From Rhodococcus sp. RD6.2 (GTDB lineage Bacteria; Actinomycetota; Actinomycetes; Mycobacteriales; Mycobacteriaceae): 64,000 nt of DNA. Positions 1 to 64,000 of the stretch are shown piece by piece. The position numbers and the translations under genes are program-made. The notes under the pieces are model-generated. The model searched no databases, was not told the origin of the DNA, and saw nothing but the letters and a program-made list of their open reading frames with translations. Positions within the stretch are counted from its first letter, which is position 1. Every line of letters starts with the position of its first letter. The DNA is taken from the NCBI RefSeq assembly GCF_001040705.1, contig NZ_CVQP01000005.1:331884-395883 (forward strand), written 5' to 3'.

Positions 1-276
1 CGGGAGCGGTCCGTTGTGAATGTTGAGCACCCGCAGTCCCGATTCGACGATCGGCGCCCGCAGGATCGTCGGATTGTTGACCGACCACACGACACCGTCG
101 GTGCACGTCGCCACCACCGCATCCGATGCGCTGTTCACGTCGGATCCGGTGAGCACTGGGACACCGTCCGGCACCGTCTCGTCCGGATCGGTCCACACCA
201 GGTCGATCCGATGCCCCGCGGCCTGCGCGCTGCGCACCGCTCGCCACAGCAGCGCGCCCCTGCCGATGAAGATCAC
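1..276 (-). CDS. Formyltransferase, LstF-like (partial, C-terminus beyond left edge)
   Basis: Only the first 92 codons are in the window; the gene continues past position 1. The start is a GTG whose last two bases are shared with the TGA of the upstream NRPS gene (GTGA overlap), so the two are translationally coupled. The visible protein opens with a Rossmann-like strand (MIFIGRGAL) and ends in NIHNGPLP, the hallmark stretch of the formyl_trans_N fold, where Asn and His bind formyl-tetrahydrofolate in methionyl-tRNA formyltransferase relatives. In lipstatin biosynthesis LstF N-formylates the aminoacyl side chain. Its position after an LstE-like NRPS suggests the same role here. The fold is well supported by the motif; the substrate is inferred from context. 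Confidence 0.8.
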   Translation of the reverse strand, partial: MIFIGRGALLWRAVRSAQAAGHRIDLVWTDPDETVPDGVPVLTGSDVNSASDAVVATCTDGVVWSVNNPTILRAPIVESGLRVLNIHNGPLP

Positions 277-3200
277 GGCGCCTCCACACCCTGGCGGGCC
301 GCGACCGCCGCCTCGACAACCCGTGCCAGCGTCATCTGCTGCACCAGGCCTTCCAGCCGCGCGACGAACCCGGCCTCACCGTCCGGACCGACCACGGTGC
401 GGGACACCTGCGCGAGCATCTCCAGCGAGGCGAGGGAGTCGCCGCCGAGCGCGAAGAAGTCGGAGGTCGGGGTGACCGACACAGGGTCGATGGACAGTAC
501 CGTCGCCCAGATCGCGGCGATTCGTTCCAGATCCTCGTCCGCAGCACCGTTTTCCGCGGTCTCCGAACCAGCGGGGACATCGGCGACCGGGCCCGGGTCA
601 CCCCCGGGCGACACGCAGTCCGCCTCGGCACCGGGAAGGCGGGACACGTCGAGCTTCCCGTTGTCGGTCAGCGGCAGTTCCTCCACCTGGCGGAAGTGGG
701 CGGGGACCATGTACGAGGGAAGCCGCTCCGCCAGGAACGCCCGCAGTGCCGTCTCGTCGAACCCGCCGGGTGCGACGACGTAGGCGTCGAGGACGCCGCC
801 GGTGTCCGTCCGCCTGCCGACCACCGCGGCGGCGCCGACCCCGGGACACCGTTCCAGCACCGCACGCACCTCGCCGGGCTCGACGCGGTTGCCCCGCACC
901 TTGACCTGTCCGTCGACGCGTCCGGCGAAGTCGAGGGCCCCGTCGGGAAGCAGACGCGCGAGATCACCCGTCCGGTAGGCACGTACACGGCCGGGGAGAT
1001 CCACGAACCGGTCCGCGGTCAGGTCCGGGCGACCGAGGTACCCGTCGGCCAGCTGAGGTCCGGCCAGGTACAGCTCGCCGACTGCACCCGCCGGCACCAG
1101 AGCGCCGTCGTCGTCGAGCAGGTACGCATCGGTGCCGGCAGTGGGCGTACCGATCGGAACCGTCCCCGCATCGGGGTCGGGGTCCACGGCGATCACGTGG
1201 GTGGTGCACACCACGCTCACCTCCGCGGGGCCGTAGCTGTTGAGCAACCGCACGTCGGGTCCGAAGAACTGCCGGGCCCGAGCCGCCAGCGCGGGCGAGA
1301 GCTGCTCGCCGCCGATGACGACGGTCCGCACCGCACCCGGATCCAGGCCGAGCCGCAGCACCACCTCGAGCAGGCTCGGTGTGAAAAGGAAGGTGTTCGC
1401 CCCGGATTCGCACAGCATGTGACGCAGCGACAGGTGCGAGGTGTCGTCGGGAACCAGGGTTACGGCGCCACCGGTCAACAACGGTGCGAAGAACGCGGCG
1501 CACGCCATGTCCGCGGCGGGAGTGTGGTGGTGCGCGAACCGGGTGTCCGGTCCGAGCCCGTACCAGTCGGTGACCCCGTCGACGAAGTGCACGACACCGG
1601 CGTGCGGGACGCGCACACCCTTGGGGCGCCCCGTCGACCCGGACGTGTAGGTGACGTACGCGAGGTCGTTCCCATCGAGCTCCACGCGCACCGGCTCCGG
1701 CGCGTCGGCCGGCAGATCGTCGAGCACCAGGACCGGAACGTCCGACGGCGCCGCGTCGACGCGATCACGCTCGGTGAGCAGCACCGCCGCACCCGAGTCG
1801 GCGACGATGCCCGCGCGGCGCTCCGCCGGATGCTTGGGGTCGAGAGCGAGGAACGCCGCCCCGGCGCGGAGCACCCCGAGTTGCGCCGCCACCGCGGCGA
1901 CGCTGCGACCGGCGAGGATCGCGACGATGTCTCCTCGGTCCACCCCGCGCTCGCGAAGAGCCGCGGCGATCGCGTCGGCGCGACGATCGAGCTCGCGGTA
2001 GGTGTACTCGCCGTCCGGGGAGCTCACCGCCACCGCGTCCGGCGTCGCGACCGCATGCTCCCGGAACCGGGAGTCGGCCGTGCCCGTGCTCGCCGCCGGG
2101 CCGCCCGACGCGGCGGGCGCGAGTACCCCGCCCGGCAGCTGCCCGTCGGAGGCCGTCAGCTCATCCGAGATCCGGTCGAGGACCGCCTCCAGCCGCTCAC
2201 CGACTCCGGCGCCGGCCCGACACGACACGGTGATCTCGGTCGTCCCGTCACATTCGAGGACGACGAACGACACGGGCACCAGCCCGGTGTGCACCGGGAC
2301 TGCACGTACGGCCGTGACACGGAATCCCGGCACGGACAGATCTGCGGTGGAGACCTGGCCCGCATGGGACACCAGGGCGGACACCACATTTCGATCCGCC
2401 TGGGCCCCGATCCGGTGTGCGCCGCGCAGCACGGTGCGGGCCACGGCCGCCGGAAGGTGTGCGAGCCCACCGTTGTCCATCTCGGCGAGCTCCCGCCGTT
2501 CCGTCATGCGGACGAGGATCCGCGCGTGCACCTGCGACCACGACTCACCGGGATCGACATCGAGGAACAGCGGCAGGGCCAGGTTCGCCGTCGAGCGCAG
2601 GGCAGGGTCGTGCCTGCGCAGGTCGACGGGAATCATCACCCGGATCTGCGACCCGACGACGTCGGCAAGCACGGCCGTGATCCGGGCGACCGATGCGGCG
2701 GCCGCGCCCGGGACGGTCCGATGCCGCCACAGGAACGGGCGATCCTTCGGCGGGCGTCCACTGGCCCCGAGCGGTGACCTGCGGGTCGGAACCAGCGTGG
2801 TCGGCTTGCCCCGCCGTCCGATCCGGGCGACGAGGTCGTGGTCCGCGGTCGGGTCGGCCGCACCGACCGGTTCCTCGCCGCGCAGGACGCGGAACACGTC
2901 CGCCGCCCACAGTGCCAGCCCGCGGGCATCCATCACTCCGTGGAACACGCGGAACACGACCGTGGACGTGTCGGCCCCGCTCACGAGCACCACTTCTGCG
3001 GTGCCGTCGCCGTCGGTGCCGAGATCGCGGGTGAGCACGGGATCGGTGTCCAGCGCGCCGAAGTCGATGCCGGCACCGCTCTGGACCGTGACGGGCGGGG
3101 TGACACCGGAGTCCACCCACCGGTCGCCGTCGCGGCGCAGCCGCGCGCCGGGGCAGGCGTCACTGGCGCGGGTCACCGCGTCGATCAGACGGGCGGCGTC

Positions 3201-3323
3201 CAGCACTCCCGAACCGGAGACGACGAGCTGGATTGCGAACGGCTCGGCGAGCGGCCGACCGGCGAGGTAGAGCCGTTCGGTGGCCGAGATCGGTCGTTCG
3301 AACCGATGGAGGGTGGAGGTCAC
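273..3323 (-). CDS. Single-module NRPS (condensation-like, adenylation, carrier), LstE-like
   Basis: 1016 residues from a GTG start with GAAGGG upstream; the open frame runs further but without coding sense. Residues 1-400 are condensation/acyltransferase-like, with H128xxxD132 in the form HGVMDARG rather than HHxxxDG. Residues 415-900 are an adenylation domain: TSGSTGRPKG (560-569), NSYGPAE (695-701), YRTGD (783-787) and NGKLD with Lys890. Asp605 falls where the amino-acid-binding Asp of alpha-amino-acid-activating domains is expected. A carrier domain follows with GGDS and its phosphopantetheine Ser963. There is no thioesterase or reductase domain. The likely job is to activate one amino acid and let the N-terminal domain transfer it to a hydroxyl of the beta-lactone lipid, as LstE does with leucine. 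The domain calls are firm; the amino acid cannot be read with certainty. Confidence 0.9.
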   Translation of the reverse strand: MTSTLHRFERPISATERLYLAGRPLAEPFAIQLVVSGSGVLDAARLIDAVTRASDACPGARLRRDGDRWVDSGVTPPVTVQSGAGIDFGALDTDPVLTRDLGTDGDGTAEVVLVSGADTSTVVFRVFHGVMDARGLALWAADVFRVLRGEEPVGAADPTADHDLVARIGRRGKPTTLVPTRRSPLGASGRPPKDRPFLWRHRTVPGAAAASVARITAVLADVVGSQIRVMIPVDLRRHDPALRSTANLALPLFLDVDPGESWSQVHARILVRMTERRELAEMDNGGLAHLPAAVARTVLRGAHRIGAQADRNVVSALVSHAGQVSTADLSVPGFRVTAVRAVPVHTGLVPVSFVVLECDGTTEITVSCRAGAGVGERLEAVLDRISDELTASDGQLPGGVLAPAASGGPAASTGTADSRFREHAVATPDAVAVSSPDGEYTYRELDRRADAIAAALRERGVDRGDIVAILAGRSVAAVAAQLGVLRAGAAFLALDPKHPAERRAGIVADSGAAVLLTERDRVDAAPSDVPVLVLDDLPADAPEPVRVELDGNDLAYVTYTSGSTGRPKGVRVPHAGVVHFVDGVTDWYGLGPDTRFAHHHTPAADMACAAFFAPLLTGGAVTLVPDDTSHLSLRHMLCESGANTFLFTPSLLEVVLRLGLDPGAVRTVVIGGEQLSPALAARARQFFGPDVRLLNSYGPAEVSVVCTTHVIAVDPDPDAGTVPIGTPTAGTDAYLLDDDGALVPAGAVGELYLAGPQLADGYLGRPDLTADRFVDLPGRVRAYRTGDLARLLPDGALDFAGRVDGQVKVRGNRVEPGEVRAVLERCPGVGAAAVVGRRTDTGGVLDAYVVAPGGFDETALRAFLAERLPSYMVPAHFRQVEELPLTDNGKLDVSRLPGAEADCVSPGGDPGPVADVPAGSETAENGAADEDLERIAAIWATVLSIDPVSVTPTSDFFALGGDSLASLEMLAQVSRTVVGPDGEAGFVARLEGLVQQMTLARVVEAAVAARQGVEAP

Positions 3324-3355
3324 GGCAGACCCTTCGTGGTGGGGGACGGCATGCA

Positions 3356-4396
3356 CTACTTGAGGTGACGGGTCAGGTCGGCGATGCCGCCCTGCTCCTC
3401 GACCCAGGAACGGAACTCCGCCATCCCGCTCTCCCGGTCGACGACGGGAACGTATCCGAAATCTGCTGCTGCAGCGGAGGTGTCGAACGTCGCGGACCGG
3501 GTCATCAACGCCAGCACGTACATCGACAGCGGCGGCGACCAGCGGGTCGCGAGGTAGGGGATCTTCCACACCGCGTCGAGAACCCGGACGACCGCGCCGA
3601 CGACCCGCAGATCGGGGGTGCGCTCGGCGATCCCGAATCCGAACTCGTGTGCCACCTCGGCCATGTAGGGCCAGATGTTCGTCACCTCGGCGTCGGCGAC
3701 GAAGTAGGCACGTCCACCCACCCGGTCCGATGCCGCGGCTTTCACGCACGCGTCGACGATGTTGTCGACGTGGCACAGCGACGCGAGCACGTCCCGGCCA
3801 CCGGAGAGGTTCGGCAACTTACCTGCCTGCGCACGTCCGAGCAGCCGCACGATCGGACCGGACCGGTCCCCCGGACCCCAGATCGCCCGCGGCCGCAGCG
3901 CACACGTGACGAATCCGTCGCCGTTCGCAGCCAGGACCTCCTGCTCGGCCGCGGCCTTCGTCTCGGAGTACAGGTTCAGGAAGCGCGTCGGGTACGGCAC
4001 GGATTCGTCGACCCCGATCAGGTCGCCGCCGTCGTAGTCCATCACCGCACTCGGACTGGAGACGAACACGAAGCGCTGGGCGCCGTTCTCACGCGCAGCA
4101 CGCAACAGAACCCGGGTGGCCTCGACGTTCTCCCGCTCGAACTGCGCTCGGACTCCACGCTCGTCGACCCGGGCCGCGCTGTGGACGACGATGTCGATCC
4201 CCCGGGTGGCCAGGGCGAGCGACTCGGGATCGTTCAGGTCGCCGTGCACGATCCGCATCGCCGACGTGTCACCGAGGTCGACGAGGCTGCTGGTGCGACG
4301 CACCAGGATGGAGACGTCGTGCTCGCCGTCGGCGACGAGCCTCCGTGCAAGGCGACCGCCGAGGAATCCGGAGGCACCGGTCACGAGCACCTTCAC
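3356..4396 (-). CDS. NAD(P)-dependent 3-beta-HSD/OleD-type reductase, LstD-like
   Basis: 346 residues from a GTG start with a strong GGAGAGGA ribosome site; the frame upstream of it overlaps the preceding gene and is not coding. It is an extended short-chain dehydrogenase: the nucleotide-binding motif TGASGFLGG begins at residue 6 and the catalytic pair is Tyr143 and Lys147 (YSETK), with Ser113/114 nearby. OleD and LstD reduce the 2-alkyl-3-keto acid made by the KAS-III enzymes to the beta-hydroxy acid that OleC-type enzymes close to a beta-lactone. It starts with a 4-base overlap on the small membrane-protein gene and sits 32 bases upstream of the NRPS, so it is in one operon with them. The family is clear; the substrate is inferred from the cluster. 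Confidence 0.9.
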   Translation of the reverse strand: MKVLVTGASGFLGGRLARRLVADGEHDVSILVRRTSSLVDLGDTSAMRIVHGDLNDPESLALATRGIDIVVHSAARVDERGVRAQFERENVEATRVLLRAARENGAQRFVFVSSPSAVMDYDGGDLIGVDESVPYPTRFLNLYSETKAAAEQEVLAANGDGFVTCALRPRAIWGPGDRSGPIVRLLGRAQAGKLPNLSGGRDVLASLCHVDNIVDACVKAAASDRVGGRAYFVADAEVTNIWPYMAEVAHEFGFGIAERTPDLRVVGAVVRVLDAVWKIPYLATRWSPPLSMYVLALMTRSATFDTSAAAADFGYVPVVDRESGMAEFRSWVEEQGGIADLTRHLK

Positions 4397-4677
4397 GGCG
4401 CATCCTCTCCTTCCGTGGTGGGTTGCGTTTTCCACCAGGTCATTCCGAACACCATCGTCAGGGCGGCGGTGGAGAGCGGCGACCGCGTTCCCCCCGCGGC
4501 GCGCAACGCCGCCGGGATCTGCGCGGCGTGCACGACGACGCTGAGGAAGGCGTCGAGCCACCAGGCACCGCGCGCCACACGGTGTCGGATCGGCCGACCC
4601 TTCGCCGCGACCATCAGCCCGTAGGCCAGATACAGCCACCCGAGGACGGGTATGGCACGGAGCGCCGCGGTCCTCAT
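4393..4677 (-). CDS. Small hydrophobic protein of unknown function inside the beta-lactone cluster
   Basis: 94 residues. The ATG overlaps the stop of the upstream OleC-like gene (ATGA), and its own stop overlaps the next start, so it is embedded in the operon. Three hydrophobic stretches are visible: residues 3-24 (IPVLGWLYLAYGLMVAA core), 39-58 (WWLDAFLSVVVHAA) and 67-82 (LSTAALTMVFGMTWW), separated by Arg-rich segments. This suggests a small integral membrane protein. I do not recognise the family. Lipstatin and Ole clusters as I know them have no gene at this position. Possible roles are membrane tethering of the pathway enzymes, export or self-protection, but none is shown by the sequence. 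Confidence 0.75.
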   Translation of the reverse strand: MRTAALRAIPVLGWLYLAYGLMVAAKGRPIRHRVARGAWWLDAFLSVVVHAAQIPAALRAAGGTRSPLSTAALTMVFGMTWWKTQPTTEGEDAP

Positions 4678-6353
4678 CGGCGCCACCGCCCCAGTCGAGA
4701 GCCGTCCAGTCGCCTGTCCGCCCACACCGAGAGCGACTCCCGGCCGATCTTCGCGTTGTGCCTGATGTCGACGGGGAAACCCGGATGAACCAGGAAGGTG
4801 TCGATCGTGTTCGTCAGGTCGAAATCTGCCCCGTGCGTCCGCAGGCGCGCGAGCACGGCCTCGGTGTCGGCACCGGATTCGACCTCGACACACACCACCG
4901 GACGCTGCTGTGTACGCGCGCCGACTCCGACGAGTGCCGTTCTCGCCACGCCGTCGACGGTGTTGAAGATCTGCTCCACCTGAACGGTGTGGAGTGTGCG
5001 TTCCCCGGTGACGATCCGCTGGGACTTGCGCCCGCAGAACCAGATCCGGCCCTCGTCGTCGATCCAGCCGATGTCGCCCGTGCGATGCCACACCCGCTCA
5101 CCGTCGACGATCTTCCCGAGCAGGTTGGCCGCGTCGGGCCAGTGGTACCGCGCGCTGACGTTCGGCCCGGTCACCACGATCTCACCGACACCGTCCGCCG
5201 GTTCCGCTGCCTCGCCCCACCCCGTGATGGGGTCGTCGGTGATCGCGACGAGCCGGACGTCGATTCCCTCGACGGGTCGTCCGATGCAGGTGCCCGCACC
5301 GCGCCTGGTCCCGTCCGCGAGTCCGGAAGCGACTTCCCTGGATTCGATCGACGACATCGGGATCGATTCGGTTGCACCGTATCCCGCGTGCACATCGGCG
5401 TCCTCGGACAGGATGCCGCGAAGACCGGTGATCACGGCCTCCGGGACGGGCGCACCGCCCGAGAACACCGCCCTGATCGACGGTAGCTGCACCTCGTGCT
5501 CGCGGCAGTACGCGAGCAGTGGCGCGAGCACCGCGGGCGACGCGAACAGCGTCCGCACGTCGAAACGGGTGACCGCGTCGACGACATGTGCGGGATCGGT
5601 GGAACCGACGCGGCTCGGAATCAGCGGCGGCAGAACGATACCCGTTCCGATCAGGAGATAGAGGACACCGAAGACGGGCAGGGTCACCAACGCCGTCTCG
5701 CGGTCGGTCGCACCCGTCAACGCCTGGGTACGCTCCAGCATGGCCGCGAGGTTGCCGTGGGTGAGTTCGACGGCCTTCGCCGGTCCGGTGGATCCGGTGG
5801 TGAACGCGATCATCGCCGGTGCGGACGCGTCGACCGGCGTCGTGAGGCCGGACGGGACACTCCCGTTCCGGACACGCCCGAACTCGGCCAGTGTGCGTCC
5901 GCCCCAGAACCAGCGGCGTCCGACCGTGACGGGCACCCGCACGCCGCGGAACGCGCGCCGGAACAGCACCCGCACCGCGTGCGCCTGCGGAATCCCCACG
6001 AAGGCCTGCGGATCCACCGCCGACAGGCACCGCAACATCGGGCGCAGGCCCATGCCCGGGTCGATCACCACGGGGATCGCACCGGCCTTGAACAGGCCGA
6101 ACAGGACCGCGTACAGCTCCGGCCCGGGATTGATCAGGACGATCGTGCGTGCGCCGCGTCCGATCCCTGACTCGGCGAACTTCCGGGCCAGGACGTCCGA
6201 CCACTCGGACAGTTCGGCGAACGAGATGCCCGTGTACTCGGGAAGCGCGCCTCGCGCGGCGGGTGCCGCGTAACTGACGGCGGGCGCGTCCGGGCGGCGC
6301 CGGGCATGGTCACCGACGGCGTCGAACCACGCCGTGCCGACCGATGCGCTCAC
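4674..6353 (-). CDS. OleC/LstC-like adenylate-forming enzyme (beta-lactone synthetase type)
   Basis: 559 residues. The start is a GTG overlapping the stop of the upstream KAS gene (GTGA). It belongs to the ANL superfamily: the phosphate-binding loop is TTGSTGPAKAV (185-195), with YGATE at 325-329, TGD at 425-427 and the hinge GRKSQR at 441-446. The C-terminal HNAKIGRE supplies the conserved lysine. OleC relatives adenylate a 2-alkyl-3-hydroxy acid and close it to a cis-beta-lactone without needing CoA. The loop has Lys-Ala-Val where CoA ligases usually have Lys-Gly-Val. Placement between KAS-III genes and an OleD-type reductase matches ole, nlt and lst clusters and makes lactone closure more likely than CoA ligation. 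That choice is inference from context. Confidence 0.88.
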   Translation of the reverse strand: MSASVGTAWFDAVGDHARRRPDAPAVSYAAPAARGALPEYTGISFAELSEWSDVLARKFAESGIGRGARTIVLINPGPELYAVLFGLFKAGAIPVVIDPGMGLRPMLRCLSAVDPQAFVGIPQAHAVRVLFRRAFRGVRVPVTVGRRWFWGGRTLAEFGRVRNGSVPSGLTTPVDASAPAMIAFTTGSTGPAKAVELTHGNLAAMLERTQALTGATDRETALVTLPVFGVLYLLIGTGIVLPPLIPSRVGSTDPAHVVDAVTRFDVRTLFASPAVLAPLLAYCREHEVQLPSIRAVFSGGAPVPEAVITGLRGILSEDADVHAGYGATESIPMSSIESREVASGLADGTRRGAGTCIGRPVEGIDVRLVAITDDPITGWGEAAEPADGVGEIVVTGPNVSARYHWPDAANLLGKIVDGERVWHRTGDIGWIDDEGRIWFCGRKSQRIVTGERTLHTVQVEQIFNTVDGVARTALVGVGARTQQRPVVCVEVESGADTEAVLARLRTHGADFDLTNTIDTFLVHPGFPVDIRHNAKIGRESLSVWADRRLDGSRLGRWRR

Positions 6354-7246
6354 CGAGTACCCGGTTCGGGAAGGCGATACAGGCACGCCGCCGCGCTCGG
6401 GCCCGCGCCTGCCGCCACCATGAGAACGGTCCGTACGCCGTCGAGTCGACCCGACTCGATCGCCCGGTGATAATCGAGCGGGATCGTCGCCGTGTGCACG
6501 TCGTCTGCGTTCTCGCCGTCCCAGTCGAGTTCGGGGACGCCGAGCTTCGCGGACAGCGCGGCACGGAACCCTGGGGTCGGCCGCGACGAGATCAGCACCG
6601 TGGTGGCCGGGTCGACGCCATCGGCCAGCGCGCGGGCGCCGACCGTCACGGCCACATCCAGGATGCGGCGTTCGGCATCGTCCGCCCGCAGCACGGTCAT
6701 CGCGGACCGGCCGGTGGTGCCCATCGTCGCGGTGTCGACGAAGCCTTCGACGGCGACCGGGCCATCCGCCAGTTCGGTGTGGAGCGGTCCGAAACCGTCC
6801 GGGCCGTCCACGTGTTCGAGGAGCAGGGCACCAGAGGCGGTCGCGTAGGGGAACTCCTCGGTCGGGTCGACGCCCGTCAGGGACGGGTGGGTGTCGCCGG
6901 CCACCACGAGGACCCGGCCCGTGCTACCCGTGACCAGGATCGCGGACGCGACCTGAACGGCGTTGAGCACCCCGCACGCCCCGTTCATCAGATCGAACGA
7001 GAACGACCGCGGGTCGTGTTCGTCGTACTCGAGGCCGATCCCCGCGGCCTTCTGGATCAACGCTCCCATTGCCGGCTCGACCATGTTCGAGTCGCGGTAG
7101 ATGCCCGCGTTGACGAGCACCCCCACCGACTCGGGCGCAGCGGCTGCCGCCGCGAGCGCGTCGCGAGCGGCGCGGGCGGCTCCGTCGACTGCGCTGATGT
7201 TCTCGGCGCCGCGAACGGCGCCCGTTGCGGTGATGACGACACCCAC
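6350..7246 (-). CDS. KAS-III-like protein with incomplete catalytic triad, LstB-like partner
   Basis: 298 residues, GTG start one base after the stop of the neighbouring KAS-III gene. The fold is ketoacyl synthase III: the nucleophile-elbow Cys91 lies in NGACGVLNAVQ. The His that normally follows is replaced (LISSRP at 219-223 aligns with IIHHQF of the partner), and the Asn position reads Asp (ENADDV near 245-250). It is also about 50 residues shorter than its partner. In lipstatin biosynthesis a LstA-LstB KAS-III heterodimer condenses two acyl-CoAs without decarboxylation, and LstB contributes a glutamate to the LstA active site. Glu57 (MVEPA) here is a candidate for that residue. The partnership is inferred from adjacency, coupling and the complementary active sites. 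Confidence 0.85.
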   Translation of the reverse strand: MGVVITATGAVRGAENISAVDGAARAARDALAAAAAAPESVGVLVNAGIYRDSNMVEPAMGALIQKAAGIGLEYDEHDPRSFSFDLMNGACGVLNAVQVASAILVTGSTGRVLVVAGDTHPSLTGVDPTEEFPYATASGALLLEHVDGPDGFGPLHTELADGPVAVEGFVDTATMGTTGRSAMTVLRADDAERRILDVAVTVGARALADGVDPATTVLISSRPTPGFRAALSAKLGVPELDWDGENADDVHTATIPLDYHRAIESGRLDGVRTVLMVAAGAGPSAAACLYRLPEPGTR

Positions 7247-7247
7247 G

Positions 7248-8297
7248 TCAGGCCTCCAGGGACGAGATGGTTGCGGACAGGAATCCCGTGACGATGCCGG
7301 ACGCCGCGGGGATCATCAGGACCTTCGAGCCCGCCGGTATCCGCTTCTGCTCGATCTGGTCGTGCAGGACGACGAAATGACTCGTGGTCGACGTGTTTCC
7401 GTACTTGTCGACGACGCCCGGGGAGTCGGGCATCGGGGTGCCGAACTCACGTTCTCCGAGGGCATTCATCGCGGTGATGGCGGAGGCACCGAACTGGTGG
7501 TGGATGATGAAGTCGAACTCCTCGTCGGCGAAGGTCCGACCCTGCGCGGCCAGGTGGTTGCGCTGAGTGTCGGTCCACAGCAGGAATCGACTCTCGTTGT
7601 GCATGCGCCGGTTGTCGGTGTACAGCGCCACGCCCTGGGTCCGGTCGGACGGCATGCCGAGGCAGGCGTCCGCGTATTCGGAGGCCGTCATCAACTCGAC
7701 GTAGTGGATCCGGTCGTCCTCTCCCTCGGATCGGTCGAGCACGACCGCCGCCCCGGAATCACCGACCGAGAGGGACGCGAACTGCGGGTTGTATCCCCCG
7801 ACGATCTCCTGGACCGCCGTCTCGGCGATCGGCGTGATCGCCTCACCACTGACGACCATGCCGTTGCGGACGGCACCTGCACGTATCATCCGGTCGAGTA
7901 GGTAAGTGCCGGTGAGCATTCCGGCACAGGCGTTGGACAGGTCGAAGTGGATCGCCCGGCGCGCGCCCAGGTCCTTGGCGATCATCGCCGCGAACGACGG
8001 TTCGAAGTAGATCTTGGACCGATCCTTGCTTCGGGTGATCGACACGGAGATGATCACGTCGAGATCGGCCGCCTCGTAGCGGGACCGGTCGAGGCAGGCC
8101 CGCGCGGCCTTCGACGCGAGCGCGAAGGAGTCCTCGAAGTCGTCGGGCGATGTCGAGCGCACTCGGCGTTCACGCACGCCGGTGACGGTCTCGAAATCGA
8201 ACGACGGCGGCTCGGCGAGCAGGCCGATCAGCTCGTCGGTGGTCTGGACGGTGCTCGGCAGATAGGCGCCGACGGCCTCGAATCGTGAGTGGATCAA
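7248..8297 (-). CDS. KAS-III/OleA-like condensing enzyme, LstA-like
   Basis: 349 residues. The start is TTG, chosen because GGAGGAG lies 8 bases upstream and the similarity to KAS-III begins at once (RFEAVGAYLP). The triad is complete: Cys124 (NACAGM), His267 (HHQFG) and Asn301 (YGNTS). OleA and LstA relatives join two fatty acyl groups head to head in a Claisen-type condensation, giving a 2-alkyl-3-keto acid. This is the first gene of the minus-strand cluster and sits next to the only non-coding stretch large enough for its promoter. A FabH-like malonyl-ACP condensing role is the alternative. The neighbouring OleC- and OleD-type genes argue against it. Confidence 0.9.
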   Translation of the reverse strand: MIHSRFEAVGAYLPSTVQTTDELIGLLAEPPSFDFETVTGVRERRVRSTSPDDFEDSFALASKAARACLDRSRYEAADLDVIISVSITRSKDRSKIYFEPSFAAMIAKDLGARRAIHFDLSNACAGMLTGTYLLDRMIRAGAVRNGMVVSGEAITPIAETAVQEIVGGYNPQFASLSVGDSGAAVVLDRSEGEDDRIHYVELMTASEYADACLGMPSDRTQGVALYTDNRRMHNESRFLLWTDTQRNHLAAQGRTFADEEFDFIIHHQFGASAITAMNALGEREFGTPMPDSPGVVDKYGNTSTTSHFVVLHDQIEQKRIPAGSKVLMIPAASGIVTGFLSATISSLEA

Positions 8298-8903
8298 CTG
8301 CAGCTCCTCCGGTTCACTCCCGCACCGACGGCCCGCGGTGCGCGGAGTCCACGATTCGGGGAATTATGAAGTTCCCAAGTGCATTTCGATTGCTCGCGGT
8401 TCGGGCGGACGTATCCGCCCCGTGCATCGGCCTCCGTGATCCGTGCGGCAACCACGCTGCGTCATGGGAATGTACAGCGCCGACGGAGTCGCGTGGTCCA
8501 TGAATACGAATATTCACTTCGAAGAACATGTGTTCGCGGAGTTACATACACTTGCGCGAGACGGCCGACACCTCGACTCCGAGCGCCGGACCCTCCACCT
8601 CGACACGAAGCAGGAAACCGATGCCAGCCTGGGCGTTCGACTGCCGCCTCGACGGCCGACGACGCCACAGGTCGCCCGACTCGAAGTGGTTGCGCGTTGA
8701 ATCATGTTGACACTCAAGCCATCCAGTATCCACCGAGATATGAATCGGGTCACACTTGCCCGTGTTGCGCTTGAGCCTGCCGGTCGCCTGTGGTGTGGTG
8801 TCGTCGGCAAAACCTACTCATCGGTAACAAATGTGTGCGGGGCGGACCCCGTCGACGCCGGCACGTGAAACGAACAGCAGCACGTGGTTTTTCACGCGCC
8901 GGA
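8298..8903. other. Non-coding stretch between the lactone cluster and nuoN
   Basis: About 600 bases with no convincing gene on either strand. It must carry the promoter of the minus-strand lactone cluster. A CATAAT-like -10 lies on the minus strand at 8363-8368, without a good -35. The stretch around 8500-8560 is noticeably less GC-rich than its surroundings. It holds two small dyads: the palindrome GAATATTC near 8511, and GAACA-TG-TGTTC near 8524-8535, which could be regulator sites. An open frame at 8500-8700 on the plus strand has no ribosome site and no recognisable family. Confidence 0.5.
8860..8900 (-). terminator. Possible terminator of the nuo operon
   Basis: GGCACGTGAAA at 8860-8870 can pair with TTTCACGCGCC at 8890-8900 (11 pairs, one mismatch, 19-base loop). 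It lies directly after the nuoN stop on the minus strand. There is no clear T-run and the loop is large, so this is only a candidate. Confidence 0.35.
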
Positions 8904-10487
8904 TCAGATCAGGAAGTCCGCCGCGCGATCCGCGAGGTCGAGAACCGGCTGCGGGAAGACACCGAGCCCGACGGTCACGATCGCGCCCGCCGCGACCGAG
9001 ACGGTCGTGAGCGCACTCGGAATCACGACGTCAGGCGCGACCTCGGGAGGATCGGAGAAGAACATCAGCACGATCACACGCACGTAGAAGAAGGCAGCGA
9101 TCGCGCTGCACACCACGCCGACGACGACCAGGGGCCACCCGCCGGCACCGGCCGCAGCCGAGAAGACCGCGAACTTTCCGACGAACCCCGCGGTCAACGG
9201 GATACCGGCGAACGACAGCAGCAGCAGCGCGAAGGTCCCGGCGAGCAGCGGCGACCGACGCCCGAGCCCCGCCCAGTGCGACAGGTGCGTCGCCTCCCCG
9301 GTCGGGCCGCGCACCAGCCCGACGATCGCGAACGCGGCCACCGTCCCGAAGCCGTACGCGACAAGGTAGAACAGCGTCGACGACAGACCGGCCCGATCCG
9401 CCGCGACGACGCCGACGAGTATGAACCCGGCATGCGCGACAGAGGAATACGCCAGCATTCGCTTGACGTCGGTCTGGGTCACGGCGAGCACGGACCCGAA
9501 CACCATCGTCAGGATCGCCACCACCCACAGCAGGGGACGCCAGTCGTCCCGCAGCCCCGGCACCCCGACGTAGAGGACGCGCAGCATCGCACCGAACGCC
9601 GCGATCTTCGTGGCAGCGGCCATGAATGCGGTGATCGGTGTCGGGGCCCCCTGGTAGACGTCGGGTACCCAGGTGTGGAACGGCACGGCACCGACCTTGA
9701 ACAGGAGGCCCACCGCGAGCAGTCCGGTGCCGATCAGGGCGAACGTGGTCCCTCCGGACGCCGTGGCCTCCGCGATGCCCACGAGCTGGACCGTCCCGGC
9801 CTCGCCGTACAGGAAGGCGACACCGAACAGGAAGAACGCCGACGAGAAGGCACCGAGCAGGAAGTACTTCAGGGCCGCTTCCTGCGACAGCACCCGCTGC
9901 CTGCGGGCGAGGCCGCACAGCAGGTACAGCGGCAGCGACAGCACCTCGAGGGCCACGAACATCGTCAACAGGTCCCCGGACGCCGGGAACAGCAACATCC
10001 CGCCGACCGCGAACAGGGTCAGCGGGAACACCTCTGTTCGCGTCACCCCAGCCGCGGTCGCTTCCTTCTCCGCGACACTGCCGGGCAGCACGGACGCCTG
10101 GGGCGTGAACGCATCCGCGGCCTGGTCCCGTGCCGCGACCCGATCGAGGCGACGCTCGGCGATCAGCAGGATCGACAGGATGGACACCAGCAGGATCGAC
10201 CCCTGCAGGAACAGCGTCGGCCCGTCGACGACCACCGCGCCCGCCACCGCGGTGCCACGGGTGTCACGCAGCGCCACGACCGCGACGAAGGCGGCGCCCA
10301 ATCCGCCGAGCGAGAGTACGAGATGACTGCCGTACCGGACGCGGGCCGGGGCGAACGCCTCCACGATCACCCCGGCCACCGCGACACCGAACACGAGGAG
10401 CATCGGCATGAGCAGGCTGTACTCGATGTCGGGTGCGGGCAGCGGGGACTGTGCGAGGACGGCGGCGGCTGTCGAGAACCTGCTCAC
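8904..10487 (-). CDS. nuoN: NADH-quinone oxidoreductase subunit N
   Basis: 527 residues, all hydrophobic, with the pattern of about 14 membrane helices of the antiporter-like subunits of complex I. Recognisable stretches include LEVLSLPLYLLCG, KVGAVPFHTWVPDVYQGAP (with the conserved Lys and Pro of the discontinuous helix) and DVKRMLAYSSVAHAG. It carries out proton translocation in the membrane arm. The GTG start overlaps the nuoM stop by four bases. It is the last gene of the nuo operon. Confidence 0.97.
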   Translation of the reverse strand: MSRFSTAAAVLAQSPLPAPDIEYSLLMPMLLVFGVAVAGVIVEAFAPARVRYGSHLVLSLGGLGAAFVAVVALRDTRGTAVAGAVVVDGPTLFLQGSILLVSILSILLIAERRLDRVAARDQAADAFTPQASVLPGSVAEKEATAAGVTRTEVFPLTLFAVGGMLLFPASGDLLTMFVALEVLSLPLYLLCGLARRQRVLSQEAALKYFLLGAFSSAFFLFGVAFLYGEAGTVQLVGIAEATASGGTTFALIGTGLLAVGLLFKVGAVPFHTWVPDVYQGAPTPITAFMAAATKIAAFGAMLRVLYVGVPGLRDDWRPLLWVVAILTMVFGSVLAVTQTDVKRMLAYSSVAHAGFILVGVVAADRAGLSSTLFYLVAYGFGTVAAFAIVGLVRGPTGEATHLSHWAGLGRRSPLLAGTFALLLLSFAGIPLTAGFVGKFAVFSAAAGAGGWPLVVVGVVCSAIAAFFYVRVIVLMFFSDPPEVAPDVVIPSALTTVSVAAGAIVTVGLGVFPQPVLDLADRAADFLI

Positions 10488-12061
10488 GGGTGACCGCCTC
10501 CGTCTTCCGCTTCGATGACCGGGACCGTCGGTGCCGGATCCTCCTGGTGCACCGCCGTCAGCGTCGCGTCGACGGCCGGGGTGATCGCGTCGAGCGCCGG
10601 CTTCGGGTAGACGCCGAGGATCACCAGCAGGGCGATCAGCGGTGCCACCACCGCGATCTCGCGGCGACCGAGGTCGCGCACACCCTCACGGGCCGGTCCG
10701 GTCATCACCCGCTGGTACATCCACAGCACGTACACCGCCGAGAGCACCAGTGCCGTGGTCGCTGCGATCGCAGCGACCGGATAGCGGGTGAACGTGCCGA
10801 TCAGGACGAGGAATTCGCTGACGAACGGCGCCAGCCCCGGTAGGGACAGCGTGGCGAGACCGGCGACGAGGAACGTCCCCGCCAGGACCGGGGCGCTGGA
10901 CTGCACGCCGCCGTAGTCGGCGATCGCACGGGACCCCTTGCGAGCGACGAGGAATCCGGCGAGGAGCATGAGCGCGGCGGTGGACAGTCCGTGGTTCACC
11001 ATGTATAGCGCGGACCCGCCCTGCGCCTGGCTGGTGAGGGCGAAGATGCCGAGCACGATGAACCCGAAGTGGGAGATGGACGTGTACGCGATCAGCCGCA
11101 TCATGTCGGTCTGACCGATCGCGACGAGCGCGCCGTAGACGATGCCGACGACGGCGAGGGTGATGACGAGCGGAGCGAAGGTTCTGGTGGCGTCCGGGAA
11201 CAGTTCGATGCAGTACCGCAGCATCCCGAACGTGCCGACCTTGTCGACCACGGCCATCATGAGCACCGCGGTCGACGGGGTCGAGTGGACGGCGGCGTCG
11301 GGCAGCCAGGTGTGCAGCGGCCACAGCGGAGCCTTGACGGCGAACGCGAACATGAAACCGAGGAACAGGGCGTTCGCGACGGGCGTGTCGATCACCAGCG
11401 TGCCGGACGAGACGGCGTCCGCGATGGCCCGGAAATCGAAGGTGCCGGACTCGAACGGGCTCGCGTCCCCCGCGGTGACCGTGTACAGGCCGATCACCGC
11501 GGCCAGCATGATCAGTCCGCCGAACAGGTTGTACAGCAGGAACTTCACAGCGGCGCGGGGGCCACGCGCGTCGCCGAAGCTGCCGATGAGGAAGTACATC
11601 GGAATCAGCATCGCCTCGAAGAACACGTAGAACAGGAGGATGTCGAGGGAGAGAAACGACATCAGCACCATCGCCTCGACCACGAGGACGAGCGAGACGT
11701 ACGCGTGGACCGGTCTCGTCCCCGTCGCCCGATCACCGTCACGCCAGCCCGCGAGCAGCAGGACCGGCACCAGGACGGCGGTGAGCAACACCAACACCAG
11801 CGCGACGCCGTCCACGCCCAGTTCGTAGCGGGTGCCGAACGCCGGTATCCAGGAATGTGATTCGACGAACTGGAAGCGCTCCCCACCCGGATCGAATCCC
11901 ACCGCGACCACCACGGCAACGGCGAGCGTCACCAGCGACGCCGCGAACGCAACCCACCGCGCGGCAACGCGCCCAGCCGCGGGCACACAGGCCACGGCAC
12001 CCGCCCCGACGAGAGGCGCCAACCACAACGCGCTCAACCATGCGAAGCCGTCCACGCTCAC
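10484..12061 (-). CDS. nuoM: NADH-quinone oxidoreductase subunit M
   Basis: 525 residues with about 14 membrane helices. Family signatures are visible: [17 protein letters not shown] (the conserved Glu of helix 5), [29 protein letters not shown] (Lys and Pro of the proton channel) and [15 protein letters not shown]. It is the second antiporter-like proton-pumping subunit of complex I. The GTG start overlaps the nuoL stop by four bases, and the stop overlaps the nuoN start. Confidence 0.97.
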
Positions 12062-13935
12062 CTCACCAACGCCAGCATCGCGACCGCCGCGGCCGCCCCG
12101 AGGAACATGTAGGTCGCATACGTCCGCACGAAACCGTTCTGCAGCTTCCGGATCCGCGTCGACGCACCCGCGACGCCCGCGGCGACGCCGGTGACGACGC
12201 CGTCGACGCCCCGGTCGTCAACGGTGACGAGCGCCCGCGTCACCCGGTCACCGGGGCGCATGAACACCGCCTCGTTCACCGCATCGCCGTAGAGGTCACG
12301 CCGGGCGGCGACGGTCAGCCGCGATACGGGTTCCGGCGCCACCTCCGGGACGGCGACACCGGCGTACTGCCGGTACGCGACTGCGACTCCCGCGAGCACG
12401 ATGACGAGAGTGGTGACGGTGATCGTCCACACCGGCACCGGCAGCTCGTCATGGTGTTCACCGACCACCGGTTCGAGCCAGTCCTGCAGCGCGCCACCGT
12501 AGGCGAGGAGGAAGCCGGACCCGATCGAGCCCACCGCGATGAGCATCATCGGCCACGTCATCACCGCAGGCGACTCGTGGGGGTGCGCATCGTGTCGCCA
12601 CCGCCGCTCCCCGAAGAACGTCATCAGCATCACCCGCGTCATGTAGAACGCGGTGAGACCCGCGCCGAGCAGCGTCGCGGCGCCGAGGATCCAGCCCTCG
12701 AACCCGCCGGCTCCGAACGCGACCTCGATGATCTTGTCCTTCGAGAAGAATCCCGCGAACGGGGGAATGCCGATGATCGCGAGATAGCCGAATCCGAAGG
12801 TGGCGAACGTGATCGGCATGAGTGCGCGCAGGCCGCCGTAGCGGCGCATGTTCACCTCGTCGTTCATGGCGTGCATCACCGATCCGGCCCCGAGGAACAG
12901 GCCGGCCTTGAAGAATCCGTGGGTGAGCAGGTGCATGATCGCGAACGCGTACCCGGCGGGACCGAGGCCCGCGGCGAGGACCATGTAGCCGATCTGGCTC
13001 ATGGTCGACGCGGCGAGCGCCTTCTTGATGTCGTCCTTCGCGCAGCCGACGATCGCCCCGAACAGCAGCGTCACCGCGCCGACGGCGACGACCGCGGTGC
13101 GGGCGGCGGGCGCGAGGTCGAAGATCGCGTTCGACCGGGTGATGAGATAGACGCCCGCGGTGACCATCGTCGCCGCATGGATCAGCGCCGACACCGGAGT
13201 CGGGCCTTCCATCGCGTCCCCGAGCCACGACTGCAGCGGCACCTGAGCCGACTTGCCGCACGCGGCGAGCAGCAGCATCAGCCCCAGGGCCGTCACCGTC
13301 GCTTCGGTGGCATCCCCGACTCCCGCGAAAACACCCGAGTACGAGACGGTTCCGAAGGTGGCGAACATGATCATCAGTGCGATCGCCAACCCCATGTCAC
13401 CGACGCGGTTGACGACGAACGCCTTCTTCGCGGCCGCAGCAGCCGTCGGCTTGTGGTGCCAGAACCCGATCAGCAGGTAGGACGCGAGACCGACGCCTTC
13501 CCATCCGACGTACAGGCCGAGGTAGTTGTCGGACAGGACCAGCAGCAGCATCGCCGCGAGGAACAGATTGAGGTAGGCGAAGAACCGTCGCCTGTCCTGG
13601 TCGTCTCGCATGTACCCGATCGAGTAGATGTGGATCAGCGAGCCGACCCCGGTGATCAGGAGGGCGAAGCACACCGACAGTTGGTCCAGTTGGAGCCCGA
13701 AGTCCACCTGAAGTCCCGCGACGGGAACCCAGCTGAACAGGGTTTCGTGCAGCGCCCGGTCGTCGGCCGCCCGGCCGAGCATGCCGAAGAACAGTGCCGT
13801 CGCGACACCGAACGACGCCAGCGCCGTCGCGCAGCCGAGCAGGTGGCCCCACCGGTCGCTCCGGTGGCCCGCGAGCAGAAGCACCGCGGCGCCGGCGAGC
13901 GGCAGGGCGAAGAGAAGCCAGATTCCCCCCGACAT
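12058..13935 (-). CDS. nuoL: NADH-quinone oxidoreductase subunit L
   Basis: 625 residues from the ATG of MSGGIWLLF; the upstream extension of the frame overlaps nuoK and is spurious. Signatures are [40 protein letters not shown] and [17 protein letters not shown]. The long C-terminal region ends in a hydrophobic helix, as expected for the lateral helix that clamps the membrane arm. This is the distal proton pump of complex I. It begins two bases after the nuoK stop and overlaps nuoM by four bases. Confidence 0.97.
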
Positions 13936-13937
13936 GG

Positions 13938-14237
13938 TCAGAACTTCAGGAGGTTGGCGGCGTCGACCGATGCGGATCGACGGGTGCGGAAGATGGCCAT
14001 GATGATCGCGAGGCCGACGACGACCTCGGCGGCAGCGACCACCATCGTGAAGAACGCGAAGACGTGACCGTGCAGGTTCCCGTGCATGCGGGCGAAGGTG
14101 ACGAACGCGAGGTTCGTCGCGTTGAGCATCAGTTCGATGCACATGAACACCACGATCGCGTTGCGCCGCAACAGCACACCAGCTGCACCGATGGTGAACA
14201 GCAGTGCCGACAGGTACAGGTAGTTCTCCGGATTCAC
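13938..14237 (-). CDS. nuoK: NADH-quinone oxidoreductase subunit K
   Basis: 99 residues with three membrane helices, the usual size for NuoK. Both conserved membrane glutamates are present: [13 protein letters not shown] in helix 2 and [11 protein letters not shown] in helix 3. It forms part of the proton path between the quinone site and the antiporter subunits. The GTG start overlaps the nuoJ stop by four bases. Confidence 0.97.
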
Positions 14238-15028
14238 CTCTCCCCCTTTTCACCGCCGCGGTGCGGCCGATCGTCACTGCTGTCGTCGCGCGGCGTCAGG
14301 ATGCTGCTGACCGATTGCGGGGCGGGCGACCCGTCGGGCAGACGTGCTGCCATGTCCACGGCGTTGTGGCGGGCGTAGACGCCGGGCGTCGGCAGCGGTG
14401 TGACCTGGCCGCCGTCCCGGAACCGTTTCAGCGACATGGCCTTCTGGTCGGGTTTCGGTTCGAGGCGTTCGCGGTGCGCGAGGACCATCGCTCCCAGGGT
14501 CGCGACGATCAGGAGCGCGCCCGTCAGTTCGAACGCCCACACGTAGCGCAGGAAGATCAGCTCCGCGAGGGCGGGCACGTTGCCGAGTGTGCCGTCCGGC
14601 CCGGGCCCGCTGTTGGCGTCGGGCAGGTCGACGAAGGCCGTCACCGTGACACTGCCGATTCCCGCGATGAGAAGGACCCCGAATCCGACGCCTGCCGCGA
14701 CGGCGGCAACTCGTTGCCCTCGGAGGGTTTCGACGAGTGAGTCGGACGAGTCGACGCCGATGAGCATCAGTACGAACAGGAACAGCATCATGACCGCGCC
14801 GGTGTACACGACGATCTGCACGACCCCCAGGAACAGGGCGTCCTGCGCGATGTAGAAGAACGCGAGCAGGATCATCGTCATCGCCAGGAAGATCGCCGAG
14901 TACACGGCCTTGGTGGCGCACACGACCCCGAGTGCTCCGATGACGCAGAGCGTGCCGAGAATCCAGAACTGCACGGCTTCGGCGGTACTCGTGCGAGTGA
15001 GCGGCTCCGCGAGCAGAAGGGCGTTCAC
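14234..15028 (-). CDS. nuoJ: NADH-quinone oxidoreductase subunit J
   Basis: 264 residues. Five N-terminal hydrophobic helices include the [23 protein letters not shown]-type segment that marks NuoJ (pi-bulge helix of the proton path). A polar C-terminal tail of about 70 residues follows and is longer than in enterobacterial NuoJ. The GTG start overlaps the nuoI stop by four bases. Confidence 0.96.
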
Positions 15029-15558
15029 GACGTCTCCCCTGTCGGGCCGTCACCGGTGACGTTGTTCCGGTAGTAGTCCTCGTCGGTGGCGCCGGGTGCC
15101 ATGTCGTGCGGTGGCGCGGTCATTCCGGGTTCGAGCGGGGCGAGGAGGCGGTCCTTGCCGAAGATGAGGTCGGCGCGGTTGTCGTCGACGAGTTCGTCGT
15201 AGCTGTCGGTCATGGTGAGCGCTCGGGTCGGGCAGGCTTCGACGCACAGTCCGCAGCCGATGCAGCGGAGGTAGTTGATCTGGTAGACGCGCCCGTATCG
15301 CTCTCCGGGTGAAAAGCGTTCGCCCTCGGTGTTGTCGGCGCCCTCGACGTAGATCGCGTCGGCGGGGCAGGCCCACGCGCACAGTTCGCAGCCGATGCAC
15401 TTCTCCAGACCGTCGGCGTAGCGGTTGAGCTGGTGACGCCCGTGGTATCCGGGCGCGGTCGGCGGGCGTTCCTCCGGGTACATCTCGGTGTTCGGCTTCT
15501 TGAACATCGTCGAGAAGGTGACGCCGAACCCGGAGATGGCATCGAGGAATCTGGTCAT
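15025..15558 (-). CDS. nuoI: NADH-quinone oxidoreductase subunit I, two [4Fe-4S] clusters
   Basis: 177 residues. Two ferredoxin motifs, [12 protein letters not shown] and [12 protein letters not shown], bind clusters N6a and N6b, which pass electrons towards NuoB. An N-terminal amphipathic stretch fits its contact with the membrane arm. The ATG overlaps the nuoH stop (ATGA). Confidence 0.97.
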
Positions 15559-16844
15559 GACGAACCTCCGGACACCCGATCGAACGTGGGCAGTTTTTGT
15601 CCCGGCATCGGCGGGACGGGGAACCCGCCTGCCATCGGATCGAACGGTTGCTCCTCCGGCGGCGCAATCTCCGTCTCATCGGTTCTCCTGCGCCTCAGCA
15701 GGTTCCACAGCAGCGCGAACAGCGCCAGAGCCACCATCACCCCGGCGACGACGAGGGTGACGGCCCGCGCATCGTGTCCTTCGATCCGCAGCGCCTTCGC
15801 GGTGGCGACCAGCATCACCCACACCAGCGACGCCGGGATGAGCACCTTCCAGCCGAGGTTCATGAACTGGTCGTAGCGCAGTCGCGGCAGTGTGGCGCGC
15901 AACCAGATGAAGACGAACAGGAACGCCCACACCTTCGCGACGAACCACAGCACCGGCCACCATCCGCTGTTGGCGCCGTCCCAGATGCTGATGGGCCACG
16001 GCGCGTGCCAGCCACCGAGGAACAGGGTCGTCGCGAGCGCCGAGACGGTGACCATGTTGATGTACTCGGCGAGCATGAACATCGCGAACCGGAGCGACGA
16101 GTACTCGGTGTGGAATCCGCCGACGAGTTCGCCCTCCGCCTCGGGCAGGTCGAACGGCGCCCGGTTGGTCTCGCCGACCATCGAGGTCACGTAGATCAGG
16201 AACGACGGCAGCAGCAGGAAGACGTACCAGGTGCCGACCTGGGAGTCGACGATCCCGGAGGTGCTCATGGTGCCCGCGTCGAGGAACACGGCCGCGAACG
16301 ACAGGCCCATTGCCACCTCGTACGAGATGACCTGTGCGGTGGACCGCAGGCCGCCGAGCAGCGGGTAGGTCGATCCGGATGCCCATCCGGCGAGGACGAT
16401 GCCGTAGACGCCGACGGAGGTGACGGCGAGGACGTACAGGACGGCGACCTGGAGATCGGTGAGCTGCAGCGGGGTGCGATGCCCGAAGACGGACACCTCC
16501 GGGCCGAACGGGATGACGGCGAACGCCATGATCGCAGGGACGATCGAGATGATCGGCGCGAGGAGGTAGACCGGTTTGTCGACCCCGGCCGGGACGATGC
16601 CCTCCTTGAGCGCGAGTTTGATGCCGTCGGCGAGGGACTGCAGCGTGCCGCGGGGCCCGACGCGGTTGGGGCCGACCCGCATCTGCATCCACGCCATGAC
16701 CTTGCGTTCGGCGAGCAGCGCCAGCAATGGCGTCACGATCAGGAAAGCGAAGATCGCCACCGCTTTCGCAATCACCAGCCACCAGGGGTCCCGGCCGAAC
16801 GCGGACAGGTCGGCACCCGCGGCGAGGACGAGGTCGGCGCTCAT
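15555..16844 (-). CDS. nuoH: NADH-quinone oxidoreductase subunit H
   Basis: 429 residues from the ATG overlapping the nuoG stop; the longer upstream frame lies inside nuoG. About eight membrane helices are present with the family signatures [19 protein letters not shown] and [26 protein letters not shown], whose acidic residues line the quinone chamber. The C-terminus has about 40 extra polar residues (ending in RVSGGSS), which is usual in actinobacteria. It joins the peripheral and membrane arms of complex I. Confidence 0.97.
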
Positions 16845-19273
16845 CTCTCCTCGCCTTCGGCCGCGCGGCCGGGTCTGATGCGCACCAGTGCGCCGACCGT
16901 GACCCCGAGGTCGCGGTGCACGGCGCTGCCGGGCGAGTTCAGCGGCAACCACACCACCCGCTCGGGCAGATCGGTGACCACGACGGGGAGCGTCACGGCT
17001 CCGTGGTCGGTGCTCACGACGAGTGCACCGCCGTCCTGGCAGCCGATCTCGGCCGCCGTGCCCGCCGAGATCCGCGCGACCGGCCGGTGTGCCGTGCCCG
17101 CGAGGTGCGGTTCGCCGTCCTGCATACGCCCGGCGTCGAGCAGCATCCGCCACCCGGCGAGGATCGCCTGGCCGGGACCGGGACTGCGGGGTTCGGCCGC
17201 GGCGGTCGCGGGATCGCTCGCCGGGTCGCCGTCCCAGTGCCCGACGACAGCGAGTTCAGCTCGGGCCGTGGCGGCGTCCGGGAGGTCGATGGGTTCACCC
17301 ATCTCGGCCGAGAGTGCGTGCAGCACTCGAAGGTCCGGCATCGCGCCGGTGCCTGCCAGCGCCGACTCGAACGGCCGGTCGCGGCCCTCCCAGTCGACGA
17401 AGGTGCCAGTCTTCTCCCCGACCGGCGCCACCGGGAACACGACGTCGGCGAGGTCGGTGACGTCGCTGCGACGCAGTTCCAGCGACACCACGAACCCCGC
17501 GGAACGCACCGCCTCCCGCGCCGCAGCCGGGTCGGGAAGATCGTCGAGTTCGACACCGGCGATCAGCAGGGCACCGAGGGTTCCGCTTCGTGCCGCGGCG
17601 AGGATGCCGTCGGTGCCGCGGCCCGGGGCAGCAGGCAGGTCGGCCTTCCACCGGGCACCGACCCGGCTCCTGGCGTCCGCAATCGTGACGGGGTGACCGC
17701 CCGGCAGCAGGGTCGGCAGTGCGCCCGCTTCGACGGCACCTCGGTCACCGGCTCGTCGCGGGATCCAGGCGAGACGAGCGCCCGTGGCGTCGGCGAGTTC
17801 ACACGCCGCGGTCAGTGTTCCGGGGATCGCTGCGGCCCGTTCGCCTACCAGGATCAGCGCCCCCGACTGGCGGAGGGTGTCGTCGGCCGACAACGCCCGC
17901 AGCGCTGCGGGCTCACCGCCCGGGCCCGCCTGCACCAGACGTCCGGACAGCTTGCCAAGTCCGCGGCTCGCGTACGCCGCGACAGAGTGCACCGTGAGTC
18001 CGTTCCTGCGCACCGCCTTGCGTAGCCGCAGGAAGACGATCGGCGACTCCTCCTCCGGTTCGAGGTTCACCAGCAGTACCGCGGGCGCGCGATCGATGTC
18101 GGCGTAGGTGACGTCCATCCGTCGTCCCGCGACCCGGGCGGCGAGGAACGCGGTCTCCTCCGCAGAGTGTGGGCGGCCCCGGAAGTCGATGTCGTTGGTG
18201 CCGAGCGTGACCCGCGCGAACTTCGCGTAGGCGTAGGCGTCCTCGACGGTGAGGCGACCTCCGGTGAGGACACCGGCTCTTTCGGCGTCCCGCAGTCCGC
18301 GCGCCGCGACCACGAGCGCCGCCGACCACGACGCGGGTTCCAGTTGGCCACTCGACCCGCGCACCAGCGGGGACGTCAGGCGGTCGTCGGCGGTGGCGTA
18401 GGTGAATGCCCACCGTCCCTTGTCGCAGTTCCATTCCTCGTTGACCTCGGGGTCGTCGCCTGCGAGGCGCCGCAGCACGGTCCCCCGGCGATGGTCGGTG
18501 CGCTGCGCGCAGCCGGACGCACAGTGCTCGCACACACTGGGACTGGACACCAGGTCGAACGGGCGGGCGCGGAACCGGTAGGCGGCACCGGTCAGCGCGC
18601 CGACGGGACAGATCTGCACGGTGTTGCCGGAGAAATACGACTCGAACGGCTCCCCCTCCCCGATCCCGACCTGCTGCAACGCGCCGCGCTCGAGCAGGTC
18701 GATGAACGGGTCGCCCGCCACCTGCTCGGAGAAGCGGGTGCACCGCGCGCACAGCACGCAGCGCTCACGGTCGAGCAGCACCTCCGTCGACAGCGGAATC
18801 GGCTTCGGATACGTACGTTTGACGCCGTCGAAGCGAGACTCGCTGCGGCCGTTGGACATCGCCTGGTTCTGCAGGGGACACTCGCCGCCCTTGTCGCACA
18901 CCGGGCAGTCGAGCGGATGGTTGATCAACAGCATCTCCATCACACCGCGCTGCGCCTTGTCCGCCTCCGGGGAGGTGAGCTGGGTGTGCACGATCATCCC
19001 CTCGGAGACGGTCGTGGTGCACGACGCCATCGGCTTCGGCAGCCGCGCGGCGGGTGCGCCGGGTTCGCGCCCGGGCAGCCACACCTCGACGAGGCACTGT
19101 CTGCACGCGCCGACCGGGTCGAGCAGCGGATGGTCGCAGAACCGGGGGATCTGGATGCCGACCAGCTCGGCGGCACGGATGACGAGGGTGCCCTTCGGAA
19201 CCGAGACGTCGGCTCCGTCGATCGTCACCGTGACCAGGTCGGCGGGCGCGGACACGTTCTCCTGCAGTGTCAT
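16841..19273 (-). CDS. nuoG: NADH-quinone oxidoreductase subunit G
   Basis: 810 residues. The N-terminal 2Fe-2S domain carries CRQCLVEV and the His-type site motif [14 protein letters not shown] ferredoxin-like pair begins CVLCARC, and CEHCASGC marks the extra cluster region at the start of the molybdopterin-oxidoreductase-like domain, which has lost its cofactor role. It carries most of the electron-transfer chain between NuoF and NuoI. The ATG overlaps the nuoF stop and the stop overlaps the nuoH start, four bases each. Confidence 0.97.
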
Positions 19274-20589
19274 TGCGCCGCCGCCCCCGAAGTCAGTGCG
19301 GCCCGCGCCGGATCGAAGGGACAGCCGCCGTGATCGAAGTGCGCGAGATACTCCCCGCGGAAGTACTTGAGCGAGGAAGTGATCGGGCTGGCGGCGGCGT
19401 CACCGAGGGCGCAGAACGACTTCCCCGCGATGCCGTCGGCGATGTCGAGCAGCGTCTCCAGGTCGGCGGGCGTTCCCTCCCCGGCCTCGAGCCGTTCCAT
19501 CACCTGAACCAGCCAGTAGGTGCCCTCCCGGCACGGCGTGCACTTGCCGCACGACTCGTGCGCGTAGAACTGCGTCCATCGCAGCACGGCCCGCACGACG
19601 CAGGTCGTCTCGTCGAAGATCTGCAATGCCTTGGTGCCGAGCATCGATCCGGCGACGGCGACACCCTCGTAGTCCAGTGGAACGTCGAGGTGTTCCTCGG
19701 TGAAGATCGGCGTCGACGATCCACCTGGCGTCCAGAACTTGAGCTGATGCCCGGCACGGATCCCGCCCGCGTAGTCGAGGAGCTCCCGCAACGAGATGCC
19801 CAGTGGCGCTTCGTACTGCCCCGGACTCGTGACGTGTCCGGACAGCGAGTACAGCGTGAAGCCGGGCGACTTCTCGCTGCCCATCGAGCGGAACCAGTCG
19901 GGTCCGTTGACGAGGATCGGCGGCACGCTTGCGATGGACTCGACGTTGTTGACGACCGTCGGGCTCGCGTAGAGGCCGGCGACGGCGGGGAACGGCGGCC
20001 GAAGCCGGGGCTGTCCGCGCCGCCCCTCCAACGAGTCGAGCAGCGCGGTCTCCTCGCCACAGATGTACGCGCCCGCGCCCGCATGGACGACGACGTCGAG
20101 GTCGTATCCGCTGCCGAGAATGTCCCGCCCCAGGTAGCCCGCCTCGTAAGCCTCCGCGACCGCGTTCTGCAGTCGGCGGAGCACCGGCACCACCTCGCCG
20201 CGAACGTAGATGAACGCGTGGTGCGCCCGGATCGCGTAAGCGGCGATCACGACACCCTCGACGAGCGCGTGCGGCGTCGCGAGCATCAGCGGCATGTCCT
20301 TGCAGGTGCCCGGTTCGGATTCGTCGGCGTTCACCACGAGATAGTGCGGTGTGCCCGGACCCTGCGACTCCGGCGAATCCTGGGGAATGAACGACCATTT
20401 CGTGCCGGTGGGAAATCCCGCGCCCCCGCGGCCGCGCAGTCCGGATGCCTTGACGATGTCGATGACGCCGTCGGGTGACATCGCGAGCGCGATCTTCAGT
20501 CCCCGGTAGCCGTCGTGCCGTTCGTAGGTGTCCAGGGACCACGATCGCGGCTCGTCCCAGTAGCGGCTCAGCACCGGCGTCAGCGTCAT
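19270..20589 (-). CDS. nuoF: NADH-quinone oxidoreductase subunit F (NADH and FMN site)
   Basis: 439 residues from the ATG overlapping the nuoE stop; the frame extends upstream only as a shadow within nuoE. The NADH/FMN-binding motifs [10 protein letters not shown] and [12 protein letters not shown] are intact. Cluster N3 is bound by [13 protein letters not shown] together with CALGDAA. It oxidises NADH and passes electrons to NuoE and NuoG. Confidence 0.97.
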
Positions 20590-21275
20590 GGCAGGTCTCC
20601 CGTCCGCTCGGTCGGGTTCCCGGGCGCGGTCAGTCCCCGCTCGCGCGCGACCCGCAGCCCGGCGAGAGTGGCGTCGCCGGGCGCTCCCGCGTCGACGGCG
20701 CCGGAACGCGGATCGGCGAACCCGGCGAGGATGCGTTCGGTCTCCCGGAACGTGCACGGCGGCGCGCCTCGCACGGGGATCGGGGTGCCGCCCGCGCGCA
20801 GCGTCGTCACCAGTTCGGTCGCCGTGTCCGGGGTCTGGTTGTCGAAGAACTCCCAGTTCACCATCACCACCGGCGCGTAGTCACACGCGGCGTTGCACTC
20901 GACGTGTTCGAGGGTGACGGCACCGTCGGGAGTCGTGTGTCCGGGCTCGATGCCGAGTTCGTCGCGCAGACGGCTCAGGATCGCGTCACCACCCATCACG
21001 GCGCAGAGGGCGTTCGTGCACACTCCGACCAGGTAGTCGCCGGTGGGGGTGCGACGGTACATAGAGTAGAACGTCGCGACCGCGGACACCTCCGCGGCAG
21101 TGAGATCGAGTTGGCGGGCGCAGAATTCGACACCGGCCGCAGTCACGCACCCTTCCTCGGATTGGACCAGGTGCAGCAGCGGCAGCAGGGCCGACCGAGG
21201 CTGCGGGTAGCGGGCCAGGATCTCCTTCGCGTCCAGCTCGAGGCGCGTCAGGATCTCCCCTGAGTAGGACGTCAC
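20586..21275 (-). CDS. nuoE: NADH-quinone oxidoreductase subunit E, 2Fe-2S
   Basis: 229 residues, with a GTG start overlapping the nuoD stop by four bases. The thioredoxin-like 2Fe-2S domain has cysteines in VCTNALC and [11 protein letters not shown] (cluster N1a). About 60 residues of Pro/Gly/Ala-rich tail follow the domain and extend it beyond the enterobacterial length. Confidence 0.96.
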
Positions 21276-22582
21276 CGGTCCACCCCTCCCATCACGGGGT
21301 CGATGCTCGCGACCGATGCGATGACGTCCGCGACCATGCCGCCCTCGCACATCACGGACACCGCCTGCAGGTTCGTGAACGACGGGTCGCGGTAGTGCAC
21401 CCGATACGGTCTGCTGCCGCCGTCGCTGACCATGTGCACGCCCAGTTCTCCACGGGGCGACTCGACCGCCACGTACACCTGTCCCGCGGGGACGCGAAAA
21501 CCCTCGGTGACGAGTTTGAAGTGGTGGATCAGCGCTTCCATCGACGTGCCCATGATGTGTTCGACGTGCTCGGGCGAGTTACCGAGCCCATCCTCACCGA
21601 GCTTCAGGTCCGCGGGCCACGCGATCTTCCGATCGTCGATCATCACCGGCCCGGGGCGCAGCCGGTCCAGGCACTGTTCGACGATCTTCAGCGACTCCCG
21701 CATCTCGCGGACCCGGATCAGGTAGCGCCCGTAACAGTCGTTGCCGGACTCGGTGACGACGTCGAACTCGTACGTCTCGTATCCGCAGTACGGTTCGGCG
21801 CGACGCAGGTCGTGGGGCAGTCCGGTCGCCCGCAGGATCGGCCCGGTGATGCCGAGTGCCATGCATCCCGTCAGATCGAGGAACCCGACGCCCTCGGTGC
21901 GGGCCTTCCAGATCGGGTTCTCGTTCAGCATCAGCTCCATGTCGCGGAGCCGGCCCGGCAGCACGGTGAGCAGTTCCCGGGCGGCGGCGAGCGCCTCGGG
22001 CGAAACGTCCTTCGCCAGACCGCCCGGCCTGATGAAGGCGTGGTTCATCCGGAGGCCGGTCATCTTCTCGAACACGTCCAGGATCAGTTCGCGTTCCCTG
22101 AACCCGAACAGCATCGCGGTGACGGCCCCGAGCTCCATCCCGCCGGTCGCGAGCGCAACCAGGTGGGAGGAGATGCGGTTCAGCTCCATGAGCAGGACGC
22201 GGATCACGGTGGCGCGCTGGGGAATCAGGTCGGTGATGCCGAGCAGCTTCTCGACACCGAGGCAGTATGCGGTCTCGTTGAAGAACGGCGACAGGTAGTC
22301 CATCCGCGTCACGAACGTCACGCCCTGCGTCCAGTTGCGGTACTCGAGGTTCTTCTCGATACCGGTGTGCAGGTAGCCGATGCCGCATCGCGCCTCGGTG
22401 ACGGTCTCGCCCTCTATCTCCAGGATCAGCCGCAGCACCCCGTGCGTCGACGGGTGCTGCGGACCCATGTTGACGACGATCCGCTCGTCGCCCGATTCCG
22501 CAGCCGCGCTGACGATCTCGTCCCAGTCTTGCCCGCCCGCGCTGTAGACGGCTTCGGTGGTGTCGCCCTGTGCAGAGTTCAT
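21272..22582 (-). CDS. nuoD: NADH-quinone oxidoreductase subunit D
   Basis: 436 residues. Signatures are [15 protein letters not shown] near residue 39 and [15 protein letters not shown], whose His and downstream Tyr line the quinone-binding pocket. The C-terminus DPVMGGVDR is the typical end. The ATG shares one base with the nuoC stop (TGATG). Confidence 0.97.
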
Positions 22583-23337
22583 CAGTTGTAGGCCCTCCGC
22601 TCGTCCGGTGGCGGAATCTGTGCGCCCCGGTACTCGACGGGGACGCCTCCGAGTGGGTAGTCCTTGCGCTGCGGATGCCCGTTCCAGTCGTCGGGCATCT
22701 CGATTCGCGTCAACGCCGGATGCCCGTCGAACACGATTCCGAAGAAGTCGTACGTCTCGCGCTCGTGCCAGTCGTTGGTGGGATACACCGCATACAGCGA
22801 CGGCACGTACGGGTTCGCATCGGGCACCGACACCTCGAGCCGTATCCGGCGGTTGTGGGTGATCGACATCAGCGGGTACACCGCGTGCAACTCACGGCCG
22901 GTGTCCTGCGGGTAGTGCACGCCGTTGACCCCGAGACACAGTTCGAAGCGCAGCGCCGGTTCGTCCCGCAGCGCCCGGGCCACGGCGGGCAGGAAGGGCG
23001 CCCGCACGTGAACGGTCAGCTCGTCGCGGAACACGACGAGCTTCTCGATCGCGTCATCCGGAGGTACACCCGCCGCGTCGAGGGCCGCGGCGAGTTCGTC
23101 GGCGACCGCGTCGAACCATCCGCCGAGCGGACGGGAACTGCTCGGCGGCAACATGACCGGGCGCTCCAGTCGACCGTAGCCCGAGGTGTCTCCGGTCCCC
23201 CGGACCCCGAACATGCCGTGCCGCACGTCGATCACGTCCGCGACCCCGCGCTCGTCCGGCGGCCTGCACCCTTCGGGCCCTGCCGTGGCTTCCGCGTCGA
23301 CCCGGCCGACATCTCCGGTGGGTTCATCCGATGTCAT
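22582..23337 (-). CDS. nuoC: NADH-quinone oxidoreductase subunit C
   Basis: 251 residues from an ATG overlapping the nuoB stop (ATGA); the longer upstream frame is spurious. The 30-kDa-subunit signature appears as [21 protein letters not shown], followed by [15 protein letters not shown]. The first 50 or so residues are polar and poorly conserved. It packs against NuoD in the peripheral arm. Confidence 0.97.
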
Positions 23338-23888
23338 CGCAGCAACCCCCGCATCTCGATGGTCGGCGTCGCGGCCAGCGCGGCCTTCTCGGCCGCCCGC
23401 ACCGCCTCGTCCCTGTTCACTCCCAGGGGCATCTGCTGGATCTTCTCGTGCAGCGCGATGATCGCGTTCAGAAGCATCTCGGGACGTGGCGGACAGCCCG
23501 GAAGGTAGATGTCGACCGGCACCAGGTGGTCGACTCCCTGCACGATCGCGTAGTTGTTGAACATTCCGCCCGACGATGCGCAGACACCCATCGCGAGAAC
23601 CCATTTCGGCTCGACCATCTGGTCGTACACCTGGCGGAGAACCGGGCCCATCTTCTGACTGACGCGACCGGCGACGATCATCAGGTCGGCCTGTCGCGGC
23701 GACGCGCGGAACGCTTCCATTCCGAACCGGGCGAGGTCGTACCGGCCGGAAGTGGTGGCCATCATCTCGATGGCGCAGCAGGCGAGGCCGAACGTCGCGG
23801 GCCACAGCGACCCCTTGCGGGCGTAGCCGGCGATTCCCTCGACCGTCGTCAGCAGGAAGCCGCTCGGCAACTTCTCTTCGAGACCCAT
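23334..23888 (-). CDS. nuoB: NADH-quinone oxidoreductase subunit B, cluster N2
   Basis: 184 residues. The N2 cluster ligands are visible in [11 protein letters not shown] (tandem cysteines), GVCASSGG and [10 protein letters not shown]. It hands electrons to quinone at the NuoD interface. It starts 65 bases after nuoA, the widest gap inside the operon. Confidence 0.97.
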
Positions 23889-23953
23889 GATTCGCCCTCA
23901 GCTCCCCGATCGACCCGATCTTCCAGTGCTGCCGAATGATTCGATGCTCGAGG

Positions 23954-24340
23954 TCAGTCCCAGGTGAGACCACCCCGGCGCCACTCGTAGGCGTATGCGA
24001 CCGACACGTTGAAGATGAACAGCGCCATCGCGGCGAGGCCGAAGGCACCGAGCGCGTCGAAGTGAACCGCCCACGGGTACAGGAAGACGATCTCGATGTC
24101 GAAGATGATGAACAGCATCGCCGTCAGGTAGTACTTCACCGGGATGCGCTGCCCACTCGCGCCACCGATCCCGCTGCCGTGCCGATCCGGTTGCGACGTC
24201 GGCTCGATGCCGCACTCGTACGCCTGCAGTTTCGCGCGGTTGAGGCGGCGCGGCCCGACGACGGATGCCACCAGAACGGAGAACACCGCGAACAGGACCG
24301 CGATCGCCCCGAGCACGAGAATCGGAATGTAGACGTTCAC
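23954..24340 (-). CDS. nuoA: NADH-quinone oxidoreductase subunit A
   Basis: 128 residues, GTG start with GGAGGGGAG upstream. Three membrane helices are present, with the loop motif YECGIEP and the second-helix signature [17 protein letters not shown]. It is the first gene of the nuo operon; the 293 bases upstream must include the operon promoter unless transcription reads through from the receiver gene. Confidence 0.96.
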
Positions 24341-24633
24341 CGCTCTCCCCTCCGGACGGGAGGGTGCACCGGGCTGCGGGCGAACCGGCAGCAGCGAGGC
24401 ACCGGTCGGCGTCCCGCCGACCCTGCCGTCCGTCCTGCTCGATCCGCCTCATGACCTGCTCCCTGGTCCGACGCATGCACTGAGCTGTCCTGCAACCGCG
24501 GGAGCGGAAATGATCGGCAGACCTGCTCCGGGCACGTCCGCTCCTGGAGCCGAACATACCCCCGGCCAGGCACACGTGTGAGCCACGACACTCCCGGGTC
24601 GGGTCGTGGCTGGAGACGTGCTGGCGAGAAGGG
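24341..24633 (-). promoter_or_regulatory. Leader region upstream of nuoA
   Basis: 293 bases between the receiver gene and nuoA, both on the minus strand. No gene is convincing here. The region is the likely place for the nuo promoter, but I can point to no clear -35/-10 pair and no terminator hairpin, so read-through from the receiver gene is possible. Confidence 0.4.
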
Positions 24634-25032
24634 TCAGCCGCGCGCCGCGCGCAGCAGCGCCACGACTTCCTGAGTGAGCTGAATCGGGTCGATCGGATGC
24701 GGAACGGCGGCGGACGCCCGCGACCACTTCGCGAGCCAGGCATCGTCGGCACGACCGGTCAGGACGACGATCGGCGGGCAGTTGTCGATCTCGTCAGTGA
24801 GCTGCTTCGCGAGCCCCATGCCGCCCGCGGGGGTCGCTTCGCCGTCGAGGATCGCCAGATCGACACCACCCTCGTCGAGGTGCCGCACCACCACAGGTGC
24901 AGTGGCGACCTCGACGCACTCGATCTCGGGGAGGTCGGGGTGGGGCCGGGTGCCGAGCGCGGAGACAACCTTCCTACGCGTGAGGGTGTCGTCGCTGTAG
25001 ACGAGGACGCGCAGGGCCGGATGATCGCTCAC
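24634..25032 (-). CDS. Stand-alone receiver-domain protein upstream of nuo (Rv3143-like)
   Basis: 132 residues, GTG start, receiver domain only. The acidic pair Asp14/Asp15 and phosphoacceptor Asp63 (AILDGEA) are present, as is Thr92 (VLTGRA). The conserved Lys of the K-P motif is His112 (PHPIDP). There is no output domain. Mycobacteria carry a similar single-domain response regulator (Rv3143) next to nuoA, so the pairing with complex I appears to be inherited. The partner kinase is not in the window. Function in control or assembly of complex I is inferred from position only. Confidence 0.8.
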   Translation of the reverse strand: MSDHPALRVLVYSDDTLTRRKVVSALGTRPHPDLPEIECVEVATAPVVVRHLDEGGVDLAILDGEATPAGGMGLAKQLTDEIDNCPPIVVLTGRADDAWLAKWSRASAAVPHPIDPIQLTQEVVALLRAARG

Positions 25033-25049
25033 GGCGGGGATGCTACCGG

Positions 25050-25087
25050 CGACGCCTGCCGTGCCCGGTGAGGCGCGGCAGGCGTCG
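25050..25087 (-). terminator. Hairpin after the acyl-CoA ligase gene
   Basis: CGACGCCTGCCG (25050-25061) pairs perfectly with CGGCAGGCGTCG (25076-25087) around a 14-base loop. It lies just past the stop of the minus-strand acyl-CoA ligase. No T-run follows, which is common for actinobacterial terminators. Confidence 0.6.
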
Positions 25088-25092
25088 AGCGG

Positions 25093-26715
25093 TCAGATCC
25101 GGGTGACGTCGAGTCCGCCGTCCTGGTACTGCGACCGCAGCCGCTTCTTGTCGAACTTGCCGACGCTGGTCTTCGGAACCTCGCCGATCACGGTCCAGTT
25201 CTCGGGCAGCTGCCACTTAGCGACCTTGTCGGACAGGAACTCCCGCAGCGAGTCGACGGTGGCATCCGATCCCTCGCGCAGCACGACGGCGACGAGGGGC
25301 CGCTCGTCCCACTTCTCGTCCGGAACGCCGATGACGGCCGCTTCGAGGACGTCCGGGTGACCCATGACCGCGTTCTCCAGATCGACCGAGGAGATCCATT
25401 CGCCGCCGGACTTGATGATGTCCTTGGTGCGGTCGGTCAGCGTGAGGTAGCCGTCGGGCGAGATGGATCCAACGTCGCCGGTGCGCAGCCATCCGTTGTC
25501 GAACTTGTCGGCGGCGTCGACGCCGTAGTAGGAGCCGGTGATCCACGGACCGCGGACCTCAAGTTCGCCGATGCTGGTGCCGTCGTTGGGGACGACCTCG
25601 CCCGCGTCGTCGACGAGACGTGCCTGCACGGACGCCGGGAAGCGGCCCTGCGTGTAGCGGTAACGCCACTGGTCGTCGCCCTCGGCGCCCGCCGGGGGAC
25701 GGGCAACGGAGCCGAGCGGAGACGTTTCCGTCATTCCCCACGCGTGCAGGACCTGGACGGCGTGCTCGTTCGCGAAGGTGTGCATCAGCGACGGCGGCAC
25801 CGCGGAGCCACCGATGAGGACCTCCTTCATGAAGGAGATGTCCTGCGGGTGCTGCTCGAGGTACTGGTGCAGGCCGAGCCAGATCGTCGGCACGGCGGCC
25901 GCGAACGTCGGGCGCTCGGCGGCGATCAACTCGGCGAGCGGCGCCGGCTGCAGGAACCGGTCCGGCATGATCAGCGACGCGCCGATCATGAACGCCGCGT
26001 ACGGCAGTCCCCACGACATGGCGTGGAACTGCGGCACCACGGCGAGTGCGCGGTCGCCCTGCTTGAGCGCAGGCCCGTCCGTCATGCAGACCTGCATGGA
26101 ATGCATGTAGATCGAACGATGGGAGTAGACAACACCTTTCGGGTCACCCGTGGTGCCGGAGGTGTAGCACATCGCGGCGGCAGACCGCTCGTCCACCTCG
26201 GGCCAGTCGAAGTCGGTGGGCTGCTCCGCGATGAGGCCCTCGTAGGTGTGCACCTGCACGCCCTCGGGGACCTCGAGTCCGGCGGTCGAGTCTCCGGTCA
26301 CGATCACGTGCTTGACGGTGGTCAGCTGCGGCAACTGTGGCGCAAGCAGCGGGATGAGCGTCGGGTCGACGATGATCACGTGATCCTCGGCGTGGTTGGC
26401 CACATGGACCAACTGCTCCGGGAACAGGCGGATGTTGAGGGTGTGCAGCACGGCGCCCATCGACGGCACCGCCAGGTACGCCTCGAGGTGCTCGGCGTTG
26501 TTCCACATGAAGGTGGCGACACGCTCGTCTCCAGTCACTCCGAGTCCGCGCAGTGCGTGCGCGAGCGCAGCACACCGACGTCCGACCTCGGCGTAGCTGC
26601 GCCGCCGTGGTCCGGCATCAGTCCAGGTGACGACCTCCGCGCCGCCGTGAACCGTGCTGCCGTGGCGCAGCAACTGGGCGATGGACAGGGGTGCGTCTTG
26701 CATGGTGCTCAACAT
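25093..26715 (-). CDS. fadD: Acyl-CoA synthetase (FadD type, AlkK-like)
   Basis: 540 residues from the ATG of MLSTMQDAP, with GAGGAG seven bases upstream; a longer upstream frame lacks such a site. It is an ANL-family CoA ligase with [17 protein letters not shown], the A5-type WGMTETSP, the TGD motif in WLRTGDVG, and the C-terminal [12 protein letters not shown] carrying the catalytic lysine. It most likely activates medium- or long-chain fatty acids for beta-oxidation. It stands alone, flanked by hairpins on both sides. Chain-length preference cannot be read from the sequence. Confidence 0.9.
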
Positions 26716-26808
26716 GAATTGCTCCTCAAGTTCCGGCGTTCGCGCACCATTGTGACCTACAGCACAAGAACATGGGGGGGCGGGGTCATTAGCCATGCGT
26801 AGCGACGA

Positions 26809-26845
26809 ACCCGGGAGGCCGTGTCGGGGTACGGGCCTCCCGGGT
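26809..26845 (-). terminator. Hairpin after the fasciclin lipoprotein gene
   Basis: ACCCGGGAGGCC (26809-26820) pairs perfectly with GGCCTCCCGGGT (26834-26845) around a 13-base loop. It lies about 80 bases downstream of the minus-strand fasciclin gene and upstream of the acyl-CoA ligase gene. Confidence 0.55.
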
Positions 26846-26925
26846 CGCCACCCCCGCCGTCGGCGGACTCGGCAGTGCGAGGGCGCCTCGAGACCGTCGG
26901 CGACGGAGAACTGGAGTTACCGGTC

Positions 26926-27588
26926 CTACTGGGCGGGCGGCATCAGAACACCGTCGATGAGATAGACGGTCGCGTTGGCGGTGTTCACACCACCGCAGAT
27001 CACGGCCGCGTCGTCCACCTTCAGGTCGTCACCCGACCCGGTGACCGTCAGTGTCGCGCCCTGGGCGGTGGTGTGGGTGCCGTCAACCTCCGACGGGCTG
27101 AGCCGACCGGGCACCACGTGGTACGTGAGGATCGACGTCAGGGTGGCCGAGTCCGTCTTCAGCGACTCGATGGTCGCGGGGTCGACCTTCGCGAAAGCGG
27201 CGTCGACCGGGGCGAAGACCGTGAACTCGCCTCCGTTGAGGGTGTCGACCAGATTCACATCGGGGTTCAGCTGCCCTGACACGGCCTGAGTGAGGGTGGT
27301 CAGCATCGGATTGTTGGATGCCGCGACGGCGACGGGCTCCTCCGCCATTCCCTCCACCGATCCGGCGCCGGTCGGGACCTGCTCGGCGTAGGCCGCGCAT
27401 CCCGGTCCCACCAGGTCGGATGCCGGGGCGGCCATGCCCGAGGTCATCGCCCCCGTGGACGGCATCGACGTCGTCGCCTGCGGCGTCGTGGAATCGGACG
27501 TGTCGTCTCCGTCCGAGGAACACGCGGACAGTCCGAGGAGCGCCACGGCGGCGAGGCTCACGGCTGCTGCGGTGCGGTTCGTCTTCAT
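26926..27588 (-). CDS. Fasciclin-domain lipoprotein (MPT70/MPT83-like)
   Basis: 220 residues from the ATG of MKTNRTAA, preceded by GAAGGTGG; a GTG four codons upstream is the alternative start. A signal peptide ends in a lipobox, LLGLSAC, with lipid Cys23. A Ser/Thr/Met-rich linker follows, then one fasciclin domain ([37 protein letters not shown], and the terminal [11 protein letters not shown]). It should sit on the outer face of the cell membrane. Mycobacterial relatives are secreted or surface antigens under the SigK sigma factor, which fits the promoter motif seen upstream. Its molecular function is not known. Confidence 0.9.
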
Positions 27589-27656
27589 CTTCGGTTCCAC
27601 CTTCTCGGGTCTCGAGGTCGGGTCCGACCTGTGGCCGGCTACCGGATGTCACCAGT

Positions 27657-27684
27657 GCTTCGGAGCCGGCGGCGGCACGGATGG
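27657..27684 (-). promoter_or_regulatory. SigK-like promoter for the fasciclin gene (candidate)
   Basis: On the minus strand CCATCC (27684-27679) is followed after 15 bases by CCGAAGC (27663-27657). This resembles the mycobacterial SigK consensus CCATCC...CCGAATC, reported with a slightly longer spacer. It would leave a leader of roughly 60 bases before the fasciclin ATG. Confidence 0.4.
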
Positions 27685-27709
27685 GTGCGAATACGGAGTA
27701 GTTTTCGAC

Positions 27710-27737
27710 CCATCCGATCCGCGCGTCGCATCGAACC
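27710..27737 (+). promoter_or_regulatory. SigK-like promoter for the molybdopterin oxidoreductase gene (candidate)
   Basis: CCATCC at 27710-27715 is followed after 15 bases by TCGAACC at 27731-27737. The same -35 and the same spacer occur on the opposite strand for the divergent fasciclin gene. The predicted transcript would begin about 40 bases before the ATG at 27782. The -10 is a weaker match than on the other strand. Confidence 0.35.
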
Positions 27738-27781
27738 CCCACCGTTCGACAACGCGCAGTCGACGGGAAAGGCGTGAGGGC

Positions 27782-29335
27782 ATGGCCGAGCACGACGAGG
27801 ACGCCCGCTGGGCACTCCCGGCACGCGCACTGTCAGGAGTTCTCGCCGCGGCCGTGACGCTCGGGGTCGGCGAACTGGTCGCGGCGGTGATCGACACGTC
27901 CGCATCACCATTCTTCGCGGTAGGGTCCACGACGGTCGACCGGAGTCCTTCGTGGGCGAGGGAATTCGCGATCGACACCTTCGGCACCAACGACAAGCCC
28001 GCACTGTTCGCAGGCATGAGCATCCTGATCGTGGTGCTCTCCGCGATCGCGGGTCTGGTCGAGCGGACGCACCGCCCCTACGGAAGCGCGATCCTGCTGG
28101 CGCTCGGTGTCGTCGGGGTGTACGCGGCCACCAGCCGTCCCGGTGCGAGCGCGGCATACGCCATCCCCACGATCGTCGGTGTCACCGCGGGAATCGTGGT
28201 TCTGCGGGTACTGACCAGGCGTTTTCGGGCCATCGGCGATGCGGGAACCGCGGGCGAAGGCATGTCTCGCCGACGTTTCCTCGTTCTCGCGGGCACCGCC
28301 GCCGCGGTCGCGGTGGCAGCGGGAGCGGTAGGCAGGCACCTCGCCGAGACGGTCGCGGACGCGGTGCGGAATCGGATGGGATTCGTCCTGCCCACCGTCG
28401 CCGCCGCCGACCGCGCACCCACCATCCCGCCCGGTGCCGACGTCGGAGTGGCAGGCGCGACGACGTTCGCCACTCCCAACGACGTCTTCTACCGCATCGA
28501 CACCGCGCTGCAGGTCCCGAAGCTCACCACCGACGAGTGGTGCCTGCGGATCCACGGCATGGTCGACCGCGAAATCACCTTGCGTTGGGACGATCTCGTC
28601 GCGCGCACGCCGATCGAGCGGGCCGTCACGTTGACGTGTGTCTCCAACGAGGTCGGCGGCAACCTGGCGGGCAATGCCACCTGGATCGGCTACCCGATGA
28701 GGGATCTCCTGGACGAGGTCGGGGTGTCCGCGGACGCAGACATGCTGCTGTCCACCAGTTCCGATGGGTTCACCTCGGGCACCCCGCTTGCCGCGCTACT
28801 CGACGGCAGGGACGCGATCCTCGCGGTGACGATGAACGGGGAACCGCTGCCGTTCGAGCACGGCTACCCCGTCCGGCAGGTGGTCCCCGGTCTGTACGGC
28901 TACGTGTCCGCCACCAAGTGGGTGGTCGACTGGGAAATCACTCGCTTCGACCGCGCACAGGCGTACTGGACGCGGCGCGGATGGGCAGAGCAGGCGCCGA
29001 TCAAGACGGCGTCGCGCATCGACGTTCCCGCGTCCTTCGCGCGGGTCGACGCCGGCACCGTCACCGTCGCGGGCACGGCCTGGGCGCAGCATCGCGGCAT
29101 CTCCCGCGTCGAGGTCCGGGTCGACGACGGCCCGTGGAGAACCGCGACCCTCGCGCCCGAGTACTCGATCGACACGTGGCGCCAGTGGACGTGGCAGTGG
29201 CAGGCGTCGCCCGGCACCCACACCCTGCAGGTCCGCGCGACGGATGCGGCCGGGGAGGTCCAGACCGAGGACCGCGCCGACCCGATCCCCGACGGCGCCA
29301 CCGGGTGGCACACCAGGTCGGTCACCGTCGGCTGA
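27782..29335 (+). CDS. Membrane-anchored molybdopterin-dependent oxidoreductase (sulfite-oxidase family)
   Basis: 517 residues from the ATG of MAEHDEDARW. Residues 12-145 form about four membrane helices. A Tat-like segment RRRFLVLAG (163-171) leads into a fifth hydrophobic stretch. The catalytic domain follows, with the molybdenum-ligand Cys286 in LTCVSNEVGG and the substrate-pocket region MNGEPLPFEHGYPVR. The C-terminal 100 residues are the immunoglobulin-like Mo-co dimerisation domain. It is expected to act outside the membrane. The substrate is unknown; relatives include sulfite oxidase and the MsrP type. It is divergent from the fasciclin gene with mirrored promoter motifs, suggesting shared control. 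Confidence 0.88.
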   Translation: MAEHDEDARWALPARALSGVLAAAVTLGVGELVAAVIDTSASPFFAVGSTTVDRSPSWAREFAIDTFGTNDKPALFAGMSILIVVLSAIAGLVERTHRPYGSAILLALGVVGVYAATSRPGASAAYAIPTIVGVTAGIVVLRVLTRRFRAIGDAGTAGEGMSRRRFLVLAGTAAAVAVAAGAVGRHLAETVADAVRNRMGFVLPTVAAADRAPTIPPGADVGVAGATTFATPNDVFYRIDTALQVPKLTTDEWCLRIHGMVDREITLRWDDLVARTPIERAVTLTCVSNEVGGNLAGNATWIGYPMRDLLDEVGVSADADMLLSTSSDGFTSGTPLAALLDGRDAILAVTMNGEPLPFEHGYPVRQVVPGLYGYVSATKWVVDWEITRFDRAQAYWTRRGWAEQAPIKTASRIDVPASFARVDAGTVTVAGTAWAQHRGISRVEVRVDDGPWRTATLAPEYSIDTWRQWTWQWQASPGTHTLQVRATDAAGEVQTEDRADPIPDGATGWHTRSVTVG

Positions 29336-29427
29336 CCACCCCCACAGCGCGAATCCGGATCCAGGCGTACGGTCGGGAGAGTCTTCGAGGACAGGACCAC
29401 GTACCCACCACGAAGCGAGGAGTAACC

Positions 29428-29625
29428 ATGTCGGACTTCATCGACAAGGCCAAGCACAAGATCGAAGAGCTCACCGGGCACGCGAAAGAAGCCGCGGGAA
29501 AGGCCACCGACGACAAGGATCTCGAGGCCGAGGGCAAGAAGGATCAGGCCACAGGAGGGCTCAAGCAGACCGGCGACAAGATCTCCGATGCCGCGCAGAA
29601 GGCCAAGGACTCACTGACCGACTGA
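29428..29625 (+). CDS. CsbD-family stress protein
   Basis: 65 residues, ATG with CGAGGAG upstream. The sequence is Lys/Asp/Ala-rich and fully hydrophilic, with the family pattern DKAKHKIEELTGHAKEAAGKATDDKDLEAEGK split into repeated amphipathic segments. CsbD-like proteins are small, abundant and induced under general stress; their biochemical role is unclear. It lies 92 bases after the oxidoreductase gene on the same strand and converges with the next gene. Confidence 0.9.
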   Translation: MSDFIDKAKHKIEELTGHAKEAAGKATDDKDLEAEGKKDQATGGLKQTGDKISDAAQKAKDSLTD

Positions 29626-29631
29626 TCTGCC

Positions 29632-30816
29632 TCACGCGTACCGCTTGGAGATCGGCGACGGGAACCGGAGCATCACCCGCTCCCCGCCGAGCCACTCGTT
29701 CAGAGCTTCGGCTTCGGTGTCGAGCGCTTGCCGCACATCGGACTCCACGTCCTCCAGCAGGTGCGTGACCACCTCCCCGGCATCGTCCTGCCACCAGCCG
29801 CCGACGATCCGGCCGTCGCTCCACAGGGTCGGGCCCGCGTTGCCCGCGGTGTCGAAGAGCGGTTCGCGATGGGGGCCGAGGTACCAGTCGCGATCCTTCC
29901 AGCCCATCGTGGTGGGGTCGAGGGCGGGCAGTAGCGCCACCCAGGGTTCGGTCGGCGAGACAGGCTCGGCGTCGTCGGCCATGAGGTAGCCGACCGCCCC
30001 GTCGAGATCGACCTGGACAACGTCCAACGCGGACAGTGCTTTTCGCACCAGGGTGAGCGTCGACCCGAGCCACCACTTGAGGTCGTTCTCGGTGCCGGGC
30101 CCGAAGGAACGCAACCACTGCTCGACCAGCCAGATGACGCCGTCCACCTCGGCCATCGGCTCGATCACAGCACCGAGCCACGACTCCGTTGTCGCCCAAC
30201 GGTTTCGCGACACCTTCCAGGAGCCGTCGTTGGTGGCGCGCACGACGCGACCTTCGGCGGACAGCACCGTCAGCACCCGCGGGCCGATCGAGACCTGCCC
30301 TCCCCAGCTCTTGCCCTCGCCGTAGCTCATCGAACCCTGCAGCACCGGGAGCGCGTCACGCAACGCGGTGTACGACGTCGGGTCACCGCCGTCGAGGGCG
30401 GCCAGCACCGCGTCGCCCGCCTCGTCGAGCCAGCGCGCACCGTCGGTGAACAGTCCGGCCTTCTCCACCTCGGTGATCAGGCGTTTGCGTTCCCGCTCGG
30501 CCACACGGGCGCTGCCGCCCGCCTGGGCGTACGGCATCGCCTCACGGGGGAACACGAACAGCGTCCGCCGCATCGACAGATGTTTGACCAGAGACCGGTC
30601 CTCGTACAGGGCGCGGTCGAGGTCGGCGATCGCCATGCCCGGCACCCGCGCCCGCGCGGACATGTACACCGTCGACGGATCGGTCGCGTGCAGGCAGACG
30701 AGCCCGCGGGCGGCGTCTGTCGCCGTCTCGGCCTGCGCTCCCGGTGCGAGGTGATGGTTGCGCGCGAGGCGGGCACGGCGTTCGGTGACGTCGACACGTC
30801 TGACTGGGTTCGGCAC
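29632..30816 (-). CDS. Winged-helix DNA-binding protein, AlkZ/YcaQ (HTH_42) family
   Basis: 394 residues, GTG start. It belongs to the HTH_42 family that includes the DNA glycosylases AlkZ and YcaQ (AlkX). The N-terminal signature region reads LVCLHATDPSTVYMSARARVPG. AlkZ and YcaQ have a catalytic Gln-x-Gln or Gln-x-Asp at this point; here it is His43-Ala-Thr45. Later family features include SMRRTLFVFP and the C-terminal LWSDGRIVGGWW. It may therefore be a divergent glycosylase or a DNA-binding protein without that chemistry. It converges with the CsbD gene, with only six bases between stops. Confidence 0.8.
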   Translation of the reverse strand: MPNPVRRVDVTERRARLARNHHLAPGAQAETATDAARGLVCLHATDPSTVYMSARARVPGMAIADLDRALYEDRSLVKHLSMRRTLFVFPREAMPYAQAGGSARVAERERKRLITEVEKAGLFTDGARWLDEAGDAVLAALDGGDPTSYTALRDALPVLQGSMSYGEGKSWGGQVSIGPRVLTVLSAEGRVVRATNDGSWKVSRNRWATTESWLGAVIEPMAEVDGVIWLVEQWLRSFGPGTENDLKWWLGSTLTLVRKALSALDVVQVDLDGAVGYLMADDAEPVSPTEPWVALLPALDPTTMGWKDRDWYLGPHREPLFDTAGNAGPTLWSDGRIVGGWWQDDAGEVVTHLLEDVESDVRQALDTEAEALNEWLGGERVMLRFPSPISKRYA

Positions 30817-30997
30817 GGCCCCATTGTGGACCGCACCGCCGACATCGGCCCGAGGGATCCGCCAAACGCATCGTCGCCGTCCCTACGCAGGACCTGCGAA
30901 TGCGCCCGGAATCATAGGGATGTCGCGTATCACCCAGGCCAGGTCATGAGGCATCCTTAGGGTGAGCAAGGATCAAATCGCCGTGAAAGGGCCTGAA

Positions 30998-31705
30998 ATG
31001 AACAGTTCGCTACACGGCAGGCGTGCTTCGCCACACCACCGGGTTCCGGTGGAACACAGACTGTTCGGTGTCGACACCCGCGCGCTCTGGCCCGCGGCCA
31101 TCGTGCTCGGCATCGGCCTGGTGTGGAGTATCGGGCTGCCACTGGTGAACGACGCGGTCGCCTGGGACGACCCGATCGTCGCCGGAGACTCGATCGACAT
31201 GGGCGACGGCGTCAGCTTCGTACCCCCGGTCGGCTGGCAGCTGACCGACGGCGTGCGCGTCGGTGAGGAACCCATCACGGGTGTCACGTCCAACAGCAGT
31301 GCGCAGGTGTCCAGCGGCGGCGCACAGATCGACGCCACCGGCGGCACGTTCACCGGCGACGCCAACGCCCTCATGGATCAGGTGACGTCGAACCTGTCCG
31401 CCGACACCGGCGGATTCACGGTCACCGGCAGCCGGGGCACCCTCGTCACCGACAGTGGACTCGTCGGGGTCAGTGAGCCGTTCACCTCCACCGACGGCGA
31501 CGGCCTCGTCGCAACCTTCATCCTGCCCGAGACGGTCGTCTCGGCGCCGTCGGCCGAGTCCGACGCGGCCCCCGCCGCGGCTGACGATTCGACGTCGTCG
31601 CGCGCCATCACCTTCACCGTCAACACCGCAGCAGGTCAGTACGCCGCGAACGCGGCCGACATCGACGCCACCCTGCGCAGCCTCACCGCCGGAGGATCCC
31701 GATGA
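30998..31705 (+). CDS. Membrane-anchored protein of unknown function, coupled to PrsW-like protease
   Basis: 235 residues from the ATG of MNSSLHGRR, which has AAAGGG upstream; an in-frame GTG at 30962 lacks one. One membrane helix (about residues 31-51, AAIVLGIGLVWSIGLPLV) is followed by an extracellular region rich in Gly, Thr and Ser, ending with TFTVNTAAGQYAANAADIDATLRSL. I do not recognise the family. Similar single-pass proteins are often found next to PrsW genes in actinobacteria. The stop overlaps the start of the protease gene (ATGA). It could be a substrate or partner of the protease; that is inference. Confidence 0.75.
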   Translation: MNSSLHGRRASPHHRVPVEHRLFGVDTRALWPAAIVLGIGLVWSIGLPLVNDAVAWDDPIVAGDSIDMGDGVSFVPPVGWQLTDGVRVGEEPITGVTSNSSAQVSSGGAQIDATGGTFTGDANALMDQVTSNLSADTGGFTVTGSRGTLVTDSGLVGVSEPFTSTDGDGLVATFILPETVVSAPSAESDAAPAAADDSTSSRAITFTVNTAAGQYAANAADIDATLRSLTAGGSR

Positions 31706-32898
31706 CCGTCCGTCACGACACCGACCCCTCCGACGACCTCCTCGCCGCGCAGGTACGGGCACTGGACGAATCCGGCTGGGGTGCCGGGTTCCGACTGTTC
31801 CAGCCACGCAACCCCGCATTCTGGGTACTGGCCGTCGGGCTGGTCGCCGGTCTCGCCACCGCGATCCCCATCGTCACGCACAGCGCCGCCCTCTACGGCA
31901 CCGCACTCGCAGTGGGTGTCGTCGGGTTCGCGATCTACGCGATTCCGTGGTGGATCTTCCTGCACCACCACGACCGCTACACCCCCCTGCCTGCCAAATT
32001 CGTTGCGGTGGGATTCGTCTGGGGCGCCGTCGCCGCCACCTTCTGGATGGCCTACAACGCCAACAACGCCATGCTCCCGCTGTACGCGAAGCTGTTCGGC
32101 CACGATTGGGCGATGGCCTGGGGTGCCGGGCTGACCGCACCGTTCACCGAGGAGATCGCCAAGGCGACGGCGTTGGTCCTGCTCATCGGGTTGGGGTCCC
32201 GGTTGGTACGCAGCCCGTACGACGGATTCGTGATCGGCGCGTTCGCCGGCCTCGGGTTCCAGGTCGCCGAGGACATGCTGTACGCCGCCCAGAGCGCCGT
32301 CCACACCTTCGGGACCGACCAGATCGGGCAAGCGGTCAAGATCATCGCGTTCCGCGGCGTGTTCGGCATCGTCTCCCACACCCTGTTCTCCGCCATCTTC
32401 TGCGCCGGTTTGGTGTGGTTCCTCGGCAGGCCCCGGGCTCAGCGCAACCGAGTACTCGGGACGGCGCTCATGGCAGCGTCGATGTTCCTGCACTTCGTCT
32501 GGGACTCGGCAGGCGCACTCGCGGGGATGCTGCTCGGCAACTCCGGCCTGGGTTTCGCCTTCACCATCGCCGCTGTGATCGTGGGTCTGGTCCTTGTCGT
32601 CTGGGTCGCACGGCGGGCATCCGACATCGAAAAGCACTGGCTTCACGATCTTCTCGCGCCCGAGGTCGCGCAGGGGACGATCGGCGAGGCGGAGGTCGCC
32701 GCGCTCGCCGGCACCCGCAAGGACCGCAGGCAGTACCTCCGTCAACAGAAGAACGGCAAGCGTCGAGCGCATCACGTACTCGACGCGACGGCCGATCTCG
32801 CTGCCGGCATCGCGGGCAGCCACGGACCGGACAGTCCGGAGGTCGCCGAGCTGCGGTCCGAGGTGGTCCGACTGCGCGCGGAACCATCCGCACCGTGA
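31702..32898 (+). CDS. PrsW-family intramembrane metalloprotease
   Basis: 398 residues with about nine membrane helices in residues 38-320 and a charged, Arg/Lys-rich tail. The PrsW motifs are intact: Glu150-Glu151 (FTEEIAK), Glu190 (FQVAEDMLY), His226 (VSHTLFSA) and His264 (HFVWD). PrsW enzymes cut single-pass membrane proteins such as anti-sigma factors inside or near the membrane. The start overlaps the stop of the single-pass protein gene upstream. A perfect 16-base-pair hairpin follows 27 bases after the stop, so the two genes form a closed operon. No anti-sigma factor is visible nearby, so the target is unknown. Confidence 0.9.
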   Translation: MTVRHDTDPSDDLLAAQVRALDESGWGAGFRLFQPRNPAFWVLAVGLVAGLATAIPIVTHSAALYGTALAVGVVGFAIYAIPWWIFLHHHDRYTPLPAKFVAVGFVWGAVAATFWMAYNANNAMLPLYAKLFGHDWAMAWGAGLTAPFTEEIAKATALVLLIGLGSRLVRSPYDGFVIGAFAGLGFQVAEDMLYAAQSAVHTFGTDQIGQAVKIIAFRGVFGIVSHTLFSAIFCAGLVWFLGRPRAQRNRVLGTALMAASMFLHFVWDSAGALAGMLLGNSGLGFAFTIAAVIVGLVLVVWVARRASDIEKHWLHDLLAPEVAQGTIGEAEVAALAGTRKDRRQYLRQQKNGKRRAHHVLDATADLAAGIAGSHGPDSPEVAELRSEVVRLRAEPSAP

Positions 32899-32925
32899 CG
32901 GCCTGACCGGACACACCGCACCACG

Positions 32926-32961
32926 ATCAGGGTCGGCCCGCGCATGCGGGCCGACCCTGAT
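32926..32961 (+). terminator. Strong hairpin terminator after the PrsW-like gene
   Basis: ATCAGGGTCGGCCCGC (32926-32941) and GCGGGCCGACCCTGAT (32946-32961) form a perfect 16-pair stem with loop GCAT. There is no T-run, as is usual in high-GC actinobacteria. Confidence 0.8.
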
Positions 32962-32991
32962 GCGATTCCCACACCCGCGAAATGGAGTTTG

Positions 32992-33010
32992 TTAGGTTAG
33001 GGTCACTTTA
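32992..33010 (+). promoter_or_regulatory. IdeR/DtxR iron box
   Basis: TTAGGTTAGGGTCACTTTA matches 15 of 19 positions of the consensus iron box TTAGGTTAGGCTAACCTAA, with the left half perfect. It lies 28 bases before the GTG start of a siderophore-binding lipoprotein, where bound regulator would block transcription or the early transcript. Repression by iron-loaded IdeR/DtxR is the expected mode. Confidence 0.85.
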
Positions 33011-33038
33011 GTTCCCGTCCGAGAAAGGCACTCGAACA

Positions 33039-34019
33039 GTGCGATCTCCCCGCTGGGCGTCCGTCCTCACCTCCACCATCACCCTCGTGGGTGTCGCCAC
33101 GCTGGCCGCATGCAGCAGCGCCGACAACGCCGACAACGCATCGGCCGGCTCGGACGGCTCCTTCCCCGTCACCGTGGACCACAAATTCGGATCGACGACG
33201 ATCGAGGCCCGCCCGGAGCGCATCGTCACCGTCGGATTCAACGACCTCGACTTCGTGCTCGCGCTGGGCGAGACACCCGTCGGAACACGCGCGTTCACCG
33301 GCTACGACTACCGGCAGCGCCCGTGGGCGCAGGGGTACGCGACCGACATTCAAGAGGTCGGCGGCATGGAGCTCGACTTCGAGAAGATCGCGCAGGCCAA
33401 CCCGGACCTGCTCGTCGGCACCTACTCCGTCCTCGAGGAATCGGACTACAAGTCGCTGTCCGAGCTGGCACCGACCGTCGCCGACCTCCCCGGCGACAAC
33501 CCCACCTGGGAGGACCAGCTCGAGACGATCGGCACCGCGATCGGGAAGCAGGAGAAGGCGGCGGAGGTCCGCGACTCCGTGCGCGCGGAGTTCGAGGCCG
33601 CCATCGCCGCGAACCCCCAGTTCGCCGGCCGTACCGCCGCGGTGGCGATGAAGATGGCCGACGGCTTCTACATCTTCGAGCAGCAGGACCCCCGGGGCGC
33701 CTTCTTCACCGAACTCGGCTTCGTCTCTCCCACCCAGACCGGTTCCATCACCGCCGAGCGGTACGACCTGCTGAACCAGCAGAACCTGATCGTCGTCGGC
33801 GCGACAAAGGACGATCTGCTGGCCGATCCGCTGTTCGCGCAGCTGCCGGTGGTCAAGGAGGACCGCACCGTCTATCTCGGCGAATTCGGCACCGACGTGC
33901 CTGCCGCACTGGGCTTCTCGAGCCCGCTGAGCCAGCCGTACCTGCTCGACGCAACACTGCCCGCACTGACCGCCGCCACCGATGACGACCCGGCGACGGT
34001 CGTCCCCGCGGTCGGCTGA
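33039..34019 (+). CDS. Iron-siderophore ABC transporter substrate-binding lipoprotein (FecB-like)
   Basis: 326 residues, GTG start with GAGAAAGG upstream. A signal peptide ends with TLAAC and lipid Cys25. The mature part is a class III periplasmic-binding fold: ARPERIVTVGFNDLDFVLALGETPVG at the first lobe, and QANPDLLVGT and LLNQQNLIVVGATKDDLLADPLFAQLPVVKEDRTVYL in later segments, as in FecB/FhuD relatives. It should capture ferric siderophores at the membrane. The permease and ATPase genes are not in the window. An iron box directly upstream supports iron-starvation control. Confidence 0.92.
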   Translation: MRSPRWASVLTSTITLVGVATLAACSSADNADNASAGSDGSFPVTVDHKFGSTTIEARPERIVTVGFNDLDFVLALGETPVGTRAFTGYDYRQRPWAQGYATDIQEVGGMELDFEKIAQANPDLLVGTYSVLEESDYKSLSELAPTVADLPGDNPTWEDQLETIGTAIGKQEKAAEVRDSVRAEFEAAIAANPQFAGRTAAVAMKMADGFYIFEQQDPRGAFFTELGFVSPTQTGSITAERYDLLNQQNLIVVGATKDDLLADPLFAQLPVVKEDRTVYLGEFGTDVPAALGFSSPLSQPYLLDATLPALTAATDDDPATVVPAVG

Positions 34020-34027
34020 GGCCCACG

Positions 34028-34996
34028 GTGGACGACCAGTCGGCCCCGACTCCCCTCACCACCGTCGATGAGCTCGAATGCGTCCTCGGTGAGCGGCCCC
34101 CGGTCACGCTGCTGAAGGCGATCCCATTCCTCGACGACCATTGCGCGTCCTTCTTTGCGCGCTCGCCGTTCGCGGTGCTCGGTGTGCACGGCGGCGACGG
34201 CGTACAACACAGTCTCGTCGTCGGCGGTCCTCCCGGCGTCGTGGCGATCGCAGACCGGAACACGCTCCGCGTCGAATCGCTCTCGCTCCCCGACGATCTG
34301 GGCGACGGCGGGCCCGCGGGCCTCGTTGCGCTGGTCCCGGGCTACGCGGAGACGATGCGCGTCAACGGCCGGCTGTATCGCGACGGGGAGGCGACGCTGC
34401 TGCGGGTCGAGGAGGCGTACCTGCACTGCGCGCGGTGCGTGACCCGCTCGGGGCTGTGGGACGACACCGACGTCGCAGATGCCCCCGCCGCGGCGGTGCC
34501 CGACTCCGATCTCGACGACCCGGCGGTGCGTGAGTTCCTCACGCGGTCCCGCTTTCTCACCGTCACCAGCACCGATGCGGACGGCGGCACCGATGTCAGC
34601 CCGAAGGGTGACGAGGCCGGGTTCGCCGTGCCGCTCGGCCCCCGTGTCCTCGCGTTCCCGGACCGCCCGGGGAATCGGCGCACGGACACCCTGCGAAACC
34701 TGTTGCAGCACCCCGAGGTGTCGCTGCTGGCGCTGGTCGCGGGCGACGACCGGGTTCTGCACGTCCGGGGCCGCGCGTCGATCACCGACGACCCCGACCT
34801 GCGGGCCCGGCTCGCCGCCGGGCTCGCGCAGCCGGAGCTGGCCGTCGTCGTCGAGGTCGACCACGTGGACCTGACACCCAACCGCGGCCTGGCCGCGGCC
34901 CGGTTGTGGAATCCCGAGGTGCGGGGCGGTCACGCGGAACTACCCAGGGCTGGGCAGATCTGGACCGACCACCTCGCCCTCGACAACGTCGGCTAG
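34028..34996 (+). CDS. FMN-binding split-barrel protein (pyridoxamine-phosphate oxidase-like)
   Basis: 322 residues, GTG start eight bases after the lipoprotein gene, so probably co-transcribed under the iron box. It has the pattern of a pyridoxamine-5-phosphate-oxidase-like flavoprotein in two related halves. The second half (residues 170-290) shows FLTRSRFLTVTSTDADG, DVSPKGDEAGF and RTDTLRNLLQHPEVSLL, the usual FMN-contact region. The first half is degenerate, with ESLSLPDDLGDGG and GYAETMRVNGRLY. Members of this family are oxidoreductases of unclear substrate. A role in releasing iron from siderophores is a guess from position. It ends seven bases from the convergent pepN. Confidence 0.78.
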   Translation: MDDQSAPTPLTTVDELECVLGERPPVTLLKAIPFLDDHCASFFARSPFAVLGVHGGDGVQHSLVVGGPPGVVAIADRNTLRVESLSLPDDLGDGGPAGLVALVPGYAETMRVNGRLYRDGEATLLRVEEAYLHCARCVTRSGLWDDTDVADAPAAAVPDSDLDDPAVREFLTRSRFLTVTSTDADGGTDVSPKGDEAGFAVPLGPRVLAFPDRPGNRRTDTLRNLLQHPEVSLLALVAGDDRVLHVRGRASITDDPDLRARLAAGLAQPELAVVVEVDHVDLTPNRGLAAARLWNPEVRGGHAELPRAGQIWTDHLALDNVG

Positions 34997-35003
34997 TCGG
35001 CAG

Positions 35004-37493
35004 TCACCTGGCGCGGGAACGCACCCTCAGGTCCCGTGCCAGGTGGTCGCGCTGTTCGACCACGAGGCGACGCAACGCCGCGGGGGCGTTCTCGTTCGCG
35101 TCGAGCCACTTGTCCACGGCCTCGGTGGAGTCCTTCGCCGGGAACAGTCCGACGACGAGACGGCGGGCGATCTCGATGCTGCGCTGCGCCCAGACGCCGG
35201 TCAGGGCCGCGAAGTACGAGGTGTCGTAGCGGGCGATCAGGTCACGCCGATCCCCCGCGCGGAAACCGCCGATGGTGGCGTCGAGGTGGTCGTTGGACAG
35301 GGAGGAGTCGGTGAGCGCCGACTCCCATGCCCGCGCCTTCACCTCGGCATCCGGACGGGCGGCGAGCGCACGCAGGTGCGCGGTGCGCCCGGACGCGGTG
35401 TCGTCGCGGGTGAGCTCGGCGTCGAGGTCGGCGGTGTCGGCGTGACCGGTCGCGGCGAGCGCCGTCCACAGCAGCCAGCGCAGGTCGGGGTCGAGGGACA
35501 GTCCGTCCGGCGCCGCGGTGGCGCCGTCGAGGAGGGCACGGATGTCGCCTGCTCGACGCTCGTCGAGTGTCGCGGCGGACGCCGTCGCCCGCGCCCACAC
35601 CAACTGGGAACCCGAACCGGGTTCCGCGGCCCACAGTGTGGCCCAGCAGGTTTCGAGCCACTCACCGCGCCACCGGTCCCGATCATCGTTGCGCAAGTAG
35701 TGTCCGATCGCGAAGGCCGCATTCGTGGTCGCCGCGGTCAGCAGGGCCGTGTTGGGTTCGGTCGGGGCGAACCGGCGCGCCACCTCCAGGTAGCGGCGCG
35801 GGTCGAGTTCCCCGTCGCGGGTGGCGTTCCACAACGCCGACCACACCAAACCGCGGGCCAGCGGGTCGACGATCCGGTCAAGCGAGGCCTCGACCGTCCG
35901 GACGGAGAACCCCCCGAGCCGGACCTTCGCGTAGGTGAGGTCGCCGTCGTTGAGGAGCACCAGCGGCGTCTCCTTCAATTCGACGGGGGTGCGCGGGCGT
36001 GAGATGTCGATGTCGAGGCGCTCGGTGAGCACCAGCGAACCGGACTCGTCGAAGTCGTAGAGCCCGATGCCGAGGGTGTGCGGCCGGGGGTCGGTCTGGA
36101 CCACCTCGAACCGCTTGCCGCGACGTTCGAGAGTCAGGGTCGACATACCCGTGGTCTGCAGCCACGCCTGCGCCCAGGCGTCGAGGTCACGCCCCGATGT
36201 CGCGGACAGTTCGCTCAGCAGATCGGCGAGAGTGGTGTTGCCGTAGGCGTGTTCGCGGAAGTAGCGGCGTGCTCCTTCGAAGAAGGCGTCCCGTCCCACG
36301 TACGCGACGAGCTGCTTGAGCACGCTGGCGCCCTTGGCATACGTGATGCCGTCGAAGTTCAGTTTTGCGGCTTCGAGGTCGACGATGTCCGCGACGATCG
36401 GATGGGTCGTCGGCAACTGGTCCTGCGAGTACGCCCACGCCTTGCGTCGGTTCGCGAACGCCACCCAGGCATCCGTCCACTCGGTGGCCTCGGCACTGGC
36501 GAGGGCGCCCATGTAGTCGGCGAACGACTCCTTGAGCCACAGGTCGTCCCACCACTGCATGGTCACGAGGTCGCCGAACCACATGTGTGCCATCTCGTGC
36601 AGGATCGTGTTGGCACGTCCCTCGTATTGGGCGTCGGTGGCGGCGCCCCGGAACACGTAGGCCTCGGTGAAGGTGACGCAGCCGGGGTTTTCCATCGCGC
36701 CGAGGTTGTACTCGGGAACGAACACCTGGTCGTATTTTCCCCAGGGGTAGGGGAATTGAAAGTTCTCGGCGAAGAAGTCGAGTCCCTGACGCGTCACCTC
36801 GAGGATGGTGTCGGCGTCGAGGTACTGCGCGAGCGATCCGCGGCACAGGACGCCGAGCGGGACGGTGAGGTCGTCGCGACTCCAGGTCGAGTCGACGCGA
36901 TGGTAGGGGCCGGCGACGATCGCGGTGATGTAGGTGGAGATCGGCAGCGTCGGCGCGAACTCGACCACCTGGCGATCGTCTTGCTCCTCGCGGGTGACGG
37001 CCGCCTGGTTCGACACCACTTCCCACCCCGCGGGAGCGGTGACGACGAACGTGAAGGGCGCCTTCATGTTCGGCTGCTCGAAACACGCGAAGACGCGGCG
37101 GGCGTCGGACGGCTCGTACTGCGTGTACAGGTAGGTCTGCTCGTCGACCGGGTCGAGGAAGCGGTGCAGGCCCTCGCCCGAACGGCTGTAGAGCCCGGTG
37201 GCGCGGACGACGACGGTGTTGGACGCGGCGAGGCCGCGCAGGGTGATGCGGGCGCCGTCGTACGGGGCGTCGACCGGTTCGCCGTTGACGGTGACCGACT
37301 CGACGGATGCGCCGAGGAAGTCCAGCCACGTCACGGGGGCGGACGCGTCGAACTCCACGGTGGTGACTGTGGAGAAACCGGGTTCGGAATGGTCGGGCGC
37401 GGACGTCAGATCGAGTTCGACGCGGTAGGAGCGGACGGTGACGGACGCGGCGCGTGCTGCGGTCTCGTCACGGGTCAGGTTCGCGGTGCTCAC
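35004..37493 (-). CDS. pepN: Aminopeptidase N (M1 metallopeptidase)
   Basis: 829 residues from a GTG (MSTANLTRDE); the frame continues upstream but crosses a small gene on the other strand and is not coding. M1 signatures are complete: GAMEN at 265-269, zinc site H299-E-x-x-H303 with third ligand Glu322, and the catalytic Tyr region further on. The C-terminal ERAP1-like helical domain covers about residues 500-829. It removes N-terminal residues from peptides in the cytoplasm. The length is close to that of actinobacterial PepN (about 850). It appears monocistronic. Confidence 0.95.
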   Translation of the reverse strand: MSTANLTRDETAARAASVTVRSYRVELDLTSAPDHSEPGFSTVTTVEFDASAPVTWLDFLGASVESVTVNGEPVDAPYDGARITLRGLAASNTVVVRATGLYSRSGEGLHRFLDPVDEQTYLYTQYEPSDARRVFACFEQPNMKAPFTFVVTAPAGWEVVSNQAAVTREEQDDRQVVEFAPTLPISTYITAIVAGPYHRVDSTWSRDDLTVPLGVLCRGSLAQYLDADTILEVTRQGLDFFAENFQFPYPWGKYDQVFVPEYNLGAMENPGCVTFTEAYVFRGAATDAQYEGRANTILHEMAHMWFGDLVTMQWWDDLWLKESFADYMGALASAEATEWTDAWVAFANRRKAWAYSQDQLPTTHPIVADIVDLEAAKLNFDGITYAKGASVLKQLVAYVGRDAFFEGARRYFREHAYGNTTLADLLSELSATSGRDLDAWAQAWLQTTGMSTLTLERRGKRFEVVQTDPRPHTLGIGLYDFDESGSLVLTERLDIDISRPRTPVELKETPLVLLNDGDLTYAKVRLGGFSVRTVEASLDRIVDPLARGLVWSALWNATRDGELDPRRYLEVARRFAPTEPNTALLTAATTNAAFAIGHYLRNDDRDRWRGEWLETCWATLWAAEPGSGSQLVWARATASAATLDERRAGDIRALLDGATAAPDGLSLDPDLRWLLWTALAATGHADTADLDAELTRDDTASGRTAHLRALAARPDAEVKARAWESALTDSSLSNDHLDATIGGFRAGDRRDLIARYDTSYFAALTGVWAQRSIEIARRLVVGLFPAKDSTEAVDKWLDANENAPAALRRLVVEQRDHLARDLRVRSRAR

Positions 37494-37537
37494 CTCGTCG
37501 ATCCTGCCAGTCGCGCAGGCACCCAGCCGCGAGGTTG

Positions 37538-37553
37538 ATACCCCAGGGGGTAT
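37538..37553 (+). promoter_or_regulatory. CsoR/RcnR-like operator palindrome
   Basis: ATACCCC-AG-GGGGTAT is a perfect dyad with 7-base arms, 35 bases upstream of a small Cys-rich protein gene. G/C-tract dyads flanked by AT (TACCCN...GGGTA) are bound by the CsoR/RicR family of copper or related sensors. TATTAT at the right edge could be part of a -10, so binding would block the promoter. The regulator gene is not in the window. Confidence 0.6.
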
Positions 37554-37587
37554 TATTGGTCGCTGTTGACCTCGAAAGGACACTGCA

Positions 37588-37746
37588 ATGTGCCAGCCCA
37601 CCCCCTGCTCCCGCTGCGGCAAGACCACCTGGACCGGATGCGGACAACACGTCGACGACGTGATGCGGCACGTCCCCGCCGACAAGCGCTGCACCTGCGA
37701 ACGACCCCCGTCGGGTGGCTTTCTCCGCAGCCTGTTCGGCCGCTGA
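37588..37746 (+). CDS. Tiny cysteine-rich protein, probable metal-binding
   Basis: 52 residues, ATG with GAAAGGA upstream. It reads CxxC near the start (CSRCGKTTWTGCGQHVDDV) and CTCE near residue 39, seven cysteines in all, and has no signal peptide or membrane helix. The pattern CxxCGKTTWxGCGxHxDxV recurs in small uncharacterised actinobacterial proteins as far as I recall. The Cys/His content and the CsoR-like operator upstream suggest a metal chaperone or small metal buffer. It is not the mycobacterial metallothionein MymT, which differs in sequence. Function is unproven. Confidence 0.75.
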   Translation: MCQPTPCSRCGKTTWTGCGQHVDDVMRHVPADKRCTCERPPSGGFLRSLFGR

Positions 37747-38005
37747 GTGCCGACGAAGATCCGCACAGTTCGGTGCCGGCGCCCAAGTCCGAAGCTCGTT
37801 GAGCCACGACCCGACCATCGGGTCCGCGGGCGCAGCCCCCTCGGCCTCGATCAGCGACCGCGCGGCTGACCCGCCGTATCCCGTGGCCACAGGCGAATGC
37901 GGCAGCACCGCGAAAGATCGGACACGCCTGATCTGCCGCGGTGCTGCCGACCCCCACGCCCGTTCCACGTGGGCCGAGTCGGTGTGGTTGGTGCGTTCGA
38001 TCTGC

Positions 38006-38581
38006 TCAGCGCACGACGTCGTAGACGAGCTTGGCCACTCCGTTGGAGTAGGTCGCCGAATCTCGCAGGCGCAGCTGCTGCTTGTCCCGGTCGGTCCGGC
38101 TGAACAGACTCTTGCCCTCACCCAACACCACCGGGAACACCAGCAGGTTGTACCGGTCGATCAGATCGGCATCCGACAGACTCCGGGCCAGCTCGGCGCT
38201 GCCGTGGATGAAGATGGCGCCACCCTCGGTCTGCTTCAGGGCGGCGATGTCGTCGACGGACCGCAGGATCGTGATCGGACCCCAGCCGTCGGTCACGGCA
38301 TCGTCGGTGAGGCTGGCCGACACCACGTACTTGGGGAGATCCTTGTATGCGGCGTGATCGGCGGAGTCGCGCCAGATCGGGGCGAACGCCTCGTAGCTGC
38401 GCCGGCCGAACATCAGCGCGGTCGTGTCCGCGAGTTCTTCGCCCTTGAGCGAGAAGGCCTCGGGTACGAACTCGGCATCCATGACCCAGCCTCCGCTGCG
38501 GTGCCCCTCCTCCTTGCCGCCCGGCGAGTCCACGACTCCGTCCAGCGACATGAAGCCCGTGTAGACAAGTTCACGCGTCAA
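38006..38581 (-). CDS. Dihydrofolate-reductase-like (RibD C-terminal) protein
   Basis: 191 residues, TTG start with a strong AGGAGG site. It has the RibD_C/DHFR-like fold: YTGFMSLDGVVDSPGG at the N-terminus, FGRRSYEAF, KYVVSASLTDD and the terminal VLGEGKSLF. Members of this family are NADPH-binding reductases of mostly unknown substrate. They should not be taken as folate enzymes. The 260 bases on its downstream side (37747-38005) hold no gene I can support. Confidence 0.85.
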   Translation of the reverse strand: MTRELVYTGFMSLDGVVDSPGGKEEGHRSGGWVMDAEFVPEAFSLKGEELADTTALMFGRRSYEAFAPIWRDSADHAAYKDLPKYVVSASLTDDAVTDGWGPITILRSVDDIAALKQTEGGAIFIHGSAELARSLSDADLIDRYNLLVFPVVLGEGKSLFSRTDRDKQQLRLRDSATYSNGVAKLVYDVVR

Positions 38582-38636
38582 AATTCCTCCTGAGATCCGA
38601 AAGCGAGACCGCTCCTGATTGTCCGGTACCGATCGC

Positions 38637-39521
38637 CTATGAGCCGGCCGATCCGGCGGGCCAGGTGAACTCGGGGTCGGTGACGTAGTCCCGACGGCGG
38701 GATTCGAGGGCCATCGCGACCATCTCGTGCGCGCCCGGACCGATGATTCTGCGCAGCGGTGGGTTCGGGTCGTTCACCAGCTGCAATAGGCCGGCGGCGG
38801 CGACTTCCGGTGCAGGTTCCGCCCATTCGTTCTCGGCGGCCCGCTCCGCGGGCTCGGTCGAGGTTTCGGTCGACGGCGAGGCCGACACGTCCGGGTAGTC
38901 CCGCATGCCGAGAACGGCCTCGCGGACGGGCGAGTACGCCGAGATGCCGTCGGCGAACTTCATGCTCGACTTGGCCCAGTCGGTGTCGAATCCGCCCATC
39001 TGGGCGAGGGTGACCTTGATTCCGAAGGGGCGTACTTCGTCGGCGAGCGAGGCACTGAAGCCCTCCATCGCCCATTTGCTCGCGTTGTACATGCTGAACA
39101 GTGGGAGGGAGCCGACCGCACCGACCGTCGAGATCTGCACGATGTGACCGGAACCCTGCGCCCGCAGGTGGGGAAGCGCGGCTTGCGAAACCCACAGGAC
39201 ACCATAGAAATTGGTGTCCATCTGATCGCGGATCCGATCTTCGGTCAGCTCCTCGAGCGCGCCGACAAGACCATAGCCCGCATTGTTGACGAGCACGTCG
39301 ACGCGGCCGGTGACCTCGAAGGCCTTGGCGACCGTGGCGAACACGCCTTCCCGGTCGCGCACGTCCAGTGGCAGTACCGTGAGTCGCTCGTCGGCGAGAT
39401 CGCCCATGGCGTGCGGGTCGCGGGCAGTCGCGACGACGGTGTCGCCGGCGGCAAGGGCCGCCACGGTGAACGCGCGGCCCAGCCCGCGATTGGCGCCGGT
39501 GACGAACCAGGTTCTCGGCAT
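38637..39521 (-). CDS. Short-chain dehydrogenase/reductase, TetR-controlled
   Basis: 294 residues from the ATG of MPRTWFVTG, with GGAGGAG upstream. It is a classical SDR: TGANRGLG, NNAGYG, the catalytic Ser in ISTVGAVG and the YNASK pair. Between the core and the C-terminal helices there is an unusual Ser/Thr/Glu/Pro-rich insert (about residues 210-235). The intergenic region shared with the divergent TetR gene holds two near-identical palindromes, so expression is probably repressed by that regulator until an inducer arrives. The substrate is unknown. Confidence 0.88.
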   Translation of the reverse strand: MPRTWFVTGANRGLGRAFTVAALAAGDTVVATARDPHAMGDLADERLTVLPLDVRDREGVFATVAKAFEVTGRVDVLVNNAGYGLVGALEELTEDRIRDQMDTNFYGVLWVSQAALPHLRAQGSGHIVQISTVGAVGSLPLFSMYNASKWAMEGFSASLADEVRPFGIKVTLAQMGGFDTDWAKSSMKFADGISAYSPVREAVLGMRDYPDVSASPSTETSTEPAERAAENEWAEPAPEVAAAGLLQLVNDPNPPLRRIIGPGAHEMVAMALESRRRDYVTDPEFTWPAGSAGS

Positions 39522-39541
39522 ACACGCTCCTCCAGTTCTGG

Positions 39542-39562
39542 AACGAGACGTTTCGTCTCGTT
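39542..39562. promoter_or_regulatory. TetR operator 1 between SDR and tetR genes
   Basis: Perfect inverted repeat AACGAGACG-TTT-CGTCTCGTT, 9-base arms. It lies 20 bases upstream of the SDR start, in position to block its transcription. Confidence 0.8.
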
Positions 39563-39601
39563 TATGGTCGAAACCATGCACTACCTCGACGACATTGTCA
39601 A

Positions 39602-39622
39602 TACGAGACGTTTCGTCTTGTT
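39602..39622. promoter_or_regulatory. TetR operator 2, upstream of the tetR start
   Basis: ACGAGACG-TTT-CGTCTTGT repeats operator 1 with one arm mismatch, exactly 60 bases further on. It lies 12 bases before the tetR ATG, so the regulator likely represses itself. Confidence 0.78.
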
Positions 39623-39634
39623 AAGATCTCGGTC

Positions 39635-40228
39635 ATGGCCTCCCCATCTCCCACGCACGCACGCCGCCGCGAGCGCTCGCGCGTCGCCATCCTCGACGCC
39701 ACCCGCGACCTGCTCGGCGAGGTTCCCTACGCGAAACTGACCATCGAATCCATCGCCGCCCGCGCCGGCGTCGGCAAGCAGACCATCTACCGGTGGTGGG
39801 AATCCAAGGGAGCCGTCGTCCTCGACGTGTTACTGGCGGCCAGCGAGAGCGCCGAAGGAACCGGGATCGAACTGCCGGACTCCGGCGACCTGGCCACGGA
39901 CCTGAAAGTGGTACTGCGCGCCACCACAGCCGAGTTCGCCGACCCGTCGTTCAGCGCCCCGATCCGCGCCTTGATGATCGAGATCATCGCCGACCCCGCA
40001 CTGGCCGCGCTCTATCGGGAAAAGCTGCAGCAGCCCACCCATCACGCGATACTCACCCGACTGCGCAGCGCCCAGGACGCCGGTCAACTACGCCCCGACG
40101 CCGACCTGGACCTTGCCATCGACATGCTCTACGCGCCCCTGACCCAACGCTGGCTGCTCCACACGTCCTCGCTCGACGACGCCTTCGCGGACGCCCTCGT
40201 CGACGGCATGCTGCGCGGATTCGCCTGA
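39635..40228 (+). CDS. TetR-family regulator
   Basis: 197 residues. The N-terminal helix-turn-helix is clear: ILDATRDLL, then LTIESIAARAGVGKQTIYRWWESKGAVVLDVL. The ligand-binding half has the TetR_C pattern with RALMIEIIADPALAALYREK. It is transcribed away from the short-chain dehydrogenase gene and is flanked by two copies of one palindrome, so local repression is likely. The ligand is unknown. Confidence 0.93.
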   Translation: MASPSPTHARRRERSRVAILDATRDLLGEVPYAKLTIESIAARAGVGKQTIYRWWESKGAVVLDVLLAASESAEGTGIELPDSGDLATDLKVVLRATTAEFADPSFSAPIRALMIEIIADPALAALYREKLQQPTHHAILTRLRSAQDAGQLRPDADLDLAIDMLYAPLTQRWLLHTSSLDDAFADALVDGMLRGFA

Positions 40229-40340
40229 TACCGAGCAGTTCCGCGTGCACCGTTGACCCCTCCCCCCGTTCAGGGGCATCGCACGCCGCACCCGCGTCGT
40301 ACTGTCGAGAGTGACCATCGACGCGTGAAGAGGTGTGCCC

Positions 40341-41120
40341 GTGAACGACGACATCCGGACCGAGATCGACGCCGACACCGGCATCGGAACCATCACCCTG
40401 AACCGCCCGAAACAGCGAAACCCGCTGTCCAGCAGCGTGATGCGGCAGGTGACGGACGCGCTCGCCGTGCTGTCGATGAATCCGGCCGTGCGCGCGATGG
40501 TGATCGCAGCGGAGGGCCCGGCGTTCTCGGCGGGGCACGACCTGTCCGAGATGGTGGACCGCACCCTCGACGACGAGCAGGCCATCTTCGACACCTGCGT
40601 CGAGATGATGGATGCCGTACAGCGGATCCCGCAACCGGTGATCGCGGCGGTGCAGGGTCCGGCGATCGCGGCCGGCTGCCAACTGGCCGCTTCGTGCGAC
40701 CTCGTCGTCGCGTCCGAGAACGCGGTGTTCGGGACGCCGGGCGTGCGGATCGGCCTGTTCTGTTCGACACCGATGGTGGCGCTGAGCCGTGCCGTCGGGC
40801 GCAAACGGGCCATGCAGATGCTGCTCACCGGCGACACGATCGACGCCCACACCGCCGCGGACTGGGGTCTGGTGAACCTCGTCGTCGCACCAGAAGACCT
40901 GAATGCCCAGGTCACAGCACTGGCCACGCGGATCACCTCGGCGAGCCCCCTGACCCTGCAGATCGGCAAGCAGGCGTTCTACAGGCAGATCGACCTTCCA
41001 CAGGACCAGGCGTACACCGCCATGGCCGAAACGATGGCCACCAACGCCGTGACCTGCGACGCGCAGGAGGGCATGACGGCGTTCCTCGAGAAGCGTCCGC
41101 CCGTGTGGCGCGGCGCGTAG
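40341..41120 (+). CDS. Enoyl-CoA hydratase/isomerase family protein
   Basis: 259 residues. The GTG at 40341 has GAAGAGG seven bases upstream; an in-frame GTG at 40335 is too close to that site. The crotonase fold shows the oxyanion-hole motifs FSAGHDLSEM and VQGPAIAAGCQLAASCDL, and the acidic region ENAVFGTPGVRIGLFC. The exact placement of catalytic glutamates suggests only one of the two may be kept, so hydratase versus isomerase is open. It probably serves fatty-acid or branched-acid degradation. It is not obviously coupled to its neighbours. Confidence 0.88.
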   Translation: MNDDIRTEIDADTGIGTITLNRPKQRNPLSSSVMRQVTDALAVLSMNPAVRAMVIAAEGPAFSAGHDLSEMVDRTLDDEQAIFDTCVEMMDAVQRIPQPVIAAVQGPAIAAGCQLAASCDLVVASENAVFGTPGVRIGLFCSTPMVALSRAVGRKRAMQMLLTGDTIDAHTAADWGLVNLVVAPEDLNAQVTALATRITSASPLTLQIGKQAFYRQIDLPQDQAYTAMAETMATNAVTCDAQEGMTAFLEKRPPVWRGA

Positions 41121-41239
41121 AGCTTGACGACACGCGGGGCGGGGGTACCGTGATTCCCGGTCGCGACCGCTCTAGCCTGGGGTTCTCACCCGGGATCACC
41201 CTGGGGCACCTCCCAGGGAACCGCGAGAAAGGCACACTC

Positions 41240-41551
41240 ATGGCATTGCCCACCTTGACCCCCGAACAGCGCGCCGCCGCCCTCGAGAAGGCGGCCGCGT
41301 CCCGTAAGGCCCGGGCCGAACTGCGAGAGGAGCTGAAGTCCGGAAAGGTGACGCTTGTCGAGGTTCTCGACAAGGCCCAGACCGACGAGCTCGTCGGCAA
41401 GACGAAGGTGCTCTACCTGCTCGAGTCCCTGCCGAAGGTCGGCAAGGTGAAGGCCCGTGACATCGCGGAGTCCGTCGGGATCGCCGAGACGCGTCGCGTC
41501 GCCGGTCTCGGTGCCCGTCAGCGCGCCGATCTGCTGGCCAAGCTGGCCTGA
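41240..41551 (+). CDS. mihF: Actinobacterial integration host factor mIHF
   Basis: 103 residues, ATG with GAGAAAGG upstream. The sequence follows mIHF throughout: LTPEQRAAALEKAAASRKARAELREELKSG split over the N-terminal helix, then LPKVGKVKARDIAESVGIAETRRVAGLG, the helix-two-turn-helix that binds and bends DNA. In mycobacteria mihF sits next to gmk. Here the neighbours are an enoyl-CoA hydratase and a flavoprotein, so this may be a relocated gene or a second copy. A long hairpin follows directly. Confidence 0.93.
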   Translation: MALPTLTPEQRAAALEKAAASRKARAELREELKSGKVTLVEVLDKAQTDELVGKTKVLYLLESLPKVGKVKARDIAESVGIAETRRVAGLGARQRADLLAKLA

Positions 41552-41559
41552 TTCGTCCC

Positions 41560-41602
41560 GCGTGTGAGCCCGGTGTCGCCCCGCGACGCCGGGCTCACGC
41601 GC
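41560..41602 (+). terminator. Long hairpin terminator after mihF
   Basis: The left arm at 41560-41578 (GCGTGTGAGCCCGGTGTCG) pairs with 41584-41602 over 19 positions, with two G-T wobbles and loop CCCCG. It begins nine bases after the mihF stop. Confidence 0.85.
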
Positions 41603-41739
41603 GTTCGGGCCCCGTGGCACTCCCCGTCGCTGCGCTCGCGAGGCGCCCTCGATTCACGTTGATTCCAACCGGCGATTTTCGGCTCCGACTACGGAAGCGT
41701 GTCCTGTGACCGGGTAGTCCGTCGACAGGAGCGTGGCAC

Positions 41740-43335
41740 ATGGGTGCACGGATCGAGCTGAACACCGACGTCCTCGTCATCGGGGGCGGGCCCGCCGGAA
41801 CGTGGGCGGCGCTGCGGGCCGCGCGAGCGGGCGCGGACGTGGTTCTCGTCGACAAGGGCTACTGCGGCACCAGTGGTTCGACGGCACCCGCGGGCACCGG
41901 CGTCTGGTACATCGCCCCCGAGCGGGACGCGAGGGCTCGGGCGAAGGCCGACCGCGAAGCACTCGGCGGACATCTCGCGGACCATCACTGGATGGACCGG
42001 GTCCTGGACCAGACATTCGAGAACATGAACCTCCTCGGTGAAGAGGGCCGCTACCCGTTCCCCGTCGACCCCGATACCGGGCAGCAGATCCGCACGGGCC
42101 TACAGGGCCCCGAGTACATGCGCCGGATGCGTTCGTGGATCAAGGCCGCAGGCGTTCGGATACTCGACCACTCCCCCGCACTGGAACTGCTCGTCGACGT
42201 CGACGGCCAGGTGCGCGGCGCCGCCGGGCACCAGCGCCAGGAGAACCGCGACTACCTGGTGAGCGCCGGGGCCGTCGTCATCGCGAGCGGTGGCTGCGCG
42301 TTCCTGTCCGGTGCGCTCGGCACCAACGTCGACACCGGTGACGGCGCCCTGATGGCCGCGGAGGCGGGTGCCGTGTTCTCCGGCATGGAGTTCTCCAACG
42401 CCTACGGCATCGCACCGCTCGGCTCGACGATCACGAAGACCGCCTACTACGGCTACGCGACGTTCTTCCACGCCGACGGGCGCGTCGTCGACGGCGCCGG
42501 CTCGGCGAAGGGTCGGTCGGTGATCGCACAGACCCTGCTGTCCGAACCGGTGTACGCGCAACTCGATCGCGCCGACGTCGAGACACAACGCCTGATGCGA
42601 CTCGGACAGCCGAACTTCTTCCTGCACTTCGATCGTCGTGGCATCAACCCGTTCACGGACCGGTTCGAGGTGACGCTCCTCGCCGAGGGCACCGTCCGCG
42701 GAACCGGCGGCATCGACGTCGTGGACGACACGTGTGCGACGAACGTCCCCGGCCTCTTCGCCGCGGGTGACGCCGCCACCCGCGAACGCATCTGCGGTGG
42801 GTTCACCGGCGGCGGCAGCCACAATGCGGCGTGGGCGATGTCGTCGGGGAGCTGGGCGGGAACGGGTGCTGCACGGTTCGCGCGTCGTGCCGGGCGCGTC
42901 CCGGCGGGCGAGCTGCGCGGGGTCGGAGGCGCTGGACTGCGCCCGTCCGGGCGGGCAACCCTGGATGCTCCTGCCGTGGTGGCGGCCGCGAAGCAGGAGC
43001 TGGTGCCGTACGAGAAGAACTTCCTTCGAGACGGACCGCGGGTGCAGTCGGCGCTCGACGAACTCGAATCACTCTGGACTGCAGTATTGTTCGGGCTCGG
43101 CAGCGCGAGCGGGGAAGGCGGGATCCGATCGCGTCAGGCCGCCGCGATCACGGCGGTGGGCCGGTGGATGTATCATTCGACGTTGGCGCGCACCGAAAGT
43201 CGCGGCATGAGCAAGCGCGACGACCACCCGGACCTCGATCCGGCGCAGCACCACCACATCCTCACCGGGGGTCTCAACGAGGTGTGGACGCGACCCGCAC
43301 CGCTGCGTTCGACCGCACTGCAGGCGGCGTCGTGA
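41740..43335 (+). CDS. FAD-dependent oxidoreductase, APS-reductase/fumarate-reductase flavoprotein-like
   Basis: 531 residues. The N-terminal dinucleotide fold is VLVIGGGPAG (12-21), followed by VLVDKGYCGTSGSTAPAG, where fumarate-reductase-type flavoproteins keep a Ser/Thr-rich FAD loop. The late FAD motif is NVPGLFAAGDAATRERICGGFTGGGSHNAAWAM in shortened form. The C-terminal 130 residues are helical. The start of a two-cluster ferredoxin overlaps its stop, giving the alpha/beta layout of adenylylsulfate reductase AprAB. It is unlikely to be classic dissimilatory AprA in this organism. Such pairs occur beside sulfur or sulfonate genes elsewhere, but none are visible here. The substrate is unknown. 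Confidence 0.82.
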   Translation: MGARIELNTDVLVIGGGPAGTWAALRAARAGADVVLVDKGYCGTSGSTAPAGTGVWYIAPERDARARAKADREALGGHLADHHWMDRVLDQTFENMNLLGEEGRYPFPVDPDTGQQIRTGLQGPEYMRRMRSWIKAAGVRILDHSPALELLVDVDGQVRGAAGHQRQENRDYLVSAGAVVIASGGCAFLSGALGTNVDTGDGALMAAEAGAVFSGMEFSNAYGIAPLGSTITKTAYYGYATFFHADGRVVDGAGSAKGRSVIAQTLLSEPVYAQLDRADVETQRLMRLGQPNFFLHFDRRGINPFTDRFEVTLLAEGTVRGTGGIDVVDDTCATNVPGLFAAGDAATRERICGGFTGGGSHNAAWAMSSGSWAGTGAARFARRAGRVPAGELRGVGGAGLRPSGRATLDAPAVVAAAKQELVPYEKNFLRDGPRVQSALDELESLWTAVLFGLGSASGEGGIRSRQAAAITAVGRWMYHSTLARTESRGMSKRDDHPDLDPAQHHHILTGGLNEVWTRPAPLRSTALQAAS

Positions 43336-43685
43336 TCGAGAAGCTGATCGCGGACGCCTGCATCGGCTGCGACAAGTGCGTCGACGCATGCCCGACCAAT
43401 GTGTTCGACCGCACCGACTCCGGGATTCCGGTGATCGCCCGACAGTCGGACTGCCAGACCTGCTTCATGTGCGAGGCGTACTGCCCCACGGACGCACTGT
43501 ACGTGCATCCGCTGTCCGAACCGCTGTCGGCGACGGACGCCGTACCCGACGGGCAGGTGGGGCGCTACCGCGCCGACATCGGCTGGGGTCGCGGCCGGGT
43601 GTCGGGCGCGAAAGTGGCGGTGGGACCACACATCCCACACGGAACTCTGCCCCCACGACTGGCTCCCGACCTGCTCAGACCTTGA
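43332..43685 (+). CDS. Two-[4Fe-4S] ferredoxin, AprB-like partner
   Basis: 117 residues, GTG start overlapping the flavoprotein stop (GTGA). Two complete cluster motifs are Cys10/13/16/20 (CIGCDKCVDACP) and Cys41/44/47/51 (CQTCFMCEAYCP). The tail after residue 60 is extended and contains a Trp- and Gly-rich segment (GWGRGRVSG), recalling the tail with which AprB wraps around its flavoprotein. It passes electrons to or from the FAD subunit. The gene runs 11 bases into the convergent thioesterase gene. Confidence 0.88.
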   Translation: MIEKLIADACIGCDKCVDACPTNVFDRTDSGIPVIARQSDCQTCFMCEAYCPTDALYVHPLSEPLSATDAVPDGQVGRYRADIGWGRGRVSGAKVAVGPHIPHGTLPPRLAPDLLRP

Positions 43686-44493
43686 AGTACATCACCTGGT
43701 GGCTGGTGGCGAGCAGCGTGCCGTCCCGGCCCCACAGTTCCGCGGACTGGTCGAAGTAACTCCGGCCGAAGTGCTGGGCGCGGGCCGTGGCCAGGACGGC
43801 GTCGTCGCCCTGCTCGGCGAGCGCGTCGGCGTCGACGTGGAAGTAGATGGTGAGCGAGACGGTGCCCGCCGGGCACATCTGACCTCGCCGCAGGAAGACA
43901 CGCGGGTAGAAGGAGTCGCACAGCGCGGTCAGCGACGAAAAGTCCAGTGCCCGAGCCGGGTTGTCGCGAATCCACAGGGTCGTCGTCGAATCGTCGGACT
44001 CGCCGTCGATTTCGGTCATGCCACCGTCGACGAACCGCAGGTCGTAGTTGCTCATCCAGCGGATGAACTCGGGGCCCGGAGTGAGGGCGACCGACTCGGC
44101 GGGCGGCGCGACCGGCGGGGCGACCTCAGTGGACGACCAGGTTTCGCGGCGGATCGCGAACACGGCCGTCGCGGTGGTGGCGACGACCCCGTCCTGCGTC
44201 ATCTCGATCGTCCAGTGCTGCGTCGAGTTGTTGGTGCGCGTCGGGCGGGCGTCGATCGTGAACGGCCCGTCGGCGACGGGGCCCGCGAAGTTGACCGTCA
44301 GCGAGACCGGGTCGCCGAGCCGTTCCGGGTGGCGTAGAGCCGCCGTGAGCATGGTCGCGGCGGTGATGCCACCGAACGGGCCGACCATGTTGGCGTAGGC
44401 CTCGGTGGTGCGGCCGGTGACGGTGCCGTCGCCGACCGGCTCGAGCTCGAGTGCGACGTCGAGCGGGTGAGTGGGTGTGGCGGTGCTGGTCAC
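43675..44493 (-). CDS. Acyl-CoA thioesterase-like double-hotdog protein
   Basis: 272 residues, GTG start with AGGAG upstream. It fits the TesB-type thioesterase superfamily (double hotdog). The first half has YANMVGPFGGITAATML and the second half DFSSLTALCDSFYPRVFLRRGQ, followed by SLTIYFHVDADALAEQGDDAVLATARAQHFGRSYFDQ in several stretches. It should cleave acyl-CoA or a similar thioester. A TetR gene diverges from it over a palindrome, which suggests control by that regulator. Confidence 0.85.
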   Translation of the reverse strand: MTSTATPTHPLDVALELEPVGDGTVTGRTTEAYANMVGPFGGITAATMLTAALRHPERLGDPVSLTVNFAGPVADGPFTIDARPTRTNNSTQHWTIEMTQDGVVATTATAVFAIRRETWSSTEVAPPVAPPAESVALTPGPEFIRWMSNYDLRFVDGGMTEIDGESDDSTTTLWIRDNPARALDFSSLTALCDSFYPRVFLRRGQMCPAGTVSLTIYFHVDADALAEQGDDAVLATARAQHFGRSYFDQSAELWGRDGTLLATSHQVMYFKV

Positions 44494-44516
44494 GGCAACT
44501 CCTGGCGATCGGCAAT

Positions 44517-44536
44517 TATGTATGACACTCTACATA
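44517..44536. promoter_or_regulatory. TetR operator between thioesterase and tetR genes
   Basis: TATGTA (44517-44522) and TACATA (44531-44536) form a dyad around an 8-base spacer. It lies between the divergent thioesterase and TetR starts. The AT-rich stretch stands out in this sequence. Confidence 0.6.
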
Positions 44537-44562
44537 GAACACCTGCGTGCAGAAAGGCGGAC

Positions 44563-45150
44563 ATGCGGCGACGAGGGGACTCCACACCTGGGCCACGGGC
44601 GGCGATGATCGACGGCGCCATCTCCCTGATGCGCGAGCGCGGTGTCGCAGCGACCTCGTTCGCCGACGTCCTGGCCCGCAGCGGCGCACCTCGCGGCTCG
44701 ATCTACCACCACTTTCCCGGCGGCAAGACGCAGCTCGTCGAGGAGGCCACCGTCTCGGCATCGAAGTGGGTCGGCACCGGCATCGAACGCATCCTCCACA
44801 CCTCGGACACGGTCGGTGCGCTGCGTGCGCTCGTCGACATCTGGCGCACCGGCCTCGAGGAGAGCCGCTACGAGCAGGGCTGCCCGATCGCGGCGGCGGC
44901 ACTCGGCACCGAACGCGGCGCACGCGTCATCGCCGGAGCGTCCTTCGACTCCTGGTGCACCCTTCTCACCACGAAACTCGCGGGCGAGGGCGTACCCGAC
45001 GAACGCGCCGGCTCGATCGCAACCCTGATCGTGTCCGCGCTCGAAGGCGCACTGATTCTCGCTCAGGCGCAAGAGAGTTCCGCGCCGCTCGACGCCGTCG
45101 TCGACGAGCTCGAAGTGCTGTGCCGCTCGGCGGTGTCCTCGGTGCGCTAG
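44563..45150 (+). CDS. TetR-family regulator
   Basis: 195 residues, ATG with GAAAGG upstream. The helix-turn-helix reads ATSFADVLARSGAPRGSIYHHFPGGKTQLVEEA in parts, the YcdC/LmrA-like variant with PGGK. The C-terminal half resembles the TetR_C group with GCPIAAAALGTE. It is divergent from the thioesterase gene and probably controls it and itself. The ligand may be an acyl-CoA or a drug-like molecule; this is not shown. Confidence 0.92.
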   Translation: MRRRGDSTPGPRAAMIDGAISLMRERGVAATSFADVLARSGAPRGSIYHHFPGGKTQLVEEATVSASKWVGTGIERILHTSDTVGALRALVDIWRTGLEESRYEQGCPIAAAALGTERGARVIAGASFDSWCTLLTTKLAGEGVPDERAGSIATLIVSALEGALILAQAQESSAPLDAVVDELEVLCRSAVSSVR

Positions 45151-45206
45151 ACCCGCGCGGCACCTAGAATCGGCACCCTGTGACTACATGACGGGGAGCT
45201 GATCCG

Positions 45207-45797
45207 ATGCCCGGCCAGGGTGACCACGACGACCTGCTGCTCAGCGACGACGAGCGACTGCACGCGCTGAACATTCTCGGCGACCACTACGCCGCGGGCA
45301 GGCTGGACAGTGCCGAGTTCTACGAGCGATCCGGCACGGTCGCGTCGGCACGGACGCTCGGCGCGATCCGCGAACCCTTCCTGGGGCTGCCCGGCGGGCT
45401 TCCCCTCGAACAGGTCGACGGGTACGTGCGGAAGGTGTCGGACGGTGCCGCACCCGCGGTGCGCGACAGCGCCGCGGTCGCCCCCGCCACCACACCCGAG
45501 GCGGAACTGCTGTCCCTGCGCTCCCGCGGCAACCTGGTCGAATCGATCGACTGGATGATCGTCGGCGTCACCCTGGTGACGTTCCTGGTGCTGCAGATCG
45601 TCGTCGGCTGGGACTACGCGTGGATCGTGTGGCCGTCGCTGGTCGTCACCCTCAGCGTCCCGCGGATGATCCTCAAGTACAGCGACGACGACGAGAAGAC
45701 CTACGAGCGTCTCAAGAAGTCGGACGAGAAGGCGCGGCGCGAGCGGCTCGAGCAGGCCGCACAGCGGATTCGCGAACTGGAGAACCGCAACGACTGA
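45207..45797 (+). CDS. DUF1707-domain membrane protein
   Basis: 196 residues. The N-terminal DUF1707 domain reads LLLSDDERLHALNILGDHYAAGRLDSAEFYERSG in parts, ending near residue 60. After a linker there are two membrane helices (about residues 113-133 and 138-152) and a highly charged, coiled-coil-like tail (KKSDEKARRERLEQAAQRI). DUF1707 proteins are common in actinobacteria, and their function is unknown. It converges on the alcohol dehydrogenase gene, with a hairpin between. Confidence 0.85.
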   Translation: MPGQGDHDDLLLSDDERLHALNILGDHYAAGRLDSAEFYERSGTVASARTLGAIREPFLGLPGGLPLEQVDGYVRKVSDGAAPAVRDSAAVAPATTPEAELLSLRSRGNLVESIDWMIVGVTLVTFLVLQIVVGWDYAWIVWPSLVVTLSVPRMILKYSDDDEKTYERLKKSDEKARRERLEQAAQRIRELENRND

Positions 45798-45825
45798 CCC
45801 GGCGCCGGACGTGCCCGGCGCCGGG
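45798..45825. terminator. Bidirectional hairpin between convergent genes
   Basis: CCCGGCGCCGG (45798-45808) pairs with CCGGCGCCGGG (45815-45825), 11 pairs around ACGTGC. It touches the stop of the DUF1707 gene and lies seven bases from the stop of the convergent alcohol dehydrogenase gene. Confidence 0.7.
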
Positions 45826-45832
45826 GTGCCGA

Positions 45833-46960
45833 TCAGCGATCGGCGTCCGTGTAGCGGATGACGCCGCGAATGTTGCGTCCCTCCAACATGTCCCGGTAGC
45901 CGTCGTTGATCTGTTCGAGGCGGTACTGCCGGGTGACCATGTCGTCGAGGTTGAGCTTGCCGATCTTGTACATCGACAGCAGCTGCGGGATGTCGTAGTG
46001 CGGGTTCGCGCCGCCGAAGATGCTGCCCTGCAGGTTCTTCTGAAGCAGGGTGAGCATCGACAGGTTCAGCGTCACCTGGTTGTCCATGAGGCTGCCCATC
46101 GCGGTGAGCACGACGGTGCCCGCCTTGGAGGTGATGCCCATCCACAGGTCGACGTCCTCGCCGTGCACCTCGCCGACGGTGACGATGGTCTTCTTCGACA
46201 TGCCGCCCGCGGTGATCTCGGCGATGGCCCCGGCTGCTTCCTCGACACTCGCGAACGCATGGGTGGCACCGAATTTCAGCGCCTGCTCCCGCTTCCACTC
46301 GACGGGGTCGATGGCGAAGATGTAGCGCGCGCCGGAGTTGACGGCGCCCTGCAGCGCCGAGATTCCGACACCGCCGAGGCCGACGATGGTGGCGTCCTCG
46401 CCCGGCTTGATCTGCGCGGTGTGCGTGGCGGACCCGTAGCCGGTCGTGACGCCGCAGCCGACCAGGCAGGCGACCTCGAACGGGATCGACTTGTCGATCT
46501 TCACCACGGAACTCTTGTGGACGACCATGTAGGGCGAGAACGTGCCGAGCAACGTCATCGGGTAGACGTTCTGCCCGCCCGCCTGGATGCGGAACGAACC
46601 GTCGCTGACCGATGCGCCACCGAGCAGGTGAGCGCCCAGGTCGCAGAGGTTGCGCAGGCCGGCCTGACAGGACGGACACTTGCCGCACGACGGGATGAAG
46701 GACATGACGACGTGGTCGCCGACCTCGATGTCCTCGACCCCGGGGCCTACCTCGGTGACGATGCCCGCGCCCTCGTGGCCACCGAGGACGGGAAATCCGG
46801 CCATCGGGATGCCGCCGGTGACCAGATGGTGGTCGGAATGGCACATGCCCGACGCCTCCATCTGGACCTTGACCTCGTCTTTTCGAGGATCACCGATCTC
46901 GATCTCCTCGATGGACCACGGCTGATTGAACTCCCAGATCAACGCGCCTTTGGTTTTCAC
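45833..46960 (-). CDS. NDMA-dependent alcohol dehydrogenase (zinc MDR family)
   Basis: 375 residues from a GTG (MKTKGALIWEF). Zinc-type ADH features are Cys40 and His62 (GGHEGAG) at the catalytic zinc, structural-zinc cysteines 92, 95, 98 and 106, and the nucleotide motif GLGGVG. The sequence matches the actinobacterial group named for dependence on N,N-dimethyl-4-nitrosoaniline in assays, which keeps its nicotinamide cofactor bound. It oxidises primary alcohols. It stands alone with its own terminator. The natural electron acceptor is not known from the sequence. Confidence 0.92.
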   Translation of the reverse strand: MKTKGALIWEFNQPWSIEEIEIGDPRKDEVKVQMEASGMCHSDHHLVTGGIPMAGFPVLGGHEGAGIVTEVGPGVEDIEVGDHVVMSFIPSCGKCPSCQAGLRNLCDLGAHLLGGASVSDGSFRIQAGGQNVYPMTLLGTFSPYMVVHKSSVVKIDKSIPFEVACLVGCGVTTGYGSATHTAQIKPGEDATIVGLGGVGISALQGAVNSGARYIFAIDPVEWKREQALKFGATHAFASVEEAAGAIAEITAGGMSKKTIVTVGEVHGEDVDLWMGITSKAGTVVLTAMGSLMDNQVTLNLSMLTLLQKNLQGSIFGGANPHYDIPQLLSMYKIGKLNLDDMVTRQYRLEQINDGYRDMLEGRNIRGVIRYTDADR

Positions 46961-47093
46961 CGCACACCTGTCTCTCGTCGTCCCGTCACTTGTGCGGGAA
47001 AGCCTAGACACGCATACAGACGGGTGTCCAGGCATTGCGGGAAAGTGCGCGAGTTGACCGGAGTCCACCGGCGCGGCGGCGAGACGTGCGCGC

Positions 47094-47531
47094 CTATTCG
47101 ACGGTCAGCACCCCGGTCATCTCGGGGTGGTACACGCAGTGGAACGAGTACGTGCCGGGCTTGTCGGGCACGGTGACGGTTCCGGTGGCGCCCGCCTCGA
47201 TGTCCACGTCGAACAGGTCCTCGCTGTCCGCTGTGACGGAGTGTTCGGCCGAGTCCTCGTTGACGACGGTCAGCGTCTCGCCCGGCGACACGCTGGTCGG
47301 GAGCGCGAACGCGAAGTTCCGGATGGTGATCGTCGTCGCCTGATCGGCCGACGCGCCCGGCGGCGGGGTGGACTCGTCGGTGTCCGCGTGCATATCGTGC
47401 TCGGTCATCGGCGCTTCGGGCTCCGACGGTGTCTGTGACTCGTCGGACGAACTACAGGCCGTCATCAGCGCGAGCGCGAAGGCTGCGGCCCCCAGACCGG
47501 CACCGACGCGTCGCTTCTTCGAAACGATCAT
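47094..47531 (-). CDS. Cupredoxin-domain lipoprotein
   Basis: 145 residues from the ATG of MIVSKKRR, with GGGAGA upstream; an ATG five codons earlier is a weaker alternative. A signal peptide ends in the lipobox LMTAC, with lipid Cys26. A His/Met/Asp-rich linker follows (MTEHDMHADTDE). The cupredoxin fold has type-1 copper ligands His97, Cys132, His135 and Met138 (FHCVYHPEM; the intervening His131 also sits in this loop). It probably carries electrons or binds copper on the outer membrane face. No copper regulator or oxidase is adjacent. Confidence 0.9.
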   Translation of the reverse strand: MIVSKKRRVGAGLGAAAFALALMTACSSSDESQTPSEPEAPMTEHDMHADTDESTPPPGASADQATTITIRNFAFALPTSVSPGETLTVVNEDSAEHSVTADSEDLFDVDIEAGATGTVTVPDKPGTYSFHCVYHPEMTGVLTVE

Positions 47532-47624
47532 GGCGTCTCCCGACATCGACTGCCGTCCACGTAACCACGACCGCGGCCGCGAAACCATCACCAACGGGTA
47601 TCAGTCGGTATCGACGGCGTTGGA

Positions 47625-49223
47625 TCAGTCGATACCGACGGGGGTGGCGAGCAGTCGGTAGCCCTTCTCGTGCAGCGCGCGATGCTCGGTCCACCGGTCG
47701 GCGGTCCACCGGGGTTCGGTGTGCGCGGCACCGATCGCGGCGGCAGTGGAGGCGTGCAGATCGAATGCGAGGTCACGCCGCAGCAGACGACGCTCGCGAT
47801 CCCCGGTTTCCGTGGACAGGTTCGCGACGGTGGCGGCAACCCGCTCGTCGGCGTCGACGAGGATCCGGCGGTGAGAACGGGGAAGCACCCACCACATCAC
47901 CACGAGCGCGACGCCGACCCCGATGACCGTCTCGATCATCCGGTCCCGGATCGCGAGGCCGAGTTCCCCCGGCAGGCCCGTGCTGCCGAGGATCATCGCG
48001 AGTGGGGTGATCGCGGCCATCGCGATCCCGTAGTGCCGTACCAGGAACGCTTCGATCGCGGCCATCAGCACGGCGAGAACCAGCACCAGCACCAGACCCC
48101 GGAGCTCGAGGAACGACAGGGCGAAGAGGAGCACGAGACCGATGACGGTCCCGACGAACCGATGGACGGCGCGGTGCGTGCCCACCACCCGGTCGGGTCC
48201 CTGGTGCAGGATCATCGCGCTGGTGATGACCGCCCAGTCTGGGCGGCCCGTGTCGAGCACAAGCGCCAGCACGCCTGCGGTCGGGCAGGCGACGAGCAGC
48301 CGCACCAGGATCGTGGTGGTGCGTCCGTGCGGGTGCCAGGCCCGCGTGAGCAGATGACGTATCGGCGGACGACGCAGCGGCACCTGAGCGTGCAGATCGT
48401 CCTCGAGGGACGCGGCGGCGTGCGGGACGCCGTGGAGTGCCGCCGCGCACCGCAGATGTGCGGCGTGCAGCGTCTGCGTCAAGGCGTGCGGCGGCCCATC
48501 CGTGACAGGCTTGACCAACCCCGCGTCGTGCAGGCACTGCCATGCGCCGTGCAGGGACCGAACGGCATCCCGGCGCCGGTTCGGGGTGTTCTCGGCGAGC
48601 ATCGCCTCGACGTCGCAGACCGCGGACCCGACCGCGGCACGTTCAGGGGTGCGCGGCCGGAACGGGAATCCCGACATGGCTACTGCCAGTGCCGACGCGG
48701 CACCGAGGGCCGTCCATCCGAGCGCCGACACCACCGGGACGCCTGCGGCAGGCAAGGTGGAGGCGATCACCACGCACAGCAGCGGCAGGAAGGCTCCGGG
48801 TGGTCCGGTGCGCAGGGCATCGACGACGTAGGCGCCGACAGCGACGACGACCGTCATCACCCCGACCATCAGCAACCACCAAATCGGCGATGCCTCGCGG
48901 GCATGCACGAGACCGCCCACCGTGGCGCCGATGCCGGCGAGAACGACCAGAGCGACCCCGACCAGGGCGACGATCCGCCACCGCACCCGATACGGGCGGC
49001 CTTCGCCGTAGACGACGGCGAACGCGCCCAGTGTGGCGACGGCGCTGACCGAGCCCGAACCGAAGGCGAGTCCGCCCAGTCCCGGCAGGGCGACGGTGGC
49101 CGCGGCGCGTGCGACTCCGGGCCACTTCCTGCCCTGGCTGGGCGCCGACAGCAGAGCCGACCATGCCGACGCCGGAACCGGGATCGGCAGGGTCTCGACT
49201 CCATTGGCTCCGCGCTCCGGCAC
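47625..49223 (-). CDS. FUSC-family inner-membrane protein
   Basis: 532 residues, GTG start. Two blocks of four to six membrane helices flank a soluble middle part, the layout of the aromatic-acid-exporter/fusaric-acid-resistance family. The second block has the FUSC pattern ILHQGPDRVVGTHRAVHRFVGTVIGLVLL in parts. It may export aromatic or other weak acids. No partner fusion protein is nearby, as is normal for Gram-positive members. The substrate is unknown. Confidence 0.85.
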   Translation of the reverse strand: MPERGANGVETLPIPVPASAWSALLSAPSQGRKWPGVARAAATVALPGLGGLAFGSGSVSAVATLGAFAVVYGEGRPYRVRWRIVALVGVALVVLAGIGATVGGLVHAREASPIWWLLMVGVMTVVVAVGAYVVDALRTGPPGAFLPLLCVVIASTLPAAGVPVVSALGWTALGAASALAVAMSGFPFRPRTPERAAVGSAVCDVEAMLAENTPNRRRDAVRSLHGAWQCLHDAGLVKPVTDGPPHALTQTLHAAHLRCAAALHGVPHAAASLEDDLHAQVPLRRPPIRHLLTRAWHPHGRTTTILVRLLVACPTAGVLALVLDTGRPDWAVITSAMILHQGPDRVVGTHRAVHRFVGTVIGLVLLFALSFLELRGLVLVLVLAVLMAAIEAFLVRHYGIAMAAITPLAMILGSTGLPGELGLAIRDRMIETVIGVGVALVVMWWVLPRSHRRILVDADERVAATVANLSTETGDRERRLLRRDLAFDLHASTAAAIGAAHTEPRWTADRWTEHRALHEKGYRLLATPVGID

Positions 49224-49307
49224 GAGTGCCGACGCTAACGAAACAGCCGACAGTCGACCGCATCCAGAGCGGCCGCTGAGGGCAAGCTCACGAACGAATC
49301 GGATAAA

Positions 49308-49341
49308 GCACCCATACCGGCGGTGTCGCCGGTATGGGTGC
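49308..49341 (-). terminator. Terminator of the cutinase-like gene
   Basis: GCACCCATACCGGCG (49308-49322) and CGCCGGTATGGGTGC (49327-49341) form a perfect 15-pair stem with loop GTGT. On the minus strand it is followed by TTTATCC, a short T-run. Confidence 0.8.
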
Positions 49342-49369
49342 CGCGCTCATCCGGGGTACTAGACGGACG

Positions 49370-51001
49370 TCAGGGCACCGGCGTCGGGGTGACCGAGGTT
49401 GTGGTCGACGCCGTTCCCGTCGGAGTGGCGGGCGACTCCGTGGTGACGGGCGACTCCGCGGTGGTCACCGGCGCGGTGACCGTCTCGGTGGGCACCGGCA
49501 CCGTCGGCGTCACTGCCGCAGGCGACAACGGCTCGGTGGACGACGGCACCGGCACCGTCGTGGACGGGGCACTCGACACCGCGGCCGCTGCCTTCGCTCC
49601 GCTGGTGGTCGTCACCGATGTGGCGCCGGCCTTCGTCGTCGTGGTGGGAGGCGCCGTGGTCGTGGTGGTGGGCAGCGGCTTGCCTGCACGCGCATCCTCG
49701 GCCAGCTGGGTCAGCCACGCCGCCGCGTACTCCGCCGAAGACAACGGCTTGCCATCCGCCGTGTCACGCCAGTAGTCGAAGTGGTGTCCGACGTCGGGTC
49801 CGAGTGTCAGCTGGTAGGGATCGCTCATCACGACCGGGATGGTGTTCTGGTTCGTCACGATGAGGTTGACGACCTCCTTGAACAGCTTCTCCGGGAGGTA
49901 CGCCAGCGGGGACATCTGCTTGGCGTCGATGGTGTCGGCGGCCGGCTTCACGGGCAGCGCCCCGTCCGGCTTGGTCGGCTTGTACGCCGGGTCCGAGACC
50001 GTCAGCAGCACGTCGAGGAACGTCTGGTCACTCTGCATCCAGTTCGGCTGCGACGAGATGACCGCGAAGGCGTCGTACGCGACCTTCCCGATGACGGTCG
50101 CGACCCCGATCCCGTTCTCCGGCGTGAGGCCGCCCTTCTCGAGCGAGTCGATGTCGAGTTGGCGGCCGACGTTCACGGCCAGCTGCAGCAGGGAGATGTT
50201 CTCCGGTATCGCGCAGGTCAGGTCGCCGTCGGAGCAGAACGCGGCGACCTTGCCCCCGAGCGCGCCGAAGTCGGAGCCTCCGGTGCCGGTGACGGCGCCC
50301 GCGCCGCCGGCGGTGTTCTCACCCTTCTGGTAGGCGGTGTCGAAGCCGTCGGGGTTGGTGTACGGGTTCTTCGCGCCGGGGAACGGACCCTGCTCGAATG
50401 AGCGTCCGGCGTCGGCGAAGATGACTACTCCGACGACGTTCGTGGGGTCGACGATGTCATACCCTTCGGTGCCGTCCTGGTGACCGATGTTCATCGCGAC
50501 GCGGCGCGCGACGTCGGCGCCCTCGCTGTAGCCGACGACCGAGAATCGGGTGTTCGGGCACGCCTGGCGGATCTCGCGCATCACCGTCTGGGTGTTCTCG
50601 ACGCCCTGCGCGACCGCCTCCTCGTAGCTGTCCATGTTCGCGGGGTACGCAACGTAGAGGTTGGCGTACGAGCCCGGCTTCAGCTTGTTCACCGAGGCAG
50701 CCGCGTTGGAAACCGGATCGACCCAGTGGCTGCTGTAGTCGTCCGACAGCGCGGCGGGCAGCGGGTTGCCCTTGTCGTCGACCAGGCGCGGGACGGTGTC
50801 GGGCGGGGTGTCGTTGCGACCGGCGATCGACACGGTGACCATGTCGTGGCACTCGGTCGTCGACGCCGTCAGCTCGGTCTCGATGGATGTCGGTGACTCG
50901 AACGCAAGCCACGCAGTGCCTGCCGCTGCCACCCCCAACGCCAGCGGAGCGGCCACCGCCGCAACGATCCGATGTCGCGCGAAGAACCCGCGTAGTGCCA
51001 T
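49370..51001 (-). CDS. Cutinase-like secreted esterase with Thr/Pro-rich tail
   Basis: 543 residues from the ATG of MALRGFFARH, with GGAGGGGAA upstream. An N-terminal signal or anchor helix (residues 12-33) precedes an alpha/beta-hydrolase domain. The nucleophile elbow is VGYSEG with Ser159, and the catalytic His is probably in DVGHHFDYW. The middle (residues 200-430) is larger than in short cutinases and resembles the PE-PPE/cutinase-like hydrolases of mycolic-acid bacteria. From residue 444 to the end the protein is almost only Thr, Pro, Ser, Ala and Val, a wall-spanning or glycosylated tail. It likely hydrolyses an ester at the cell surface; the substrate is unknown. Confidence 0.85.
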   Translation of the reverse strand: MALRGFFARHRIVAAVAAPLALGVAAAGTAWLAFESPTSIETELTASTTECHDMVTVSIAGRNDTPPDTVPRLVDDKGNPLPAALSDDYSSHWVDPVSNAAASVNKLKPGSYANLYVAYPANMDSYEEAVAQGVENTQTVMREIRQACPNTRFSVVGYSEGADVARRVAMNIGHQDGTEGYDIVDPTNVVGVVIFADAGRSFEQGPFPGAKNPYTNPDGFDTAYQKGENTAGGAGAVTGTGGSDFGALGGKVAAFCSDGDLTCAIPENISLLQLAVNVGRQLDIDSLEKGGLTPENGIGVATVIGKVAYDAFAVISSQPNWMQSDQTFLDVLLTVSDPAYKPTKPDGALPVKPAADTIDAKQMSPLAYLPEKLFKEVVNLIVTNQNTIPVVMSDPYQLTLGPDVGHHFDYWRDTADGKPLSSAEYAAAWLTQLAEDARAGKPLPTTTTTAPPTTTTKAGATSVTTTSGAKAAAAVSSAPSTTVPVPSSTEPLSPAAVTPTVPVPTETVTAPVTTAESPVTTESPATPTGTASTTTSVTPTPVP

Positions 51002-51231
51002 GTCGTTCCCCTCCGTATATGCCGGACGACGAGCGGACAAACCCATTCCCCGAACTCACGTCACGTCACGGGGCATGTCGCACAACCCGATCGGGACGTT
51101 ACAGACAAGTGGCCCGACGTGCGGCGTCGAGCAGCCCGTTCCCAGGTCCGGCGGCGACAAGGAGTAGGGGCTCGGGGACCGAAAGACGTGGCTGTAGGGA
51201 CGTCGCGACTGCCCCCGTTACGCTGCGGTCG

Positions 51232-52539
51232 TCAGGGCCGATCCGGGCCGATTCGTGAATCTGCGGCCCGCTCCAGCAGCAACCTTCGTTCCCGTTCGTT
51301 GCCGGTGAGGCGCGCCGCCGCCTCGAACTCCGCGCGCGCCTCGTCGGTACGCCCCAGACGCACAAGGAGTTCCGCTCGGGTCGCTGGCAGGAACCGGTAG
51401 CCCGCGAGCGCGCCGCCCGCGACGAGGCCGTCGACGATCTCCAGGGCCGCGGCAGGGCCCTCGGCCATCGCGACGGCGGCAGCGCGGTTGAGTTCGACGA
51501 CCGGGGACGGCGCGAGGCGACCCAGTGCCTCGTACAGCAGGACGATGCGATCCCAGTCGGTGTCGTCGACGGACGGTGCCAGGTCGTGGCATTCGGCGAT
51601 CGCCGCCTGCAACGCGTACGCCCCTCGCCCGCGTCCGAGGTCGTCGGCGCGGGCCAGCGCGGACCGACCCCGCACGATGGCGCCGCGATCCCACCGACGC
51701 CGGTCCTGGTCCGCCAACAGGATCGGATCGCCGCCGATGTCGATGCGGGCGGGAAACCGGGCCGCGGTCAGTTCCATCAACGCGACCAGGCCGTGCACCT
51801 CCGGCTCGCGGGGCACCAGTTCGGCGAGAATCCGGCCGAGCCGCAACGCCTCCCGACTCAGATCGGGACGCATCCAGTCGTCACCCGCGCTCGCCGAATG
51901 ACCCTCGTTGAACACGAGATACAGCACGCCGAGGACCGCGCCGAGACGGTCCGTGAACTCCTCGCGGCCCGGAACCACGAACGGCACCTTCGCCGCGGCC
52001 AGGGTCTTCTTGGCCCGCACGATCCGCTGCTGCACCGTCGACGTCGGCACCAGGAAGGCCCGCGCGATCTCGTCGCTCGACAAACCGCCGACGACCCGCA
52101 GCGTCAGCGCCACCCGCGCCTCCCGGGACAGCACCGGATGGCAGGCGACGAACACCAACCGGAGCACGTCGTCGTCGATCCGGTCCGGATCCCACGGCAG
52201 TTCCGGCACTTCCGTGGCGCGCCGCTCCTCCGCTTCGAGTTCACGGGCGATGGCGGTGAGACGGTCGTCGTAGCGCTCGCGGCGGCGCCATCCGTCGATG
52301 GCCTTGCGTTTCGCCACCGACGTCAGCCACGCACCCGGATTCGACGGGACGCCGGACTCGGGCCACTGCGCGAGGGCGTCGGCGAGCGCCTCCTGCGCGA
52401 GGTCCTCGGCGAGTCCGAAGTCGCCGACGACGCGGGTCAGCGTCGCGACGATGCGCGCCGACTCGATGCGCCACACCGCCGCGACGGAGCGCCGCGCGGA
52501 TTTCACCGAATCCAGGCGGCGCTCCTCCGGGTCGACCAC
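51232..52539 (-). CDS. ECF42-type RNA polymerase sigma factor
   Basis: 435 residues from a GTG two bases after the stop of the DGPF gene. Sigma region 2 (IVATLTRVVGDFGLAEDLAQEALADAL) and region 4 (LTLRVVGGLSSDEIARAFLVPTSTVQQRIVRAKKTL) lie in the first 190 residues. A C-terminal extension of about 240 residues with TPR-like helices replaces an anti-sigma partner. This layout, next to a DGPF/YCII protein, defines the ECF42 group. A GTG at 52506 is an alternative start, with a less well-placed ribosome site. Confidence 0.92.
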   Translation of the reverse strand: MVDPEERRLDSVKSARRSVAAVWRIESARIVATLTRVVGDFGLAEDLAQEALADALAQWPESGVPSNPGAWLTSVAKRKAIDGWRRRERYDDRLTAIARELEAEERRATEVPELPWDPDRIDDDVLRLVFVACHPVLSREARVALTLRVVGGLSSDEIARAFLVPTSTVQQRIVRAKKTLAAAKVPFVVPGREEFTDRLGAVLGVLYLVFNEGHSASAGDDWMRPDLSREALRLGRILAELVPREPEVHGLVALMELTAARFPARIDIGGDPILLADQDRRRWDRGAIVRGRSALARADDLGRGRGAYALQAAIAECHDLAPSVDDTDWDRIVLLYEALGRLAPSPVVELNRAAAVAMAEGPAAALEIVDGLVAGGALAGYRFLPATRAELLVRLGRTDEARAEFEAAARLTGNERERRLLLERAADSRIGPDRP

Positions 52540-52540
52540 G

Positions 52541-52963
52541 TCAGCTCTTGCGGGCGTCGAGTTCTTCTCGCCAGCCCTCTTCCTTCTGAATCCACTCGTT
52601 GTCGGCAGGGAAGTCCTCGGGGCCGGACACCCGCCGCACCTCCAGCTTCGAGCCGGGCCCGAGCGGTGCACGCTTCGCCCACTCTGCCGCCTCTTCCCTG
52701 GACGAGACCTCGAGCAGCCAGAACCCGTTGAACAGTTCCTTCGTCTCCCCGTACGGGCCGTCCGTCACGAGCGGCGTGTCACTCGAGAAATCGACGACGA
52801 AACCCTCCTCCGGGTCCGTCAGGCCGTCACCGCCGACGAGGACACCGGCCTTCATCATGGACTCGTTGTACCGGCCCATGTCCTCGATGACCTGCTCGAA
52901 CGGCACGCTCTTCGACGCCTCGATCGCCTCGTCGGTCGCGCGCATGATCAGCATGTACTTCAT
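52541..52963 (-). CDS. DGPF/YCII-domain protein, ECF42 partner
   Basis: 140 residues, ATG with GAAGGAG upstream. It shows the YCII-related pattern MKYMLIMRATDEA and the naming motif DGPYGETKELFNGFWLLEV. DGPF proteins are usual companions and targets of ECF42 sigma factors; their activity is unknown. The sigma gene starts directly after it, so the two are one operon. Confidence 0.92.
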   Translation of the reverse strand: MKYMLIMRATDEAIEASKSVPFEQVIEDMGRYNESMMKAGVLVGGDGLTDPEEGFVVDFSSDTPLVTDGPYGETKELFNGFWLLEVSSREEAAEWAKRAPLGPGSKLEVRRVSGPEDFPADNEWIQKEEGWREELDARKS

Positions 52964-53081
52964 GGTTCGCTCCTTCGTCCGGGGCCGCGTTCCGACCCTC
53001 TCACTCACCACGTCGAACGGAAAGCCGGCGGATCGACACCGACCGAGGATTAATTTCGGACGGGATCCGGGACTGGCCGCG

Positions 53082-53372
53082 TCAGCGGTAGACGATGCTG
53101 CCGAACAGGGACATCTGCACGATTTCGTCGGCGAGATCGGCATCGACGTCACCCGGATCGAAGTCCGGATTCCTGGCGAGATAGTCCGCGACCGCGGCGC
53201 TCGCGGCGTCCAGATCGAACGAATGCCGCACCCCACCCGATTCGACGATGGTGGCACTGCGCTCGCCGTCCCACTCCTCCACACGCGCCCAGTGGGCGAT
53301 GCCACCGCCCTCGATGGCTTCGAGCAGTACCCGCTGAGTGAGCGTGTCCGTGGTCGTCACGGCCCGAACCAT
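53082..53372 (-). CDS. Conserved small protein of unknown function
   Basis: 96 residues from an ATG, or 92 from a GTG at 53360; neither has a clear ribosome site. It is soluble and acidic, with DTLTQRVLLEAIEGGGIAHW, HSFDLDAASAAVADYLAR and LADEIVQMSLFGSIVYR. The pattern resembles small proteins seen with plasmid or phage-borne genes in actinobacteria, but I cannot name the family. Codon use is like that of its neighbours. Confidence 0.65.
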   Translation of the reverse strand: MVRAVTTTDTLTQRVLLEAIEGGGIAHWARVEEWDGERSATIVESGGVRHSFDLDAASAAVADYLARNPDFDPGDVDADLADEIVQMSLFGSIVYR

Positions 53373-53539
53373 ACCGAGGACGGACCCCGCGGCTCGGCCG
53401 TTTCGTCCGACGGTCGGTTCTCGGTGACGACGGCGACTGCGCCGTCCGGAGAGTTCACAGGCGGGTCGGCCAGTGGCCAGGCTCGGGATACCACTTGCCT
53501 TTACCGCCTCGTTCCGGGCCGAGGGTGTAGACAGGACGG

Positions 53540-54235
53540 GTGACCAAGACAGCGCTGGTGACCGGCGGGACCGGCGGACTCGGAACGGCCGTGACGGCAC
53601 AGTTGCTGGACGACGGGTGGCGAGTGGTCGTTCCGTGGATCACGGAAGCCGAACTCTCGCGACTCGCGCCGCACCCACGCCTCGAACTCGTCCATGCCGA
53701 CCTGTTCGACCCCGACAGCGTCGCCGAGGTCGCGAAGATCGCAGGCGGCAACCCCGACGCCCCGCTCGGCGGCGTCGCGAACCTCGTCGGCGGATTCGCG
53801 ATGGGCGGCAAGGTTCACGAGACGCCGATCGACGAGTTCGACAAGCTCATGCGCCTGAACCTGCGGCCCCTGTATCTGACCACGCAGGCGGCACTCCCCT
53901 ACCTGGTCGACGCCGGGGGCGGATCCGTCGTCGCGGTGTCGACGAAGGCGGCGTTCGCGCCGTTCTCCGGCGCCAGCGCGTACATCACGTCGAAGGCGGC
54001 GGTGTGGGCGCTCGTCAGTGCTCTCGCGGTCGAGTACGCCGACGCCGGCATTCGTGTCAACGCGCTCCTTCCCTCCGTGATCGACACTCCGGGAAACCGT
54101 GAGTCCCAACCTGATTCGACGCGCAAGAACTGGGTGGACCCGTCGGACATCGCACGGGTCATCGCCTATCTGTTCAGCGATGCGTCCGCCGCCGTGACCG
54201 GCGCGCAGATACCGGTGCCCGGCGTCAATCGGTGA
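53540..54235 (+). CDS. Short-chain dehydrogenase/reductase
   Basis: 231 residues, GTG start. SDR features are TGGTGGLG at the N-terminus, Ser in VSTKAAF, and the YITSK catalytic pair. After the core it ends with the typical YLFSDASAAVTGAQIPVPG. The NN(A)G motif is replaced by NLVGGFAMG, as in dihydropteridine-reductase-like SDRs. It stands alone between divergent and parallel genes. The substrate is unknown. Confidence 0.85.
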   Translation: MTKTALVTGGTGGLGTAVTAQLLDDGWRVVVPWITEAELSRLAPHPRLELVHADLFDPDSVAEVAKIAGGNPDAPLGGVANLVGGFAMGGKVHETPIDEFDKLMRLNLRPLYLTTQAALPYLVDAGGGSVVAVSTKAAFAPFSGASAYITSKAAVWALVSALAVEYADAGIRVNALLPSVIDTPGNRESQPDSTRKNWVDPSDIARVIAYLFSDASAAVTGAQIPVPGVNR

Positions 54236-54323
54236 CTGTCGGCCGAACAGTGGATGTTCGCGGAAACGCCACTCGGACCACGGGAGCTGTGCAAACATCT
54301 GGCAACCAAGCCGGAGGTTTCGC

Positions 54324-55079
54324 ATGCACACTGTCGGCCGAAGACTCGGCATCGCGACGTCCGTGATCGCCGTCGCTGCCGCGCTGAGTGGGTTCCAGGA
54401 CCCCGATACGCCTCCCGGCTGGTCGAGTTACACCATCGATCAGGGGAAACACGGTGCGCTCGTCGGCAGCCCCGCAGGAGTCTCCGGTCCGCTGGCGGGA
54501 TGGATCGGCTCTGGTGGGGCGTCGCGGACCTACGACTTCGTCCTTACCCCCTCCTCCGAGTACGTCCTCACCTCCCCCACCCAACCCGAGGACCAGTTCG
54601 ACTGGAACAAGCTGCCCGGATTCTCGGACTGCGGTGACGTCGACCTTGCCCGCAACGGCGCCATGTTCGGTTGGAGGTGGCGGATCGACACGTCACCTCA
54701 CCGGCTGGAAGTCGTTCCCTATGCCAACGCCGACGGCGTGCACCAGTATCCGGACAGCGCCCTCGTCACCCTGTCGCACGACGACCTCGCCGCGAAGGAA
54801 CCCCTGCGGTACTCCATCGAAATCGACGGCGCCCTCTACCGTTTCGCCATCGACGGCACGGTCCGTGGCCGTGCCGTCCACGAGTCGGCCACGCTCCCGC
54901 GCTCCTGCCCGACCCACCCCACGAACGGCGGAAAGTGGTACGCCGGCTTCTACTTCGGTGGGACGTCCACCGCCCCGTCGCAGATCGTGGGGTACATTCG
55001 CGAGCCCGCGGCCCAGCCGGGTGCGGACGATCCCGGTGGCACCGGTTCAGCGGGCTCCGTCGGTTCGATCGCCGGCTGA
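54324..55079 (+). CDS. Secreted protein of unknown function
   Basis: 251 residues, ATG with GGAGG upstream. A signal peptide ends near residue 24 (AAALSGFQ). The mature part is rich in aromatic residues and Gly, with two Cys (residues 102 and about 195) that could pair, and a Gly/Ala/Ser-rich tail. I do not recognise a domain. It converges with the next gene, with five bases between stops. Confidence 0.7.
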   Translation: MHTVGRRLGIATSVIAVAAALSGFQDPDTPPGWSSYTIDQGKHGALVGSPAGVSGPLAGWIGSGGASRTYDFVLTPSSEYVLTSPTQPEDQFDWNKLPGFSDCGDVDLARNGAMFGWRWRIDTSPHRLEVVPYANADGVHQYPDSALVTLSHDDLAAKEPLRYSIEIDGALYRFAIDGTVRGRAVHESATLPRSCPTHPTNGGKWYAGFYFGGTSTAPSQIVGYIREPAAQPGADDPGGTGSAGSVGSIAG

Positions 55080-55084
55080 CCGGG

Positions 55085-56530
55085 TCACTCGAACCCGCGG
55101 TAGACGCCGTCGGGGCCTGCGCCGTCCACGAAGTCCTCGAAGTCCATGTTCGAGATGGACAGGTTGTTCTCGATCGACCACATCTGAGACGGGATGACCC
55201 GAACGGTCTGGCCGCGACTGTGCCCGAACTCCTCGGCGCCGGTGTCGACGGCGAGGATCGGGTGCTCGGGGTCGGCCATCGTCGTCGCGTCCGCGATGAA
55301 CACGTAGTACGGCGGCCGGTCCCCGATCATCTCGAGCAGGTCCGCTATCGACAGCCCGTCGTTCTCGGGGGTGTTGACGCAGGTCAGGATCGCCGCGAAG
55401 TCGGACTCGTCGCCGACACCGGGAGCCATCGCGGCAGCGGCGACGGTCCGCCACGCCGCGTCGTCGGTGAAGTCGGTTCGGATCAGTAGCGACACGTCGC
55501 CGTTGCCGCCGAGGTAGTCGGCCAGGCGGCGTCCCGTCCCCAGGCTCTCGTCGAGTTCGGCGTCTGCGGCGTCTCTCGCATCACGGTCGAGCGCCTCGCG
55601 GATCTGTTCCGGAGCTGCGGACGGTGGCGTCGCCGGAACGATCGAGGCGATGATCCGCGCGCAGTCGTCGGGTTCGAGCGCGTTGTAGCTGCGGATCTCG
55701 TACGTCCACGGGCCGACGGCCTCCCGGTGACGGACCTGGGGTTGGGTGAAGGTCGACAGGATCTCCGGCTCGCCGATCTCGGTGATCCATTGGCGCAGTG
55801 TGAAATACCCGGCCTGCCCGTTGACCTGAAGGTCCAGCGCCCCGGTGCGCGGGTCACCGTCCTGAGGTTGGGCCACGATGGTGAGCGGCAGCCACGTCAC
55901 CCGGGGCTGCGGCATCTGCCCGAGCGCCGCCATCTTCGCCTCGTACTCCCGCTGAGCGGGCGAGAAGGACTGATCCGCTTCCTCGCGGGTCGGCCCGCTC
56001 CACGTGAAGAGGGTCCGGTCGACCTCCTCGTCGAGCACCGGATCGGACAGTTCCACCACCGACGATCCCTGCGAACACGACAGCGCCACACCGAGTTCCG
56101 CGTCGATCGCGTACGACACCTGACCACCGGACGCGGCGTGGGTGAATCGCACTTCCCACGCCTGCCGCCCCAGGACCTCGGTCGGCTGCGGCTCCCCGGC
56201 CTGCGTCAGCCGCGGCGGCATCCCCTGGTCGTCCAACGGCCACTGCGAATACGCCGTAGCCAGGTGCGAGGGGCTGTCGTTGGTGACCATCACCCACCGG
56301 CTCGGGGACTTGGCGGAGTGCACCATCGCACCATCCTCGGCCCGCCGGTACTCGTCGATGTCGTTCTCGATGTAGTTGACGTCACCAGCCGCGTCCTCGA
56401 TGCGCCACGACGTCGGGGGCACAAACCACAGCCGCCCCACCGGCACACCATCGCTCCACATGTCGGCGCGAAGATTCCGCCCCATCGTGCCGTAGTTCAG
56501 ACCCCGCACCTGTGCCCACGTCATCGCCAT
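55085..56530 (-). CDS. Large soluble protein with C-terminal DUF6924-like domain
   Basis: 481 residues. The first 300 residues (LRADMWSDGVPVGRLWFVPPTSWRIE and on) look like an uncharacterised domain that reads as a substrate- or lipid-scoring module; I do not recognise it. The last 150 residues (VSLLIRTDFTDDAAWRTV, PYYVFIADATTM, VRVIPSQMWSIENNLSISNMDFEDF) match small DUF6924 proteins that are usually encoded alone in actinobacteria. No signal peptide or membrane helix is evident. The start could also be the ATG at 56524. Function unknown. Confidence 0.7.
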   Translation of the reverse strand: MAMTWAQVRGLNYGTMGRNLRADMWSDGVPVGRLWFVPPTSWRIEDAAGDVNYIENDIDEYRRAEDGAMVHSAKSPSRWVMVTNDSPSHLATAYSQWPLDDQGMPPRLTQAGEPQPTEVLGRQAWEVRFTHAASGGQVSYAIDAELGVALSCSQGSSVVELSDPVLDEEVDRTLFTWSGPTREEADQSFSPAQREYEAKMAALGQMPQPRVTWLPLTIVAQPQDGDPRTGALDLQVNGQAGYFTLRQWITEIGEPEILSTFTQPQVRHREAVGPWTYEIRSYNALEPDDCARIIASIVPATPPSAAPEQIREALDRDARDAADAELDESLGTGRRLADYLGGNGDVSLLIRTDFTDDAAWRTVAAAAMAPGVGDESDFAAILTCVNTPENDGLSIADLLEMIGDRPPYYVFIADATTMADPEHPILAVDTGAEEFGHSRGQTVRVIPSQMWSIENNLSISNMDFEDFVDGAGPDGVYRGFE

Positions 56531-56682
56531 CCGCTCAAGCTAGGGCACCCTCCCGACAAGATCTGGCATCCCGCGCACGGTGTGCGCGCGACCACGCCGG
56601 TTGTGGATGACCAGGGGTTCGGTACCGTTTCGATGGCGACCCGCGACCGCGCGTCGCGCATGCCCGAACTGGGGAGGTTCCC

Positions 56683-57642
56683 GTGGCTGGTGGTCTCGTC
56701 GCCCTGCTGGACGACGTTGCTGCGATCGCGAAGGTCGCGGCTGCGTCCATCGACGACATCGGGGCCGCGGCGGGCAAGGCCAGTATCAAGGCCGCAGGTG
56801 TGGTCGTCGACGACACCGCTGTCACCCCGCGTTACGTGCACGGATTCTCCCCGGACCGCGAACTGCCGATCATCCGGAAGATCGCCATCGGTTCGATCCG
56901 CAACAAACTGCTGATCATCCTGCCGGTGGCGATGATCCTGAGCCAGTTCCTGCCGGGTGCGCTGCCGTACCTGCTGATCGCCGGTGGCCTGTTCCTCTGC
57001 TACGAGGGCGCGGAGAAGGTCTACGAGGCACTCGGTGGCGGCCACCACGACGCCCACGACGACGAGCCCGCCGCCGAACGCGGACCCGAGTTCGAGAAGT
57101 CGATGGTCAGCGGCGCGATCCGCACCGACCTGATCCTCTCCGCCGAGATCATGGTCATCTCCTTGGCGTCGGTGGAGGACGAGCCCTTCCTCACCCGGCT
57201 GCTGGTGCTCGTCGTCGTCGCGTTCCTCATCACCGCCCTGGTGTACGGCGTGGTCGCGCTGATCGTGAAGATGGACGACGTCGGGCTCGCCCTCGCCCAG
57301 CGCGACTCCACGTTCAGCCAGAAGATCGGCCGCGGCCTCGTCGGCGCGATGCCGAAGGTGATGTCGGTGCTCACCGTGGTGGGTATCGCCGCGATGCTGT
57401 GGGTCGGTGGCCACATCCTGCTCGTCAACGTCGGCGAGGCCGGATTCCACTGGCCCGCTGACATCCTCCACGACATCGAGCACTGGGCGGGCGAACTCGT
57501 CAGCGGCGGCTTCGGCGGCTTCCTGTCGTGGACCGCGGGGACCGTGACGTCCGCGCTGGTCGGTCTCGTCCTCGGCGCGCTCGTCGTCCTGGTCATGCAC
57601 TTCGTTCCGAAGCGGAAGAAGAAGGACGCCGCGGCGCACTGA
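56683..57642 (+). CDS. DUF808/YedI-family membrane protein
   Basis: 319 residues, GTG start with GGGAGG upstream. The DUF808 hallmark is present: GGLVALLDDVAAIAK at the start, GKASIKAAGVVVDDTAVTPRYVHGF, and several membrane helices from residue 75 on. It is an inner-membrane protein of unknown role found widely in bacteria. The C-terminus is a basic KRKKK segment. It appears to be transcribed alone. Confidence 0.92.
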   Translation: MAGGLVALLDDVAAIAKVAAASIDDIGAAAGKASIKAAGVVVDDTAVTPRYVHGFSPDRELPIIRKIAIGSIRNKLLIILPVAMILSQFLPGALPYLLIAGGLFLCYEGAEKVYEALGGGHHDAHDDEPAAERGPEFEKSMVSGAIRTDLILSAEIMVISLASVEDEPFLTRLLVLVVVAFLITALVYGVVALIVKMDDVGLALAQRDSTFSQKIGRGLVGAMPKVMSVLTVVGIAAMLWVGGHILLVNVGEAGFHWPADILHDIEHWAGELVSGGFGGFLSWTAGTVTSALVGLVLGALVVLVMHFVPKRKKKDAAAH

Positions 57643-57736
57643 CGCCTCCACCTCCATCCCCGCCGACTCCGGCATCCACCGCCGCAGCGGCAGAGAACAT
57701 GCAGGTGTTCCCGGTGTTCCCGGATAGGTTGCTGCG

Positions 57737-58165
57737 GTGACGATTCTTCTCGGCGCGTCCGTGGTCTCGGTGCTGTGTGCCCTCTCGACGTGGCTGTTCG
57801 TACTGCCTGGGCTCTTGCTGTCGGGCGAGTTCGAGCCGGGTCCTTTGTTCGAGTGGATGGTCGTGCTTCCGACGCCGATCGGATTGGCTGCCGCGTGCGT
57901 CGCGATGATCGCCGGTCCGTTCGCTCTCGCTCGGGGCGCCGATCGTGCGTGGATCCCGGCGCTGGTGATATTCCTCGGCCAGTTGGCGACGGTGGTCCTG
58001 GCCGGGGCCATCCTGGTGTGGGCGTGGAAGTTTCCCACGACCGGCTGGGAGCTCCTCGCGTTGCCCGCGTCGTTGATGCTGGGACAGGTTGTGGCGGCGA
58101 TCGGCGTGGGAGTGGAACTGGTTCGCCGCCGTCGTTCGCGCAGGCAGGACGCGATCAGCCCGTAG
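57737..58165 (+). CDS. Small four-helix membrane protein of unknown function
   Basis: 142 residues, GTG start. Four hydrophobic segments are evident (about 5-30, 40-63, 73-96, 104-127), with a basic tail RRRRSRRQ. No family is recognised. It lies 94 bases after the DUF808 gene on the same strand. Confidence 0.7.
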   Translation: MTILLGASVVSVLCALSTWLFVLPGLLLSGEFEPGPLFEWMVVLPTPIGLAAACVAMIAGPFALARGADRAWIPALVIFLGQLATVVLAGAILVWAWKFPTTGWELLALPASLMLGQVVAAIGVGVELVRRRRSRRQDAISP

Positions 58166-58250
58166 CCGACACCGGATGCACTCACTACAGAACTATTACA
58201 CTCTTCCCACAACCGTTGAATGTATGTAACGTGGAGCCCGGGAGGTCTCC

Positions 58251-59012
58251 ATGCGCACACTCGACCAACTCATGCCCGCCCTCAGCGCCCGGTCCGTCGC
58301 CCTCAGCATCATGCTGGGTTCACACCCCCCGAAACTGACGGCACGCGACCTGGTGTCCCTGGGCGCCTCGTTCGGAATCTCCGCGTCGACCATGCGGGTT
58401 GCGTTGTCCCGCATGACAGCAGCGGGCGACCTCGTGGCAGAGGACGGCGCCTACGTCCTGGCCGGGCGTCACCTGGACCGGCAGGTCGCCACCGACCGCC
58501 GCATCGCGATCCGGCGCCGCCCGTACGACGGCATGTGGCGCATGGCCGTCGTCACCGGCCGCGGTCGCGACGCCGACGCCCGCGCGTCCTTGCGTGACTC
58601 TCTCACGCATGCCCGACTTTGCGAACTTCGCGAGGGTGTGTGGCTGCGGCCAGACAATATCGCGGACCTGGACCTGACCGAGTTCGACGAACTCGAGACC
58701 TTCGCGACGATCCCCACCGACGACCGCCACCTGAGCCGGCGACTGTGGGACCTCAACACGTGGGCGGCCGAAGCACGCCTACTCCTGGACTTCCTGTCGT
58801 CCCAGCACGAACCGATCGAGCACCTGGCCGCGGCCGCCGCCGCAGTCCGACACCTGCGCACCGACCCCGCGCTCCCCGACGAATTGCTGCCCGAGCGGTG
58901 GCCGGGCGACGAACTGCGCTGGGCGTACGACGACTACCGCAACAACCTCACCGCGACGCACCTCTCCGCCGTCCGCGACAGCGAACGGACCGAAAGGAGT
59001 ACTCCCCGATGA
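58251..59012 (+). CDS. PaaX-type regulator
   Basis: 253 residues, ATG with GGGAGG upstream. It has a winged-helix N-terminus (SIMLGSHPPKLTARDLVSLGASFGISASTMRVALSRMTAAGDL in segments) and the PaaX C-terminal part with YDGMWRMAVV. PaaX proteins repress phenylacetate or other acyl-CoA degradation genes until the CoA ester appears. The stop overlaps the start of the acyl-CoA dehydrogenase gene (ATGA), so it probably controls this operon. The effector is inferred only by family. Confidence 0.88.
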   Translation: MRTLDQLMPALSARSVALSIMLGSHPPKLTARDLVSLGASFGISASTMRVALSRMTAAGDLVAEDGAYVLAGRHLDRQVATDRRIAIRRRPYDGMWRMAVVTGRGRDADARASLRDSLTHARLCELREGVWLRPDNIADLDLTEFDELETFATIPTDDRHLSRRLWDLNTWAAEARLLLDFLSSQHEPIEHLAAAAAAVRHLRTDPALPDELLPERWPGDELRWAYDDYRNNLTATHLSAVRDSERTERSTPR

Positions 59013-60637
59013 AAACTCACGACGTTCTCAACCAGTCGACGCCGCTCGCCGACTACGACTCCGCATCTCACCCGGTCTTCGACGAAGCCCTGATCCGGGC
59101 AGGCGCGGAGGACGCGCTCGACGAGGTCCACGAGGTCGGCCGCGCGGCAGGCACCGCGCAGGCACAGCAGCTCGGGGACCTCGCCGAGCAACACCCACCG
59201 ATTCTCCAGACCCACGACCGGTTCGGGCACCGCATCGACCGCGTCGTCTACGACCCCGCCTACCACGAACTGATGCGCCGGGCCGTCGACTTCGGACTGC
59301 ACGCCTCCGCATGGACCGATCCGCGCCCGCAGAGCCACCTCATCCGAGCCGCGAAGTTCAGTGCGTGGCAGGTGACCGACGCCGGGCACGGGTGCCCCGT
59401 GTCCATGACCTACGCCGCCGTTCCCGCGCTGCGCGCCGACGCCGAACTCGCGGAACTGTATGTGCCACTGTTGGCTTCCCGCACCTACGATCCCGAACTC
59501 GCAATCCCGACCACGAAGGCCGGGATCATCGCGGGAATGTCGATGACGGAGAAGCAGGGTGGCTCCGACGTCCGCGCGAACACCACCACCGCGACAGAGC
59601 AGGCGGACGGCACCTACCGGATCGTCGGCCACAAATGGTTCACCTCCGCGCCGATGTCCGACATCCTGCTGACCCTCGCCGTCGCACCGGGAGGCATCAC
59701 CTGCTTCGTGCTTCCCCGGGTACTCCCGGACGGCACGCTGAACCCGATTAGGTTGCAGCGCCTCAAGGACAAGCTCGGCAACAGGTCCAACGCGAGCAGC
59801 GAGATCGAATACGAGAACGCCGTCGGCTGGCGGTTGGGCGACGAGGGTCGCGGCGTGCGGACCATCATCGAAATGGTCAACGGCACAAGGCTGGACTGCA
59901 CCCTCGCGTCGGCGACGATGATGCGCCACGGCGTCGCGCTCGCAGCTCATCACGTCGGCCTGCGATCCGCGTTCGGCAAGACACTCATCGACCAGCCGCT
60001 CATGCGCAACGTCCTCGCCGATCTCGCGGTCGAAGCGGAATCGTCGACGACCGTGGGCCTGTGGCTGGCGTCGCTCACCGACGCAGCGCACGCCGGCGAC
60101 GAACGCGCCGCTCTGCTGCGCCGGATCGGGCTGTCGGTGTCGAAGTACTACGTGTGCAAGCGGGGTCCCGCACACGTCGCGGAGGCACTCGAATGCTTCG
60201 GCGGCAACGGCTACGTCGAGGAGTCGGGCCTGCCGCGCCTGTTCCGCGAGTCGCCGCTGCCGAGCATCTGGGAGGGCAGCGGCAACGTCGCCGCACTCGA
60301 CGCCCTGCGCGCCATCGCGAAGGAACCGAACAGCCTCACGGCACTGTTCGAGGAGTTCGACTCCGTCGCGGGCACCGATCAGCGACTCGACGCGTTCGTC
60401 GCGCAGCTCAAGACGCAGCTCGGTGACCTCGACGCCCTCGAGTTCCGTGCCCGGTCCGTCGTCGGGGATCTGGCTTTGGCCCTGCAGGGCACGCTGCTGG
60501 TCAAGTTCGGCCATCCTGCTGTAGCGGACGCGTTCACCGGCTCGCGGCTCGCTCGGGCGTGGGGCACCGTCTTCGGCACTCTCGACCGCCGTGTCGACGT
60601 TGCCGCGATCATCGAACGCTCCACGCCCAAGTCCTGA
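59009..60637 (+). CDS. AidB-like acyl-CoA dehydrogenase
   Basis: 542 residues, ATG inside the PaaX stop, with GAAAGGA upstream. It belongs to the AidB branch: SMTEKQGGSDVRANTT, HKWFTSAPMSDILLTLA, the NRSNASSEIEYENA segment and CFGGNGYVEESGLPRLFRESPLPSIWEGSGNV in parts. The N-terminal 150 residues are the extra AidB domain. E. coli AidB binds DNA and flavin and is linked to alkylation damage; catalytic activity is weak. Coupling to a PaaX regulator suggests a metabolic role here instead. Confidence 0.88.
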   Translation: MKTHDVLNQSTPLADYDSASHPVFDEALIRAGAEDALDEVHEVGRAAGTAQAQQLGDLAEQHPPILQTHDRFGHRIDRVVYDPAYHELMRRAVDFGLHASAWTDPRPQSHLIRAAKFSAWQVTDAGHGCPVSMTYAAVPALRADAELAELYVPLLASRTYDPELAIPTTKAGIIAGMSMTEKQGGSDVRANTTTATEQADGTYRIVGHKWFTSAPMSDILLTLAVAPGGITCFVLPRVLPDGTLNPIRLQRLKDKLGNRSNASSEIEYENAVGWRLGDEGRGVRTIIEMVNGTRLDCTLASATMMRHGVALAAHHVGLRSAFGKTLIDQPLMRNVLADLAVEAESSTTVGLWLASLTDAAHAGDERAALLRRIGLSVSKYYVCKRGPAHVAEALECFGGNGYVEESGLPRLFRESPLPSIWEGSGNVAALDALRAIAKEPNSLTALFEEFDSVAGTDQRLDAFVAQLKTQLGDLDALEFRARSVVGDLALALQGTLLVKFGHPAVADAFTGSRLARAWGTVFGTLDRRVDVAAIIERSTPKS

Positions 60638-60703
60638 CAGGGTCCGGCGTCAGCCCACCGACCGTACGGCGGGCGTCGGACTCCCGGAAGTCCGCTTGTG
60701 GAT

Positions 60704-60859
60704 TCAATACCAGTATTTTCGGCCGCCCACCGCGCGTCCGGTGGCGCCCAGAATCCAGAGGACGACACCGACAATGATCAGGACGATCCCGATCGTCCAC
60801 AAGATCGAGATGCCGGTGAGGAATCCGATGAGCAGCAGAATCAATCCGAGCACGATCAT
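60704..60859 (-). CDS. Small membrane protein (DUF6131-like)
   Basis: 51 residues from the ATG of MIVLGLILL, with GGAG six bases upstream; the longer frame before it is Arg-rich and non-coding in look. Two tight hydrophobic segments (residues 1-14 and 18-37) are followed by GRAVGGRKYWY, the typical end of this actinobacterial family. Function unknown. It converges with the AidB-like gene. Confidence 0.8.
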   Translation of the reverse strand: MIVLGLILLLIGFLTGISILWTIGIVLIIVGVVLWILGATGRAVGGRKYWY

Positions 60860-61042
60860 CGCGAACTCCATCCGTAGCACTCGACGCACGACCTCCCGGT
60901 CGCGCGCCATCCCACATCGGCGTCGCATCCGCCGCCTACCCACTTCGGCGTCGGCGCGGCCCCGATCTCACTCTGCTGGTATTCCCCGCGAACGCCGATT
61001 CGAAACCCCGCCCACCCTCTCAACCCACGAGGTCCACATTCC

Positions 61043-61936
61043 ATGACCGACACCATCACCGAGGGGCCTGCGCCCTCCGACGCCCGCACGGATCTCGGCG
61101 CCTGCTACCGACTCGACTCCACCGAGACGGCGCCCGACGGCACCATGTGGGAGACGTTCACTCCCTCGGCGCACACCGCCAGCCCCTGGGGCCCTGGGGT
61201 CCAGCACGGCGGACCCGTCGCGGGCCTGCTCGCACGCGCGATGGAGCACTGCCAGCCACGCGAGGACACCCGTATCTCCCGTGTCGTCGTCGAGATCCTG
61301 GGTCCGGTTCCCCTGTCCCAGATGAAGGTTCGCGCCTGGATCGAGCGACCCGGACGCAGGATCGAACTCCTCGCTGCCGAGCTGCAGGCGGCACATCCCG
61401 ACGGCACCGTCAGGACCGTCGCCCGAGCACGCGGGTGGCGACTCGCCACCGCCGACTCCAGCAGCGTCGTACACCACGCCGACGCTCGCCTGCCGTTCCC
61501 CGCGAGTCGGATCGCCGAGGACCAGAGCTCGTTCCCGCTGCCCGCCGCGTGGCGGGTCGGGTTCGTCAACGCCGTCGACTGGCAGGTCGTGTCCCCGGCC
61601 GGGGAGCGCAACACACGATCCGCGGCGTGGCTGCGCCTCGCTCACCCTCTGGTCGAAGGCGAGACGACCAGCGGCCTCGCCGAAACCGTTGCCCTCGCCG
61701 ACATCGCCAACGGACTCGGAGCGCGACTCGACCCCCGCGAGTGGACGTTCATGAACACCGAACTGACCGTCCACCTCTTCGAGCCGCCGCAGGGCCCGTG
61801 GATCGGGCTCGAATGCGAATCCTCCATCGGCTCGGACGGAGTCGGCATGGGTACAGCGGTACTCCACTCGGAGTCCGGCCCGATGGGGCGGGCCGCACAG
61901 AACCTCCTCGTCGAGAAGCGCGCCGACACGGCGTAG
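61043..61936 (+). CDS. Acyl-CoA thioesterase-like double-hotdog protein
   Basis: 297 residues. It matches the TesB-like group: PWGPGVQHGGPVAGLLARAME in the first hotdog and AWLRLAHPLVEGE, ADIANGLGARLDP and FMNTELTVHLFEPP in the second. The catalytic acid is likely the Asp of ADIANG, as in TesB. It probably hydrolyses acyl-CoA. It is divergent from the small membrane protein and shows no obvious operon partner. Confidence 0.85.
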   Translation: MTDTITEGPAPSDARTDLGACYRLDSTETAPDGTMWETFTPSAHTASPWGPGVQHGGPVAGLLARAMEHCQPREDTRISRVVVEILGPVPLSQMKVRAWIERPGRRIELLAAELQAAHPDGTVRTVARARGWRLATADSSSVVHHADARLPFPASRIAEDQSSFPLPAAWRVGFVNAVDWQVVSPAGERNTRSAAWLRLAHPLVEGETTSGLAETVALADIANGLGARLDPREWTFMNTELTVHLFEPPQGPWIGLECESSIGSDGVGMGTAVLHSESGPMGRAAQNLLVEKRADTA

Positions 61937-61983
61937 CACCTGCGTGCGGCGTACCGCATCGTTCTGCCGGTACCGAACCGCCG

Positions 61984-64000
61984 TCACACCGGCCGGATCG
62001 GGCCCATCGGAGACATCCCGAGGTCGGCGAGAGCGGTGCTGCCCGCGGCGGCGTGCTCACCACCTGCGAGCACCCTGGTCCGCGCCGCCTGGTAGCGACA
62101 TCCGGCTGCGTCGAACGTCGGTGCGGTGGCGTACAGACGCTCCCGGTCGTCGACGAGCAGCGCTTCCGCGCGTTCCACGATCGCACCGGCGACGGGATTT
62201 CCCGCGACGACGTCCTTGGCCTCGGCCACGCGAGGCCCTGCGTCGGGGCTGCCGGAGAGCACGGCGGCCTCGGCGCGCAGCGCCACGTACCAGTGTAGCC
62301 AGACCCAGGTGACCGACTGCCAGACATCAGCCGGGTCGATTGCCAGTCGATCCGCCGCGGAGTCCGGATCCCCGTTGTGCAACAACGTGATCGACTCATA
62401 GACCGAGCGGTAGCCGAATGCGCGATCCGACGGGATTCCGAGACGATCGTGAACGTCCGACCATTCCCGTCGCGCGTCCGAGTCGTCCCGGAGCCCGTGA
62501 ATCATCCCGACCCCTGCCACGGCGGGCCCGAGTGCCGATCCTGTGGGGCGGCCCGCCCGCTGCCACGCCTCGAGGAACAGGGCACTGCGTGTCAACACCT
62601 GGTCGACGTTGCCCGCCAGCGCATCTGCCACGAGAAGCTGACTCGACGCCCGATGCCCGACCTCGGCGAGCATCGGATGATCGGCGAGCTGGCGTGCCCA
62701 CCTCCGAGCACCCGGCAGATCACCGACACCGAGTCCGGCCTCGGTGGCCTCGGCGAGTGCGTCGATCAGTTCGTGCGACGCGGCAGGACCGTTCGAGACC
62801 GAGGCGAGCAAGGCCACCCGGCGCCGGACCGTCGCCGCCGCGGCGAACGGGTCTCCGGACCAGCTCAGAGCACCCGCCAGGGTGTCGAGTGCTGCAGATT
62901 CTGCGAGCGGGTCGCCCGTGCGATGCGCGAGGTCGACCGCCCTCTCCGCCCGGGCGACGGTCGCGGCCACGCCGGCGCCGGACGAACCGTCGGCCGCACC
63001 GAATGCCTCGGTCAGCGCCCACCCGGCCTCCGCAAGTGCCACGGCGGCACATGCGGCCGGATCGGTCCCCGCCATCTCCTGCGCTTCCGCGACGAGCGCG
63101 AAGACCTCCTCTTGCGGCATCACGCGCACGAACTTGCTCGCGAACCGGTAGGAGCTGTTGGCAGCGGTCGCCAGGTCGGCAGCCGCGGCCGCGTCGTTCC
63201 CGGCCCGGCGGGCGGCGTCCGCGGCCGCCCTGTTCAGGCGGTACATGTCGTCCCCCCGCATCCGGCAGCCCGCGACCGCTGCGGCATGCCGAAGCAGCGG
63301 TGCGGCATCCACGGAATCCGCAAGAGCGGCGGCCTGCTCGTACCGCTGCTGGGACTCGCCGAGCAGGTGACGCGTGAACGTGAGCTCCGCCAGGATCCGG
63401 GCTAGAGCACCCGCCTCCGTGCGTAGTTCCGGTCGGTCGCCGGCCCATGCCAGTGCCGTGCGGAGGTCGTCGGCGACCGCGTCGAACTGTGCCCGCCAGT
63501 CCGTACCGACCGTCTCCAGCGCGCCGGCGTCGTCGAGGCACCAGCGCAGGTGCCGCAGCCGGACCTCGGCTGTTTCATCGGAATCGGCGAGCTGCTCGCG
63601 CCCGTACTGGCGAATGGTTTCCAACGCGCGGTACCGGGTCCCCGCCGGTGACGCGAGGACCACCAGCAGGCTCTGCTCGGCGAGCCGCGCCAATCCGACT
63701 GCGACAGAACCCCTGTCCGTTGCCGCAACCTCCGCGGCGGACTGTGTGGTGAACGACTTCGCGAACACCGACACCCGCCGCAGCAGCACCTGATCGTCCG
63801 GCTCCAGCAGGGCGTGGCTCCAGTCCAGCGCTGCCCGCACCGAGCGATGCCGGTCGTCGGACCTGGCACCGCCTGCAAGCATCCGGAGCTGGTCGGAGAG
63901 CCCGTCGGTGAGACCGTCGAGTCCGAGGGTCGTCCACCGGGCGGCAGCCAACTCGATCGCCAATGCCATGCCGTCGAGTCCCTGGCAGAACTCGGCCACC
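61984..64000 (-). CDS. Large NB-ARC/TPR regulator, N-terminus beyond right edge (partial)
   Basis: 671 residues visible. They begin inside the NB-ARC ATPase region (CQGLDGMALAIELAAARW, the GLPLA-type motif), pass through a winged-helix segment (LLRRVSVFAKSFTTQSAAEV) and then a long helical array of TPR-like repeats to the stop. No helix-turn-helix of the LuxR type is seen at the C-terminus. The DNA-binding part should therefore be at the N-terminus, outside the window, as in AfsR/SARP- or BTAD-type regulators. The regulator class is firm; its targets are unknown. Confidence 0.85.
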   Translation of the reverse strand, partial: VAEFCQGLDGMALAIELAAARWTTLGLDGLTDGLSDQLRMLAGGARSDDRHRSVRAALDWSHALLEPDDQVLLRRVSVFAKSFTTQSAAEVAATDRGSVAVGLARLAEQSLLVVLASPAGTRYRALETIRQYGREQLADSDETAEVRLRHLRWCLDDAGALETVGTDWRAQFDAVADDLRTALAWAGDRPELRTEAGALARILAELTFTRHLLGESQQRYEQAAALADSVDAAPLLRHAAAVAGCRMRGDDMYRLNRAAADAARRAGNDAAAAADLATAANSSYRFASKFVRVMPQEEVFALVAEAQEMAGTDPAACAAVALAEAGWALTEAFGAADGSSGAGVAATVARAERAVDLAHRTGDPLAESAALDTLAGALSWSGDPFAAAATVRRRVALLASVSNGPAASHELIDALAEATEAGLGVGDLPGARRWARQLADHPMLAEVGHRASSQLLVADALAGNVDQVLTRSALFLEAWQRAGRPTGSALGPAVAGVGMIHGLRDDSDARREWSDVHDRLGIPSDRAFGYRSVYESITLLHNGDPDSAADRLAIDPADVWQSVTWVWLHWYVALRAEAAVLSGSPDAGPRVAEAKDVVAGNPVAGAIVERAEALLVDDRERLYATAPTFDAAGCRYQAARTRVLAGGEHAAAGSTALADLGMSPMGPIRPV

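Follow-up and report, generated by a model that had tools for sequence, protein, structure and literature searches.

The closest described systems are the lst, nlt and oleABCD clusters. The first belongs to Streptomyces toxytricini and yields lipstatin, a lipase inhibitor and the source of the drug tetrahydrolipstatin. Beyond LstA and LstB it comprises an OleC-type gene, an OleD-type gene, an NRPS and a formyltransferase. The triad of LstA is C128/H271/N305 and the glutamate of LstB is E60. The second cluster is that of Nocardia, which produces nocardiolactone, and the third leads to olefins in Xanthomonas and Micrococcus.

The operon of Rhodococcus sp. RD6.2 resembles lst in the KAS-III pair, the triad spacing, the glutamate, OleC, OleD, the NRPS and the formyltransferase, as compared via Streptomyces clusters that carry the LstA/LstB residue numbers and not via the S. 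toxytricini record itself. It differs from lst in having OleC and the membrane domain as two genes, an MmpL exporter and another adenylation code. With nlt, represented by Nocardia loci chosen by genus (N. brasiliensis, L068, among them) and gene content, it shares KasA, KasB, OleC, the membrane protein, OleD, the acyltransferase and MmpL in the same order, whereas the A-PCP part of the NRPS (adenylation and carrier domains) and the formyltransferase were not found in the Nocardia loci. With oleABCD it shares the OleA-, OleC- and OleD-type enzymes, but it has a KAS-III pair, no oleB in the operon, and an NRPS and a formyltransferase in addition. On gene content, gene order, catalytic residues and phylogeny the operon is probably a lipstatin-type beta-lactone pathway following the whole mechanism proposed below (probability roughly 0.83), as the initial annotation had put forward; the product chemistry is predicted from homology.

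Gene content and order

The window (the whole stretch of DNA analysed, 64,000 nucleotides) opens inside a run of eight genes: KasA, KasB, OleC, the membrane protein, OleD, the NRPS, the formyltransferase and an MMPL gene (Table 1). Five of the seven junctions are overlaps of 4 bases, and the other two are gaps of 1 and 32 bases. The description of an lst-like set of seven genes forming a coupled unit was borne out, all of them being found on the minus strand. The MmpL gene is the eighth, past the window edge and hence outside the view of the initial annotation.

Table 1. Features of the Rhodococcus operon; positions refer to the window unless a locus is named.
Feature	Position	Strand	Residues, motifs and basis
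KasA, LstA-like KAS-III, 349 aa	7248..8297	-	triad C124, H267, N301
KasB, LstB-like KAS-III partner, 298 aa	6350..7246	-	no cysteine at OleA Cys position; E57 kept
OleC/LstC-like predicted beta-lactone synthetase, 559 aa	4674..6353	-	family matches, tree
94-aa membrane protein	4393..4677	-	homologue of Streptomyces OleC C-terminal domain (fusion, alignment, two hydrophobic segments)
OleD/LstD-like NAD(P)-dependent reductase, 346 aa	3356..4396	-	family matches
NRPS (one module), whole gene	273..3323	-	
NRPS N-terminal acyltransferase-type domain	2124..3323	-	invariant HxxxD (H128, D132); separate gene in Nocardia
NRPS adenylation and carrier domains	273..2123	-	code DMALVGSVVK by motif; LGGDSL carrier motif; tree
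N-formyltransferase start, 92 of 226 aa inside window	1..276	-	remainder at L009:15479-15883
MMPL transporter gene, outside window	L009:13350-15482		overlaps formyltransferase stop

All seven domains reappear, identically ordered, both in Streptomyces-group loci and on named plasmids of Streptomyces and Rhodococcus. A chance grouping is excluded because the gene set and its order recur in other genera. The Streptomyces clusters bearing the published LstA/LstB residue numbers also have the gene order of the Rhodococcus operon; in L175, L176 and L178 these numbers hinge on the chosen start codon, and in S. globosus on the record annotation. Protein identity to the lst-type proteins of S. globosus and Streptomyces sp. 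NBC_01006 is 43-60%.

Condensing enzymes, OleC and its membrane partner

KasA matched Pfam ACP_syn_III, and KasB matched the same two families as KasA with scores slightly under the Pfam cut-offs. The spacings of the KasA triad, 143 and 34, are identical to those of LstA, and E57 of KasB corresponds to E60 of LstB. An adjacent KAS-III pair of the lst kind is present, with the C-H-N triad on one member and a catalytic-type glutamate on the other. OleD matched 3Beta_HSD, and the OleD models matched under their cut-offs; an OleC-like and an OleD-like gene both occur in the operon, as in lst clusters.

The OleC start was placed at the GTG at 6353, the frame being open up to 6386. OleC matched AMP-binding and NCBIfam PRK09274 (588 bits, cut-off 478). 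Both olefin beta-lactone synthetase cut-offs were missed, the NCBIfam model giving 500 bits under a cut-off of 900. That 900-bit cut-off was reached in none of the 296 genomes of the class. In the OleC tree the protein lies in a 100/99 clade with the Streptomyces and Nocardia rows, separate from the 14 outgroup rows; it falls within the Lst/Nlt clade and apart from the other actinobacterial OleC rows. The phylogeny proposed as a check, whether OleC groups inside or outside the Ole/Lst/Nlt clades, leaves the lst reading standing.

The 94-aa membrane protein gave no family match in the Pfam and NCBIfam profile scans. It has two hydrophobic segments and can be aligned with the C-terminal domain of Streptomyces OleC, and in all 10 Streptomyces-group loci the homologous stretch is part of the OleC gene. 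By this homology the protein is that C-terminal domain carried as a gene of its own, and its description as an addition to the lst set was abandoned. The OleC survey comprises 93 rows with six genomes present twice; counted on distinct rows, OleC and the membrane protein are separate genes in 64 mycolic-acid rows (63 clean ones without L085), fused in 10, all from the Streptomyces group, and the membrane-protein match is lacking in 13. Among Nocardia loci it was identified in 54 of 71. An unnamed membrane domain accompanies the predicted lactone synthetase in the Streptomyces, the Rhodococcus and most of the Nocardia loci examined.

NRPS, formyltransferase and exporter

The NRPS matched the Pfam families AMP-binding and PP-binding. 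It had been described as C-A-T: the adenylation and carrier domains were recovered, but a recognisable condensation domain was not, the first 401 aa giving no Pfam match at E ≤5 with HMMER filters that discard most matches above about 0.1. In the A-PCP tree a 100/100 branch separates the module, together with 9 Streptomyces-group rows of the lst type, from 50 other NRPS modules. Recruitment from the other NRPS genes of the genome was rejected on this grouping. An adenylation domain of the lst type would be expected to activate leucine. The adenylation codes, both read by sequence only, are DMALVGSVVK in Rhodococcus and, in S. globosus with its lst-numbered KAS-III residues, DIFALGGVAK. The Rhodococcus code agrees with none of the Streptomyces codes compared, so no amino acid is assigned to it; DLTKVGEIGK (L174, L175) resembles Asn codes.

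The N-terminal domain shares 38-47% identity with its Streptomyces-group homologue and belongs to no curated family. Among its 13 members none matched a condensation domain and one matched TIGR02946 (7e-4); a PDB profile search returned a single match, which was noise. A single hhalign comparison with WS/DGAT gave a probability of 20% and an E of 0.0011, against 0.044 for the genome's own condensation domains and 0.29-0.32 for the negative controls. As a yardstick, WS/DGAT against condensation domains gave 69% and 4.4e-5, and the kinship of the N-terminal domain to WS/DGAT is therefore weaker than that between WS/DGAT and condensation domains. A condensation identity was rejected on the missing Pfam match, the 13 members and the PDB search, and the profile comparison leans to WS/DGAT; the domain is perhaps a WS/DGAT-like O-acyltransferase.

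The formyltransferase matched Formyl_trans_N and contains the formyltransferase motif NxH...D. In one Streptomyces-group cluster a GNAT gene occupies its slot, a finding that fits an N-acylating function of this position. An MMPL gene is the neighbour of the cluster in seven of the nine Rhodococcus loci and in 60 of the 71 from Nocardia; none was found adjoining the Streptomyces clusters.

Predicted pathway and competing readings

The KasA-KasB heterodimer would join two fatty acyl-CoAs without decarboxylation into an alpha-branched beta-keto acid, OleD would reduce the ketone, and OleC with its membrane subunit would close the beta-lactone via an acyl-AMP. A 3-hydroxyacyl-CoA substrate, required for the ester hydroxyl, is assumed. 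The adenylation domain would charge the carrier domain with an alpha-amino acid, which the N-terminal acyltransferase-type domain would esterify to a hydroxyl on the chain and the formyltransferase would N-formylate. The predicted product is an N-formyl aminoacyl ester of a dialkyl beta-lactone, probably exported as a lipid by the MmpL protein. The reactions, amino acid, chain lengths, role of the membrane subunit and export are all proposed from homology. The suggestion in the initial annotation that the joined chains could be unusually long or derived from wall lipids gained no support from these results. Points against the lipstatin-type reading are the weak kinship of the N-terminal domain to WS/DGAT enzymes, the missed OleC cut-offs, the assumed hydroxyacyl substrate and the locus of R. 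spelaei, where A-PCP is present and neither a formyltransferase nor an MMPL gene was matched.

A plain dialkyl beta-lactone of the nocardiolactone type, with the NRPS and formyltransferase acting elsewhere or being leftovers, is improbable. The core is indeed shared by the Nocardia loci, where the acyltransferase is a lone gene, and A-PCP and formyltransferase matched in none of the 71, of which 65 extend past OleD and hold the acyltransferase. In the Rhodococcus operon, however, the NRPS and the formyltransferase both have intact frames, which share 4 bases and retain their motifs, and among the nine Rhodococcus loci A-PCP was identified in eight and the formyltransferase in seven (L063 ends at a contig end). 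That the amino acid ends as an amide or a free N-formyl lipoamino acid, and not as an ester of the beta-lactone lipid, is still less probable: by curated cut-off the N-terminal domain is in no recognised ester-forming family, but its best weak matches are O-acyltransferases and the same fused gene occurs in Streptomyces clusters with the KAS-III residue numbers of the lipstatin enzymes. Decarboxylation of a beta-lactone intermediate to a long-chain alkene by an ole pathway is the least probable, since despite the OleA-, OleC- and OleD-type genes no OleB-like gene was found among the operon or neighbour genes scanned, OleC groups with the Lst/Nlt rows and not with the other actinobacterial ones, and clusters without oleB are read as beta-lactone producers in the portion of the literature consulted.

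The matching clusters of Nocardia resemble a truncated form of this pathway. Nocardia falls inside Rhodococcus in the OleC tree at 94/75 only, and the four-gene concatenated tree, which includes the KAS-III proteins and has no outgroup, did not resolve the Nocardia/Rhodococcus node (10.5/44). Loss of A-PCP and the formyltransferase in Nocardia rests on parsimony, because the trees are weak and Streptomyces lies outside. A tentative and rather doubtful extension is an envelope-lipid pathway of mycolic-acid bacteria, in which MmpL would bring a beta-lactone bearing an acyl group to the outer layer, there to act on serine hydrolases of the cell or its neighbours. Rhodococcus would add an N-formyl amino acid; Nocardia would have lost A-PCP and the formyltransferase, the left-over domain adding a plain acyl group, and the nocardiolactone type would derive from the lipstatin type. 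The Nocardia products are then predicted to bear an acyl ester.

No report of the Rhodococcus cluster was found in titles and abstract openings on lipstatin, beta-lactone or MmpL in Rhodococcus and Nocardia, a set with few subscription papers. Judging from its genes, the operon is a variant of the known lipstatin-type cluster with an added lipid exporter, and lipstatin-type chemistry is predicted to extend to Rhodococcus, perhaps with another amino acid and with an exporter of its own.

Operon layout and surroundings

The window, which starts at G000:C5:331884 in a 5.57 Mb genome belonging by kinship to Rhodococcus, begins within a minus-strand operon (table). Genes overlap by 4 bases at five of the seven junctions, KasA and KasB are 1 base apart and OleD and the NRPS gene 32 bases apart, which agrees with one coupled transcript. 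The initial annotation had read seven genes as one coupled unit; all seven are present on the minus strand.

Genes of the operon and its adjoining transporter (window positions unless a locus is named)
Gene	Position	Strand	Remark
KasA	7248-8297	-	
KasB	6350-7246	-	
OleC	4674-6353	-	
membrane protein	4393-4677	-	94 aa
OleD	3356-4396	-	
NRPS	273-3323	-	
formyltransferase		-	226 aa; first 92 aa inside window, remainder past left edge
MMPL-family transporter	L009:13350-15482		710 aa; outside window; 4-base overlap with formyltransferase stop

Upstream of the cluster are NADH:quinone oxidoreductase/Mrp antiporter-type genes (window:8904-12061, two scanned), perhaps a nuo operon; among the loci searched this neighbour was identified elsewhere only in R. 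triatomae (L046/L060). About 3 kb past the MMPL gene lies an Abhydrolase_3 alpha/beta hydrolase gene on the opposite strand (L009:9554-10474). The genome is NRPS-rich: Condensation domains were matched 48 times (E up to 1e-20), the longest frame holding them being 14568 aa.

The KAS-III pair, OleC and the membrane protein

In the consulted parts of a review (PMC12141560), C128, H271 and N305 of LstA and E60 of LstB are required for activity or a soluble complex, and the two proteins share 23% identity. KasA and KasB share 25%. C124, H267 and N301 of KasA were invariant in all 9 aligned rows, with spacings (143 and 34) equal to those of LstA, and E57 of KasB in 8 of 8 rows, which have A or P where OleA has its cysteine. 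Streptomyces globosus LZH-48 (L267) presents C128, H271, N305 and E60, the published LstA/LstB numbers; Streptomyces-group loci L175 and L178 also agree with these, given the start codons chosen in the analysis, and in Streptomyces sp. NBC_01006 the numbers are shifted to C134, H277, N311 and E59. The remaining lst genes are lstC-lstF.

Other arrangements of these domains were identified. The Nocardia-group genome G219 contains a second KasA-KasB pair (L052:8935-10859) adjoining an AMP-binding gene 27% like the window's OleC. In genomes of another group (g2, probably Mycobacterium) one 1806-aa protein (L059:4209-9629), read as a fusion between an NRPS and a KasA-KasB pair, has two KAS-III domains besides Condensation, AMP-binding and carrier domains and is followed by an OleD-like gene; the same fusion is found in L058 (8836-12801, minus strand).

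The 94-aa membrane protein had no family match above the cut-off. In all 10 Streptomyces-group loci read, and likewise in S. globosus and NBC_01006, a homologue of it forms the C-terminal end of the OleC reading frame, and alignment with the Streptomyces OleC end gave a common WxDxxLS...H..Q core and a TW terminus. It had initially been taken as extra to the lst set; because of the fused homologue it is instead part of that set as its own gene. In Rhodococcus and Nocardia it is separate in all 63 distinct clean loci having both genes, and it was undetected in 11 of 65 Nocardia loci extending beyond OleD (among the best 80 of 147 relatives). It may anchor the lactone synthetase to the membrane.

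The OleC tree comprises 45 rows: 8 Rhodococcus, 13 of the 69 OleC-matching Nocardia loci, 10 Streptomyces-group and 14 outgroup, leaving out R. oryzae and Rhodococcus locus L063. The Rhodococcus, Nocardia and Streptomyces-group rows make up a single clade (100/99) apart from the 14 outgroup rows, so that OleC falls inside the Lst/Nlt clade and not, as would have refuted the initial annotation, outside the Ole/Lst/Nlt clades; Rhodococcus and Nocardia join at 100/100. Nocardia may be nested within Rhodococcus, with support of 94/75 in this tree and 10.5/44 in a four-gene tree.

Distribution in Rhodococcus, Nocardia and Streptomyces

KasB was identified in 6 of 6 Rhodococcus genomes searched, including the window's, and the cluster in the five others. 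Class-wide, the KasB profile matched 16 of 394 genomes at E up to 1e-15, 14 from the window genome's own family and 2 from g93, a group taken as Streptomyces, among other grounds because five named Streptomyces plasmids carry a KasA homologue (56-60% identity); both of these plasmids that were read contain the cluster. Within g93, 13 of 295 genomes matched at E up to 1e-20. KasA, KasB, OleC, membrane domain, OleD, acyltransferase domain and A-PCP (adenylation and carrier domains) are ordered as in the window in 10 of 10 g93 loci read. The formyltransferase was matched in seven; of the others, L159 is a 6.8-kb fragment, L178 stops within the NRPS, and in L175 the position is taken by a GNAT acetyltransferase (1720-2397). 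Compared with these clusters, the window's operon has OleC and membrane domain as two genes and, past the window edge, an adjoining MMPL transporter gene; the best MMPL match in the 10 loci was E 0.34, eight of them extending ~1.7-2.3 kb beyond the formyltransferase/GNAT position, so that a farther gene would escape.

The best 80 of 147 relatives comprise 9 Rhodococcus and 71 Nocardia loci. Among the former, the acyltransferase was matched in 9, A-PCP in 8, and formyltransferase and MMPL in 7 each; L063 stops early and R. spelaei L110 had no formyltransferase or MMPL match in its locus. Among the latter, the acyltransferase was matched in 65 and MMPL in 60, the six loci lacking the acyltransferase also lacking OleD as they end too soon. 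In contrast to the window's operon, A-PCP and formyltransferase were matched in 0 of these 71 loci, although the rest of a genome could hold an lst-type A-PCP. Locus L100 gave an A-PCP match below the threshold (85 bits), and the best one in Nocardia genome G065 (taken as N. cyriacigeorgica) was E 2e-80, the level of ordinary NRPS modules, against 1e-171 or better within Rhodococcus.

The A-PCP tree comprises 69 rows, excluding second genome copies, R. oryzae, fragment L159 and outgroup matches under ~450 aa. A 100/100 branch separates 8 Rhodococcus, 9 Streptomyces-group lst rows and g93 rows L197 and L200 from 50 other NRPS modules, seven from the window's own genome. As A-PCP is present in Streptomyces and both Rhodococcus branches, the simplest explanation is that Nocardia lost it.

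The eight-gene set, including an annotated MMPL, was identified on two Rhodococcus plasmids (592 and 302 kb); the cluster can thus be plasmid-borne. The annotation of the R. qingshengii TG-1 plasmid places cmrA, a gene for chloramphenicol efflux, ~1.2 kb past the cluster's MMPL gene (L268:24020-25047).

The NRPS and the predicted product

The C-A-T architecture initially proposed for the NRPS stood in its A and T parts, matched by Pfam as AMP-binding and PP-binding; no condensation domain was found by Pfam. The first 400 aa gave no match in a PDB profile search and contain an HxxxD motif whose H128 and D132 are unchanged in all 13 aligned rows. One of 13 members of this N-terminal domain weakly matched the wax ester/DGAT synthase family, and profile comparison with the genome's own WS/DGAT proteins gave a weak match over the full length; the domain is read as being of putative O-acyltransferase type. 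In Nocardia it is a stand-alone gene of ~395 aa. Its tree, built without L159 and L178, separates Rhodococcus and Nocardia from Streptomyces at 100/100.

Adenylation codes, read by motif, were DMALVGSVVK in the window, DMALIGSIVK in the R. qingshengii and H-CA8f plasmids, DMAMSGSIVK in R. maanshanensis, R. oryzae and R. spelaei, DIFALGGVAK in S. globosus, DLMGQGIVAK in L158, L172 and L173, and DLTKVGEIGK in L174 and L175. The L175 code resembles Asn codes; together with the GNAT gene it would be compatible with a product that carries N-acetyl-Asn, as esterastin does.

The words lipstatin and lactone were absent in a term search of the available text of two genus-wide Rhodococcus surveys (PMC5550956, PMC11433410). 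In the portions consulted, beta-lactone clusters are named but not described further in two Rhodococcus genome papers (PMC11354180, PMC12671745), Nocardia nocardiolactone clusters form a group of 36 of which antiSMASH names six lipstatin-type (PMC7413640), and oleACD clusters without oleB are interpreted as beta-lactone makers (mBio OleA paper, PMC7064751). The review describes LstB counterparts as widespread, always beside LstA and perhaps serving other lipstatin-like compounds (PMC12141560), so this kind of cluster was already foreseen in print.

Judged by its genes, the cluster is well supported as a predicted lipstatin-type operon with an MmpL exporter. The amino acid varies among lipstatin relatives, panclicins having Ala or Gly according to excerpts of PMC7449042, and it is therefore plausible by analogy that the Rhodococcus product would carry a residue different from that of lipstatin.
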